Below are positions 1 to 49,230 of a DNA stretch of 49,230 nucleotides, in pieces. Source of the stretch: Geobacter sp. (lineage in GTDB: Bacteria; Desulfobacterota; Desulfuromonadia; Geobacterales; DSM-12255); the NCBI GenBank assembly GCA_009886125.1, contig VFJK01000081.1, positions 1-49,230 of the forward strand, in the 5' to 3' direction. The position numbers were made by a program, and so were the translations under genes. Numbering within the stretch: the first letter of the stretch is position 1; each line of letters starts with the position of its first letter. The notes under the pieces are model-generated. The model had not been told where the DNA came from, searched no databases, and saw nothing but the letters and a program-made list of their open reading frames with translations.

Positions 1-446
1 AGACTCACCCGCTGCGCCTCACCGCCTGAAAGTTTGTGGGCAGAGCGCTTTGCCAGATGTGCAATCCTGAAAAGCTCAAGGCTTTCCACTGACCGTTCGC
101 GAGCGCTTCTCCGGTCAACCCCCCGTATCCTCAAACCCTCAGCCACATTATCAAGTACGGTTGTGTCAAACAGAAGAGGTTCCTGAAAAAGCATCGCGAT
201 TCGCCGTCTGAATGCTGTTTCTCCTTCTCTGGTCACCTCTTCACCATTGAAAAAAATAGTGCCGCTCTCTCTGGGGATGAGACACCCAAGTGAGAGAAGC
301 AAGCTGGATTTGCCGCCGCCGTTCGGGGCAATGACCGCTATTTTCTCTTCCCGCTTTATGGTGAAGTCGGGAATATCCAGTATTTGTACCCCGCCGCGCA
401 AGGTGCAGAGCCCTGTAACACGTAACAACAGGTTTTCATTGTTCAT
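1..446 (-). CDS. tupC: Tungstate-type ABC transporter ATP-binding protein (partial, C-terminus outside window)
   Basis: This is the ATPase subunit of an ABC importer; the neighbouring permease points to tungstate (TupABC family). The first 148 codons are visible. The Walker A stretch APNGGGKSS is at about residues 40-48, with Ala in place of the usual first Gly. The Q-loop (LFQEP) is near residue 88 and the signature LSGGEAQRVS runs up to the window edge. Walker B lies outside the window. The ATG at 446 overlaps the TGA of the permease gene as ATGA, so the two are translationally coupled. The ABC identity is certain. Tungstate rather than molybdate is inferred from the permease. Confidence 0.85.
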   Translation of the reverse strand, partial: MNNENLLLRVTGLCTLRGGVQILDIPDFTIKREEKIAVIAPNGGGKSSLLLSLGCLIPRESGTIFFNGEEVTREGETAFRRRIAMLFQEPLLFDTTVLDNVAEGLRIRGVDRRSARERSVESLELFRIAHLAKRSAHKLSGGEAQRVS

Positions 447-1141
447 CTAGGGCGCTCCTTCTGCTGGATCAGGGTCAGAAGGTAATTAACTCCAAAAGTA
501 AGGGCGAGAAGTATGATTGAGAGAGCAATAGCCATTTCAAAATTTCCCTTACCGCTCTCCATTACTGTAGCAGTGGTAAGAACCCTGGTCTGGCCCTTTA
601 TATTTCCGCCGACCATTATGGATGCACCGACCTCCGAGATTATTCCGCCAAAGCCGGCCATTACAGCTGCCAGAAGCGGAAGCCTGGCTTCCCTGACTAG
701 AATCCAGATTGTCTGCAGGCGAGTTGCCCCTAATGCCATTACCTGAAGCTTCAGATTTGCAGGAAGCTGCTGGATTGAAGCGATTGTAATCCCGGTGACA
801 ATTGGAGCTGCAATCAATGATTGGGCAAGGATCATTGCCGAAGGGGTGTAGAGGATTTCAAGAAAGCCGAGCGGGCCGTTTCGCCAGAGGAATATTGTAA
901 CAAAAAGACCGACAACAACGGGAGGCAATCCCATGCCGGTATTTACAAGGCTTATTATGAAGCGCCTTCCGGGGAACTTTGACAGTGCGAGAAAAACACC
1001 AGTCGGGACTCCGGTGAAAAGGCTTATCAGTGTCGCTGCAGAAGAAATCTTCAGAGACAGGAGCGTCACAGCAAAGATCTCTGCATCAAACGTGAGGATC
1101 AGCGAGAGCGCAGTCTTTATACCGTCAAGAATCAATTCCAT
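443..1141 (-). CDS. tupB: Tungstate-type ABC transporter permease
   Basis: This 232-residue integral membrane protein is of the TupB type. It has several hydrophobic segments and the conserved cytoplasmic EAA-like loop around 'ALGATRLQTIWILVREAR', which docks the ATPase. The ending 'GASIMVGGNIKGQTRVLTTA' is typical of tungstate permeases. Tungsten is used by aldehyde:ferredoxin oxidoreductases and some formate dehydrogenases in anaerobes. The gene for the substrate-binding protein (tupA), which usually comes first, is not between this gene and the thioesterase gene upstream. It may lie beyond the left edge or elsewhere. The ribosome-binding site is weak. Confidence 0.85.
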   Translation of the reverse strand: MELILDGIKTALSLILTFDAEIFAVTLLSLKISSAATLISLFTGVPTGVFLALSKFPGRRFIISLVNTGMGLPPVVVGLFVTIFLWRNGPLGFLEILYTPSAMILAQSLIAAPIVTGITIASIQQLPANLKLQVMALGATRLQTIWILVREARLPLLAAVMAGFGGIISEVGASIMVGGNIKGQTRVLTTATVMESGKGNFEMAIALSIILLALTFGVNYLLTLIQQKERPR

Positions 1142-1241
1142 AGGAGAGAAGGTCCTGAGAGTGAGAAGGTATCATCAGCTTTGGGCCTGATATTGCGGCA
1201 TATTATTCTCTTTTTGTTTAGCCCGGACAAAAAGGTAGAGT

Positions 1242-1646
1242 TCATAGGTCAATATAGCGGTACGTTGCTTCACCGACTGCAATCAGGTTTCCTGACTCGT
1301 CGATTATCTCTGTAGTAGAAACGAAAATTCGGCGTCCTCCAGGTCTTTTGCGGCTTATCGCAGTGATTTTTCCTTCGGAAACTAATGCAAGAAAGCTTGT
1401 TGTCAGGGAAAGTGTGACTGCTTTTCTCTGCTTGCCTTTATCTGCGCTGAAACAGCCTGCAGTGCCTCCGGCATGGTCTATCATCGTTGCTACGACACCT
1501 CCATGAAGGGCACCTTGACTGTTCAGGTGCTCCGGAGAAACAGTCAGTTCCATTACTGCATACCCATCCAGGAGTTCCTTTGTCTCCAGGCCGATAAGTT
1601 TTCTGAAGCCAACAGGTTTATCAAGTATTTTCAGTTCGCTCTGCAT
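1242..1646 (-). CDS. Hotdog-fold thioesterase (PaaI/YdiI-like)
   Basis: This 134-residue protein is the length of a single hotdog domain. The family hydrolyses acyl-CoA or aryl-CoA thioesters. The active-site helix region reads 'LNSQGALHGGVVATMIDHAG' (about residues 41-60), which matches the HGG motif of the PaaI group. The start is supported by CAGGAGCGAG a few bases upstream. It lies downstream of epmA on the same strand with a gap of about 44 bp. Its substrate cannot be read from sequence; paaK-type ligase genes elsewhere in the window make aryl-CoA esters one candidate. Confidence 0.8.
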   Translation of the reverse strand: MQSELKILDKPVGFRKLIGLETKELLDGYAVMELTVSPEHLNSQGALHGGVVATMIDHAGGTAGCFSADKGKQRKAVTLSLTTSFLALVSEGKITAISRKRPGGRRIFVSTTEIIDESGNLIAVGEATYRYIDL

Positions 1647-1689
1647 AGTCTCGCTCCTGAAAAGAATATCGTTCTATCCAATTACTACA

Positions 1690-2607
1690 TTAAAGGTCTT
1701 CCGGAGTAAAGGCGACAACTTCATCAATTGTTTTTGAATCTGTGAAAAACATGACCAGCCGATCGACTCCGAGAGCGATTCCCGCAGCAGAGGGCATATC
1801 GGCAAGTTCAGCAAGAAAAGGTTCCGGAATAGGGTAGACCTTGGCTCCGTGTTTCTTTCTGTATTCAATCTCGTTCAGGAATCGTTCACGCTGAGAGTGG
1901 GGATCGTTCAATTCTGAAAAAGCATTTGCGATCTCTATCCCGGCCAAATAAAGCTCAAAACGTTCAGCAACTCTGCTGTCATCATCTTTAAGTTTAGAGA
2001 GAGCGGCCTTTTCTGCAGGATAATCAAAGATGATGGTCGGGCGTTTGTTCCCCAGCTGAGGTTCAATCAAGTCAGACATGAGAAGGTCGAATTCATTATT
2101 CTCCAGAGATTTTTTCATTGTTGTACCCGCATATTTTTCAAAGGCATCGCTTACCGTTATAATTTCACAACCGCCATTGAGATCAATCTTTTTGCCATTG
2201 TAACAGCAGACTCCGTCTGTTGTAAGTGAATCAGCTACGAATCTGAGAAGTTCGGCTACCTCAGTCATGAGATCGAAGTAATCAGAGTCACTCCGATACC
2301 ATTCAAGCATTGTAAATTCGGGGAGATGGCGGGATCCGCGTTCGTTGCTTCGCCAGCAGTGGCAGATCTGGAATATCATAGGAAAATCAGCAGCAAGAAG
2401 TCTTTTCATGCAGAGCTCAGGGGATGTCTGGAGATAAAGGTTGCCGGCTTCTACAGGATTGATATGGGATTCAGGGGCTGGGGCGGGAATAAGAACAGGG
2501 GTATCTACTTCGAGATACCCCCTGTTAATAAAGAACTCTCTGATTTTTTGAAGGATTACTGCTCTTGCTGCAAGCTTATGCGCTTTCTGTGCAAGGTTCC
2601 AGTTCAT
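1690..2607 (-). CDS. epmA: Elongation factor P--beta-lysine ligase (EpmA/PoxA/GenX)
   Basis: This is a 305-residue class II lysyl-tRNA-synthetase-like protein without the anticodon-binding domain, as expected for EpmA (about 325 residues in E. coli). Motif 2 is visible around 'QICHCWRSNERGSRHLPEF' and motif 3 around 'AAGIALGVDRLVMFF' near the C-terminus. EpmA attaches (R)-beta-lysine to a conserved lysine of EF-P. The gene lies 11 bp downstream of efp on the same strand, which fixes the assignment. The lysine 2,3-aminomutase EpmB that makes the beta-lysine donor is not in the window. Confidence 0.93.
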   Translation of the reverse strand: MNWNLAQKAHKLAARAVILQKIREFFINRGYLEVDTPVLIPAPAPESHINPVEAGNLYLQTSPELCMKRLLAADFPMIFQICHCWRSNERGSRHLPEFTMLEWYRSDSDYFDLMTEVAELLRFVADSLTTDGVCCYNGKKIDLNGGCEIITVSDAFEKYAGTTMKKSLENNEFDLLMSDLIEPQLGNKRPTIIFDYPAEKAALSKLKDDDSRVAERFELYLAGIEIANAFSELNDPHSQRERFLNEIEYRKKHGAKVYPIPEPFLAELADMPSAAGIALGVDRLVMFFTDSKTIDEVVAFTPEDL

Positions 2608-2618
2608 GCTGACAGGAA

Positions 2619-3182
2619 TTAACCTTTTACGCGGGTTGAATACTCACCATTTCTTGTGTCGATAACAATCAGTTCACCCTCTTCAATGAAGGGAGGGACG
2701 CGCAGAACATATCCGGTTTCAACCGTTGCAGGCTTGGAGTCACTGCCTGAGGTATCTCCTTTGGCCCATGGGTCAGTCTGAGCAACACGAAGGTTGACAA
2801 AGTTCGGAACATCTACTGCAATGGCCTTGTCACTGAAAAGCAGGAGGTCAACCGGAAGATTGTCGATCAGGTAGTTTTTTGCATCACCTACTGCATCCTC
2901 ACCCATCCTGTACTGTTCATAATTCAGATTGTCCATGAATACAAAATGACCTTCCTCTCTGTAGAGGAATTGCATTTTTCTGTCCTCAAGACTTGCGGGC
3001 TCAAATGTCTCACCGGAGCGATACGTACGGTCAAGAATGCTGCCGGTGATCATATTGCGCATTTTTGTCCGGTAAAGAGCCTGCCCTTTGCCGGGTTTTG
3101 CAAAGTCAAAAGCGATGACAATGTACGGATCACCATCAAGAGTGATCTTGAGTCCTTTTTTAAGGTCGGCTACTGTATACAT
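2619..3182 (-). CDS. efp: Translation elongation factor P
   Basis: This 187-residue protein has the three-beta-barrel EF-P layout. EF-P relieves ribosome stalling at polyproline stretches. The loop 'AKPGKGQALYRTKMRN' places the modifiable lysine at residue 32, equivalent to E. coli Lys34. The C-terminal signature 'GEYSTRVKG' is also present. The start ATG follows a GGGGGAAA...GAGGTAACAGG leader. Together with epmA next door, beta-lysylation of Lys32 is the expected modification. The gene lies downstream of infA, separated by a hairpin-containing gap of about 80 bp. Confidence 0.97.
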   Translation of the reverse strand: MYTVADLKKGLKITLDGDPYIVIAFDFAKPGKGQALYRTKMRNMITGSILDRTYRSGETFEPASLEDRKMQFLYREEGHFVFMDNLNYEQYRMGEDAVGDAKNYLIDNLPVDLLLFSDKAIAVDVPNFVNLRVAQTDPWAKGDTSGSDSKPATVETGYVLRVPPFIEEGELIVIDTRNGEYSTRVKG

Positions 3183-3206
3183 CCTGTTACCTCTTATGGG
3201 GGAAAT

Positions 3207-3235
3207 GAGGATTGCGGGCGTAGAAACGCAATCCT
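3207..3235 (-). promoter_or_regulatory. Hairpin between infA and efp
   Basis: A perfect 9-bp inverted repeat (AGGATTGCG / CGCAATCCT, 10-nt loop) lies between the infA stop and the efp start. No T-run follows in the direction of transcription, so it does not look like a classical terminator. A processing site or a partial attenuator is possible. Confidence 0.35.
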
Positions 3236-3261
3236 GTACGTTTTAGGTTAAAAAGATAAGA

Positions 3262-3480
3262 TTATTTGACCCGGTAGGTGATTCTTCCACGGCTAAGATC
3301 ATACGGAGAAAGTTCAACCGTCACCTTGTCGCCAGGAAGAATCTTGATGAAATATTTTCGCATCTTTCCGGAGATATGGGCAAGAACGACGTGATCATTT
3401 TCCAGTTTTACCCTGAACATAGCGTTCGGGAGGGGCTCGATAACAGTTCCTTCAACTTCAATAGCTTCTTCTTTGCTCAT
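3262..3480 (-). CDS. infA: Translation initiation factor IF-1
   Basis: This 72-residue protein is a single S1/OB-fold domain and exactly the usual IF-1 length. It shows the expected pattern: '[21 protein letters not shown]', then '[19 protein letters not shown]', then '[13 protein letters not shown]'. IF-1 binds the A site of the 30S subunit during initiation. It heads a minus-strand run with efp and epmA, so the segment is a translation-factor operon. A good sigma-70 promoter lies 50-80 bp upstream. Confidence 0.97.
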
Positions 3481-3530
3481 AAGTTTCTCTTCGTCTTCCG
3501 AAAATTTGGTTATTCTCTTAAACCTTTAAT

Positions 3531-3559
3531 ACTTTACAGAGATTGCGTTTTAAATGCAA
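3531..3559 (-). promoter_or_regulatory. Sigma-70 promoter for infA
   Basis: On the minus strand TTGCAT (-35, 3554-3559) and TAAAGT (-10, 3531-3536) are separated by exactly 17 bp, about 50 bp upstream of the infA ATG. The surrounding sequence is AT-rich. Confidence 0.55.
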
Positions 3560-3648
3560 GATGGATTTCACATTTTATCTTATAAATCTCTTTACATCTT
3601 TAAATGCAGAGGTGTATTTTTATATATTAGGCTGCCCAGGGATATAAT

Positions 3649-4038
3649 GTGAACAGTTACTTAACATACGCTGAAATGGTTTTTTCGGGAAGCAGTATTG
3701 TCCGGTTTTATGACCGTACAACTGTTTATTTTGGAGATTACCATCGAGTCAGGTTGGAGGCTATATGTGAATTTGTGGACACAGATCGTCTCAGTCTTGA
3801 AGAGGATGGTATTGCCGGCGCGACATCTCTCAATACCCCGACTGTTTACACGCGCATTCTCGAGAAAATGGCAGTACCGTCAGCTTCTCTTGAATCAGTT
3901 AAAACTGCCCTTATAGAAGATTTCAGAATTAATACTCTGCCGTATCTTTTATCTCCGGAGTTCCCTTCAAAATTGCTATCCATGTCTATACTGGCCAAAT
4001 CCGTCACAGCAAGAAAATATCCTGCGAGTTCCATGTAG
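3649..4038 (+). CDS. Conserved-looking protein of unknown function upstream of rlmD
   Basis: I do not recognise this 129-residue protein. It has no signal peptide and no transmembrane segment. The middle is acidic and the C-terminal half looks helical. The start is a GTG preceded by CAGGGAT at good spacing; an in-frame ATG at 3673 is the alternative. Its TAG stop is directly followed by the ATG of the rRNA methyltransferase gene, so translational coupling is likely. The coupling suggests a role near RNA modification or just a shared transcript. Confidence 0.6.
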   Translation: MNSYLTYAEMVFSGSSIVRFYDRTTVYFGDYHRVRLEAICEFVDTDRLSLEEDGIAGATSLNTPTVYTRILEKMAVPSASLESVKTALIEDFRINTLPYLLSPEFPSKLLSMSILAKSVTARKYPASSM

Positions 4039-5343
4039 ATGTCGCAGATAACTATTGATAAGCTTGCTTTTGGTGGTTCCGGAATCGGCAGAATAGATGG
4101 GAAAGCATGTTTCATCCCTTTTACAGCACCAGGTGATATTGCTGAGATCTCAATCACCAAGGACAAACGTTCCTATTCAGAGGGAATACTTAAAAGACTC
4201 CTGAATAGTTCCAGATTTCGTATCAAACCCCTCTGTTCTGTATTCGGCAGTTGCGGAGGCTGCAATTGGCAGCATATTTCATACGAAGAGCAATGCCTTC
4301 AAAAAGAACAGATCTTTGCTGATACGCTCTGGCGGTTTGCAAGAGTTGCTGCCGAAAAAATCAAACCTGTACTGAAAGCTCCATCTCCGTATAACTACCG
4401 CCAAAGAGTCCAATTGAAAGTGTCTTTCACCGGGAGAGACCTTTCGCTCGGCTTCTATCGATCTGCCTCTCACCAGGTAGTAGACCTTCCCGGCAGATGC
4501 GAGATTGCAGCCTTTCCTTTAAACATCGCTTTGGACGAGGTCAGGTCCCTGCTGACCTCTTTCAGCGAGCCCCATAAGGTGCCGCAGATTGATCTGGTAT
4601 CATCAACGGCCGGTCAGGTTTCTATGATCTTTCATTACATCGGAGATGACAACGAAGGAGTTTCACGCTATCTTGCTGAATCAAGCAGGAGGTTCACCTC
4701 TATTCACTCCATTTCATTAAAGTCAGGCAGAAAAAGCTCTATAATGCATATTTCCGGAGCCGAGAGGGTAGCCTACACTGTTCCTGATTCAACCGGCGGG
4801 GATATGGAAATATTTTTCGCTCCTGATGGTTTTTCACAAATTAATCTTGAGCAAAACAGGAAAATAATCGACTCTATAATCGACTTTTGTTCTATTACAG
4901 CTCCAGATAACATTCTTGATCTTTACTGTGGAAACGGTAACTTTTCACTCCCCCTGTCAAAAATATCCAAGAGGATAGTAGGATTTGAGTCTTTTGAGAA
5001 ATCTGTCTCTCTTGCTGAATATAATGCACGTCACAATGGTATTAATCATGCGAGCTATTTTTGCAAGGACTCTGCTGCTGGCGTTGATCAGCTTGCCGAC
5101 TACGGCGAGGTTTTTGACCTTGTCATAATCGATCCTCCCCGAGCCGGAGCAGATTCGATTGCCGGAAAACTTGTCAAGGTGTCTGCAAAACATCTCATCT
5201 ATATATCTTGTGATCCTCCGACACTTTCAAGGGATATTGCAACCCTGCAGAAATCAGGCTTTGAAGTTATGAGCATTCAACCGGTAGATATGTTTCCTCA
5301 GACATATCACCTTGAAAGCATCACATTTTTGAGAATCAAGTAA
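4039..5343 (+). CDS. rlmD: 23S rRNA (uracil-C5)-methyltransferase, RlmD/TrmA family
   Basis: This 434-residue SAM-dependent RNA m5U methyltransferase has the family's domain order. An N-terminal TRAM-like beta-barrel spans about residues 1-55. Fe-S ligand cysteines are at about 66, 72, 75 and 154. The Rossmann SAM site 'ILDLYCGNGNFSLPL' is at about 292-306, the 'DPPRAG' motif near 365, and the catalytic cysteine lies in 'YISCDPPTLSRD' (about Cys391). Members methylate U1939 or U747 of 23S rRNA, or U54 of tRNA. The exact target cannot be decided here, so the symbol is the closest family name. Confidence 0.88.
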   Translation: MSQITIDKLAFGGSGIGRIDGKACFIPFTAPGDIAEISITKDKRSYSEGILKRLLNSSRFRIKPLCSVFGSCGGCNWQHISYEEQCLQKEQIFADTLWRFARVAAEKIKPVLKAPSPYNYRQRVQLKVSFTGRDLSLGFYRSASHQVVDLPGRCEIAAFPLNIALDEVRSLLTSFSEPHKVPQIDLVSSTAGQVSMIFHYIGDDNEGVSRYLAESSRRFTSIHSISLKSGRKSSIMHISGAERVAYTVPDSTGGDMEIFFAPDGFSQINLEQNRKIIDSIIDFCSITAPDNILDLYCGNGNFSLPLSKISKRIVGFESFEKSVSLAEYNARHNGINHASYFCKDSAAGVDQLADYGEVFDLVIIDPPRAGADSIAGKLVKVSAKHLIYISCDPPTLSRDIATLQKSGFEVMSIQPVDMFPQTYHLESITFLRIK

Positions 5344-5359
5344 CGAGAGAGGAGAAAGC

Positions 5360-6388
5360 ATGTTTTTCAGCAGGTTCTTTAGCAAAACCCCTCAGCAACT
5401 CAGAGAAAAAGGCGATTTGTGTTTCAATGAAGGCCGTTTTGCAGATGCTCGTCATATGTATCTGGATGCAGTTGAAAAGCTGTCACCGGCTGACTCAAAT
5501 GATTATGACCTTTTATATTTACAATCGATGATTTCCAAGGCTTCTAACTCGCTTGCTGAACTGAACATCATTGAAGGAGAAGCATTCATAAGATCAGGTG
5601 ATTACGATAAGGCTAATGAATATCTCAACCTGTCAATCGAGTTGGCAGATGACGTATCAATAAGGGAAAAGGCTGATATTCTTTTATCACGCATTAACGA
5701 ACCCCAACCTGCTTCTATCGCTTCAGAGCAAATGGCCGGCAAACATGACTGTTCTTCCTGTAGCTCTTCACAGCACTCTTCTCCAGAACCTGCTTCAAAT
5801 TTGTCTGATCACTTGCAGAGTCATGAGCAGTTTCAGCTTCTTGTGAATACTTTCCCTGGTGATCTTCCTCAGCGATATATGGCACTGGGAGAGAAATTTG
5901 CATCTGCATATCTCACTGCGCATTCTGATAATCCTGGCAAAGCCCTTGAAATCTTTAACGAGTTGATGTCTCAAGAAGAAAGTGACATACTGCTATACGA
6001 AACAGCGTTGCTGTTGTTTCGATGTGGTGACCCGGTAAAGTGTGAAGAATTGCTTAAAAGGGCTTTAGCAATAAACAGTACTAATCCTGTATGCTGCTTG
6101 AGTCTTGCTCAGCTTTATACTGAATCAGAGAGGTTTGATGATGCGATCTCTCTCCTGAACCAGATGACAGAACGACAGATACTGCCTGAACAGTCCCTGA
6201 TAATGCTTGCAGATGTTCATGCGATCAAGGGTGATGCAGGAATTGCCATTGATATCCTCAGCAGGACTATCGAAATACCGGTTCTGAAAAAAGCTTCTGC
6301 AGAAAGGCTCGTGAGGTTACTGACCTCCGAGGGTAGAGCGGATGAAGCATCTTTTATCACAAAAAATTATCTGAAAGGCTGCTGCTAA
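5360..6388 (+). CDS. TPR-repeat protein, cytoplasmic
   Basis: This 342-residue protein has helical repeats of the TPR type: one block near residues 12-110 (for example 'LREKGDLCFNEGRFADARHM') and another at about 195-335. A Ser/Cys/His-rich linker ('CSSCSSSQHSS') separates them. There is no signal peptide. It follows rlmD by 16 bp with a good AGAGAGGAG ribosome-binding site and precedes ihfB by 17 bp, so all three probably share a transcript. TPR proteins are scaffolds; the partner is unknown. Confidence 0.75.
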   Translation: MFFSRFFSKTPQQLREKGDLCFNEGRFADARHMYLDAVEKLSPADSNDYDLLYLQSMISKASNSLAELNIIEGEAFIRSGDYDKANEYLNLSIELADDVSIREKADILLSRINEPQPASIASEQMAGKHDCSSCSSSQHSSPEPASNLSDHLQSHEQFQLLVNTFPGDLPQRYMALGEKFASAYLTAHSDNPGKALEIFNELMSQEESDILLYETALLLFRCGDPVKCEELLKRALAINSTNPVCCLSLAQLYTESERFDDAISLLNQMTERQILPEQSLIMLADVHAIKGDAGIAIDILSRTIEIPVLKKASAERLVRLLTSEGRADEASFITKNYLKGCC

Positions 6389-6405
6389 ACATACATGGAG
6401 GGATT

Positions 6406-6684
6406 ATGAATAAATCTGAGCTCATCGAACTGCTATCGCTTAAAAAAGGGATATCTTTCAAAAAATCGGAAGAGATTGTAATTACTATTTTCGAGTCCAT
6501 GACTGCTGCCATGCTTTCTGGTGACAGGATCGAGATAAGAGGATTCGGTAGTTTTGTGGTCAATGAGTATAAATCATACACGGGCCGGAATCCAAAGACC
6601 GGTGAGTCTATCGACGTAAAACCGAAGAGACTTCCTTTTTTCAAAGTCGGTAAAGAGCTTAAGGAACGGGTTGCAGGCAAATAA
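6406..6684 (+). CDS. ihfB: HU/IHF-family DNA-bending protein (IHF beta type)
   Basis: At 92 residues this is the usual size. It has the family signature 'GFGSFVVNEYKSYTGRNPKTG' across the DNA-binding beta-arm, including the Arg-Asn-Pro that intercalates into the minor groove. The N-terminal 'MNKSELIELLSLKKGISFKK' looks more like IHF-beta than HU. IHF bends DNA at specific sites and affects replication, recombination and sigma-54 promoters. It is preceded by GGAGGG. The alpha/beta assignment comes from overall similarity only. Confidence 0.9.
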   Translation: MNKSELIELLSLKKGISFKKSEEIVITIFESMTAAMLSGDRIEIRGFGSFVVNEYKSYTGRNPKTGESIDVKPKRLPFFKVGKELKERVAGK

Positions 6685-6700
6685 CTGTCTGCTTAAAATA

Positions 6701-8275
6701 ATGAAATTACGTTCAGCGTTGCTTATTATACTGATACTGCTTCTGCATAAGCAGGTATTTGCTAATCCAAGCCAGTTCGGTTCAAGCGGTCTAATTAACA
6801 TCCCGACTGCAGACACTCTGGATTCTGCAAACTTTTGTGTCGGGCTTTGGGGCAACTGCAGCAGTAAAGCAGATTCCAGCATCAACACAATTATGCCTGC
6901 AACACTGACACTTGGTATCAGTACGTTCTGGGAGGTCTACGGGACCTATCCGAACGTCTATCTAAACAATGAAGCGTCTGATTCAGGCAGAGGGACCGCT
7001 GATATCGGTACAAAGCTGAGAATGTTTGGCGGCAGAAGTGACAAGTTCAAACTTGCTGCTGATTTTCATCTCAGCAGATATATAGATGATAATCCAGCCT
7101 ATAACGGTGCTACTGATTTTGGGGGAAGACTTATAGCCTCTCTTCGCTCAGATATTATTGGTACTCATATTTACTCCGGTTATATGTCAAATGGTGATTC
7201 CAGAGATGTAATCAATAAGATCAAATCCGTAACTGAATATCCGATCGGTGCGGGGATTGAATTTTCTCCATCTACAAGAGCAAAGGCCACTTTTGAAATC
7301 ATGGCCGAAGATGCTGCTAATTCAGCAGCTCCGATGGAGGCTTCTCTCGGTTTTCAGTATTTCATAACTCCACACCTTACGTTTAATCTTTCATATGCAA
7401 TGGGTATTAACGAAGCCGCACCGGTATGGCGTGTTTTATTCGGCCTTTCAACCTGTCAAGGTGTCGGAGCATATATCAAACCCATACCAGAGGTTAAAAG
7501 AAAGGGTGAAAAGGGTCCTAAAACTGACGTCATTAAACCGACCAAAGTCCTTCCGCTATCACCTTTACTTATTAAAGCACCAGTGTTTACGACACCTGTA
7601 GCTAAATTTGAAGTCCCGGTAGATTCCGAAGGTGATGAGATCCTTATACGACCTTACGGTAATGTAGTTATTGCTCAGCAGCCTTCAGCCACTCCGGTAA
7701 TCCTTCCCAGGCTGGCAAATGCAGAACAAAAGGCTGCTGAGGTTTCAGAACCTGTTTTCACTGATCCTGTTCCTGCACCAGCAGATCCTTCTGAATACTC
7801 TTTAACGCGGGTAAGTGGCGTTACGCCTCTCTACGGGGTAAAGTTAAAGGGACAGTCTGAAAAACTGACCGTCGTTTCGCCCGCCGAAAAACTTTCCGGC
7901 CCTGTTTCAGTATACCGAAAGTTCCGTCTGCCTGACCAGCTTTTCGAATTTGATAATGCAGAGATGATACCTGAAGTGCAGAAGTCGGTATCTGAACTTG
8001 CTGAATTCATAAGAAAAGATAACAAGTGGGTTTTTATACGGATTGATGGCCATACTGATGGAGTTGGTTCGGTCAAGTACAACATGGATCTTTCGCTGAG
8101 GCGAGCAATCTCAGTTGCAAACTATCTTGTTTTAAGAGAGGGTATCGACCCGTCGCGTGTTTTTGTCAGAGGTATGGGAAAATCTGCGCCGATAGCCGAC
8201 AACAGCACGGACGAAGGAAGAAAGATAAACCGGCGATTCGAGATCGTCTTCCTGGTGAACAAAGAGAAACAGTAA
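6701..8275 (+). CDS. Outer-membrane protein: YbjH-like beta-barrel fused to an OmpA peptidoglycan-binding domain
   Basis: This 524-residue envelope protein begins at the ATG at 6701, which gives a clean signal peptide ('LRSALLIILILLLHKQVFA'); the TTG 30 bp upstream would bury it. Residues about 22-250 resemble YbjH-type barrels of exopolysaccharide systems ('SGLINIPTADT...' and long runs of alternating residues). A Pro/Val/Ala-rich linker follows. From about residue 407 there is an OmpA/MotB domain with 'FEFDNAEMIPE', 'IDGHTDGVGS', 'LSLRRAISVANYL' and 'NRRFEIVF', including the Asp and Arg that bind peptidoglycan. The TAA overlaps the next ATG (TAATG). Confidence 0.85.
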   Translation: MKLRSALLIILILLLHKQVFANPSQFGSSGLINIPTADTLDSANFCVGLWGNCSSKADSSINTIMPATLTLGISTFWEVYGTYPNVYLNNEASDSGRGTADIGTKLRMFGGRSDKFKLAADFHLSRYIDDNPAYNGATDFGGRLIASLRSDIIGTHIYSGYMSNGDSRDVINKIKSVTEYPIGAGIEFSPSTRAKATFEIMAEDAANSAAPMEASLGFQYFITPHLTFNLSYAMGINEAAPVWRVLFGLSTCQGVGAYIKPIPEVKRKGEKGPKTDVIKPTKVLPLSPLLIKAPVFTTPVAKFEVPVDSEGDEILIRPYGNVVIAQQPSATPVILPRLANAEQKAAEVSEPVFTDPVPAPADPSEYSLTRVSGVTPLYGVKLKGQSEKLTVVSPAEKLSGPVSVYRKFRLPDQLFEFDNAEMIPEVQKSVSELAEFIRKDNKWVFIRIDGHTDGVGSVKYNMDLSLRRAISVANYLVLREGIDPSRVFVRGMGKSAPIADNSTDEGRKINRRFEIVFLVNKEKQ

Positions 8276-8943
8276 TGAAAATAAGACCAATATTTTTTTC
8301 TTTAGTCGTTGCTGCCCTTTTTTCAACAACTGCTTCAGCTGCAGCTGCCACTGATACCTTTATCGGAAAAGTGCAGATCCACAATACAGCCAGACTGGAT
8401 AGTCAGGCAAAGAAGGAAATTGCTGCAATTGCAGCAAAGATCAAGAAGATCATTAAGAGCGGGACGGTCAAGCTGGTTGGAGATATGCCATCTGCTGGAA
8501 CCCCTGACGATTATCTGACGAAATCTTTTTTTCTTGCCAAGAGTGTGGAATATCACCTCAAAACACTTCTGTCGAATCGTTACCAGATATTTCTTACTGC
8601 ATCAAATTACAGGGAAATCAAGAGTGGCGAAAAAAATTACGTCTCTGTCTATCTCTACCCTTTTGAACTGAAAGCCGAAGGGTTGAACTTTATCTCGTCC
8701 CAACTTAAATCGGAAAGCCCTGCAGAAGACCCTACTGCCATTTCGACTCTGCCAACCAGTAAAGCTCCTGACGACTCGTTGCTTTCGACTCCTTTGAGAG
8801 TTGACACTGACACCACCGGTATTAAATCAAAGAAAGAGCGTGTAATAATTGAAACAGAAGACCCGCTTAAAGCGAATGAACTTGTCAACAAGGCAAAAGC
8901 CCGTGCCGCTGAGAAAGCGAAGCGAAGAGAAAGTCAGGAATAA
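8275..8943 (+). CDS. Periplasmic protein with a degenerate OmpA-like fold, unknown function
   Basis: This 222-residue protein has a signal peptide (about residues 1-25). Residues about 36-130 follow the rhythm of the OmpA domain encoded just upstream: helix 'LDSQAKKEIAAIAAKIKKI', strand 'VKLVGDMPSAG' where OmpA has 'IRIDGHTDGVG', then 'KSFFLAKSVEYHL' where OmpA has 'LSLRRAISVANYL'. The Asp and Arg that contact peptidoglycan are missing. The C-terminal third is low complexity and ends in a Lys/Arg-rich stretch. Its start overlaps the previous stop. I infer it is a partner of the upstream outer-membrane protein. Confidence 0.7.
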   Translation: MKIRPIFFSLVVAALFSTTASAAAATDTFIGKVQIHNTARLDSQAKKEIAAIAAKIKKIIKSGTVKLVGDMPSAGTPDDYLTKSFFLAKSVEYHLKTLLSNRYQIFLTASNYREIKSGEKNYVSVYLYPFELKAEGLNFISSQLKSESPAEDPTAISTLPTSKAPDDSLLSTPLRVDTDTTGIKSKKERVIIETEDPLKANELVNKAKARAAEKAKRRESQE

Positions 8944-8991
8944 TATGATATACTCAAACAAAAACATGATACTGGCTACAGGAGAAATATC

Positions 8992-9630
8992 ATGAAGAAA
9001 TTGAGCTTTTGCATACTTCTTGCCCTGACTGTTCTTGCAGGATGCTCGATCAAGATTGTTCCTGATAATGTTTCTAACGGAATCGTCAATGTGAAAGATA
9101 ACAGCATAACTCTTTCCAGAGACACTACTGTAGTGACAGTTGCCCCGGTCGATTCGGATATGATCAACTATAACCTTGAAAGTATGGTCGCTTCGTTCAG
9201 TGTAGAAATACAGAATAATGGCGACAAAGAGATTTCTTTCGAAAACGAAAGTTTTGTCCTGATTGATTCCGATAAGAGGCAGTACTATTCACTAACTCCT
9301 GACAAGATCCGTCAGATGCTGGCGAAAGACTCGTATTACCTGCTCCCCTATCCGTATGTCGGGTTCTACTACCTTGAGGATTATGAACTTGCTGCCTATA
9401 AAAACTCCACGAATTCAAATCTCCCTTATTACTTCGAGATCAGGCCACAGGACATCTATACAAAGGCTCTCCCGGCAGAAGTCATTATTCCGAATTCAAA
9501 GATCAGAGGGCTTGTGTATTTCAATGTTGATATAGCAACTCTGTCCTCTTTCAGAATCAATATGTATTCGAAGGGTGCTTCCAAGTCATCTGAACCTGCC
9601 TTTGTCTTCCCTTATAAAGTTGTCAAATAG
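8992..9630 (+). CDS. Lipoprotein, unknown function
   Basis: This 212-residue protein has a textbook lipobox: hydrophobic 'FCILLALTVLAGC' with the modified Cys at residue 18. Ser and Ile follow the Cys, so sorting to the outer membrane is plausible. The rest is a predicted beta-rich domain without cofactor motifs. A region near residue 70 ('VEIQNNGDKEISFENESFV') looks like an immunoglobulin-type beta sandwich. AGGAGA precedes the ATG. It sits 48 bp after the degenerate OmpA-like gene, in the same envelope group. Confidence 0.75.
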   Translation: MKKLSFCILLALTVLAGCSIKIVPDNVSNGIVNVKDNSITLSRDTTVVTVAPVDSDMINYNLESMVASFSVEIQNNGDKEISFENESFVLIDSDKRQYYSLTPDKIRQMLAKDSYYLLPYPYVGFYYLEDYELAAYKNSTNSNLPYYFEIRPQDIYTKALPAEVIIPNSKIRGLVYFNVDIATLSSFRINMYSKGASKSSEPAFVFPYKVVK

Positions 9631-9633
9631 TAG

Positions 9634-11307
9634 ATGAGTGACCTATCGATTCTCCCGATTCAGGCTCTTGCTGAAATCCTGGGAGGGGGCAGCTTATTTG
9701 TTTACGGCATCAAGCTCATGTCAGAGGGGCTTCAGAAACTTGCCGGAAACCGCTTCAGAGCCCTCCTTGAAAAGGTTTTATCCAGCAGGATTTCTGCAGC
9801 TTTACTGGGAACCTGCCTCGCCTCACTTCTTCAATCGTCAAGTTCGGCTTCAATTCTGGTTGTCGGGTTTCTGAACGCCGGCCTCATCTCCCTTTATCAG
9901 GCATTAGCTGTTTTTCTCGGGACTGCGCTGGGAGCAACCGTTGCTGTCCAGTTTATTGCTTTTCAGCCCGCTGGATTAGCTCTTTTTGTTGTTTTCTTCG
10001 GAGTTTTGTTAAAGTATCTCTTTAAAAGGCGCTATCTGGTAAATACCGGAGAGCTTCTTCTCGGGGCCGGTCTTTTATTCCTCGGCTTGAGGATTCTTGA
10101 GTCAGGACTTTCTCCAATAAGTCACTCTGCCATACTCCAAAGCATCAATGACTATGTGTTCGCCTGGCATATAAGCTCCGTTCTTTTTGGAGCTCTTGTT
10201 ACGCTTCTTGTCCAGTCCCCTTCAGCTGCTACCGGAATTGTAATTGCTTTATGCGGCAGCGGACTGATCACGTTCAATGAATCAGTCGGAATGGTCCTAG
10301 GGTGTAACCTCGGGACTGCGTTTATTGCGCAAATTGCTGCTATCAGCGGGACAGTCATCTCCAGGAGAGCGGCATTTGTAAATCTCATAATCAACTTCAC
10401 GGCAGTCCTCCTCGGCATCCTCCTTTACCCGCTCTTAGTCAAGGCAGTCATCTACTTTTCACCGATGCAACAGCAGTTTACAGCAGATATTATTACTTCA
10501 GCTGAATTTGCTCCTCCAAGAGCTTATCTGCCGAGGATGATAGCCAATGCCCACACTATTTTCAGTCTGTTCATGGTCTGCCTGTTCCTCCCGATGATCG
10601 GGTTCCTTGCAAGAGCTGTCAAACTTTCAGAGAAAACCGGGACTTTTTCAGCACATACCGAGTTTCTCGATGCCAGAGTCCTCAACACTCCGACAATAGC
10701 AACACTTCAGGCGAAAAATGAGATAGTACGGATGTCAGCGATAGCCTCTGCGATGTATGATGACCTTGAGCATCTTCTTTACAGGTCCGACGCAAGGGGG
10801 GTACGAAGAATATATGAAGCTGAAGATACTCTTGACACTCTGCACGGACAGATCTCAAACTTTCTGGTCCTCCTTTCACGCAAGGAAGTAGATCCTGAAA
10901 ACAACTTGAGGATTCCTTTGCTTCTTCAACTTTCTCAGGAAATTGAGCAATTTGGAGACTTGAACTTGAAATTCCTTTCCTACCTGCAGAAGAAAAAAAG
11001 TGAAAAAATGCATTTCTCATTACATGCAATGACTGATCTTAAAAGGCTCGCCGCTGCAGTCGGGGATATTGCAGGGATGCTGAAATCCTTGATGGAGGAC
11101 CAGCCGGACCTGCTTCAAAGGATCAATGATTTAAAGAGTAAAGTTGAGGAGATCCGTGAAATTGCTCTCCAAGGCCATGTAAAAAGGATGAAAACCGGCC
11201 ACTGCACTGTTGAATCAGGTTTTCTGTACAATGACATGGTTACCACGATGGTCAGCCTGTCAGAATGTTCATCGAATATCGTCAGGGTGGGGAGTTCAAT
11301 CAAATGA
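9634..11307 (+). CDS. Na+/phosphate cotransporter family protein with PhoU-like domain
   Basis: This 557-residue protein has an N-terminal membrane part (about 1-315) with the two internal repeats of the PF02690 family; the QSSSSAS and QSPSAATG motifs mark the duplicated pore hairpins. A C-terminal alpha-helical PhoU-like domain spans about 350-550. The family takes up or exports phosphate coupled to sodium. The start ATG comes right after the lipoprotein stop. The stop overlaps the ppx start as ATGA, which links phosphate transport to polyphosphate or pppGpp hydrolysis. Confidence 0.9.
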   Translation: MSDLSILPIQALAEILGGGSLFVYGIKLMSEGLQKLAGNRFRALLEKVLSSRISAALLGTCLASLLQSSSSASILVVGFLNAGLISLYQALAVFLGTALGATVAVQFIAFQPAGLALFVVFFGVLLKYLFKRRYLVNTGELLLGAGLLFLGLRILESGLSPISHSAILQSINDYVFAWHISSVLFGALVTLLVQSPSAATGIVIALCGSGLITFNESVGMVLGCNLGTAFIAQIAAISGTVISRRAAFVNLIINFTAVLLGILLYPLLVKAVIYFSPMQQQFTADIITSAEFAPPRAYLPRMIANAHTIFSLFMVCLFLPMIGFLARAVKLSEKTGTFSAHTEFLDARVLNTPTIATLQAKNEIVRMSAIASAMYDDLEHLLYRSDARGVRRIYEAEDTLDTLHGQISNFLVLLSRKEVDPENNLRIPLLLQLSQEIEQFGDLNLKFLSYLQKKKSEKMHFSLHAMTDLKRLAAAVGDIAGMLKSLMEDQPDLLQRINDLKSKVEEIREIALQGHVKRMKTGHCTVESGFLYNDMVTTMVSLSECSSNIVRVGSSIK

Positions 11308-12251
11308 GTTCTGAAAGAGTTGCATCTATCGACCTCGGCACTAACACAGCCAGACTTCTCATTGGTAGTGCCGAAAACGGTAAGGTTGAGCGTCATTTCA
11401 TTTCCAGAAGAATTACCCGTCTTGGCGGTGGCTTTACAAAGGATTATGGCATAACTCCGGAAGCTTCGTTCAGGACGATTGAAGCAATGAAGGATTTCGC
11501 AAAATCAATTGCAGAGTACAAAATTGAAATGATCCGGGCGGTGGCAACGAGTGCAGTGCGTGATGCAGTCAACCGTTCAGAATTCTGTGAAGAGGTGAAG
11601 AGTTCATCCGGAATTGAACTGGAAATCATCTCCGGTGAACGCGAAGGAAAGCTGACGCTCTCCGGCGTTATCAGCGGACTGGATACCCAACCCGGCTCTC
11701 TGTTTGTTTTCGATGTGGGTGGCGGGAGTACCGAGTATACACTTTCATCTGGTGAGAATATCCTTTTCACCAGAAGTCTACCTTTGGGAGTCGTCAGGCT
11801 GACAGAGGGGAAAGTCAGCGTTGATGCTATGACAGATAAAGTCGAAAAAGAACTCGGCTTACTCGCAAAAGATCTGCAATCCTCTTCACTACTCTCCGGA
11901 TTGTCTTCATCCACACTTATCGGCACAGCCGGGACAGCAACAACACTGGCTGCAATCAGTTTACAACTCTCTGACTATGACTATCAAAAGGTCAACAACC
12001 ATATCCTTTCATTGGACGAGATCAAAGCGATATATCGAGAGCTTCTACCACTCACTCCGGAAGAAAGGCTACGGCTGATTACCGGTCTGGAGGAGGGGAG
12101 AGAGGATCTCATTATCGCCGGGACACTACTGACGATACAAACGATGGAACTTTTCAATTTCAACAGACTCAAGATAAGTGATTACGGTCTGCTGGAAGGG
12201 GTGCTCATAGATCTGGTTGAAACTACCTCAAAGCCTGTAGATACCCATTAA
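11304..12251 (+). CDS. ppx: Ppx/GppA-family phosphatase
   Basis: This 315-residue protein is the short, two-lobed form of the exopolyphosphatase/guanosine pentaphosphatase family, with an actin-like fold. Motif 1 is 'ASIDLGTNTARLLIG', followed by 'AVATSAVRDAVNRSEF', the catalytic region 'ISGEREGKLTLSGV' and the nucleotide loop 'FVFDVGGGSTEY'. The ATG at 11304 has GTGGGGAG upstream; an in-frame ATG 39 bp earlier would extend into the previous gene. It is translationally coupled to the Na/Pi transporter. Polyphosphate versus pppGpp preference cannot be decided from sequence. Confidence 0.9.
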   Translation: MSSERVASIDLGTNTARLLIGSAENGKVERHFISRRITRLGGGFTKDYGITPEASFRTIEAMKDFAKSIAEYKIEMIRAVATSAVRDAVNRSEFCEEVKSSSGIELEIISGEREGKLTLSGVISGLDTQPGSLFVFDVGGGSTEYTLSSGENILFTRSLPLGVVRLTEGKVSVDAMTDKVEKELGLLAKDLQSSSLLSGLSSSTLIGTAGTATTLAAISLQLSDYDYQKVNNHILSLDEIKAIYRELLPLTPEERLRLITGLEEGREDLIIAGTLLTIQTMELFNFNRLKISDYGLLEGVLIDLVETTSKPVDTH

Positions 12252-12267
12252 GCTTGGCAGAAAGCTA

Positions 12268-12297
12268 TTGACAGAACATCGTTTATAAATGTATATT
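12268..12297 (+). promoter_or_regulatory. Sigma-70 promoter of the ior-paaK-liv operon
   Basis: A consensus TTGACA (12268-12273) is followed after 18 bp by TATATT (12292-12297). It lies 53 bp upstream of the iorA ATG and just after the ppx stop. Confidence 0.65.
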
Positions 12298-12309
12298 TTC
12301 GCGGTCTAA

Positions 12310-12333
12310 AGGGGTTTATCCCCTATTTTTTTT
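12310..12333 (+). promoter_or_regulatory. Short leader hairpin with T-run before iorA
   Basis: AGGGG-TTTAT-CCCCT forms a 5-bp stem followed by A and eight T, between the promoter and the iorA ribosome-binding site. It has the shape of a weak intrinsic terminator or a 5' stabilising hairpin. Confidence 0.35.
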
Positions 12334-12349
12334 GAGGGTCGACTTACAT

Positions 12350-14116
12350 ATGAAAGAAATCATGTCCGGTAACGAAGCAATTGCCCGCGGTGCCTTTGAA
12401 GCCGGTGTCAAGGTGGCGAGCGCCTATCCCGGAACACCTTCAACTGAGATACTTGAGAATATTGCACACTATCCCGGCATCAACTCTTCCTGGGCACCGA
12501 ACGAGAAGGTCGCTCTTGAAGTTGCAATAGGTGCTTCTTTCGGCGGAGCGCGCGCAATTGCCTGCATGAAACACGTTGGCGTGAATGTAGCCGCGGACCC
12601 ACTTTTCACGCTCTCCTACACCGGTGTGGGCGGAGGGCTTGTCCTGATCGCAGCAGACGACCCTGAGATGCACTCTTCCCAAAATGAGCAGGACAGTCGG
12701 AATTATGCAAAATTTGCAAAAATACCGATGCTTGAACCTGCTGACTCTCAAGAGTGCAAGGATTTCACTCGAATAGCTTTTGAGCTTTCAGAGTCTTTTG
12801 ACACGCCAGTGATGATACGCAGCTGCACCCGGATCTCTCACGGAAAATCGATTGTCAGCCATGCCGATCCGGTGAGCGGTCTTCCCGACCCGAAACTCGT
12901 TAAGAATCCTCCCAAGCTGGTAATGCTTCCTGGAAACGCAAGGGTAAGGCATCCCATAGTCGAGGAGCGGATAACCAGACTTTCAGCGCATGGCGACAAC
13001 TGGGAGATCAACCGGATTGAGAACCGCTCAACCGGTATAGGTGTTATCTGCACGGGAGTGACGTATCATTATGTCCGTGAGGCGCTGCCTGAAGTGTCGA
13101 CACTAAAGCTCGGTATGGTATATCCTCTGCCGAAAAAGAAAATAAGGGAATTTGCCGCATCGGTTAAAAGGCTTTTTATTATTGAAGAGCTTGATCCGTT
13201 CATTGAAGAGCAGGTTCGTGCCATGGGGTTATCCGCTTCAGGGAAGGATATTATCTCTCTTTGCGGTGAACTTTCTCCTGGCAGGATACGTAAGGCTTTC
13301 GCACGTGCAGGTCTGATCTCCGAAATACAGCTTGATGCTGCACCACCTGAAAAACTGGTTCAGAGACCTCCGAACATGTGCCCCGGTTGTCCTCACCGGG
13401 GGGTATTCTATCTTCTCAACAAAGCTGATGCCTATGTTACCGGCGATATAGGCTGCTATACTCTCGGGTTTATGCCGCCCCTGAATGCAATGGATACCTG
13501 TGTATGCATGGGCGCCTCCATAAGCACTGCATCAGGTATTGTCAGATCTCTCAAACCTGAGGAGCAGCGTCGTGTCGTTGCAGTGATCGGTGACTCTACA
13601 TTTCTTCATACCGGCGTGAATTCGCTTATGGAGATGGCCTACAATCAGTCTCCGGCAACCGTTTTAATCCTTGATAACAGGATCACGGCCATGACCGGCA
13701 GACAGGAGAATCCTGCGTCAGGATTCACTCTTTCCGGTATCGCAGCTCCTGAAGTGAACATTCCTGACCTCTGTAGAGCACTGGGTATTAAAAACCTCAG
13801 AATTGTTGATCCGTATGATCTGGAAGCTACCCGATCTGCCCTTTCAGAGGAGATGGCCCGCCCGGAGCCTTCAGTTATCATCACGAACAGACCTTGTTGT
13901 CTGATTAAAGATGACTGTCGCTTTTCAAAGGGAAAGATCCTGGCCGTCAATCAGGAGGCCTGCACCGGCTGCAAAGCCTGCCTCCGAATCGGCTGCCCGG
14001 CTATAGAATGGCATCCTGCTTCTGAAGGCAAAAAAGGGAAGACATCTATCGATCCGGATCTTTGTACCGGCTGCACTGTCTGTCAGCAGCTGTGCAAGTT
14101 TGAAGCAATTAAATAG
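12350..14116 (+). CDS. iorA: Indolepyruvate:ferredoxin oxidoreductase, alpha subunit
   Basis: This is a 588-residue TPP-dependent 2-oxoacid:ferredoxin oxidoreductase. It interconverts aryl-pyruvates and aryl-acetyl-CoA with reduction of ferredoxin. The N-terminal pyrimidine-binding domain shows 'ASAYPGTPSTEIL'. The 'CPGCPHRGVFY' region and TPP-binding 'GDIGCYTLGF' to 'GDSTFLHTGVNS' follow. The last 60 residues carry a ferredoxin domain with two clusters: CTGCKACLRIGC and CTGCTVCQQLC. The ATG at 12350 is chosen over a TTG 18 bp upstream because GAGGGT lies at proper spacing. IorB is encoded next. Confidence 0.95.
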   Translation: MKEIMSGNEAIARGAFEAGVKVASAYPGTPSTEILENIAHYPGINSSWAPNEKVALEVAIGASFGGARAIACMKHVGVNVAADPLFTLSYTGVGGGLVLIAADDPEMHSSQNEQDSRNYAKFAKIPMLEPADSQECKDFTRIAFELSESFDTPVMIRSCTRISHGKSIVSHADPVSGLPDPKLVKNPPKLVMLPGNARVRHPIVEERITRLSAHGDNWEINRIENRSTGIGVICTGVTYHYVREALPEVSTLKLGMVYPLPKKKIREFAASVKRLFIIEELDPFIEEQVRAMGLSASGKDIISLCGELSPGRIRKAFARAGLISEIQLDAAPPEKLVQRPPNMCPGCPHRGVFYLLNKADAYVTGDIGCYTLGFMPPLNAMDTCVCMGASISTASGIVRSLKPEEQRRVVAVIGDSTFLHTGVNSLMEMAYNQSPATVLILDNRITAMTGRQENPASGFTLSGIAAPEVNIPDLCRALGIKNLRIVDPYDLEATRSALSEEMARPEPSVIITNRPCCLIKDDCRFSKGKILAVNQEACTGCKACLRIGCPAIEWHPASEGKKGKTSIDPDLCTGCTVCQQLCKFEAIK

Positions 14117-14129
14117 ACAGGGATCTTTT

Positions 14130-14708
14130 ATGACTACTGCGGTTACTAATATTCTGCTTGTAGGTGTCGGTGGGCAGGGGATTCTCCTTGCTTCGGAGAT
14201 CCTTGCAGAAGCTTTCATGCTTGCCGGTCTGGATGTGAAAAAAAGTGAGATACACGGCATGTCCCAACGAGGCGGAAGTGTCGTTTCCCATGTCCGTTTC
14301 GGGGAGAAGGTTTATTCTCCAGTTGTCCCGGAAGGGGAGGGTGATATTCTTTTCGGTTTCGAGCTTCTGGAGACCTACCGATACCTGGACCTTCTGAGAC
14401 CCGGCGCAAAGGTCATAGCTAATAACCTCCGTATTCCACCTCCATCCGTACTCCTTGGCAATGAGTCTTATCCGGAAGACATTGCTTCCAGAATATCGGC
14501 ACGATTTCCTGACTTCACTCTTATTGACGGGCTGAAACTTGCCTCTGATGCCGGGAACACAAGAGTGGCAAATACGGTTCTGCTTGGTGCTGTATCACGT
14601 CATCTTGAGATTGATGATTCTGTATGGCATAAGGCTTTACAGAAAATGGTCCCAGCAAAGGCTCTTGAAATTAACCTGAAAGCTTTCCAGTCCGGTCGTA
14701 TACTTTAG
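14130..14708 (+). CDS. iorB: Indolepyruvate:ferredoxin oxidoreductase, beta subunit
   Basis: This 192-residue protein is the gamma-domain-like partner of IorA. It has the N-terminal '[20 protein letters not shown]' motif and '[20 protein letters not shown]', both diagnostic of the family. The domain helps to bind CoA. The ATG at 14130 has AGGGAT upstream. It lies 13 bp after iorA and 10 bp before paaK, inside the same operon. Confidence 0.94.
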
Positions 14709-14718
14709 GAGGAGTAGA

Positions 14719-16026
14719 GTGCCTAACTATTTCAATGAAGAATTTGAGACTCTTCCCAGAACGGCTCTTGATGCTCTCCAACTCAAAAGACTTAAAGCAG
14801 TAATTGAAAGAGTATATAGCAATGTCCCGTTTTACCGTGCTTCATTTGATTCGTTTAGTATTACACCAGACTCGATTAAATCGCTTGAGGATCTTCAAAA
14901 ACTCCCGTTCACGACAAAGCAGGATATGCGTGACTCATACCCTTATGCACTCTTTGCCGCACCAATGGATGAGATCGTCAGGATTCATGCTTCAAGCGGC
15001 ACTACCGGAAAACCGACTGTTGTCGGCTACACAAAGCAGGACATCGAGAACTGGGCCGACCTTATGGCTCGAACTCTGGTAACAGCTGGAGCACATAAAG
15101 GTGATATTATCCATAACGCCTACGGATACGGCCTTTTTACCGGAGGCCTTGGCGTTCACAACGGTGCCGAGAGACTCGGTGCCTCGGTAATTCCCATCTC
15201 AGGCGGGAACACGGCACGCCAGCTCATGATCATGCAGGATTTCGGATCGACCGTGCTAACCTGCACACCGTCATACTCCCTCTTCATGGCCGAGGAGGCC
15301 AGAGCCGAAGGAGTGGACTTCAGAAAGCTCAAGCTCCGGGTCGGAATTTTCGGTGCAGAACCGTGGTCTGAGTCAATGCGTCAAGAGATCGAGGAGAAGT
15401 TGAACCTGACTGCTCTTGATATTTACGGTCTTTCAGAGATCATGGGACCGGGAGTCGCGCAGGAGTGCTTTGAAGGGAAATGCGGGCTGCATATCTGGGA
15501 GGATCACTTTCTTCCAGAGATCATAAACCCACTGACCGGTGAATCTCTCCCGGAAGGTGACAAGGGTGAGCTTGTCATAACGACTCTTACAAAGCAGGGG
15601 ATACCTCTCATACGGTACAGGACACGAGATATTACCAGTATCACCTATGAGCCGTGCGTATGCGGCAGAACCCATGCAAGGATATCACGACTCAGCGGTC
15701 GATCAGACGATATGCTGATCATCCGCGGAGTAAATGTATTCCCGTCGCAGATAGAGTCTATCCTGGTCAGAATCGAAGGTGTTGAGCCTCACTATCTCCT
15801 TATCGTCGACCGAAAGGACAATCTTGATACTCTGGAGATTCAGGTCGAGGTCGATGAACGTATCTTCTCTGATGAGATAAAGGTTCTTCAGGGGCTTGCC
15901 AGGAGGATCGAAAAGGAGATCAAGGATATGCTGGGGGTCACCTGCAGCGCCAAGCTTGTCGAACCAAAAACAATTCAGAGAAGTGAAGGCAAGGCCGTAC
16001 GAGTCATCGACAAACGGAAGTTGTAG
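14719..16026 (+). CDS. paaK: Phenylacetate--CoA ligase (PaaK), first copy
   Basis: This is a 435-residue AMP-forming aryl-CoA ligase. It carries the P-loop '[16 protein letters not shown]' (about residues 92-107), '[13 protein letters not shown]' near 235, and the C-terminal '[19 protein letters not shown]' lid region. The start is GTG with AGGAGGAG upstream. Aryl-CoA ligases beside iorAB could feed aryl acids such as phenylacetate or indoleacetate into reductive synthesis of aromatic amino acids, or act in the other direction. A second copy is encoded at 22276-23577. The stop codon lies inside a REP-like repeat. Confidence 0.9.
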
Positions 16027-16080
16027 GGGCAGGTCCTGTGCCTGCCCGACAACAGGGCAACCACAGAGGGTTGCCCCTAC
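16023..16080. repeat. REP/BIME-like double-hairpin element
   Basis: The 58-bp unit is bounded by GTAGGGGCA and TGCCCCTAC in inverted orientation. Inside are two hairpins: GGGCAGG-tcctgt-g-CCTGCCC (about 16027-16047) and GGGCAACC-acaga-GGTTGCCC (about 16055-16076). Its left end overlaps the TAG of paaK and it ends just before the ribosome-binding site of the ACT-domain gene. The form is that of a dispersed extragenic palindrome. Confidence 0.75.
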
Positions 16081-16093
16081 GGAGGGAATACAT

Positions 16094-16525
16094 ATGAAAG
16101 TTGAACAGATCTCCATATTTATCGAAAACAAGTCCGGACGGCTGGCTGAGGTAACCACTATCCTCGGTTTTGCCGGTGTCAACATCAGGGCGCTTTCTCT
16201 TGCGGATACTTCCGATTTCGGTATACTCCGTCTCATTGTAAACGATTGTGACAAGGCGATCACCGCATTGAAGGATAAGGGATTCACTGTCAGCAAGACC
16301 GAGGTGGTGGCAGTCGAGGTCCCTGACAAACCGGGCGGACTGGCCAGTATCCTTCACGTTCTTGATAAAGATTCAATAAATGTCGAATATATGTATGCTT
16401 TTGTCGAACGATGCGGAGCAAACGCTGTCATTATTTTTCGTTTTGATGAAACAGAAAAAGCAATAGCATCACTTCTCGGCAGAGGATTCAATATTCTTGA
16501 AGGTGAGCATCTTTACGGGATGTAA
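16094..16525 (+). CDS. Tandem ACT-domain protein
   Basis: This 143-residue protein consists of two ACT domains. The first begins '[20 protein letters not shown]' and the second begins at about residue 73 with '[20 protein letters not shown]'. ACT domains bind amino acids and regulate enzymes or transport. Its place between paaK and the liv genes suggests it senses an aromatic or branched-chain amino acid. The ATG at 16094 has GGAGGG upstream; a longer in-frame reading runs back through the REP-like repeat and is rejected. Confidence 0.88.
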
Positions 16526-16544
16526 GAAAAAGGAGGAGATATTT

Positions 16545-17681
16545 ATGTTGAGTCTTAGATCACTGCTTGTTTTTGCAACAGTTTTACTAGTTTCTTCATC
16601 GGCAATTGCTGCTGAACCACTCAGGATCGGTGCACTTTTTTCGGTCACCGGACCAGCTTCATTTTTAGGAGAACCTGAGCGCAACACTCTGGAAATGCTG
16701 GTAAAAGAGGCAAATGCCAAAGGTGGGATCAAAGGTCATAAAATCGAGCTTGTGATTTATGATACCCAGGGTGATGCAACCAAGGCAGTCCAGCTTGCAA
16801 CCAAGCTGATCAAGAATGACAAGGTTTCAGTGATTATCGGCCCGAGCACAACCGGTGAAACAATGGCAATAATTCCGGTTGTTGAAAAGGAAAAAATACC
16901 GCTGATATCATGTGCAGCAGGAATCAAGATAATCGATCCGGTAAAAAGATATGTATTCAAGACTCCGGCTAACGACCATGTTGCTGCCGAAAAGATCTTC
17001 AATTACATGGCGGCAAAGAAGCAGAAAACCGTTGCACTTCTTACCGTTACTGACGGTTTCGGCTCTTCCGGTCGTGAACAGTTGAAAGACATGGCAAAGA
17101 AGAAAGGGATAGCTGTTGTTGCTGATGAAACTTACGGCCCTAAAGACACTGATATGACAGCGCAGCTAACTAAAATCAAAGGAAGCAAGGCAGAAGCGAT
17201 CATATGCTGGGGAACAAACCCGGGTCCGGCGATTGTCACCAGAAATGTGAAGCAGCTCGGCATCAAGATTCCTCTTTATCAGAGTCATGGTGTTGCTTCA
17301 AAGAAATACATCGAGCTTGCCGGAGTCGACAACGCTGAAGGCGTTCTGCTCCCTGCAGGGAAACTTGCAATCTATGAGAAGATGAAGTCGTCAGACCCTC
17401 AGTTCAAGCTTCTGAAGGATTACGATCAGAGATACAAGAAAGCTTACAATACTGAAGCATCTACCTTTGGCGGATATGCATATGATTCATTCCTTATGAT
17501 ATCTGAAGCACTTAAAACAGGCGCTTCTCCGGAGCAGCTCCGTGACGGGCTTGAGGGTATTATAAAGCTTGTATCTATATCAGGCATTTACAATATGTCA
17601 GGTTCCGACCATAACGGTCTTGATCTGAATGCATTTGAAATGGTCAGAATCGTCAAAGGCGACTGGGTAATAGCTAAATAG
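16545..17681 (+). CDS. livK: Branched-chain/hydrophobic amino acid ABC transporter, periplasmic binding protein 1
   Basis: This 378-residue Leu/Ile/Val-type binding protein has a signal peptide cleaved near 'AIAAEP'. The mature start 'LRIGALFSVTGPASFLGEPE' and the ligand-loop region 'IIGPSTTGETMAIIPV' are typical. AGGAGGAG lies just upstream of the chosen ATG. It is the first of two tandem paralogues sharing one set of membrane and ATPase subunits. The ior/paaK context makes aromatic or aryl ligands as plausible as branched-chain amino acids. Confidence 0.9.
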   Translation: MLSLRSLLVFATVLLVSSSAIAAEPLRIGALFSVTGPASFLGEPERNTLEMLVKEANAKGGIKGHKIELVIYDTQGDATKAVQLATKLIKNDKVSVIIGPSTTGETMAIIPVVEKEKIPLISCAAGIKIIDPVKRYVFKTPANDHVAAEKIFNYMAAKKQKTVALLTVTDGFGSSGREQLKDMAKKKGIAVVADETYGPKDTDMTAQLTKIKGSKAEAIICWGTNPGPAIVTRNVKQLGIKIPLYQSHGVASKKYIELAGVDNAEGVLLPAGKLAIYEKMKSSDPQFKLLKDYDQRYKKAYNTEASTFGGYAYDSFLMISEALKTGASPEQLRDGLEGIIKLVSISGIYNMSGSDHNGLDLNAFEMVRIVKGDWVIAK

Positions 17682-17692
17682 GGGAGGGGAGA

Positions 17693-18835
17693 ATGAAACG
17701 ATTTCTAGCAGCGGCCTGTTTTACCGTTTTAACAGTTTTATCCGCAACCATCTGCATTGCAGCTCCTGGAACAATAAAGATCGGTGCTCTTTTCTCTGTT
17801 ACCGGTCCACCATCTTTTCTCGGAGAGCCTGAGCGTAATACCGCAAAAATGGAAGTTGATGAGATAAATGCTAAAGGCGGTATAAACGGGAAAAAAATAG
17901 AACTTATCGTATATGATACGACCGGAGATGCCACAAAAGCTGTCCAGGCTGCAAACCGCCTCATCAAGGAGGATAAGGTTGTTGCTATTATCGGCCCGAG
18001 TACAACCGGAGAGTCGATGGCAGTGCTCCCTGTTGCCGAAAAAGAGCAGATCCCGTTGATCTCCTGTGCTGCCGGGAGCAAAATTACCGATCCTGTCAAG
18101 AAATGGGTATTCAAGACCGCTCAGAATGACGGACTTGCTGTTGCGAAGATCTATGAATATCTGAACAAGAAGAAAATCAGCAAGATAGCCATTATCACCG
18201 TATCTGACGGCTTTGGTTCATCCGGAAGGGAACAGCTCAAGGTTAATGCCGCGAAGTTCGGTATTCAGATTGTGGAGGATAGCACCTTCGGACCCAAAGA
18301 TACTGATATGACTGCTCAGCTTACTAAAATTCGGGGGAGTCAGGCGCAGGCAATTATCTGCTGGGGGACCAACCCTGGTCCTGCTATGATTGCCAAGAAT
18401 GTAAAGCAGCTTGGAATCAAGCTCCCTCTTTTCATGAGTCACGGCGTCTCATCCAAGAAGTTCATAGAGCTTGCCGGAGATGCTGCTGACGGGATAATAC
18501 TCCCTTCAGGGCGTGTTATTGTATCTGATGTTCTCCCTTCGAGTGACAAACAGAAAAAGAGTCTGATCGCTTTTGTCAAAGACTACCAGAAGCACTATAA
18601 GACTGAAGGGGATCATTTCGGTGGTCATGCCTGGGATGCTGTGATGCTTCTGAAAAATGCCATTGAGAAAGGCGGGGAAACCCCTTCCCAGATCAGGGAT
18701 CAGTTGGAAAAAACTCAGAATATTGCAGGTATTGGTGGAATTTTCAATTTCTCGCCAACTGACCATGCTGGTTTGAGCAAAGATGCTTTTGTGCTTGTCC
18801 AGATTAAGGACAAGGATTGGGCGCTGGTAAAATAG
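17693..18835 (+). CDS. livK: Branched-chain/hydrophobic amino acid ABC transporter, periplasmic binding protein 2
   Basis: This 380-residue paralogue of the preceding protein shares long identical stretches such as 'IIGPSTTGE' and 'DGFGSSGREQLK'. It has a signal peptide ending near 'CIAAPG'. The two genes are 11 bp apart with GGGGAGGGGA upstream of this ATG, so they arose by tandem duplication. Divergence is spread through the protein, which suggests different ligand ranges on one transporter. A strong hairpin follows the gene. Confidence 0.9.
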   Translation: MKRFLAAACFTVLTVLSATICIAAPGTIKIGALFSVTGPPSFLGEPERNTAKMEVDEINAKGGINGKKIELIVYDTTGDATKAVQAANRLIKEDKVVAIIGPSTTGESMAVLPVAEKEQIPLISCAAGSKITDPVKKWVFKTAQNDGLAVAKIYEYLNKKKISKIAIITVSDGFGSSGREQLKVNAAKFGIQIVEDSTFGPKDTDMTAQLTKIRGSQAQAIICWGTNPGPAMIAKNVKQLGIKLPLFMSHGVSSKKFIELAGDAADGIILPSGRVIVSDVLPSSDKQKKSLIAFVKDYQKHYKTEGDHFGGHAWDAVMLLKNAIEKGGETPSQIRDQLEKTQNIAGIGGIFNFSPTDHAGLSKDAFVLVQIKDKDWALVK

Positions 18836-18857
18836 ACTGACATTTCAATTCAAACTC

Positions 18858-18894
18858 AGCGGGCACCTTTTTAAATAGTGAAAAGGTGCCCGCT
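18858..18894 (+). promoter_or_regulatory. Perfect 14-bp intercistronic hairpin between livK2 and livH
   Basis: AGCGGGCACCTTTT pairs perfectly with AAAAGGTGCCCGCT around a 9-nt loop. There is no T-run after it, so read-through is expected. Such hairpins often protect the upstream binding-protein mRNA from 3' exonucleases and lower downstream expression. Confidence 0.6.
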
Positions 18895-18911
18895 GCTTAT
18901 AGAAAGCATAC

Positions 18912-19796
18912 ATGGAACTTTCAGATCAAATAGCGCAATATCTTGTGTCAGGCCTCTCAACAGGTGCGATTTACGCACTTATCGGGCTCGGTTTCGCCAT
19001 TATTTACAACTCCACCGAGATCATTAATTTCGCTCAGGGTGAACTTGTCATGCTTGGCGGCATGTTTGCGCTCTTTTTCATCAACTTCCTTCACCTGCCT
19101 CTACCTCTGGCTGTTTTATCTGCTGTTGCATCGACTACCGCTGCAGGTGTGCTTTTTGAGAGGCTTACCATCCGGCCATTGAAAGCTGCGACACCCCTCA
19201 GCCTGATCATCATCACTATAGGCGGGAGTATCCTTATCAGAGGGATAGCGATGCTGGTCTGGGGGAAGGACACGCACGCAATACCAGCCTTTTCCGGCAC
19301 CGAGCCGATTCTCATCGGGACAGCAACCATCCTCCCGCAGCATCTCTGGATTTTTGCCCTTACGCTGCTTGCAATAGCCATGAACAAGCTCTTCTTCAAT
19401 TACACGATCACCGGAAAAGCCATGCGGGCATGTGCAGTCAACAAGCGGGCTGCCGGGCTTGTCGGGATAGACGTCAGGAAGATGGTACTTTATTCCTTTG
19501 CGATAAGTGCATCCCTGGGGTCTTTGGCCGGCATTATTGTCGCTCCTCTCACAATGACTTCATATGACGTAGGTATCATGCTCGGGCTCAAAGGTTTTTG
19601 TGCTGCGATCATCGGCGGCCTGTCTGCCGGTGCCGGTACTGTGCTTGGAGGACTCTTGCTGGGTGTTCTTGAATCGCTCGGAGCAGGGCTGATCTCCTCC
19701 GGATACAAGGATGCAATCGCATTCATAATACTGCTGCTCATCCTGTTTATAAGGCCGCAGGGCCTTTTTGGCAAAGCAGAGACTGAACGGGTATAA
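18912..19796 (+). CDS. livH: Branched-chain amino acid ABC transporter permease LivH
   Basis: This 294-residue permease has about eight hydrophobic segments. It carries LivH hallmarks: 'GLSTGAIYALIGLGFAIIYN' near the N-terminus and the EAA-like loop 'RACAVNKRAAGLVGIDVRKM' for contact with the ATPases. The C-terminal 'IRPQGLFGK' is typical. livM starts 3 bp after its stop. Confidence 0.95.
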   Translation: MELSDQIAQYLVSGLSTGAIYALIGLGFAIIYNSTEIINFAQGELVMLGGMFALFFINFLHLPLPLAVLSAVASTTAAGVLFERLTIRPLKAATPLSLIIITIGGSILIRGIAMLVWGKDTHAIPAFSGTEPILIGTATILPQHLWIFALTLLAIAMNKLFFNYTITGKAMRACAVNKRAAGLVGIDVRKMVLYSFAISASLGSLAGIIVAPLTMTSYDVGIMLGLKGFCAAIIGGLSAGAGTVLGGLLLGVLESLGAGLISSGYKDAIAFIILLLILFIRPQGLFGKAETERV

Positions 19797-19799
19797 AGA

Positions 19800-20774
19800 G
19801 TGCGATTCCTTAACAGTGAAATTCTGAAATTCATCCTGCTGGCCCTTTTCATATTGATTCTACCTCACGTAGCACATGAAGGATACCTCCTTAACGTACT
19901 GGTTTTTGTCGGTATTCACTCGATTCTTGCGCTGGCGCTGAATCTCCTTCTCGGTTATGCAGGCCAGATATCACTCGGCCATGCAGGTTTTTTCGGGCTT
20001 GGTGCCTATATTTCCGGGATACTGACCGCCACCTACTCCCTCAACCCCTGGATTGCCATGCTGATTGCCGCTTCTGTTGTAACGCTCCTCTCATTTGCTG
20101 TCGGCTTTCCGGTTCTCAAGCTTAAAGGGCATTATCTTGCTATGGCAACTCTTGGGCTCGGGGTTATCATCTATATCGTTTTCAACGAGGCAGTTGACTA
20201 CACTGGCGGACCTTCAGGACTTTCCGGGATTCCAAATCTCAGCATAGGTACATTCTCATTTGATACTGATATCCGGAATTACTATCTGATCTGGACATTT
20301 GCTCTTATTGCTATCGCATTATCACTTAATCTCGTCCATTCCAGAATAGGGCGGGCTCTTCGCGCAATTCATGATTCAGAAGTCGCTGCCAGGGTAATGG
20401 GAGTAAATGCGCGGCTCATGAAAGTCCAGATTTTCGCCCTCTCTGCCGGACTGTCTGCCATTGCCGGATCTCTTTATGCCCATACCATGACCTTTGTGTC
20501 TCCAGCTTCTTTCGGGTTCAACTTCTCTGTAGAACTGGTAACCATGGTAATAATCGGGGGACTGGCCAGTATTTACGGCTCTCTTCTAGGAGCTGCCCTG
20601 CTTACGGTTCTTCCCGAACTTCTCCGCGCTTTTCAGGATTACGACATAATCGTCTACGGTCTGCTGCTTATAATCATGACCATGTTTATGCCCGGAGGTC
20701 TTGCAAAAGGCTTTCCGCAGGCGGCCTCATACCTCAGAACCAGATTTGGAAAAAGGTCTTCACCAGATGCTTGA
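19800..20774 (+). CDS. livM: Branched-chain amino acid ABC transporter permease LivM
   Basis: This 324-residue permease starts at GTG with only a weak ribosome-binding site, so it probably relies on coupling to livH. Family hallmarks are 'LALNLLLGYAGQISLGHAGF', the loop 'RALRAIHDSEVAARVMGVNA' and 'FGFNFSVELVTMVIIGG'. The stop TGA lies 8 bp inside the livG reading frame. Confidence 0.95.
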   Translation: MRFLNSEILKFILLALFILILPHVAHEGYLLNVLVFVGIHSILALALNLLLGYAGQISLGHAGFFGLGAYISGILTATYSLNPWIAMLIAASVVTLLSFAVGFPVLKLKGHYLAMATLGLGVIIYIVFNEAVDYTGGPSGLSGIPNLSIGTFSFDTDIRNYYLIWTFALIAIALSLNLVHSRIGRALRAIHDSEVAARVMGVNARLMKVQIFALSAGLSAIAGSLYAHTMTFVSPASFGFNFSVELVTMVIIGGLASIYGSLLGAALLTVLPELLRAFQDYDIIVYGLLLIIMTMFMPGGLAKGFPQAASYLRTRFGKRSSPDA

Positions 20775-21519
20775 AGTCAGGAAACTTACGCAAAGATTCG
20801 GCGGGATCACAGCACTTGAGGATGTCTCTTTCACTGCCCGGAAAGGGCTGATAACCGGAGTTATAGGCCCGAATGGAGCCGGGAAAACGACCCTCTTCAA
20901 TGTCATCACCGGCATCTATTCGCAGACATCTGGATCAGTTCATCTTGATAATGCTGACATATCAAGGATACCTGCTGAAATGCTTGCAGCCCGTGGTCTT
21001 GTCAGGACGTTCCAGAATATCGAGCTGTTCGGAAACATGACGGTACTGGAAAATGTCATGCTCGGCCTTCACTCAAGAAGCAGTTCCGGCATACTTTCAT
21101 GCATGTTAAAAATGCCATGGCACGTCAAGGAAGAGAAATATATCAGGCAGCAGGCGTCCGAATGGCTTGATTTTTCAGGTATTACCGACCTCTCCGCCCA
21201 GAAGGCGGCAAATCTTCCTTTCGGTAAAGGCCGCTTGCTGGAGATTGCCAGGGCTATGGCGGTACATCCCTCTATTTTGCTCATGGATGAGCCTGCAGCC
21301 GGTCTTAACAACAGTGAGACGCATGAACTGGCAGTACTGATCAGAAAAATCCGTGACAAAGGGGTCACCGTCGTCATGGTTGAACATGACATGGAGCTTG
21401 TCATGGATATCTGTGATCGCATTCTGGTCCTTAATCTCGGCAGAATGCTGGCAGAAGGCACACCCCGGGAGATACAGGAAAACCCCGCAGTCGTTGCCGC
21501 ATATCTCGGGGAAGGGTAG
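20767..21519 (+). CDS. livG: Branched-chain amino acid ABC transporter ATPase LivG
   Basis: This 250-residue ABC ATPase has Walker A 'GPNGAGKTT', the LivG-specific 'RTFQNIELFGNMTVLENV', Walker B 'LLMDEPAAGLN' and the switch His in 'VEHDM'. The signature is atypical, 'LPFGKGRLLEIARAM', as often in LivG. The ATG at 20767 overlaps the end of livM; a longer upstream reading would only extend into livM. Confidence 0.94.
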   Translation: MLEVRKLTQRFGGITALEDVSFTARKGLITGVIGPNGAGKTTLFNVITGIYSQTSGSVHLDNADISRIPAEMLAARGLVRTFQNIELFGNMTVLENVMLGLHSRSSSGILSCMLKMPWHVKEEKYIRQQASEWLDFSGITDLSAQKAANLPFGKGRLLEIARAMAVHPSILLMDEPAAGLNNSETHELAVLIRKIRDKGVTVVMVEHDMELVMDICDRILVLNLGRMLAEGTPREIQENPAVVAAYLGEG

Positions 21520-21523
21520 AAAA

Positions 21524-22267
21524 GTGCTCAAAGTCAAGAATATCAATACCTATTACGGCAAAGTACATGCTCTGAAAAATGTTTCGATTCATCTGAATGA
21601 GAAAGAGATCGTCGCTCTTATCGGTGCGAACGGCGCAGGCAAGAGTACGATACTGAATACACTTTCCGGGATCACCCCGGCACGAAGCGGCTCGATAGAA
21701 TTCAACGGGGAACTGGTGCAGAGTCTACCACCTGACCGGATTGTCAAGGCCGGTATATCGCAGGTCCCTGAGGGAAGACAGGTGTTCAAGGGGCTTTCTG
21801 TTGCTGACAATCTTGAACTGGGAGCATATCTCAGATTCTGCGCCGGTGAGAGCAAGGAGAAGATCCGACAGGATACCAGGCACATCTACGAGCTATTCCC
21901 GCGACTTGAAGAGCGGCGCAAGCAGATGGCAGGAACACTCTCAGGTGGTGAGCAGCAGATGCTTTCCATTGGCAGAGCTCTTATGGCACGGCCGAAGCTT
22001 CTTCTCCTTGACGAGCCGTCCATGGGGCTTGCGCCACTTGTCGTTCAGGAGATTTTTGCTGTCATCGAACGTCTGCGAGTTCAGGAGGGGACGACCATCC
22101 TGCTTGTTGAACAGAATGCCAAAGCTGCTCTGAAGATGGCAGACCGGGGATATGTGCTGGAAACCGGTAAAGTGATAATTGAAGGTAATGCCTCGGACCT
22201 TCTGGAAAACCCCGAAGTTCAGCGTGCCTATCTCGGCAAAGAGAAGAAGGAAATCTGGGAACGATAG
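21524..22267 (+). CDS. livF: Branched-chain amino acid ABC transporter ATPase LivF
   Basis: This 247-residue ABC ATPase begins at GTG 21524 with GGGGAAGGG upstream. It has Walker A 'GANGAGKST', the LivF-type '[20 protein letters not shown]', the signature '[15 protein letters not shown]' and Walker B '[13 protein letters not shown]'. It completes the heterodimeric ATPase with LivG. The second paaK starts 8 bp downstream. Confidence 0.94.
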
Positions 22268-22275
22268 GAGAAGGT

Positions 22276-23577
22276 ATGGGAATCTGGGATCCTGCCAACG
22301 AATGTATGTCGCGTGAAGAACTTGAACAGCTCCAGTTGGAGCGGTTACAGGCGACACTTCACCGGGCGTACAAAAATGTATCCTGTTATCGCAACAAGTT
22401 CAATGAGCTGAAGATAGACCCGGATGATGTCCAGTCACTCTCCGATCTATCCAAGCTCCCTTTTACCACGAAAGACGATCTGCGCCTCAACTATCCTTAC
22501 GGGATGTTTGCTGTCCCGTTGCGTGAAGTTGTCCGGATTCATTCATCGTCAGGCACCACCGGGAAACCGACTGTTGTCGGCTATACAAGAAACGACATAA
22601 AAACCTGGTCAAATCTGATGGCACGAGTTCATACCGCAGCCGGGATCACTCACGACGATGTTGTCCAGATCGCATTCGGCTACGGCATGTTTACCGGAGC
22701 ATTCGGACATCACTACGGAGCCGAGATCATTGGTGCCTCCGTCATCCCGATGGGTGGGGGCAACACCGAAAAGCAGATCATGATCATGCAGGATTACCGC
22801 TCAACCGTTCTTGTCAGCACCCCGAGCTATGCAATCACCATCGCTGACAGGATGGAGCAGTTGGGAGTTGATTCCAAGAGCCTTTCATTAAAATTCGGAC
22901 TTTTCGGCGGTGAGCCCTGGTCTGAATCCATGCGGACCGAAATCGAGAGCCGCCTCGGGATCAGTGCGACCGATAATTACGGGTTGTCCGAGGTAATCGG
23001 TCCCGGTGTTGCCGGTGAATGCGAATATAAATGCGGCATGCATATATTCGAAGACGTTTTCATTCCCGAGATAATCGATCCAGAGACCTGTGAACTGCTC
23101 CCTCCAGGAAGCGTGGGCGAGTTGGTTATCACGACGATTACCAAGGAAGCATTCCCGATGATCAGATACAGAACAAGGGATATTACCAGCCTCGATTACA
23201 GTAAATGCGACTGCGGCAGAACCCTTGTCAGGATGAAGAAGACCATGGGCAGAAGTGATGATATGCTGATAATCAAAGGGGTAAATGTTTTCCCGTCACA
23301 GATCGAAGATGTCCTTGTCGCTATCGATGGATGCGAGCCTCATTATCAGCTGGTAATCGACAGAAAAAACAGCGCAGATTTCATCGAGATCCAGATCGAA
23401 GTAACCGAAAATATCTTCTTCGATGAGATGCGGCTTCAAAGGGCGTTTATCGACAAGGTGCAGAAGAAGATAGAATCAGTTGTCGGTGTCAGTGTCGGTA
23501 TCAAACTGGTTGAACCGAAGAGCATACCAAGATTTGAGGGCAAGGCATCAAGAGTGATAGACAAAAGGCACTCATAG
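22276..23577 (+). CDS. paaK: Phenylacetate--CoA ligase (PaaK), second copy
   Basis: This 433-residue paralogue of the ligase encoded at 14719-16026 shares the P-loop '[16 protein letters not shown]', '[12 protein letters not shown]' and '[19 protein letters not shown]'. Both copies have the same Cys-containing loop before the lid domain. The differences around the substrate pocket suggest a different aryl acid preference. It is the last gene of the operon; an intrinsic terminator follows within 25 bp of its stop. Confidence 0.9.
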
Positions 23578-23601
23578 TTCAAATAACGATAGAGGTATTT
23601 C

Positions 23602-23638
23602 AGGCCGGCATCTTGATCAGAGGGTGCCGGCCTTTTTT
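23602..23638 (+). terminator. Intrinsic terminator of the ior-paaK-liv operon
   Basis: A 9-bp GC-rich stem AGGCCGGCA / TGCCGGCCT with a 14-nt loop is followed by a run of T. It lies 25 bp past the stop of the last gene. Confidence 0.9.
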
Positions 23639-23639
23639 C

Positions 23640-23878
23640 CCAGAATCACCGATATTATGTCAGGTACGACACATCGTACTTGACATAATATATCTTATGG
23701 GACGTTACAGGTCTGTATGGCGGTAAGTGATGAAATCTGGTGAAGGGTCAGATGTGAGGTCTCGCCTGTTCGGGCCTTACAGGGCAAATTTGGAGCTTGC
23801 TCTCTGATGGCGCTATTTACAGGGCTTTACAGCTGTTTGCCGAATAAATGGCTCATTTCTGGCAGTCAGCAAGCAGTT
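23640..23878. other. Gap between convergent transcripts, no recognisable gene
   Basis: The stretch between the operon terminator and the minus-strand genes holds the 40-bp palindrome listed separately and four copies of TTACAG (23705, 23777, 23817, 23827). No reading frame with a start and ribosome-binding site is convincing here. It may be a decayed mobile or repeat element. Confidence 0.4.
23652..23691. repeat. 40-bp near-perfect palindrome
   Basis: ATATTATGTCAGGTACGA, a CACA spacer, then TCGTACTTGACATAATAT: 18-bp arms with a single mismatch, which would be a G-U pair in RNA. There is no T-run on either side beyond the arm itself. It could be a repeat-family member, a binding site, or abutted terminal repeats of a lost element. 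Confidence 0.7.
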
Positions 23879-24007
23879 TCAATGATGGGGATATATTGAC
23901 AAGCATATTTCCCTTTCAACAAAAAAGCCGCTCCAGTCCCGCTTTTCCCACGGGTACTGTACGATCTCCCGCTTCTGAGTGCTCTTGTCACAGCCGATAA
24001 ATTTCAC
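23879..24007 (-). CDS. Possible 42-residue protein overlapping the end of yjbQ
   Basis: A GTG start overlaps the yjbQ TGA (GTGA), and the frame stays open for 42 codons: starts '[20 protein letters not shown]', ends 'SIYPHH'. I do not recognise it. The overlap is the same kind of coupling seen between the two genes upstream, but length alone could arise by chance. Confidence 0.25.
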
Positions 24008-24420
24008 TCCCCGATGATCTTCACCAGCACTCTTTTCTTCCGCTTTCCATCAAACTCTCCATAGAATATCTGCTCCCATGGACCCAGGTCGAGTTTAGCA
24101 TCGGTAACTGCTACAACGACCTCACGCCCCATGATCGTCCTTTTGAGATGCGCGTCGGCATTATCTTCATAGCCGTTGTGCTGATAACGGGAGTACGGCT
24201 TTTCCGGAGCCAACCCCTCCAGCCAGAGTTCAAAATCACTGTGCAGCCCGGATTCATTGTCATTGATGAAGACGCTGGCAGTGATATGCATGGCGTTGCA
24301 GAGGATCAGCCCCTCTCTTATGCCGCTCTCGACCAGGCACGAGGCGACTGCCCCGGTCATGTTGATCAATTCGCGCCGTTTCGAAGTCTCAAACCATAAC
24401 TCTTTACGATATGTTTTCAT
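24004..24420 (-). CDS. yjbQ: YjbQ/UPF0047 family protein (secondary thiamine-phosphate synthase type)
   Basis: This 138-residue protein has the YjbQ trimer-type fold signature: '[20 protein letters not shown]', '[20 protein letters not shown]' and '[16 protein letters not shown]'. The conserved His and Asp residues form a metal or phosphate site. The E. coli homologue has weak thiamine-phosphate synthase activity and its physiological role is unsettled. The ATG overlaps the thioesterase stop as ATGA. Confidence 0.9.
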
Positions 24421-24836
24421 TCCTGCCCCTTTACCCCTTGCAGGATAGATTCATTTTTGCGGTAGACCATTCCCTGGAATATCGCCACGGTCTCCTTGTC
24501 ATCATCCGTGACAATAACCGAATAGGTGGCCAGTCTGGGATTCAGGGACTGCTCTGTTGCTTCGGCGTAGAGCGTACCTTTCACCGCTGCTTTCACAAAG
24601 TTGACACTGGTGTTTATCCCCATTGCCAGTTTTCCGTGCGAATTGGAGGCAACAGCAAAAGCAAAGTCGGCAAGCGTAAAGATAGCACCGCCGTGAACCG
24701 TTCCGGCGCCGTTGAAATGGTACGGTTCGATCTTCATACGTACGCGTGCCCTCCCCTCCCCGGCTTCAAGAAGTTCGATGTTGTTATGCCTGGCAAAGAG
24801 ATCATTTTTTGAAAAGAATTCCAGAAGCTTTTGCAT
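24417..24836 (-). CDS. Hotdog-fold thioesterase (PaaI type)
   Basis: This 139-residue single hotdog domain has the active-site segment '[20 protein letters not shown]' and the strand '[18 protein letters not shown]'. It is a different subgroup from the thioesterase encoded at 1242-1646. The family hydrolyses aryl- or acyl-CoA and can clear dead-end CoA esters; the nearby paaK copies would make such esters. It is translationally coupled to yjbQ. Confidence 0.85.
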
Positions 24837-24919
24837 GATTTAAGTCCTTTTAAGTAGCTATTGCCAGATATCAGGTGCATTCAGCCTGTTCAATGGTATC
24901 CTTATCACAGGGAGGATAC

Positions 24920-26797
24920 ATGAACAACCGTGAACTTGCCGATCTGCTTGCGCTTGACAAATCGATGCTCCCGCTTGACGGCGGCAATGAATTCAATCGT
25001 CTCATTTTTTCACGAAGCCCTTATCTGCTGCAGCACGCAAGAAACCCGGTAGATTGGCGTGAATGGGGTGATGAGGCGTTTGCCGAGGCGAAGAGAAGAG
25101 ATATCCCACTGTTTGTTTCAATCGGCTATGCGACCTGCCACTGGTGTCATGTGATGGCCGTGGAGTCTTTCAGCGACAGTGAAGTTGCTGCGACTCTCAA
25201 TGGATCTTTTGTCCCGGTGAAGATCGACAGGGAGGAGAGACCGGACCTGGATGACTTCTATATGACCGCTTCACGAGCCCTGACCGGCAGCGGCGGCTGG
25301 CCGTTGAACGTCTTTATCGATCACGAAAAACGTCCGTTTTTTTCCATAACATATCTCCCCAAGTATCCAAGACACAGAACTCCCGGTTTCATAGACCTGC
25401 TCGTGAACATTTCCCTTCTCTGGAAAGAGAAACGTGATGTGGTAATGAGCAATTCTGATGAAATATGTCGATCAATGTCTGCGCTGACCGGATCTTCCCC
25501 CTCTTCCGGAACAGCTCTCCAATCCATAAGTAATGCAGCTTTCCATCAGCTTGAAGATCTTTTTGACAAGAAATATTTCGGCTTCGGGAATTCGGTGAAG
25601 TTTCCAATGCCGGTCTATCAGCTCTTTTTACTCTCACGCGATCCGAAGGCGTATCCTGATGCAAAAGAAATGGCTCTCCTCACCCTGAAAGCAATGATGC
25701 ACGGAGGGATCAAAGATCAGCTTTCCGGAGGGTTCCACCGGTATACGGTCGATCCCGGTTGGCTCACCCCGCACTTTGAGAAGATGCTGTATGATCAGGC
25801 CATGTTGATCACTGCCTATTCAGAAGCGTATAAACTCACAGATAATCCGGTCTATAAACAGACTGCGGTCGATACGGCACGCTTTGCGGTCAATGAACTG
25901 ATGAATCCTGAGGGAGGCTTCTGTGCTGCGCTCGATGCAGACAGCGAGGGAGAAGAGGGGCTGTTTTATACCTGGAAGTATGACGAACTTGAATCGATAC
26001 TCAAAGGCCCTCTGAAACTCGCTCATGAATATTGGGGTGCAACTGAAAACGGGGATCTGGACGGGCGTTCTGTTTTTCATCTCACTGCTGATCCGGAAAC
26101 GTTTTGTTCTCGAAAAGGGATCTCTGTTTCTGACCTTGAAGATATTCTGGCTGCCGCATCACAGAAGCTGAGAGAAGTGCGCTTGAGACGTGAGGCTCCG
26201 CTGAAAGACCTTAAAGTTATCTCTGCCTGGAACGGCCTTATGATAACGGCGTTAATCCGGCTCGGTACCGTTTCAGGAGATAAAGAATACTTTACCTACG
26301 CCCAGAATACGGCCCGCTTCATACTCAGGAATATGGTTACACCTGAAGGGAGGCTGATCAGGAACTGGCTTGAGACCCCTTCACGAGTACCCGGTTTTGC
26401 AGAAGATTACACTTTTATCGGACTTGGTCTTGCTGATATCGTCAGCACTACAGATGAGCCGTTCTGGAAGGAAACCCTTGAATATTTCGGCAATGAACTG
26501 GTAAGGCTGTTTATCGATGCCACAGGTAAAATCTCATTCTGCGGTCATGATGTGGAGAATCCTCCAATCGACATCCCGCAGGTTCAGGACGGCGTAACGC
26601 CTTCTACTGCCGGGGCTGCTGCTGTTTTGTTGACACGGTTGGGGAGAATTACCGGGAAAGGAGATTACCGGGAAACAGCCGGGAAGATAATCAGAAGGTA
26701 CCGTGCGCTGACCGAGAAGAGTCCATCCGCCTGCCTGTCATTGATAATGGCTGAAGAAGAGCTGAACAGGGAGACTATTTCCTCTCTAACACCCTGA
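24920..26797 (+). CDS. DUF255 thioredoxin-like protein with six-hairpin domain (YyaL/spermatogenesis-associated family)
   Basis: This 625-residue protein is the usual family length. The N-terminal thioredoxin-like domain carries '[18 protein letters not shown]' with Cys73 and Cys76, and '[11 protein letters not shown]'. The rest resembles the (alpha/alpha)6 barrel of N-acylglucosamine 2-epimerases, with '[20 protein letters not shown]'. There is no signal peptide, so it is cytoplasmic. The ATG at 24920 follows GGAGG; an ATG 45 bp upstream lacks one. The exact reaction is unknown. Its 3' end overlaps the next minus-strand gene by 23 bp. Confidence 0.9.
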
Positions 26798-27248
26798 GAA
26801 AATCTTTGGCATAGATCACAACAGCTGATGAATATTCGTCATACGGCCCGGAATCAACGGCCGATTTTGCATACTCTATGGCCATACTTCTATCGCCGAG
26901 GTTTTCATAGGATTTTGCAGCAGTCAACATGCAGGCATTGTATTTACTGTCCAGTTCGATGCATTTTTTTGCACTCTCGATCGCAGATGAATAGTTCTGC
27001 TGCATCAGCTGCGCAACTGAAAGAGCATCATACACCTTGGCCAGATCGGGATTCTTCACCTGCTCACTACATTCAGCCAGAATTCTATTATAGGCTTCAA
27101 CGGCTCTCCCCCACTCACGTGATTCATCCGCTCTTTTCCCTTCTGCTACAAGAGCAGCATAACCGGATTCACTGCACTCCTCAGAAAAAGCAGGCAATGA
27201 AGAAAGCTGAAAAACAAAAATCAGAGCGAAGGCGATAAAACGGTTCAT
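26775..27248 (-). CDS. Secreted TPR protein
   Basis: This 157-residue protein has a signal peptide ('[20 protein letters not shown]') followed by three TPR-like helical pairs, for example '[15 protein letters not shown]' and '[20 protein letters not shown]'. It is probably periplasmic. GAGGAG precedes the ATG. It is 28 bp downstream of a large TPR protein gene and likely cotranscribed with it. Confidence 0.75.
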
Positions 27249-27276
27249 GGCAGATCTCCTCGGTTGGTCAGGAGTG

Positions 27277-28962
27277 TTAAAGTGCGCTGATACGGCTTGC
27301 TGTATCGCTGAAATCAGGCCGTACGGTCATAATCTCGGAATAGAGCTGTCTTGCCAGCTGAATTTCGCCAAGTGCTTCCCGGCAGATCGCAAGCTCATAT
27401 TTCAGCCCCAGAAGCTCATCATCGCTGATTTCCGGAAAATTCAGTGTGTCAGAAAGAATCTCAACAGCCTTTTCTGTCTCTCCAAGCTCCCTGAAACAGA
27501 CAGCTTGCAGAATAAGAGCATCTATTTTCCTGGAATCCGATCTGGATGCGACAATAAATTCACTGATTGCCTCTTCAAAAAGACCCATCTCTTTATATGC
27601 AAGACCCAGACTGTAATGTGATTCAGCATCCTCATTGTCAAGCTCGTTTCTCTTGAATCCGGAAGTGGTATCGAGGGTAAACGGAGGGTCAGCAGAAGAT
27701 GTTTTTATCAGATCAAAGTTGATGTCATCGGCAAAGATCGAGAGCTCTCCGGCAAGATCGAACGGTTCGTCAACCAGATTGGTATTCGCTTGAGACGGCA
27801 TATCAGTCTGTACTATGCTGGGCTCTGTATCGAGCTCTTCGTCATCCAGTTCAAGCTCAAGCTCGATGTCGTCGAGTTCAAGTTCATCAAGTTCGATCAG
27901 CTGTTCTGGCTCTTCATACTCTTCAAGGTCATGAACAAAATCATCTTCAGATAATTGCTCAGTTTCATGCAGATCAAGATCTATATCCTCTTCCCATTCA
28001 GGCTCATCTTCTGATTCAGATATCTCTTCTATATCCTCTATCTCTTCCAGTTCCTCGATGAGAGAAATATCCTCGACAGGTTCTTCTCCATCAGTTGAGA
28101 TCGGAACTGATGGGGCGGCAGGCATTTTTAAGGCAGGTGATATCGAGTATGGTTCTTCTACATCAGTTGAAATCGGAACTGATAGGGGTTCAGGTAATTC
28201 CTCAACAAGATCAGCAAGTTGCTTGCATTTTTCTGAAGGAGCCTGAAGCAGTTCTGAAGGGATCTGCTCCGGTTCTGATTCAGGTTCAGATGAAACCGGA
28301 GCGTCCAGAGAAAAATCCTCTTCCTTCTCATCACCTTCTATCAGAGTGAAAAGCTCATGTGCCTTCTCTTTGAAGAGTTGATGAATTTTTTCGGAGACAT
28401 GCATGAACCCGTTTTCATCATTTCTACTCTTCAAATCAGTCGCAAGTGCAACAAACTCGCTGAAGGCGTTACTCTCTTTTCCAATAGCGAAATATTTCTC
28501 CGCAATTCTGAGTCGTACTGCAGAGTTGCCTGGATCAAGCGCGAGCATGCTTTCAAGGACTTTCAGCGCCTTGAAGTTATCGCCATTATTCTCATAAATG
28601 TGAATTGCTGAAGCATATTCAGAGGTAGCATTGCCGATCAACCCCTGTTTTTCATTCAAAGAACCAAGCGTGAGGGATATTTCAGGATTTGTCGGTTCAA
28701 GTTTCTGAATCTGTTTATAAACTGCAATCGCTTTTAGGTAATGGACTGAATCGACATACTGCTTGGCAAGGGAGGTATATTCATTAATCGCTTCATCTTT
28801 GAGGTTCGCTTTTGTAAGTATTTCAGCAAGCTTCTGCCGATGCCTCATGTCTGAGGGGTCAAGCTGGATTATCTGCCTGTACTCGGCGATAGCTTTGACA
28901 AATTGCCCTTTCAGAAGGTTTTTCTGTGCGCTATCGAGAAGTTTTGTCTTTGTAGAACTCAA
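27277..28962 (-). CDS. Large TPR protein with long acidic linker
   Basis: This 561-residue protein has N-terminal TPRs (about 10-215), a Glu/Asp/Leu-rich low-complexity linker (about 230-430) and two or three further TPRs at the C-terminus ('ESHYSLGLAYKEMGLFEEAI'). The linker contains two copies of 'SVPISTD(V/G)EEP' 24 codons apart. The start is TTG with GGTGA upstream; no ATG lies nearby in frame. There is no signal peptide or membrane segment. This layout occurs in Geobacter-type scaffold proteins of unknown partner. Confidence 0.8.
   Translation of the reverse strand: MSSTKTKLLDSAQKNLLKGQFVKAIAEYRQIIQLDPSDMRHRQKLAEILTKANLKDEAINEYTSLAKQYVDSVHYLKAIAVYKQIQKLEPTNPEISLTLGSLNEKQGLIGNATSEYASAIHIYENNGDNFKALKVLESMLALDPGNSAVRLRIAEKYFAIGKESNAFSEFVALATDLKSRNDENGFMHVSEKIHQLFKEKAHELFTLIEGDEKEEDFSLDAPVSSEPESEPEQIPSELLQAPSEKCKQLADLVEELPEPLSVPISTDVEEPYSISPALKMPAAPSVPISTDGEEPVEDISLIEELEEIEDIEEISESEDEPEWEEDIDLDLHETEQLSEDDFVHDLEEYEEPEQLIELDELELDDIELELELDDEELDTEPSIVQTDMPSQANTNLVDEPFDLAGELSIFADDINFDLIKTSSADPPFTLDTTSGFKRNELDNEDAESHYSLGLAYKEMGLFEEAISEFIVASRSDSRKIDALILQAVCFRELGETEKAVEILSDTLNFPEISDDELLGLKYELAICREALGEIQLARQLYSEIMTVRPDFSDTASRISAL
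28079..28188 (-). repeat. Direct duplication inside the large TPR protein gene
   Basis: Two nearly identical units of about 37 bp (28079-28115 and 28151-28188) lie 72 bp, or exactly 24 codons, apart in frame. Both encode the 'PISTD...EEP' motif in the acidic linker. Only two or three bases differ, so the duplication is recent. Confidence 0.6.
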
Positions 28963-28997
28963 TATATCACCGTACTAGTTAATTGAAGGAGCTTTAC

Positions 28998-29026
28998 AGC
29001 CTAATAAAACTATCACCCATGGTCAA
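28998..29026 (-). promoter_or_regulatory. Sigma-70 promoter of the TPR gene pair
   Basis: On the minus strand TTGACC (29021-29026) and TAGGCT (28998-29003) are 17 bp apart, about 35 bp upstream of the TTG start. Confidence 0.45.
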
Positions 29027-29092
29027 GGGTATTTCTGATAAGCATGGCATAATTCAGCCACGAATAGATGTTTACAAGGTACGATCAAGATC

Positions 29093-29638
29093 TTAACAGG
29101 TTACTGAAGGATACTGATCTCTATATACATCTGCCAGCTCCACGTAGGAGGCAGCTATAGCAGCATTTCTTATCCTCTCACTTTCGCTGAGAGCTCGCGT
29201 GTACCTGGCAGGAGAGCCTAGCCAAAGAGTCCCTGGGGGGATGACTGTGCCTTCCGTGACCAGAGACCCAGCAGCGACCATTGCGCCTGAGCCTATGACA
29301 ACCTTATCCATAATGACGGAGTTCATACCGATAAAGACCCCGTTTTCAAGCCTGCATCCGTGAATAGTGCAATTGTGACCGACGGTAACATCATCGCCTA
29401 TATAAAGAGGTGCTCCGGGGTCGGACTCATTCTTTCTGCCTGACACATGCAGAGTGGATTGATCCTGAATATTGGTGTGGCAGCCGACCTCTATACTGTT
29501 AACATCTCCCCTGATAACAACATTAAACCAGATCCCGGAATGAGCACCGACCTGGACATCTCCTATAATTACCGCTGTTTCAGAGATATAAGCAGTCCGG
29601 TCTATAGTCGGGAATATTTCCTTGAACGGTCTTATCAC
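29093..29638 (-). CDS. Gamma-type carbonic anhydrase family protein
   Basis: This 181-residue left-handed beta-helix protein is built of hexapeptide repeats. The three metal-binding His of the YrdA/CamH branch are at about residues 64, 88 and 93 ('STLHVS', 'VTVGHNCTIHGC'). The start is GTG with GGAGTGA upstream. Activity as a carbonic anhydrase is common but not universal in this branch. It lies 12 bp downstream of yedF. Confidence 0.88.
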   Translation of the reverse strand: MIRPFKEIFPTIDRTAYISETAVIIGDVQVGAHSGIWFNVVIRGDVNSIEVGCHTNIQDQSTLHVSGRKNESDPGAPLYIGDDVTVGHNCTIHGCRLENGVFIGMNSVIMDKVVIGSGAMVAAGSLVTEGTVIPPGTLWLGSPARYTRALSESERIRNAAIAASYVELADVYRDQYPSVTC

Positions 29639-29650
29639 AACTTCACTCCG

Positions 29651-30232
29651 TTAGATCCTTACCGCATTCCCGACACTCATCACTGTTTCAGCAATGGTAT
29701 ACATATTCGTGACAGCGCCTACAGCAAGCTTCTCTCGCAGACCATAATAATCAAGACATATACCACAGGAAAGAATTTCAATACCGGCATCTTGCAGCTT
29801 AAGTAATGGTTCAATCAATTCCGAACCTTCAGTAGTAAGCAGAACGCCGCTGTTCAGGAAAAATATTTTTTCAGGTTGGACCGGCAGTTCAATGAGAGTG
29901 ACGACAAAATTCTTCAGGAGAAGCTTCCCGAGTTCGTCAGGACCTGTACCGAAGTGGTCGGAGGCAATCAGGATCGATGAAGTCGATAAGCAGACAAATG
30001 AATCTGATTGCTCATTTAACAATGAAGGGGAAATGATGATTTCTGCATAACCATCTTTCTCCAGATCTTCAACAGACAACCCCCTGGATTTAGCAAAACG
30101 GATAATGTTTTCCCTAGGGGCTCCCAAATCTGCAGTTACTCTTAAAGTGGCTCCGGGAGCGCTTTCCAGGGTTTGTTTCGTTTTGATTACAGGAGCAGGG
30201 CATGATAGATTACGGCAATCCAGTTCGAACAA
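29651..30232 (-). CDS. yedF: YedF: TusA-like plus DsrE-like selenium-metabolism protein
   Basis: This 193-residue two-domain protein has an N-terminal TusA/SirA domain (about 1-75) with the active-site motif 'LDCRNLSCPAPVIKTK'. The C-terminal DsrE-like domain includes 'LLKNFVVTLIELPVQPEKIF' and 'EILSCGICLDYYGL'. This fusion marks the YedF family linked to selenium use. The start is TTG with AAGGAG 8 bp upstream. No selD or selA is in the window. Role as a selenium or sulfur carrier is inferred from family context. Confidence 0.88.
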   Translation of the reverse strand: MFELDCRNLSCPAPVIKTKQTLESAPGATLRVTADLGAPRENIIRFAKSRGLSVEDLEKDGYAEIIISPSLLNEQSDSFVCLSTSSILIASDHFGTGPDELGKLLLKNFVVTLIELPVQPEKIFFLNSGVLLTTEGSELIEPLLKLQDAGIEILSCGICLDYYGLREKLAVGAVTNMYTIAETVMSVGNAVRI

Positions 30233-30310
30233 AAGAATTACTCCTTCAGTGAGTACTTTTAAAACAGTAATATATCATGAAGCATAAGCAGACAATAGAA
30301 GATAATGAAT

Positions 30311-30333
30311 AAAAAGCCCTGAGAAATCAGGGC
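30311..30333 (-). terminator. Intrinsic terminator of ssrA
   Basis: On the minus strand GCCCTGA-TTTC-TCAGGGC is followed by TTTTT, 8 bp past the CCA end of the tmRNA. Confidence 0.88.
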
Positions 30334-30340
30334 CTTAAAT

Positions 30341-30697
30341 TGGTGGAGGTGGCGGGAATCGAACCCGCGTCCGAAAGTCATACGCATAAGGGGTCTACAT
30401 GCTTGTTTCAGTATTTGGATTTAGCAGTTTATGTCTCCACTGAACAGGATACTCAAACCACGATCCTTCTTTGATTTCGCTCTCCCGCCAAAGGCACTCA
30501 GGAAAACTATCTCGAGTAAATGACGTCCGTTCCTAACCCCCGAGAAGAGCGCGGACGGACGGTAACAGGGTATTAAGCTGCTACAGCGTAGTCATAATTG
30601 TCGGCATTTAAAGCCGTGCGGGTTTTTTAACGGGGCCAACCCACATCCCCGGCATGCAACCTTTGCTTCCTACCCCCGTCGAAACCTTTACACCCCC
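30341..30697 (-). ncRNA. ssrA: Transfer-messenger RNA (tmRNA)
   Basis: The 357-nt transcript starts GGGGGTGTAAAGGTTTCGAC and ends TTCGATTCCCGCCACCTCCACCA. Its 5' GGGGGTG and 3' CACCTCC form the 7-bp acceptor stem, and CCA is encoded. The tag frame lies at 30573-30605 and reads ADNYDYAVAA then TAA, giving the usual hydrophobic AVAA proteolysis signal after the first charged alanine. tmRNA rescues stalled ribosomes together with SmpB, encoded 75 bp upstream on the same strand. Confidence 0.97.
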
Positions 30698-30711
30698 ATG
30701 AAATACTAATT

Positions 30712-30776
30712 ATGAATTATGAATGCTGAATTATGAGTTGAAGGCTTTAATTCATAACTCATACTTCATAATTCAT
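30712..30776. repeat. Large imperfect inverted repeat between smpB and ssrA
   Basis: Outer arms ATGAATTATGAA (30712-30723) and TTCATAATTCAT (30765-30776) pair perfectly. Inner arms built of the same ATTATGA/ATTCATAA units pair imperfectly. The right arm overlaps the smpB stop codon, and the left arm lies 15 bp from the tmRNA 5' end, within its promoter region. Confidence 0.75.
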
Positions 30777-31237
30777 CCTTCTTTTCTGCTACTTCCCTTA
30801 AGTGCCTGTGCGATTTCACGTTTATGATCTTTCTGCTTCAGGTCCTCGCGTTTGTCATACAGTTTCTTTCCCTTTGCAAGTCCAAGCTCTGCCTTTACCA
30901 TACCGCTCTTGAAGTACAGCCGCAATGGAATCAGTGTGTAACCCTGCTCCCTGATCTTGCTGAAAAGCTTTACTATCTCTTTTTTGTGGAGAAGGAGTTT
31001 TCTGGCTCTATCAGTATCGTGGTTCGCTCTATTGCCGAATTCATATGGAGAGATATGCAGATTATTGAGAAAGGCTTCTCCCGATCTGACCTGAGCAAAA
31101 GCGTCGTTCAGATTCGCATTCCCGAGTCTGAGAGCCTTGACTTCAGTACCTGAAAGAACAATCCCTGCTTCAAACTTCTCTTCTATAAAATAATCGTGAT
31201 ATGCCTTCTTATTATTGCAGATCAGCTTTTCGCCCAT
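30773..31237 (-). CDS. smpB: SsrA-binding protein SmpB
   Basis: This 154-residue OB-fold protein binds the tRNA-like part of tmRNA and mimics the anticodon stem. Conserved parts are '[20 protein letters not shown]', '[20 protein letters not shown]' and a basic C-terminal tail '[19 protein letters not shown]' that enters the mRNA channel. The ATG at 31237 (start 'MGEKLICNN') is chosen by family comparison; a TTG 15 bp upstream is the alternative. Neither has a strong ribosome-binding site. Confidence 0.95.
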
Positions 31238-31287
31238 ATCTGATTTTAGCAAATCCGGACTGATTATGACACAGAAATATGAGAGGT

Positions 31288-32535
31288 TCAGGCGACCCGG
31301 ACAGCGTTCACTCCGCCTACCCAGACGCCTTTGACACGGCTGTTATACAGTATCTGCTCAGAAAGGTCACCGGTGAGAACTCTTTGGAGGGGCTCTACCA
31401 AAAGGAAGTCGGCACGTTTCCCAGGTTCGAGGCTTCCTGCTTCCGCTCCCCGACCGATGGCTCGTGCTCCCTGAAGAGTACCGATAATCAGAACATCTTC
31501 AGGCGTAAAATGCTTTGGGTAAAGCTCAAGCAGAAAGCGCATTTCGTCCCATAAAGAGAGAGAGTCATTACTGGCAAGCGAATCAGTGCCGAGCGCCAGG
31601 GGGATATCGAGGGTTTTGAACAGGGGGACAGGTGCTATGCCGACATCAAGCCGCTGATTACTGCGTGGGCAGAGAACCACAGAAGCGCCGCTCTGTTTGA
31701 TCCTCCGCGCATCAGCACTGCTTATGTGGACCGAGTGCACTGCCATGAAATCCGGGCCTAATCCGCCAGCAGCATCTATCCAGCCAACAGGGGTGATGCG
31801 CTGCGGCGGAGGAAGATACGATTCCCAGCCTGCAAAAGGATAGAGTTCAGATGCGATTTTACCGGTTGTGTCATGAATAAATGCTGTCTCTTCCCTTGAT
31901 TCAGCCAGATGCATGGTTATCGGTAGTCCAGACGTGCGGGCCGCTTCTATGATAGAACTGAAATACGCTGCTGATACGGTAAAAGGTGTGTGCGGAGCAA
32001 CTCCGGAAAGGAATCCGGCAGGGATATCGCGGAGATGGTGCTGGATCTCCGCTGCCGGGATCACATATGGAGGAGCTTTACCGATCATCTCAAGATAGAT
32101 GCGACCGGAAAGAGAAGTATCCTGGTAGGCGGAAAGCAGGCGGAGATCACTGAGTATATCCCCCACCATCGTGGTTCCGGCCTGAAGAGATATGTCAAAA
32201 CCTTCGCGCAGGGATGCAGTCAACTCTTGAGGTCGCAGAGATCGCTTGATCTTGATTACCTGGATTATCCAGTCTACATACGTTCGCGGCGTATACTCCA
32301 GATCCTTGCGTTTCAGCCAGGCAGGAAAATGGGTAAGTTCAAGATGCGTATGGGCGTTCACCAGACCGGGAAGAAGCGCATGGTCTGGATATTCCCTGAT
32401 CGGCGCAGTTATGCTCTTGCGGAGTTCGGCCAGGGTCCCCACGGCTTTTATAACTCCATCTTCAAAAGCTATGGCACCACCCTGCAGCGGCGCTGAAGTA
32501 ATCGGCAGCAGATGCGAAGCAGCGATTATCTGCAT
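31288..32535 (-). CDS. Amidohydrolase-superfamily deaminase (SAH/MTA deaminase or aminodeoxyfutalosine deaminase type)
   Basis: This 415-residue metal-dependent hydrolase shows the superfamily ligands in order: '[11 protein letters not shown]' (HxH), 'MHLAESREE' (His), 'AVHSVHIS' (His) and '[19 protein letters not shown]' (Asp). Members of this branch deaminate S-adenosylhomocysteine, methylthioadenosine or aminodeoxyfutalosine; the last is a menaquinone precursor in the futalosine route. The sequence alone does not settle the substrate. AGGAG precedes the ATG. It follows panP by 20 bp, so it may be the last gene of the pan operon. Confidence 0.82.
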
Positions 32536-32555
32536 TGTGTAACTCCTGACGAACG

Positions 32556-34199
32556 TTACTGATTACCCGAACAGAGTCCCGCAACCTGCAGCAGCAAAGA
32601 CTGAATCTCAGGCTGTTGGACAATCTCGCACTGCTCAGTCAGAATTGTCGCCAGAATCCCATCAGTTGTCAACGGGTTGGCTAAAACGACACGCAGGACA
32701 GTGAGTTCATCGTCATAGCGAGCCATGCGCAGCCGTGTCCGGGAGACAAAGGTTTTCCCTGCTTCACGCTGATATTTCTGCAGCAGCTGACTGACCTGGT
32801 CGAGGAGAGCGTTGATGTCGGTACGCTGCGCATGCGTAGCTTCATCCAGGGCCTGCTGTACAGCTAGTGGACAATAGCGGTACGTGAGGATATTCAGCTC
32901 CGGTTCACTGGTCAGTTCAAAATCGGCATGGTGTCGGATCATGTCGGCAAAAGTATGCGCCCGTTCGATCCCCATATCGATGAGCAGCTCATACCCTTTG
33001 CGACCGATAATCGAAAAGCCGGCATGGACCAGCATGGACATCCCCGGTCGCGACCCTTCAAGGGTATGGCTGCCCAGGTCCTTGGAACCGTGACGTAATA
33101 TGTAGTTAGCGTGATGTTCAATGGCCGACAGGGCGGCAGGATCTTTGAAGACGACCATCCCCGCCCCCATTGGCACGTAAAGCTGCTTGTGTGCATCAAT
33201 GCTAACCGAGTCGGCCCGATCGATTCCTGCGAGCAGGGAGCGGTAACGGTCGGAAAACAGGGTTGGCCCACCCCAGGCAGCATCGACATGAAAATGGCAG
33301 CCGAGTTCCAGGGCAAAATCGGCCAGTGCCTCCAGCGGGTCGACGTTGCCGGTTTCTGTCGTCCCGGCGATACCGACCAGCGCCAGCGGAAGGATGTTCC
33401 GGTCCTGTAGGCGCTGACACTCTTCTTTCAGAAACTTCAAATCAATACGGTTATTCCCGTCGGTCTTCACCTTGAGCAGATTGTCCCGCCCGAGCCCGAG
33501 GAGGTCAGCAGCTTTGCCGAAAGAGTAGTGTCCGCGCTCAGAGACGAGGACGGCAATCCCGTCAACACCGCGATGTTTCAGAGCGCTGCCCAGCCCTTCC
33601 TGAGCAATGCCGCGAAATGTCCCCTGCGGAGCAAAGAGACGGTTGCGTGCCACCCAGAGCGCCGTGACATTGGCAATTGTGCCGCCGGAACAGAAGGCCC
33701 CCAGGGCATGCTGACTGTTGTGAATCCATTGTGGATAAAAGTCGTCTGAGCAACGATAGACCAGGTGATGGAGCATGGCGAGGACCTGCCGCTCCATCGG
33801 CGTAAAGGCCTTGGAGGTCTCCACCTTGACCAGATTCTGATTGAGGGCGGTCATGAGACGAGCCAGAGGGAGCATGAAGTAAGGGAGCGCCGAGGTCATG
33901 TGACCGACAAAGCCAGGGGCGGCGGTATGGACCGACTGGGCAACCAGGTTATCTTTGACGAATTCGGTATACTCGGAGACGTAGGTCGGTTCTTCAGGAA
34001 TGGTGAAGGAGGAGAAATTCGCTTCGATCTCTTCGAGGTTGCGCTCAATAGCAACAATATGTGTCTGCAAAAAACCGGCGACATCGCCGGCAATCGCCTG
34101 ATCGATAGCCCCAAGGGTTGAATCAGGCGCTTCCGGCACGGTGAAGATCCGGTAAAGGGTTTCCAGGTTGGCGCGGGCTACGTCGCGATTTTTCAGCAT
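32556..34199 (-). CDS. panP: PLP-dependent aspartate 1-decarboxylase (PanP type)
   Basis: This 547-residue group II PLP decarboxylase has 'HFHVDAAWGGP' (Asp306 for the pyridine nitrogen) and 'SVSIDAHKQLYVPMGAGM' with the PLP lysine at about 338. The N-terminal 'VHTAAPGFVGHMTSALPYF' is typical of the Vibrio/Shewanella PanP family rather than of glutamate decarboxylases. It makes beta-alanine from aspartate. Its ATG overlaps the panC stop (TAATG), and panB lies upstream, so it fills the PanD step. The gene looks GC-richer than its flanks, which hints at transfer. Confidence 0.88.
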   Translation of the reverse strand: MLKNRDVARANLETLYRIFTVPEAPDSTLGAIDQAIAGDVAGFLQTHIVAIERNLEEIEANFSSFTIPEEPTYVSEYTEFVKDNLVAQSVHTAAPGFVGHMTSALPYFMLPLARLMTALNQNLVKVETSKAFTPMERQVLAMLHHLVYRCSDDFYPQWIHNSQHALGAFCSGGTIANVTALWVARNRLFAPQGTFRGIAQEGLGSALKHRGVDGIAVLVSERGHYSFGKAADLLGLGRDNLLKVKTDGNNRIDLKFLKEECQRLQDRNILPLALVGIAGTTETGNVDPLEALADFALELGCHFHVDAAWGGPTLFSDRYRSLLAGIDRADSVSIDAHKQLYVPMGAGMVVFKDPAALSAIEHHANYILRHGSKDLGSHTLEGSRPGMSMLVHAGFSIIGRKGYELLIDMGIERAHTFADMIRHHADFELTSEPELNILTYRYCPLAVQQALDEATHAQRTDINALLDQVSQLLQKYQREAGKTFVSRTRLRMARYDDELTVLRVVLANPLTTDGILATILTEQCEIVQQPEIQSLLLQVAGLCSGNQ

Positions 34200-35050
34200 T
34201 ATCGATCTTCCCCGAGTATGCAGTTGTCAATGAGCCTTGTCGTTCCTATTTTTATTGCCATGGCCAGCAGTGTCTGGTCGTCAGCCTGCTGCTGAAGTTC
34301 GAGAGTGGCCCCGTTGCGAAATTCGAGATAATCGATCTCTGCCCCTTTGACAGCAGCGATCTGCTCCCGGGCGTTCCTGTCAAGAACGAGAACATCCCGC
34401 TCTCCGCCACGGTAAGATTCCAGAACTGATTGGATGGCCCGGCTGAGACATAGTGCTTTGATGCGGTTCTCAGGGGAGAGGTAGGCATTACGGGAACTCA
34501 TGGCCAGTCCGTCGATCTCACGCACGATAGGCATGTCGGCGATTTCGACCGGTAGATTAAGATCAGCGGTCATGCGGCGGATAACGGCCAGCTGCTGATA
34601 GTCCTTTATGCCGAACAAGGCAAGGGTCGGCTGGACGATGGAGAAAAGTTTGCAGACCACGGTGGTGACACCGCGGAAATGACCGGGACGGCTGGCCCCG
34701 CACAGGGGGAGGGAGAGTCTCTCCACATCGACCCAGGTCTGAAACTCCGGAGGATACATGTCAACAGGCTGTGGGGCAAAGATCAGATCCACCCCTGCTT
34801 CCCGGGCTATTTTCATATCCCGCTCCATATCCCTTGGGTACTTATCAAGATCCTCATTGGCACCGAACTGGGCCGGGTTGACAAAGATGCTGGTCACCAA
34901 CAGATCAGACCGCCTGCGACCCTCATGCATGAGTGATGCATGGCCGGCATGCAGGTATCCCATGGTCGGCACCAGAGCAATGCGTTTTCCCTCCCCTTTT
35001 GCCTTCAGGGCGATGCGCTGCATTTCAGCTACGGATTCAATGACGTTCAT
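34199..35050 (-). CDS. panC: Pantothenate synthetase
   Basis: This 283-residue ATP-dependent ligase joins pantoate and beta-alanine. Conserved motifs are '[15 protein letters not shown]' (HIGH-like), '[20 protein letters not shown]' and '[20 protein letters not shown]'. The ATG at 35050 is chosen because the preceding in-frame codons encode a non-homologous stretch overlapping panB. It lies 31 bp downstream of panB and overlaps panP by one base. Confidence 0.96.
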
Positions 35051-35081
35051 ATCTGTCTCAGCTAATGCTTCAGGAGATTTT

Positions 35082-35885
35082 TTAGTTGAAACTGTGCTCT
35101 TCAGTCGGAAAGTTCCCTTGCCGCACATCAAGTATGTAAGCGTTTACCGCATCGGCAACAATCTCCCGGACATCGGCGTAGCGCTTTACAAATTTCGGGG
35201 AGTACTTCTCGCAGAGACCGAGAATATCATGGATTACCAGAACCTGACCGTCACAGTGTGATCCGGCACCGATACCGATTGTTGGGATATTGAGAGAATC
35301 AGTGATGCGTTGAGCCAGCGACTGCGGTATCCCTTCAAGTACAACTGCAAAAGCTCCTGCATCCTCAACCGCGCGGGCATCCTCCATCAGACTCTCGGCC
35401 TGTTCTATCTTTTTACCCTGAACCTTGTATCCGCCCATCCGGTGGATCGATTGCGGAGTGAGTCCGATGTGAGCAACAACAGGGATATCGATTGCCACAA
35501 GAGCCTTTATGACCGGAGCCATATTGACTCCACCCTCGATTTTCACTGCTGCCGCCCCGCCCTCCTTGATGAATCTGCCGGCATTCAGGCGGGCATCTCT
35601 TATATCGGTCTGATAGGACATGAATGGCATATCAGAAACCACAAGAGCCTTGGGGTTTGATCTCATGACAGCTTTTGTATGATACAGCATTTCATCCATG
35701 GTTACCGGAAGAGTATTATCATAACCTGAAAAAACGACTCCGACAGAATCTCCGATCAGGATCATGTCAATGCCGCAGGAGTCCATGATTCTTGCGGTCG
35801 GGTAGTCATAGCAGGTAAGCATGGCGATTTTTTCGCCGTCAGCCTTCATCTTTTGTATATCAAGGATTGTTTTTTTTCTGCTCAT
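35082..35885 (-). CDS. panB: 3-methyl-2-oxobutanoate hydroxymethyltransferase
   Basis: This 267-residue TIM-barrel enzyme makes ketopantoate from alpha-ketoisovalerate and methylene-tetrahydrofolate. Signature segments are '[19 protein letters not shown]', '[20 protein letters not shown]' and '[19 protein letters not shown]'. The ATG at 35885 has GGAGATG upstream; the longer reading that begins at 35939 lacks support. It heads the pan gene run. Confidence 0.96.
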
Positions 35886-36025
35886 GCCATCTCCAAACTT
35901 AAAAACGCCTTCCGGAGGTCGAAAGACGTATATGAGCAACAGCAGGAATCTGCGTTCTTATCAGCTGTGGCTATTGCCTTCCGTCCCGGTTCAGAATATG
36001 AATCCAGGCAGTATGTAATGAATGC

Positions 36026-36061
36026 AACAAAAAAGGCGGTTACTGTGATGGTAACACGCCT
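36026..36061 (-). terminator. Intrinsic terminator downstream of the chemoreceptor gene
   Basis: On the minus strand AGGCGTGTTAC-catcaca-GTAACCGCCT, with one bulged base, is followed by a T-run. It lies about 75 bp past the chemoreceptor stop and upstream of panB, so panB has its own promoter after it. Confidence 0.75.
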
Positions 36062-36134
36062 GAAAATGATAAATATCATGAGGGTGCGTAGATTGTCCAG
36101 AATATTGATTAAACGGGCAATAACGTACCGTACT

Positions 36135-38120
36135 TTATTTTGAGGTGTTCTTTATTATCTCCAACTCTTTTACAACCGATTCACTCTCCTGCTTTCGGCT
36201 CTCAAGATCCTTGAATATATCATGGACCATCATTGCTACTCCATCTACAGAGTTTCGGATCTCTTTACTGCCACGTACCTGATGAGATGTTGACACGACC
36301 ATCTCGCTTGCCATCTGCTTTATGGTAGCGATGGCAAGGGCAATACTTCTGGTAGCATTCGCCTGCTCTTTTGAAACATTGAAAATCCTTGATGTCATGG
36401 AACTTACATCTTCAATGGATCGGGTTATCAGTTCGATCCCTTGTGCCTGTTCACGAGTCGCGACCTTTATCCCTTCCGTCATCTCCATCGATTTGTTTGC
36501 ACTTTCAGAAATCGTGTCAAGAGATACACCGGTATTGTTACCGAGGATGACCCCTTTTTGTACGAGCTGTTTTGTAAGTGAAATATTGTCAGCTGCTGCC
36601 CTGGATTCGTTCAGGATCTCTTCAATAATAGAAGTGATCTCACCGGTAGATTGACCGGTCTGCAAAGAGAGATTCCGTATTTCATCAGCGACTACTCCGA
36701 AGCTCCTGCCATACTCGCCTGCCTGAGCGGCGATTATAGAAGCATTCAGAGCCAGCAGATTAGTGCGTTTCGTGATGTCATTTATGACGTTTATAATCCC
36801 GTCAATCCTGGTACTGTTCTCAGAGAGCCTCATGATACCCTTGTGCGAGAAATCAACAGCCCGCTGTATTTCGGCAAGGGCCTCAACAGTCTCGATAACA
36901 ACGTTCCGGCCTTCATCAGCCTGATACTTGACCTGCTTCGATACTGAATGTGATGTAACCGCGCTCTGCTCGATGTTTTTCAGAGAAGCGGTTACCTCTT
37001 CCATAGCCGAAGCGGACTTGAAGGTTGAGTCTGAAAGGGTATCAAGACTTCTGGATGCATGCTCGATTGCATCAGATATTTCTACGACAGCATTACTTGT
37101 CTCAGCAACTGCCTTGAGGACGCCTTCTGCAGCAGAGGCTATGTTATTTGTGTTCGAAGACATCGAGGAGACGGCACCCTCGAGAGTGATTATGTTGGAG
37201 GAGTAATCCTCTCTTCGGTAAAGAATCTCGGAAAAAGATCTTTCCAGCTCCGTTGTCAGGGTGTCGATGGCGCGGAGAAGATTAATCCTGGTTGCTGCAG
37301 ATGCTGCCTGATCGATAAAAAGCTTTATCGTGTCAACATCAGTGTCGTTCAACGCCCTTTTACTGAATTTATTATCAATGGCGAAGACACCAATTGTTTC
37401 GCCCTTTACAACCAGCGGGCAGACGATGAAATTGTTCGACCGTAAAGCCTTGATTGAACTGCACGGCGGTTGTAACTGGAACTCTTTCGGGAACCTGGAG
37501 ATATCATCCACAAGAAAGAGTTTCTTTTCAGCACAACATTTAAAGATGACTCCGCTCCGTTCATCCATTGGTATCCGGTGTCCCTTGACATCTTCTTCAG
37601 CACCGGTTGAAATGATAAAATGGAGATTCTCCTTTGATTCATCCAGCGTAAATATATTTACCCTTTCATAACCAAGAATATCATGCAGACCTTCAGCGCA
37701 GAGGGTCAGGACTTCTGAAAAGTCCATCGACTTCTGGATACGGCTGCTTATCAGATGAAAGTTCTTGATATTATTATCCAGCACTTTGTAACGGTTCTCA
37801 AAGAGATCTTTCTGTGAATCAGCGTCCTTGTGCAGGAGGTTCAGCTCCAGAGCTCTGTCGTTCAGCTCGTCACCGGACTTCCCGATAAAGAAACCGAGTC
37901 CGCCCATGACAATTGAAGTACCAAAACCCATGAATAGATACAGCGTAATATTGACTGTCGAAGATGACAGTTCAAGAACCGATTGACTGATAAAAGAGTG
38001 ACCTGCTTCAGGAAAGAGAATGATCTTTATCAGCAGCCAGGTAATAGGGGCACCAACGCCCAGAATGACACCGAATATTGCATACTTGGATTTTCTATGA
38101 AGAGACGGGATCTCCATCAT
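36135..38120 (-). CDS. Methyl-accepting chemotaxis-type protein with GAF domain
   Basis: This 661-residue protein has two membrane segments (about 13-36 and 57-80) joined by a periplasmic loop of only about 20 residues. A cytoplasmic coiled region and a GAF domain (about 133-282) follow. The C-terminal signalling domain has the hairpin tip 'NLLALNASIIAAQAGEYGRS' then 'FGVVADEIRNLS'. With so short an outer loop, sensing is probably through the GAF domain. There is no CheR-docking pentapeptide at the C-terminus. A sigma-70 promoter lies upstream; no che genes are adjacent. Confidence 0.9.
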   Translation of the reverse strand: MMEIPSLHRKSKYAIFGVILGVGAPITWLLIKIILFPEAGHSFISQSVLELSSSTVNITLYLFMGFGTSIVMGGLGFFIGKSGDELNDRALELNLLHKDADSQKDLFENRYKVLDNNIKNFHLISSRIQKSMDFSEVLTLCAEGLHDILGYERVNIFTLDESKENLHFIISTGAEEDVKGHRIPMDERSGVIFKCCAEKKLFLVDDISRFPKEFQLQPPCSSIKALRSNNFIVCPLVVKGETIGVFAIDNKFSKRALNDTDVDTIKLFIDQAASAATRINLLRAIDTLTTELERSFSEILYRREDYSSNIITLEGAVSSMSSNTNNIASAAEGVLKAVAETSNAVVEISDAIEHASRSLDTLSDSTFKSASAMEEVTASLKNIEQSAVTSHSVSKQVKYQADEGRNVVIETVEALAEIQRAVDFSHKGIMRLSENSTRIDGIINVINDITKRTNLLALNASIIAAQAGEYGRSFGVVADEIRNLSLQTGQSTGEITSIIEEILNESRAAADNISLTKQLVQKGVILGNNTGVSLDTISESANKSMEMTEGIKVATREQAQGIELITRSIEDVSSMTSRIFNVSKEQANATRSIALAIATIKQMASEMVVSTSHQVRGSKEIRNSVDGVAMMVHDIFKDLESRKQESESVVKELEIIKNTSK

Positions 38121-38172
38121 GTTCCCCTTGAATAAAGAATGAATTCATTTACCGGCTATAATTTCAGTAAGC

Positions 38173-38201
38173 AGTTTAGAGAGTGAAACAAGGTCTGTCA
38201 A
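38173..38201 (-). promoter_or_regulatory. Sigma-70 promoter of the chemoreceptor gene
   Basis: On the minus strand TTGACA (38196-38201) and TAAACT (38173-38178) are separated by 17 bp, about 50 bp upstream of the start. Confidence 0.65.
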
Positions 38202-38240
38202 TCATTACAAACAGGGATACCCTGAGGTAATGAGACTACT

Positions 38241-40868
38241 TCATTGAGATGGCTTATATAAAGTCTCAACCATCCGCAATTCATCATCCCTGCTTTCTAA
38301 CAGACCATCAAGCCGTGCATCAAGGATCTTATCAAGGATCTCCCTGAAAAGCGGCCCATCCGGGATACCGAATTTCTTAAGATCATCACCGCTCAGTAAG
38401 ATTTTGACTGTTGAAAGATGAGTGAAGTATTGGGAGATACATTTACGAACTTCGTCTCTTTCAGTGTGTGCCATAAGATGGAGTAATGTTTCTACGGGAA
38501 GATTCCTCAAAGACCGGTAAATGCAACTCGGGAGAAAATTATTCCCTCTCCTTGATTTTTTCCCCCATTCATCCAGGAGCAGGATCCCCTTATGACGATT
38601 TTCAACGATTTTTATACGTTGATGCTTGTTAACAGCAAGCCTGAGAAAGGTCTCCATGAACTCATCAGGATCAAGCTGAGCTGTCAGGCCCAGGAAATAT
38701 ACAACCCACTTGTCATAACTGACCCCGAGATAAAGAAGCTCGAACCAGGAAAGCACATGTGCAGTCTCTGTCATCATCGCTTTAGCAGCCTTGGTCAGCG
38801 TGATCTGAGGGTGTATATATGAGAGCAGCCCAAGTGACTCCATCCTGATTATCGCCTTGAGTGGCTCTTTTTCATTCAGAATATGTATCAGTTCTGCAAG
38901 AAGACGCTTCCCACCGAGTTTCTCCAGAAAATTCATCTTTACTGCATTTTTAATGAGGTTCTCAGTCTGAAGAGCGATACGAAACCCGAGCCTCTGTTCA
39001 AATCGTACCGCCCTGAATACGCGAGTGGGGTCTTCGACGAAAGAGAGATTGTGCAGGACCTTCAGTGACTTCTCTTTCATATCTTTCAGTGCCCCGAAGT
39101 AATCTGTAAGGCGACCGAACTGTTCATGATTCAGGCAGACAGCAAGTGTATTGATGGTAAAATCACGGCGATAGAGGTCCATCCTCAGGGAAGACCGCTC
39201 CACAATCGGGAGTACTCCGGGGGATTCATAATATTCAAGCCTGGTGCTGGCAACATCTATTTTCAGTCCTTCATACATCAGTATGACTGCAGTGCCGAAT
39301 TTATGATGACTTTTCATCCTGCACCTGTGTTGCTTTGAAAACTCTTCAGCGAATCGTATCCCGTCACCTTCAACGGTCAGATCTATATCATGGTTCTCCT
39401 GACTGAGGATCAGATCCCGGACAAATCCACCTACTGCATAAACCTTCAGATCCATCATGGTGGCAACTTCACCGGCAGATCTCAAAATATTCAGGATGTG
39501 TGGCGGAAGCATGCGCTTCATCTTCCCCTCAAGCTCAGAAGTAACTATGGTCTGACTTGCCGCACTAGGTACAGGCTCTTCCCCCTTGTTCAGATATCGT
39601 AACAGGTCGGTTCTTGTAATGATCCCGGCAAGCAGATTATTGTTGAAAACAGGGATGAATGATTGATGACATGAAACAAGGATATCCTTAACTGAGGTCA
39701 AGGGCATGTCACTGGAGCCGGAGATAAAATCAGTCTGCATGTAGTCCGTTACCGGAGATTCACCGAGATGGTGATAGATGGCCTTTTCTACGACCTGCCT
39801 TGATATGAAGCCGATCATCGAATCAGCCTTCATAACCGGCATTGTATTAAAGCTGTACCGGGTAAGAAGCTCTTTTGCCTCAGAGATGCTGATATCGTCT
39901 GTTATGAACTTGACCGGCTTCGACATGATATCCGCGGCCGTCCGTTCAGGATTCACCCTGCTCTGAAGCAGCAGTTTCAGTCTCTCAAGTACCTGGATGA
40001 CCGTCTGGTTCTTAACCGTAGCAGAGGCAGCTGTAGCGTGACCTCCGCCACTGAATTCAAGCATGTACTCAGCAACATTCACATCCGGGATGCGGCTTCT
40101 GGCGACTATATAGACCCTGCTCCCCATGCCGATAACCAGAAAAAGGACATCCAGCTCTTCCATATCACGTATTCTGTGGGCAAGTGAGGAAGCATCATTC
40201 AGATAGTATTCGAGAGATGCATGAGCGATGTGGACATCGATACCATTACAGTTTATACGGGTAAGGGTCTGGAGAAGGTCGTTCAGCAGGGAGACCTGTT
40301 CTGCCGTCAATTCCTGAGTGACAAAATCAGCCACCGTGTTAAGTTCGGCACCCTGACCGAGAAGCCATCCGGCTGCGCTGAAATCCTCGACCGTAGAGCT
40401 TGAAAAGGTGAGTCTTCCCGTATCTTCATAAATACCGAGCATCATCAGTGTGGCTTCAGCAGGGGTTATCCGGAGCCCGGACTTCATTATCCGGGATACC
40501 AGAATAGTCGTCGTCGAACCGGCAATTCTGACCTCACCACCAGTTGCCCTGATCCCCCCTTCAACAGTGGGATGATGATCAAAGAGGTGAATATCCAGCC
40601 CCGGCTTATCAATAATTGAGGAGAATGAACCTATTCGTGAGGAGTGCTGGCAGTCGACAATAATAAGGCATGAGATACGGTCAAGATCTATCTCTTTGAG
40701 TTTTGTGAAGCTGAATGCATATCCCGCGGATTTAAGAAAAAAATCCCGCATGCTCTTCTCCTGGGAGCCGGAAAATACCATGAGCGCACCAGGGTAGAGC
40801 TTTTGAGCAGCGACCATTGAGCCAAGACAGTCGAAATCAGCATTTACATGCGTTGTAATGACTTCCAT
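38241..40868 (-). CDS. DHH/CBS/tRNA nucleotidyltransferase fusion (CC-adding-type)
   Basis: This 875-residue protein has four parts. A DHH phosphoesterase domain spans about 1-310 ('HVNADFDCLGSMVA', 'HLFDHHPTVEGG', then the DHHA1 part 'EFSGGGHATAASA'). A CBS pair spans about 315-425. A class II nucleotidyltransferase head spans about 455-600 ('YAVGGFVRDLIL', 'HDIDLTVEGDG', 'RRDFTINTLAV'). A helical tRNA-binding tail ends it. In Geobacter-type bacteria CC- and A-addition to tRNA 3' ends are split between enzymes, and long DHH-CBS forms belong to the CC-adding group. The DHH part may degrade small RNAs or cyclic dinucleotides; this is inference. Confidence 0.85.
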   Translation of the reverse strand: MEVITTHVNADFDCLGSMVAAQKLYPGALMVFSGSQEKSMRDFFLKSAGYAFSFTKLKEIDLDRISCLIIVDCQHSSRIGSFSSIIDKPGLDIHLFDHHPTVEGGIRATGGEVRIAGSTTTILVSRIMKSGLRITPAEATLMMLGIYEDTGRLTFSSSTVEDFSAAGWLLGQGAELNTVADFVTQELTAEQVSLLNDLLQTLTRINCNGIDVHIAHASLEYYLNDASSLAHRIRDMEELDVLFLVIGMGSRVYIVARSRIPDVNVAEYMLEFSGGGHATAASATVKNQTVIQVLERLKLLLQSRVNPERTAADIMSKPVKFITDDISISEAKELLTRYSFNTMPVMKADSMIGFISRQVVEKAIYHHLGESPVTDYMQTDFISGSSDMPLTSVKDILVSCHQSFIPVFNNNLLAGIITRTDLLRYLNKGEEPVPSAASQTIVTSELEGKMKRMLPPHILNILRSAGEVATMMDLKVYAVGGFVRDLILSQENHDIDLTVEGDGIRFAEEFSKQHRCRMKSHHKFGTAVILMYEGLKIDVASTRLEYYESPGVLPIVERSSLRMDLYRRDFTINTLAVCLNHEQFGRLTDYFGALKDMKEKSLKVLHNLSFVEDPTRVFRAVRFEQRLGFRIALQTENLIKNAVKMNFLEKLGGKRLLAELIHILNEKEPLKAIIRMESLGLLSYIHPQITLTKAAKAMMTETAHVLSWFELLYLGVSYDKWVVYFLGLTAQLDPDEFMETFLRLAVNKHQRIKIVENRHKGILLLDEWGKKSRRGNNFLPSCIYRSLRNLPVETLLHLMAHTERDEVRKCISQYFTHLSTVKILLSGDDLKKFGIPDGPLFREILDKILDARLDGLLESRDDELRMVETLYKPSQ

Positions 40869-40966
40869 CGGTACCTGTGAGCCTATTTGAGATTTTTAAA
40901 GCTTATCATTGAATCCATTCAAAACCAGAAAACAGGTTGAATAGAACAGATCGCAGGAGGAAGTTT

Positions 40967-41758
40967 TTATCCGGGATGCAATTTTCTGGCATGCACAAAA
41001 GCAAGTACGGCAGCAACAGCCTCATTGCAGCCGCGCTGGCAAGGGAGGAGTCCGGCAAGGGTCTCAAGGTAGCCTCGTTCGGACAGAATCGCAAATGATT
41101 CACTAAAATTGAGATCAAAAGCCCAAGACAGCTGCAGCAACTTGAAGTCATCAGCTGTTTTCAGAAAACTGCGATTCAGCATTCTTCCAGCAATGACCTC
41201 AGCAAGGGCAGGTTCCGAGCAGGTACCGGTCTCAGGGAGATCCCAGAGGACTGCTGAAGCCCGATCCTCAGGACTGGAAAAGCAGTAATCGATCAGCACT
41301 CGCCAGATATCGAGCTTATCGGCATCGCGAATGAGCATTGCGAATCGTTGAAGAACAGGATCGAGATCTCTCGGGAGGGTGAACACGTTGTGCAGGGTCA
41401 CTGCCTTGAGCAGAAGAATTCGCCGGACATGATCGAGACCTTCGAGTATCCCCTCCCTGTCAATGGTCTGGACAGCAAGAGTTGCATGGTTGGTCGAGGC
41501 AAGATCATTGAAGGTGCGGTACTGCCGGAATTGAGGAAAACGACCGACGTCATGGCAGATCGCAATGGCAGAAGCAAGAGCCCGGTCTTCCGGCTGAAGG
41601 TCCAAAGAGATCGCCAAACGATCGATAATGGCTCTTACCCGACCGGTATGCTCGATCTTCAGGTCATAGTTAAGCTGGTCAGAAGGGGATTCTCCATGAA
41701 ACGTGGCGACAAACTTATTGAACCAGATTGATATTTTGATTAAGTGTGTTTCATTCAT
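40967..41758 (-). CDS. HD-domain phosphohydrolase
   Basis: This 263-residue protein has an HD metal site: 'KIEHTGRVRAIIDRLAISLD', 'AIAICHDVGRFPQFRQYRTF' and a later Asp in 'MLIRDADKLDIWRVLIDY'. HD proteins of this type hydrolyse nucleotides or cyclic nucleotides; the substrate is unknown. There is no membrane or signal segment. It precedes the nucleotidyltransferase fusion gene by about 100 bp and may be cotranscribed. Confidence 0.82.
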   Translation of the reverse strand: MNETHLIKISIWFNKFVATFHGESPSDQLNYDLKIEHTGRVRAIIDRLAISLDLQPEDRALASAIAICHDVGRFPQFRQYRTFNDLASTNHATLAVQTIDREGILEGLDHVRRILLLKAVTLHNVFTLPRDLDPVLQRFAMLIRDADKLDIWRVLIDYCFSSPEDRASAVLWDLPETGTCSEPALAEVIAGRMLNRSFLKTADDFKLLQLSWAFDLNFSESFAILSERGYLETLAGLLPCQRGCNEAVAAVLAFVHARKLHPG

Positions 41759-41790
41759 AATATAATCCAGTCAAATGCATCAATTCATCC

Positions 41791-42318
41791 TTACTCACAT
41801 TTCATCCCACCCTGAATCCAGGCATTAACCTGCTCTTTCCAGAGTACCATACCGCCTTTTACGAGATCATTTTCTCTCTTGCCGTTCGGGAGCCCACCGC
41901 TTTTCGGAGTCGCCCCGTCGATCCCCCAGAGAACTCGAGGGTCTTCTAAAAGATGCTTCTCCATTTGGCGATTATTGAGTGCTCTGCTTTTGAACGCAGA
42001 GTGCAACGCTTTTTTTGTTGATTCACAGGTTTGCTGGGCATCCATACCGGAAGTATAGAGGCCTTTCAAAGCAAACCACTCCTCCTGATGTTCAAAACCG
42101 GTTATCCCCTCCTTATGGCATACAACACACATCTCAACAGAGCGACCTTTGTGGTCCTTGAATGAGAGGCCGCCTCTCTCCTCTTCGAAATAATCATGGC
42201 ACTTCGTACATGCCTTTACCTGGAACTTGGCAAACAGGTTGGTACTGAATTTTGAGTCATCTGCAAAGGCAGGGGCAGAAATAACGAACATAAAAATAAA
42301 GATAAGAGTTCTTTTCAT
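41791..42318 (-). CDS. Periplasmic diheme c-type cytochrome
   Basis: This 175-residue protein has a signal peptide ('FIFMFVISAPAFADD') and two CxxCH heme-attachment motifs, CTKCH and CVVCH, in its N-terminal half. The C-terminal half has no further heme motif, but has 'KALHSAFKSRALNNRQMEKH' with possible distal His. GGAGGAG precedes the ATG. Multi- and diheme cytochromes fit a metal-reducing or anaerobic respiratory lifestyle. The electron partner is unknown. Confidence 0.85.
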   Translation of the reverse strand: MKRTLIFIFMFVISAPAFADDSKFSTNLFAKFQVKACTKCHDYFEEERGGLSFKDHKGRSVEMCVVCHKEGITGFEHQEEWFALKGLYTSGMDAQQTCESTKKALHSAFKSRALNNRQMEKHLLEDPRVLWGIDGATPKSGGLPNGKRENDLVKGGMVLWKEQVNAWIQGGMKCE

Positions 42319-42351
42319 AGTCTCCTCCGGTAATGATCTGCTTTTAATAAG

Positions 42352-42927
42352 CTATTCAACACCATCAAGCGGCAGCAGCACCTGATCTGTATCATCTCCC
42401 GAATCGGCCAGCTCCTCTATCTCCCTCAAAGTCGGAAGACTTGCCAGATCTTTCAGGCTGAACGTCTCCATGAACTCCTTTGTCGTCCCGTAGATAAGGG
42501 GTTTGCCGGGAATATCCTTCTTGCCGATGATCCTTATCAGCTTTTTATCCAGAAGACTCTTGAGAATCCCGCCGGAATCAACACCTCGCAGATATTCGAT
42601 TTCGGCACGGGTTACCGGCTGACGATAGGCGATGATTGCAAGTGTCTCAAGTGAGGATGGACTGAAGCGTGCAGGCTTGGCCCTTTTGAGCCTCCGGATG
42701 TAGTCTCCAAGCTCCGGCCTGCTCCTGAACTGGTAGCCGCCGGCAACGAGTATCAGTTCTATACCTCTTTGGTTCGACGTGCAGTCAGCAGTTATCGCAT
42801 CTATTGCCGCACGTATCTCCTCACGCTCGAACTCTTCCAGAATTGAGCAGAGGCGGTCAAGGGAGAGAGGCGAATCAGAGACAAAGAGAACACTTTCAAT
42901 TATCTGCTTCAATGATACATCGGCCAT
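42352..42927 (-). CDS. scpB: Segregation and condensation protein B
   Basis: This 191-residue tandem winged-helix kleisin-binding protein has the signature 'LETLAIIAYRQPVTRAEIEY' followed by 'LRGVDSGGILKSLLDKKLI'. ScpB dimers bind ScpA in the SMC complex that compacts and segregates the chromosome. The ATG lies 33 bp downstream of scpA. smc itself is not in the window. Confidence 0.95.
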   Translation of the reverse strand: MADVSLKQIIESVLFVSDSPLSLDRLCSILEEFEREEIRAAIDAITADCTSNQRGIELILVAGGYQFRSRPELGDYIRRLKRAKPARFSPSSLETLAIIAYRQPVTRAEIEYLRGVDSGGILKSLLDKKLIRIIGKKDIPGKPLIYGTTKEFMETFSLKDLASLPTLREIEELADSGDDTDQVLLPLDGVE

Positions 42928-42960
42928 GGATTACCTCAAAACAGGAGTCTTGTCAGACTC

Positions 42961-43743
42961 CTAGGCTGCGTCCTTGATAACGGTACTATTGACGAGAATC
43001 CTGCCATAGTTTTCAAACTGCGTCAGTCTTATCATTCTGAGTTTGCAGAGTTCAAGGACAGCAAGGAAGGAAGCGACAATGAATTCACGGGTGTTCGTAC
43101 CGATAAAGAGCTCTTCGAAATCGACGGTCTCTTTCTCTTCAAGGTATGCAAGAATATCCGCGATCCTGTCGGCAATACTGATATTCTCGGAACCAACCTC
43201 ATGGAAGCTGTCCTTGGGGGCTTTCGCAAGGATCCTCCTGAAAGCATCCACAAGTTCGAACAGATCGATCTCCGGAAGTGCATCATCCGGTGCTGCAGTA
43301 TCGAGTTCAGCCGGAATGAATTTACGGGCAAACACATCCCTGTCAAGGATCTCTCTTGACGCCAGGAGTGTCGAAGCTTCACGATACCGCTCATATTCAA
43401 GGAGTCTTCGTACTAGCTCTGCACGGGGGTCAAGCGTCTGATCCTCCTCGGACTCAGGGTCAGGAGTAAGCGGCAGCAGCATCTGGGACTTGATCTGGAT
43501 AAGTGTTGAAGCCATGACAAGGAACTCACCGGCAACATCAAGATTAAGTTCACGCATGAGATCAAGATAGTCAAGGTATTGGCGGGAGATAGCAGCAATG
43601 GGGATATTGTAGATATCCACTTCATTTTTCTTGATGAGATGGAGAAGCAGGTCCAGAGGCCCTTCAAAGGCCTCTGTTCTTACCAGGCAGGAGTCTGGAT
43701 CATCGTTCGCAAATAGAGGGCTCTGTTCCGGGTCAGGCAGCAT
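42961..43743 (-). CDS. scpA: Segregation and condensation protein A (kleisin)
   Basis: This 260-residue protein has the N-terminal kleisin motif 'FEGPLDLLLHLIKKNEVDIY' and 'EFLVMASTLIQIKSQMLLP', plus a C-terminal winged helix that contacts the SMC head. It follows trpS with a gap of 1 bp and precedes scpB, as in many bacteria. Confidence 0.95.
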   Translation of the reverse strand: MLPDPEQSPLFANDDPDSCLVRTEAFEGPLDLLLHLIKKNEVDIYNIPIAAISRQYLDYLDLMRELNLDVAGEFLVMASTLIQIKSQMLLPLTPDPESEEDQTLDPRAELVRRLLEYERYREASTLLASREILDRDVFARKFIPAELDTAAPDDALPEIDLFELVDAFRRILAKAPKDSFHEVGSENISIADRIADILAYLEEKETVDFEELFIGTNTREFIVASFLAVLELCKLRMIRLTQFENYGRILVNSTVIKDAA

Positions 43744-43744
43744 A

Positions 43745-44728
43745 TCAGACCTTTATGGCTTCCCTGACAAGGGTCATGGTCTCTGCGGCACTGCGTGCAG
43801 CCTTACTGGCGCCATGGGCCAGGATCTCAGCGACGATCGCGGGTGATGACGTCAATTCATCGCGTTTTGATCTGAAAGGCGCCATTGCCTCAACAAGTGC
43901 CTTTGCTTGCATCTTCTTGCAGTCGACACAACCGATGGATGCAGAGCGGCAGGCAAAACCGATCTCTTCCTTCTGGGCACCGGAGAGATACTGCTGATTG
44001 AGTGAGTAGGCGACGCAGTTGTCCGGATCGCCCGAATCGGTCCGCCGTACCCTTTGGGTATCAGTCACCATTGACATGACCTTTTTCTGTGTCTCTTCGG
44101 CCGTTTCTGAAAGGAATATCGCGTTGCCGTATGACTTGCTCATCTTTCTGCCGTCGAGACCGAGAACTTTGGGAGACTCGGTGAGCAGAGCGACCGGTTC
44201 AGGGAAGACCTCGCCGTACAGGTAGTTGAATCGACGGGTTATCTCGCGGGTGATCTCCAGATGTGGAAGCTGGTCATGACCCACCGGCACCCGTGTAGCC
44301 CGGTAGAGGATGATGTCAGCTGCCATCAGTACCGGATAACCGAGAAATCCGAATGTGGAGAGATCCTTTGCAGCAAGGTTCTCCTGCATCTCCTTGTAGG
44401 TAGGATTTCGCTCAAGCCAGGATACCGGGGTCACCATGGAAAGGATCAGATTGAGCTCTGCATGCTGATGCACGGCACTCTGGCAGAAGATAGTGCTCTT
44501 TTCAGGGTCTATGCCGAACGCGAGCCAGTCCAGGACCATGTCACGGATGCTCTCCCGGATGCCCGAAGTATCGGCGTACTCAGTGGTGAGAGAGTGCCAA
44601 TCGGCTGCAAAAAAGAAACAGTCATAACTCTTCTGAAGTTCGAGCCAGTTTGAGAGAACACCATGGAAATGTCCGAGATGAAGTTTCCCGGTTGGCCTCA
44701 TGCCGCTGACTATACGTCTATCGTTCAT
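43745..44728 (-). CDS. trpS: Tryptophanyl-tRNA synthetase
   Basis: This 327-residue class I synthetase has the HIGH-type motif in 'PTGKLHLGHFHGVL' and 'DGRKMSKSYGNAIFLS' (KMSKS). 'VPVGHDQLPHLEITREITRR' is the typical linker. GAGGAG precedes the ATG. It shares a run with scpA and scpB, separated by 1 bp from scpA. Confidence 0.96.
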   Translation of the reverse strand: MNDRRIVSGMRPTGKLHLGHFHGVLSNWLELQKSYDCFFFAADWHSLTTEYADTSGIRESIRDMVLDWLAFGIDPEKSTIFCQSAVHQHAELNLILSMVTPVSWLERNPTYKEMQENLAAKDLSTFGFLGYPVLMAADIILYRATRVPVGHDQLPHLEITREITRRFNYLYGEVFPEPVALLTESPKVLGLDGRKMSKSYGNAIFLSETAEETQKKVMSMVTDTQRVRRTDSGDPDNCVAYSLNQQYLSGAQKEEIGFACRSASIGCVDCKKMQAKALVEAMAPFRSKRDELTSSPAIVAEILAHGASKAARSAAETMTLVREAIKV

Positions 44729-44756
44729 AAAAACTCCTCTGCAGGAATAAGATTCG

Positions 44757-45458
44757 TTAAAAAGGAAAAATCCCCAGTCGGTGCAGCGACGTGCTGTGGA
44801 CGAGGAATCCCATCACATTCGGACCGATCAGCAGATTCAGCCCCAGATAAAGAGGCGGAGCAATGACATAGGAGAGAATAGACGGAAAAAATATGACAAC
44901 AAGCAGGATTGCAATCATACCGTACCGCTCTATCCCGGCATAGGCAACCGACTGACGGTACGGCAGCAGACCGACCATTACTCTGCCGCCATCAAGAGGA
45001 GGTATCGGCACCAGGTTGAAAATCGCAAGGACAAGATTGATGTAGACTGAAAAAGCCAGCATAAGGGTGATCGGCTCAAGGAAAATCGAGAACTGCAGAT
45101 CATTGTTCAAAGTACTTCCAAGAGAAACGATCAGTCGTAACAGCATTGCAGAAACGGAGGCCAGGAGCATATTGGTAATAGGTCCGGCAGCAGCAACCCA
45201 GATCATGTCACGTTTCGGATTACGGAGATTGTTAAAGTTGACCGGTACCGGTTTTGCCCAGCCGATACCGATGACGAACACCATAAGGGTCCCGATTATA
45301 TCAAGATGCTTGATCGGATTCAGGGTGAGTCGTCCGAGATTGCGGGCAGTATTGTCGCCGAAACTGTTGGCGATATATCCGTGAGAAACCTCATGGAAGG
45401 TGATAGCCATGAGTCCGGGGACCAGCATTATCGATAGCTTCAGTAAAAAGTCTTCCAT
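44757..45458 (-). CDS. Site-2-protease-like M50 peptidase, membrane
   Basis: This 233-residue multi-pass metalloprotease has the zinc motif 'ITFHEVSHGYIANSFGD' (HExxH) and the third-ligand region 'LVPIPPLDGGRVMVG'. This short form, without PDZ or CBS domains, is common next to trpS and argS in delta-proteobacteria. The ATG overlaps the upstream stop by one base. The substrate is unknown. Confidence 0.92.
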   Translation of the reverse strand: MEDFLLKLSIMLVPGLMAITFHEVSHGYIANSFGDNTARNLGRLTLNPIKHLDIIGTLMVFVIGIGWAKPVPVNFNNLRNPKRDMIWVAAAGPITNMLLASVSAMLLRLIVSLGSTLNNDLQFSIFLEPITLMLAFSVYINLVLAIFNLVPIPPLDGGRVMVGLLPYRQSVAYAGIERYGMIAILLVVIFFPSILSYVIAPPLYLGLNLLIGPNVMGFLVHSTSLHRLGIFPF

Positions 45459-45880
45459 CAGTTACCGCTCACCGGGGGTTGATTCTGCGGTTTCGCTCCG
45501 CCTGTCACCCCTTCTTTCGGAGCATTTATCCCTGTCCCCATCAGCCCTTTGTTCCCCTTTTGAAGAGTATTATAGAACGTAAGGGGGGGCGCAGCTTTAT
45601 CAGGAGGTGCGCCCTGCGGCACCTGCTGGGGAGAAGATGGTTGTGAAGGTGTTGCAGGAGGCTGCGGGGCAGCAGGCTGTTTTGTCACAACCGGCTGTTG
45701 CGGCTGAGGAGGTGCTTTATAGAAACGGCCGCCCGGTTTGTACAGATAGCGTCCTGTCCCGATTCCAAGGACAAACGAGATGATCACCAGCAGAAAGATG
45801 ATGAGTACATACGGCCAGACCTTGGGACGGCTTGGTGGAGGTTTACGGACCTGCCTGCGCTCACTGTAATCGATTACCAT
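45458..45880 (-). CDS. Single-pass membrane protein with Pro/Gln-rich tail
   Basis: This 140-residue protein has a basic N-terminus ('RRQVRKPPPSRPKVW'), one membrane helix at about residues 25-46 and a long Pro/Gln/Ala-rich tail. Close to the C-terminus is 'LTFYNTLQKGNKGLMGTGIN'. In related genera the equivalent position next to argS seems to hold a longer SPOR-domain protein. Here the stop comes before any SPOR domain, so it may be a shortened form; I am not sure of the comparison. It overlaps the peptidase start. Confidence 0.65.
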   Translation of the reverse strand: MVIDYSERRQVRKPPPSRPKVWPYVLIIFLLVIISFVLGIGTGRYLYKPGGRFYKAPPQPQQPVVTKQPAAPQPPATPSQPSSPQQVPQGAPPDKAAPPLTFYNTLQKGNKGLMGTGINAPKEGVTGGAKPQNQPPVSGN

Positions 45881-45883
45881 CAG

Positions 45884-47572
45884 CTACATTCTCTCGGGAG
45901 CAGAAACCCCTAACAGACCAAGGGCGCTTTTAATGACCGTTGCAACGGTCGCCAGCATGAAAAGCCGTGATGTCGTCAGGCCGGGATCATCACTCAGAAC
46001 CCGGTGACAATTGTAGAAGCTGTGAAGTTCTCCGGCCAGATTGTGCAGATATGAGGTGATCCGGTGTGGTTCGAAGCTCTCGGCAGCACTCTGGATGGTT
46101 TCAGGAAGGGATGCCAGCGACTTGATGATTCTGATCTCCTCATCAGTCTCAAGCAGCTCCACCCTGGCTGATGCCGGATCATACGAAAAACCACTCTCGG
46201 CAGCACTCTCAAAAATCCGGCAGATTCGTGCATGAGCATACTGAACATAATAAACAGGGTTATCGGTTGAATGCTGCTTGGCAAGATCTATATCAAAAAC
46301 AAGTTGGGAATCAGGTTTGCGCATGACGAAAAAATATCTGGTCGCATCAACTCCGACTTCATCTATCAGTTCACCTAATGTGACGTAACCACCTGCTCTT
46401 TTGGATATTTTTACTTCCTCTCCTCCACGCATGACCGTGACCATCTGATGGAGAAGATACTCCGGCCATCCCAGCGGTATTCCGACGTCGAGAGCCTGCA
46501 GGCCGCCCCTGACTCTGGTGATCGTACTGTGATGGTCTGCACCCTGCTCATTTACGACCCGGACAAAGCCACGATTCCATTTATCCAGATGATAGGCGAT
46601 GTCAGGGACAAAGTAGGTGAAACCTCCATCAGATTTCCGCATCACCCTGTCCTTGTCATCACCGAATGATGTCGTTCTGAGCCATAATGCCCCGCCTTCC
46701 TCATAGGTATGGCCTTTCCCGATTATACGGTCAACCGTGTCCTGAACAGCTCCGCTCGTGTAGAGGCTGGATTCAAGGAAATAATTATCAAACCTGACAT
46801 CAAAGGCTTTCAGGACGATATCCTGTTCACGCCTCAAGTAGGCTACCGCAAATATTCTGATCGACTCCAGATCCGAGCTGTTCGCAGATGCCGTTACGCT
46901 ATGACCGTCAGTCTCTACAGTCTCTGAAGAGAGATAGGCTTTGGCAAGATCCTTGATGTATTCGCCCTGATAGCCGTCTGCAGGCCACCTGGGATCATCC
47001 GGCTCAATACCTAGACACCGTGCCTGGACTGATAACGCAAGGTTGTAAATCTGCTGACCGGCATCATTGTAGTAGAACTCCCGGGTAACGTCCCAACCGG
47101 TAGCATCCAGCAGACGGCATAACGTATCCCCGATCGCTGCACCCCGGCCATGCCCGACGTGAAGCGGGCCAGTGGGATTTGCACTGACAAACTCGACCTG
47201 GACTTTCCTGCTGCCGCTACTTTCTAATCTGCCATAGCTGCTGCCTGAGGAAGCGATCTCTTTCAGCAGAGTCTGCCATTCACTCTTTTTCAGTGTGAAG
47301 TTTATAAAGCCCGGCCCGGCGATCTCAACGCGTTCAAATGCATTGGATGCCTCCGCAATTTTATTGACCAGGATCTCGGCAACTGCGCGGGGAGACTTTC
47401 TCTCGCCCTTCGCCAGCTGCATGGCGACATTTGTTGCAAAATCTCCGTGTTCAGGATTTGCAGGGGTCTCGATAATAAGCGGAGGGAACTCCGCTGTGAG
47501 AAGAAGATTGTCCCTGGAACACAGATTCAGTGCTTCAAGGAGAATATCTCGTACTGAGTTACGAACTGTCAC
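45884..47572 (-). CDS. argS: Arginyl-tRNA synthetase
   Basis: This 562-residue class I synthetase has the N-terminal Add-1 domain, '[20 protein letters not shown]' (HIGH = HVGH), '[12 protein letters not shown]' (KMSKS-like) and a DALR anticodon-binding C-terminus ('[18 protein letters not shown]'). The start is GTG at 47572, and GGGGAGGG lies just upstream inside the previous gene. The GTG overlaps the stop of a 54-codon gene (GTGA). Confidence 0.96.
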
Positions 47573-47733
47573 CGACTACCCTCCCCTTTTTTGGGAAGTT
47601 CTTCATCTTCAGGGAGATCTTTTATAGAGACATCTCGTGAAAAATCAGGGCAACGGGCTCCACCGTCAGCAATATTGAAACGTTTCGCGCAATGTTCACG
47701 CCATGCACACACAGCACAACTCTGCCTACCCAT
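47569..47733 (-). CDS. Small Cys-rich protein coupled to argS
   Basis: A 54-codon reading frame starts at ATG 47733 with GGAG at good spacing. The N-terminal half contains four Cys and a His: [11 protein letters not shown] followed by 'GGARCPDF', the spacing of a small zinc- or metal-binding knuckle. The C-terminal half is acidic then basic ('[13 protein letters not shown]'). Its TGA overlaps the argS GTG, so argS translation is likely coupled to it. I do not recognise a characterised family. Confidence 0.72.
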
Positions 47734-47742
47734 CAATAACTC

Positions 47743-48045
47743 CTATTTCCCGGTTTCCATATCTGTTTTGCTCTGCGGAGGGAACTGATAGATAATCTCG
47801 TTCTTTCTGACCATTCCAAAATCTCTGCGGGCAATGCTTTCAAGGTAACGGCGATCATTTTTCAGTGCATCGACTTCGCGGACCAGTTTCTGGTTTTCAC
47901 CCTTCAGGGACTCCAGACGCCGCTGAACTTCCTGCTTCTCCTTGTTGAGATGATAGATGCGAAGAAGCCCTCTGTCACCGAATACGGTGAAGTAGAGTAT
48001 AAAGGTGACCGCAAGCATCGGTAGTATATACTTTTGCTTCAGCAT
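47743..48045 (-). CDS. ftsB: Cell-division protein FtsB (septum formation initiator)
   Basis: This 100-residue single-pass protein has a membrane helix at about 6-25 and a coiled coil at about 33-72 ('NKEKQEVQRRLESLKGENQK'), followed by 'ARRDFGMVRKNEIIYQF', the FtsB/DivIC C-terminal signature. It acts with FtsL and FtsQ at the divisome. It starts 13 bp after the upstream epimerase gene. Confidence 0.9.
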   Translation of the reverse strand: MLKQKYILPMLAVTFILYFTVFGDRGLLRIYHLNKEKQEVQRRLESLKGENQKLVREVDALKNDRRYLESIARRDFGMVRKNEIIYQFPPQSKTDMETGK

Positions 48046-48058
48046 GCTCTCAGGACCC

Positions 48059-48991
48059 TCACTTGGAGATAAGCGCGGAGAAGTAATCTATTGTTTTTTT
48101 CAACCCCTCTTCGACAGAGATAACCGGTTTCCAGCCCAGCTTCTGTTCTGCCAATGAGATATCCGGCTGTCTTTGTCTTGGATCGTCAGGCGGAAGCGGT
48201 TTGAAGATGATCTTTGATCGCTCTCCTGTCAACTTGATGATCCTCTCTGCAAATTCGAGGATAGTCGTCTCGGCAGGATTGCCGAGATTGACAGGCCCGG
48301 TGAGATTCTCACACTCCATCATCCTGACAATCCCTTCGACAAGGTCGCTTACATAACAGAAAGAGCGGGTCTGGCTGCCGTCCCCATAAACCGTTATGTC
48401 TTCACCCTTCAGCGCCTGAAGTATAAAGTTGGAAACGACCCTGCCGTCATTTTCAGCCATCCTGGGGCCGTAGGTGTTAAATATTCGTATGATGCGTATA
48501 TCGACCTTGTTCTGCCGGTGATAGTCCATCATGAGTGTTTCAGCGACCCGTTTCCCCTCGTCATAACAACTTCGTATCCCTATCGGGTTGACATTGCCCC
48601 AATAATCCTCGGTCTGCGGGTGGATATTCGGATCTCCATAGACTTCGGAAGTGGAGGCCTGAAGTATCCTGGCCCTGACCCTCTTTGCTATCCCGAGCAT
48701 ATTGATGGTACCCAGAACGCTGGTCTTGACCGTCTTGACCGGATTGTACTGGTAATGAACCGGAGAGGCAGGACAAGCCAGATTGTAGATACGGTCGACC
48801 TCCAGGAGGATCGGCTCGGTTATGTCATGCCTGATAAGTTCAAAGTTATGGTTGTCCAGCAGATGGATGATATTGTTTTTGCTGCCGGTGAAGAAGTTAT
48901 CCAGGCAGATGACATCATGCCCTTCGCCGAGAAGGCGTTCGCAGAGGTGTGAGCCTAAAAATCCTGCACCGCCTGTTATCAGAATGCGCAT
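48059..48991 (-). CDS. UDP-glucuronate decarboxylase (UDP-xylose synthase)
   Basis: This 310-residue short-chain dehydrogenase has the NAD motif '[12 protein letters not shown]', the catalytic YxxxK in '[19 protein letters not shown]', and '[20 protein letters not shown]'. These match UXS-type enzymes that convert UDP-glucuronate to UDP-xylose. The ATG at 48991 has GGAGAGG upstream; the longer reading overlaps the UDP-glucose dehydrogenase gene. That gene lies directly upstream and supplies the substrate. UDP-xylose is an envelope-polysaccharide precursor. Confidence 0.92.
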
Positions 48992-48992
48992 A

Positions 48993-49230
48993 TTATTTCG
49001 CCTCTCCGCAGATGCCGCCGCCAAGTCTGCCGAGAGGAATATAATTGAACCCGGCACTCATCATCCTGTGTGGTTTATAGAGATTCCTGCCATCGATTAT
49101 GTTCGGAACCTTGAGTGCAGTGAGCATCCTTTCAAAGTCAGGTGTCCGGTATTCACTCCAGTCGGTGATGATCACAAGAGCATCAGCAGCATCGAGTATT
49201 TCGTACTGGTTATGACTGTACTCGATCCGG
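48993..49230 (-). CDS. ugd: UDP-glucose 6-dehydrogenase (C-terminal part, N-terminus outside window)
   Basis: The last 79 residues of a UDP-glucose dehydrogenase are visible: '[18 protein letters not shown]', '[11 protein letters not shown]' and '[10 protein letters not shown]', all typical of the family's C-terminal domain. The frame is open to the window edge. It converts UDP-glucose to UDP-glucuronate, the substrate of the decarboxylase encoded 1 bp downstream. Confidence 0.93.

Follow-up and report, generated by a model that had tools for sequence, protein, structure and literature searches.

The standard glue that holds outer membrane and cell wall together is the OmpA-fold domain, and among Geobacter relatives the outer membrane is central to physiology. 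The C-terminal OmpA domain (PF00691) is found in OmpA, Pal, and MotB, and in fusions of the OmpA/OprF type an outer-membrane barrel is joined to such a peptidoglycan-binding domain. Binding of diaminopimelate by OmpA of A. baumannii is described as using Asp271 and Arg286 (PMC5974059). A protein described as having an OmpA-like domain without glycan-binding motifs is the periplasmic PA1624 of P. aeruginosa (PMC7716261). Barrels with partners or further barrels are also known, such as the complex reported for the lipoprotein RcsF with OmpA (PMC4942254) and GfcD, a member of the YjbH/GfcD family (PF06082), for which a second, laterally open barrel is described (PMC11494523). Here, we analyze a three-gene cassette in a window of 49,230 nucleotides (the whole stretch of DNA that was analyzed). 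Searches of a library of open-access papers found none describing the cassette.

The initial annotation had placed three open reading frames (ORFs) on the plus strand, and we recovered all of them at the same positions: YO, a barrel/OmpA fusion of 524 amino acids (6701..8275); MID, a predicted secreted protein of 222 amino acids with an eroded OmpA domain (8275..8943); and LIPO, a lipoprotein of 212 amino acids (8992..9630). The start of MID overlaps the stop of YO by 1 nucleotide (TAATG). On its left, the cassette is bordered by the gene of an HU/IHF-type DNA-binding protein (6406..6684, plus strand; PF00216, E value of 9e-29) and on its right by that of a Na/Pi symporter with a PhoU domain (NaPi; 9634..11307, plus strand; PF02690, E value of 3.3e-49, and PF01895, E value of 1.1e-9). 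A Ppx/GppA-type gene, named by eye from ORF call and synteny, lies downstream (11265..12251, plus strand). The identified neighbors of the trio were a methyltransferase-like gene, a TPR gene, HU/IHF, the Na/Pi symporter, Ppx, and IorA; Pfam backs the names TPR, HU, and Na/Pi, and the rest were given by eye, including the methyltransferase-like “rumA.” Synteny was read with our own ORF caller and BLAST against the window proteins, some neighbors being left as plain “orf.” Since a promoter and terminator scan stayed at background (11 versus 10.9 and 8 versus 6.2), we read the operon structure from spacing and synteny.

Downstream of a signal peptide recognized by eye (residues ∼1 to 21), YO consists of a putative membrane-barrel part (6764..7495, plus strand; residues ∼22 to 265), a periplasmic linker with conserved short blocks near PLSPLL and PVAKFEVPVD..EI.I.PYG in the alignment consensus (7496..7912, plus strand), and an OmpA domain (7940..8233, plus strand; residues 414 to 511). 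This last domain is canonical, with an E value of 3.1e-24 and 85.6 bits against PF00691 (cut-off, 27.2) and with the peptidoglycan-binding Asp453 and Arg468 intact. Thus, YO resembles the OmpA/OprF-type fusions in its combination of barrel and peptidoglycan-binding domain but differs from them in its long conserved linker, in the co-encoded MID and LIPO, in having PF00691 as its only Pfam match, and in its number of strands, tentatively ∼12, as the model (mean pLDDT, 40.7) was too poor for use. Among the NCBIfam matches shown for YO, all were to OmpA domains, and nothing usable was obtained there for MID or LIPO. PHROGs gave no match for three proteins, and comparing the barrel and LIPO profiles with PDB sequences yielded nothing meaningful (best E values of 0.25 and 0.24, respectively). 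LIPO carries an LAGC lipobox after its signal peptide, with Cys18 invariant in 38 of 38 sequences, and is weakly matched by Pfam LPAM_1; by these features it reads as a bacterial lipoprotein, probably located in the outer membrane. It does not qualify as a member of DUF4352 (PF11611), reaching 18.8 bits against a cut-off of 25.9, with 23 of 38 members matching at an E value of up to 1.

To gain an idea of the distribution of these genes, we searched 141 genomes of the order. LIPO was found in 41 of them, YO in all of these and, as a fragment, in one more (G100), and MID in 39 of the 41; the YO barrel region was found in 42. In loci without the trio (12, picked from the 57 genomes that have NaPi and no trio), HU was followed by NaPi after 7 to 361 nucleotides in 11 cases, showing that the trio is a presence/absence cassette at a fixed site between these two genes; that it was lost repeatedly is a parsimony argument. 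Across the class, from which 20 loci were picked across families out of 93 matching genomes, the same gene order recurs outside the order, where 21 of 22 loci include YO and the remaining one lies at a contig end (the contig of L134 ends at LIPO and cannot show YO, MID, or a cyclic-nucleotide-binding protein gene). The expectation that the trio would be conserved in relatives was therefore borne out, defining a co-inherited envelope module in the class that contains the Geobacter relatives (named loci L007 and L008). YO and MID overlap by 4 nucleotides at 19 of the 35 junctions listed, and 10 more range from a 1-nucleotide overlap to a 3-nucleotide gap. MID is missing where YO and LIPO remain in G019 and G026 in the order and in L146 and L147 outside it, and is reduced to a remnant of 76 amino acids in L148, also outside; as the other two genes occur without it, MID is dispensable for the module. 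The alignments exclude G100 and G049 (broken frames); L044 is outside alignments A1 to A3, and L050 is also outside A2 and A3. A second YO copy (L069) stands without MID and LIPO. Of 297 genomes of the phylum, 35 had a match to the barrel profile; beyond the class, the matches are weak and belong to generic outer-membrane barrels (PF13557 in two of three scanned), which do not pin down a function. Both the block-wise presence and absence of the cassette and a fourth gene outside the order, encoding a cyclic-nucleotide-binding protein, had been missed in the initial annotation.

The window MID had been proposed to follow the OmpA domain of YO motif by motif, and it does read GDMPSAG and SFFLAKS where the latter has GHTDGVG and SLRRAIS. 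It has no Pfam match at an E value of up to 5, and among the MIDs of the order only 6 of 37 match PF00691 at up to 1 (best, 0.002). Outside the order, where MID occupies the same place in the operon, 18 of 18 MIDs matched PF00691 at an E value of up to 0.01, and two of these, scanned singly, exceed the cut-off. The profiles of the MIDs inside (A1) and outside (A8) the order join in hhalign with a probability of 99.3% and an E value of 3.6e-20. A local hhalign comparison of the MID family profile with the YO OmpA domain was in register (score, 27.1; E value, 7.9e-4; probability, 24.8%) and above all of 40 column shuffles (maximum score, 17.3), supporting the proposed parallel; only the local alignment is significant, the global one having an E value of 0.11 and a probability of 0.3%. 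When the 141 genomes were searched for MID at an E value of up to 0.001, the single match outside the cassette was a Pal (G067, identified as such by eye and excluded from the MID tally). The MID profile found nothing meaningful among PDB sequences, where a dehydrogenase came best at an E value of 0.029 and the OmpA-type chain 3oon appeared at 1 only. Taken together, the PF00691 matches outside the order, the joining of the two profiles, the shuffles, and the Pal match indicate that MID is an eroded OmpA domain, whose ancestry is traced through intermediates to a window copy below PF00691 detection. This ortholog series, running at one locus from an OmpA domain that is motif-poor yet recognizable to one unseen by profile libraries, offers a test of what happens to the fold after wall binding is lost.

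The loss of the peptidoglycan-binding residues from this OmpA-like partner, claimed earlier for the window protein, holds for the Asp in the whole family (0 of 56 MIDs versus 61 of 62 YO proteins) and for the Arg within the order, where it is kept in 0 of 38 MIDs versus 18 of 18 outside and 62 of 62 YO proteins. Exactly the same counts apply to the second Arg of the NRR motif. MID thus shares with the PF00691 domains its ancestry, a compatible order of secondary-structure elements, and, judging from its signal peptide, a periplasmic location, but of the two residues that bind diaminopimelate it has no Asp and, in this order, no Arg either; the domain of YO retains both. PA1624, compared by description only, differs in being a two-domain protein whose motifs were lost with whole secondary-structure elements (PMC7716261). 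In an AlphaFold2 model of MID (mean pLDDT of 62.4, with ten-residue blocks at 67 to 84 across residues 31 to 130), the OmpA-like core (8356..8664, plus strand; residues 28 to 130) shows elements in the order b-a-b-a-b-b and precedes a C-terminal extension made of a linker and a Lys/Arg/Ala-rich helix at residues 197 to 221 (8704..8940, plus strand). This order is compatible with an OmpA domain, and the outcome named beforehand as refuting, a fold unrelated to OmpA, did not occur, whereas the fold search did not discriminate: Foldseek with the same model gave no match at an E value of up to 0.001, listing Alba-type and other chains first, and in structural comparison the C-terminal domains of IF3 (Z up to 8.0) scored above OmpA/MotB domains (Z of 5.4 to 5.9). 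Six of the 38 MIDs of the order are longer than 200 amino acids.

An uncharacterized envelope complex, as first suggested for these genes, is the natural reading of their joint conservation across the class. More specifically, YO, MID, and LIPO may form one outer-membrane module in which YO is anchored to peptidoglycan and MID acts by protein contact, a proposal that we regard as evenly balanced. YO would be a membrane barrel fastened to peptidoglycan by its intact OmpA domain, would alone hold the peptidoglycan, and would have LIPO as its constant companion. As a secreted subunit in the periplasm, MID would descend from an OmpA domain that bound peptidoglycan and would owe its retention to contacts with other proteins. 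By parsimony, its Asp, together with the HTD motif, would have been lost before the class diversified, and the Arg and second Arg of the Arg-Arg motif later, on the way to this order. MID, whose translation is coupled to that of YO, would most likely dock on the OmpA domain of YO or on the conserved linker and connect the YO tether with LIPO as an accessory clamp or adaptor; contact with either protein is suggested by gene coupling only. By default, the role of the module would be envelope tethering and stability. With confidence somewhat short of even, we further propose a class-wide outer-membrane machine that is inherited and lost as a block, in which an OmpA domain was turned stepwise into a pure protein-protein subunit and intermediates that kept the Arg and lost the Asp survive.

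The neighborhood of the cassette would also fit a phosphate-linked envelope module, with YO and LIPO as an outer-membrane pore or acceptor for the adjoining Na/Pi transporter and Ppx phosphatase. Of the 38 LIPO-bearing loci of the order with a continuing contig, 31 have NaPi next after LIPO, as do 19 of 22 loci outside it, and in L117, from another class, a distant LIPO adjoins a PiT phosphate transporter and a DUF47 protein. However, NaPi is present in 92 of the 141 genomes, including the 57 without the trio, and comes next after HU in 11 of the 12 trio-less loci described above; it does not adjoin the trio in 7 of the 38 loci, whose seven genomes are absent from the NaPi matches. The link may be one of mere position, and we consider this explanation unlikely. 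Outside the order, 21 of 22 loci have a different neighbor, the cyclic-nucleotide-binding protein gene, placed between MID and LIPO, and in other classes this gene adjoins a distant LIPO at 4 of 9 loci. This raises the idea of an envelope-sensing module in which LIPO threads through or docks on the barrel and signals the state of the envelope, the cyclic-nucleotide-binding protein being a former cytoplasmic partner. The functional analogy is the RcsF-OmpA complex, a known case of a lipoprotein working with a barrel (PMC4942254), but LIPO has no RcsF-type family among its Pfam and NCBIfam matches. Of 40 loci of the order, 39 lack the extra gene, and the window has no ORF separating MID from LIPO, so the gene is not needed; nor was a membrane signaling component identified near the trio. 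We regard a sensing role as improbable.

Alternatively, MID could still bind a ligand, but another one, such as a different stem peptide, another polymer, or a small molecule, and would then be a changed receptor rather than an adaptor. Its secondary-structure elements are retained, an Ala at the helix position is kept in 56 of 56 MIDs, purifying selection acts on it, and outside the order both the binding Arg and the second one of NRR persist while the Asp is lost. In the order, though, both positions vary (S, A, P, G, N, F, or R for the Asp; L, I, V, or M for the Arg) without a new invariant polar residue there; we consider a changed receptor decidedly unlikely. That MID is simply a decaying gene without function is hardly credible: its mean column identity of 23% is the lowest of the three (45% and 53% for YO and LIPO), and it is repeatedly absent, with the 76-amino-acid remnant in L148, but its frame is open in 37 of 40 loci of the order, and dN/dS values of 0.10 to 0.25 in seven of seven close pairs show it to be under purifying selection, so that we rejected a pseudogene. 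As for YO, the initial annotation had labeled its barrel “YbjH” and suggested exopolysaccharide export. At most, the barrel is a distant relative of the first YjbH barrel, as suggested by a TGL..P.A-like motif near its start and a weak hhalign similarity (E value of 0.0044; probability of 7.8%; score of 32.0 versus a maximum of 24.0 in 40 shuffles). PF06082 matches 3 of 39 aligned YO proteins at an E value of up to 1 (best, 0.021), and the L142 protein reaches 0.001, below the cut-off. The window YO, however, has no PF06082 match at an E value of up to 5, so the label is not sustained, and its 524 amino acids hold one barrel-length stretch, the linker, and the OmpA domain but no second barrel with a lateral opening like that of GfcD (PMC11494523); no polysaccharide locus is among the identified neighbors. 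Export through a YbjH-type barrel, very improbable on these grounds, was rejected, and the bona fide YjbH of this genome, a protein of 711 amino acids, is encoded on another contig (C93) among five glycosyltransferase-family genes.

The cassette consists of three forward-strand ORFs: YO (6701-8275, +), a 524-amino-acid barrel/OmpA fusion; MID (8275-8943, +), a secreted protein of 222 amino acids whose gene adjoins both others; and LIPO (8992-9630, +), a 212-amino-acid lipoprotein. To its left lies an HU/IHF-type gene (HU; 6406-6684), and to its right lie a Na/Pi symporter gene with a PhoU domain (NaPi; 9634-11307) and a Ppx-type gene, named by eye (11265-12251). In YO, a signal peptide assigned by eye precedes a barrel-like part (residues ∼22 to 265), which a linker joins to a canonical OmpA domain (residues 414 to 511; Pfam PF00691, E = 3.1e-24). 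MID begins with a signal peptide, again judged by eye (a basic start, then a hydrophobic stretch and A-x-A), followed by a core of ∼100 residues and a C-terminal tail with a basic helix at its end; no Pfam family matched the window MID. LIPO carries the lipobox LAGC and only a subthreshold Pfam match to DUF4352. An EF-P-like gene lies near the cassette (2619-3182, -), and further along the window, by names given by eye, tandem branched-chain amino acid binding proteins (16497-17681 and 17693-18835) and two phenylacetate-CoA-ligase-like genes (14719-16026 and 22276-23577) are grouped around an ABC transporter.

Profile comparisons indicate that MID is an eroded OmpA domain, bearing out the initial annotation, which had called it degenerate. 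A profile of 38 MIDs from the order aligned locally with the YO OmpA domains in hhalign (score, 27.1; E = 7.9e-4; probability, 24.8%), with a maximum score of 17.3 in 40 column shuffles; in global alignment, E was only 0.11. An HMM of 35 MIDs matched 3 of the 40 YO proteins from the fetched loci (E = 0.003 to 0.022), in register across the OmpA domain. Over the 141 genomes of the order, the sole noncassette match of the MID profile at E ≤ 0.001 was a 209-amino-acid frame in genome G067 (E = 2.6e-4), which we take to be Pal from its sequence and its TolR-TolA-TolB neighbors. In other families of the class, MIDs encoded at the equivalent place in the operon matched PF00691 at E ≤ 0.01 in 18/18 cases (best, 2.7e-14; two were above its cutoff when scanned singly), and their profile joins that of the order MIDs (hhalign probability, 99.3%; E = 3.6e-20).

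We then aligned 56 MIDs (38 from the order, including that of the window, and 18 from outside it) with 62 YO OmpA domains, and the claimed loss of Asp and Arg was confirmed. The Asp of HTD is present in 0/56 MIDs versus 61/62 YO domains (the remaining one has a gap), and several outside MIDs read F-S-S-P-E-G at this place. The Arg of LSxxRA is found in none of the 38 order MIDs, which have L, I, V, or M there, but in 18/18 outside MIDs and 62/62 YO domains; the second Arg of NRR shows the same counts (0/38, 18/18, and 62/62), and the Ala following the LSxxRA Arg position is retained in all 56 MIDs. This Asp and Arg are described as taking part in diaminopimelate binding (PMC5974059). The simplest reading, made without a tree, is that the Asp was probably lost first, class-wide, and the arginines later, in the lineage of this order. 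MID is constrained, since its dN/dS was 0.10 to 0.25 in 7/7 close pairs (YO, 0.05 to 0.11; Nei-Gojobori, own script; three pairs had dS > 0.9, and for LIPO dS was undefined in two). Long C-terminal tails occur on the MIDs of loci L131 (4022-4999, +), with repeats of the type RGYSQSKQATDSDLK, and L132 (7627-8574, -).

An AlphaFold2 model of MID built from 3 sequences (mean pLDDT, 62.4) contains b28-34, a43-58, b65-70, a77-98, b103-109, and b122-129, an order of predicted elements compatible with that of the OmpA domain. To this extent, structure prediction does not contradict the proposed OmpA fold; the fold comparison itself was not discriminating. Foldseek with this model gave no match at E ≤ 0.001, and in VIA-align, C-terminal domains of IF3 (Z up to 8.0) outscored the OmpA (7rjj, 5.9; 3td5, 5.4) and MotB (5y40, 5.8; 3s02, 5.6) chains.

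The YO barrel region was found in 42/141 order genomes, one of which (G100) has only a YO fragment in a 71-amino-acid frame. LIPO occurs in 41, every one also YO bearing, and the MID profile matched 40, including the one Pal, leaving 39 MID genomes. Among 40 fetched loci from 39 of the genomes, 39 have LIPO downstream of YO, and MID was found in 37; the exception for LIPO is a second, stand-alone YO copy (L069:5207-6829, -) in a genome that has the cassette too. At 19 of the 35 listed YO-MID junctions the genes overlap by 4 nt, at 10 the MID start ranges from a 1-nt overlap to a 3-nt gap, and at 6 the longest MID frame begins further upstream. In the draft genome G049 (L103), YO, LIPO, and NaPi of the same operon are split into several frames, probably by assembly errors.

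The conservation expected of this neighborhood extends beyond the order: 22 class loci (2 plus 20 chosen across families) keep the order YO, MID, LIPO, with YO in 21 (in the remaining locus, the contig stops at LIPO), MID in 18, and LIPO in 22. A small cyclic-nucleotide-binding-domain protein separates LIPO from the YO/MID pair in 21/22 (L115:6539-7012, -, PF00027 E = 9.3e-25; e.g., L116:5267-5740, +; other loci were assigned by BLAST to the L115 protein); within the order it is kept in 1/40 loci (L046, about 6912-7343, +) and gone from 39. One YO ortholog (L142:2422-5199, +) has three tandem OmpA domains (residues 391 to 507, 613 to 730, and 808 to 923). At nine LIPO loci of other classes, no YO lay within the fetched stretch, and the cyclic-nucleotide-binding protein adjoins LIPO in four. 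Distant LIPOs are flanked by this protein and an EF-P-like gene in L118 (5031-6770, +) and L119 (5452-7270, -), and one of the nine adjoins a DUF47 protein and a PiT phosphate transporter (L117:3583-6259, -).

We fetched the NaPi neighborhoods of 12 of the 57 order genomes having NaPi but no trio. In 11, HU is followed by NaPi at 7 to 361 nt (tblastn, approximate), with no ORF of 70 amino acids called between; the twelfth has no HU near NaPi. The trio is thus either carried or missing as a whole at a single site whose flanking genes persist. Since its arrangement is common to the whole class, repeated loss is the simpler reading of its distribution. These trioless loci, the presence of NaPi in 92/141 order genomes, and its absence next door in 7/38 trio loci set the trio apart from the phosphate genes. 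In one trioless genome, another protein (L193, about 9213-9527, +), whose OmpA domain is ∼40% identical to the YO one, lies just downstream of Ppx.

The label of YO as a YbjH barrel (PF06082) was rejected: the window YO gives no match, and 3 of 39 aligned YO proteins match at E ≤ 1 (best, 0.021). Distant kinship to the first barrel of YjbH is possible, because a weak profile match to 13 YjbH-type proteins or fragments from the order (E = 0.0044; probability, 7.8%; score, 32.0) exceeds 40 shuffles (up to 24.0). YO has a single barrel-length stretch, whereas GfcD has two predicted barrels, the second with a lateral opening (PMC11494523). The genome's own YjbH (711 amino acids; PF06082 E = 4.8e-27) sits elsewhere, on contig C93, downstream of five glycosyltransferase-family genes. 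Given the lack of a PF06082 match, the one barrel, and this separate YjbH, the suggested exopolysaccharide export by the trio finds no support here.

Beyond the ancestry, residue pattern, selection, co-occurrence, and site, which the data show, we propose that YO would tether the outer membrane to peptidoglycan, with LIPO as its likely constant companion, and that MID, presumably made in step with YO, may act as an accessory clamp docked either on YO (at the OmpA domain or conserved linker blocks) or on LIPO. YO and LIPO occur without MID in genomes G019 and G026, where no MID was found, and in loci L146 and L147; in L148, a 76-amino-acid remnant (5005-5235, +) keeps the signal peptide and the motifs of the first and the last strand but lacks the intervening OmpA core. 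Such absence with YO and LIPO retained fits a putative accessory role and argues against an essential one. An open-access literature search returned no paper on this trio module. Among the papers found, the nearest parallel is PA1624 of Pseudomonas aeruginosa, which has an OmpA-like domain without the binding motifs (PMC7716261).
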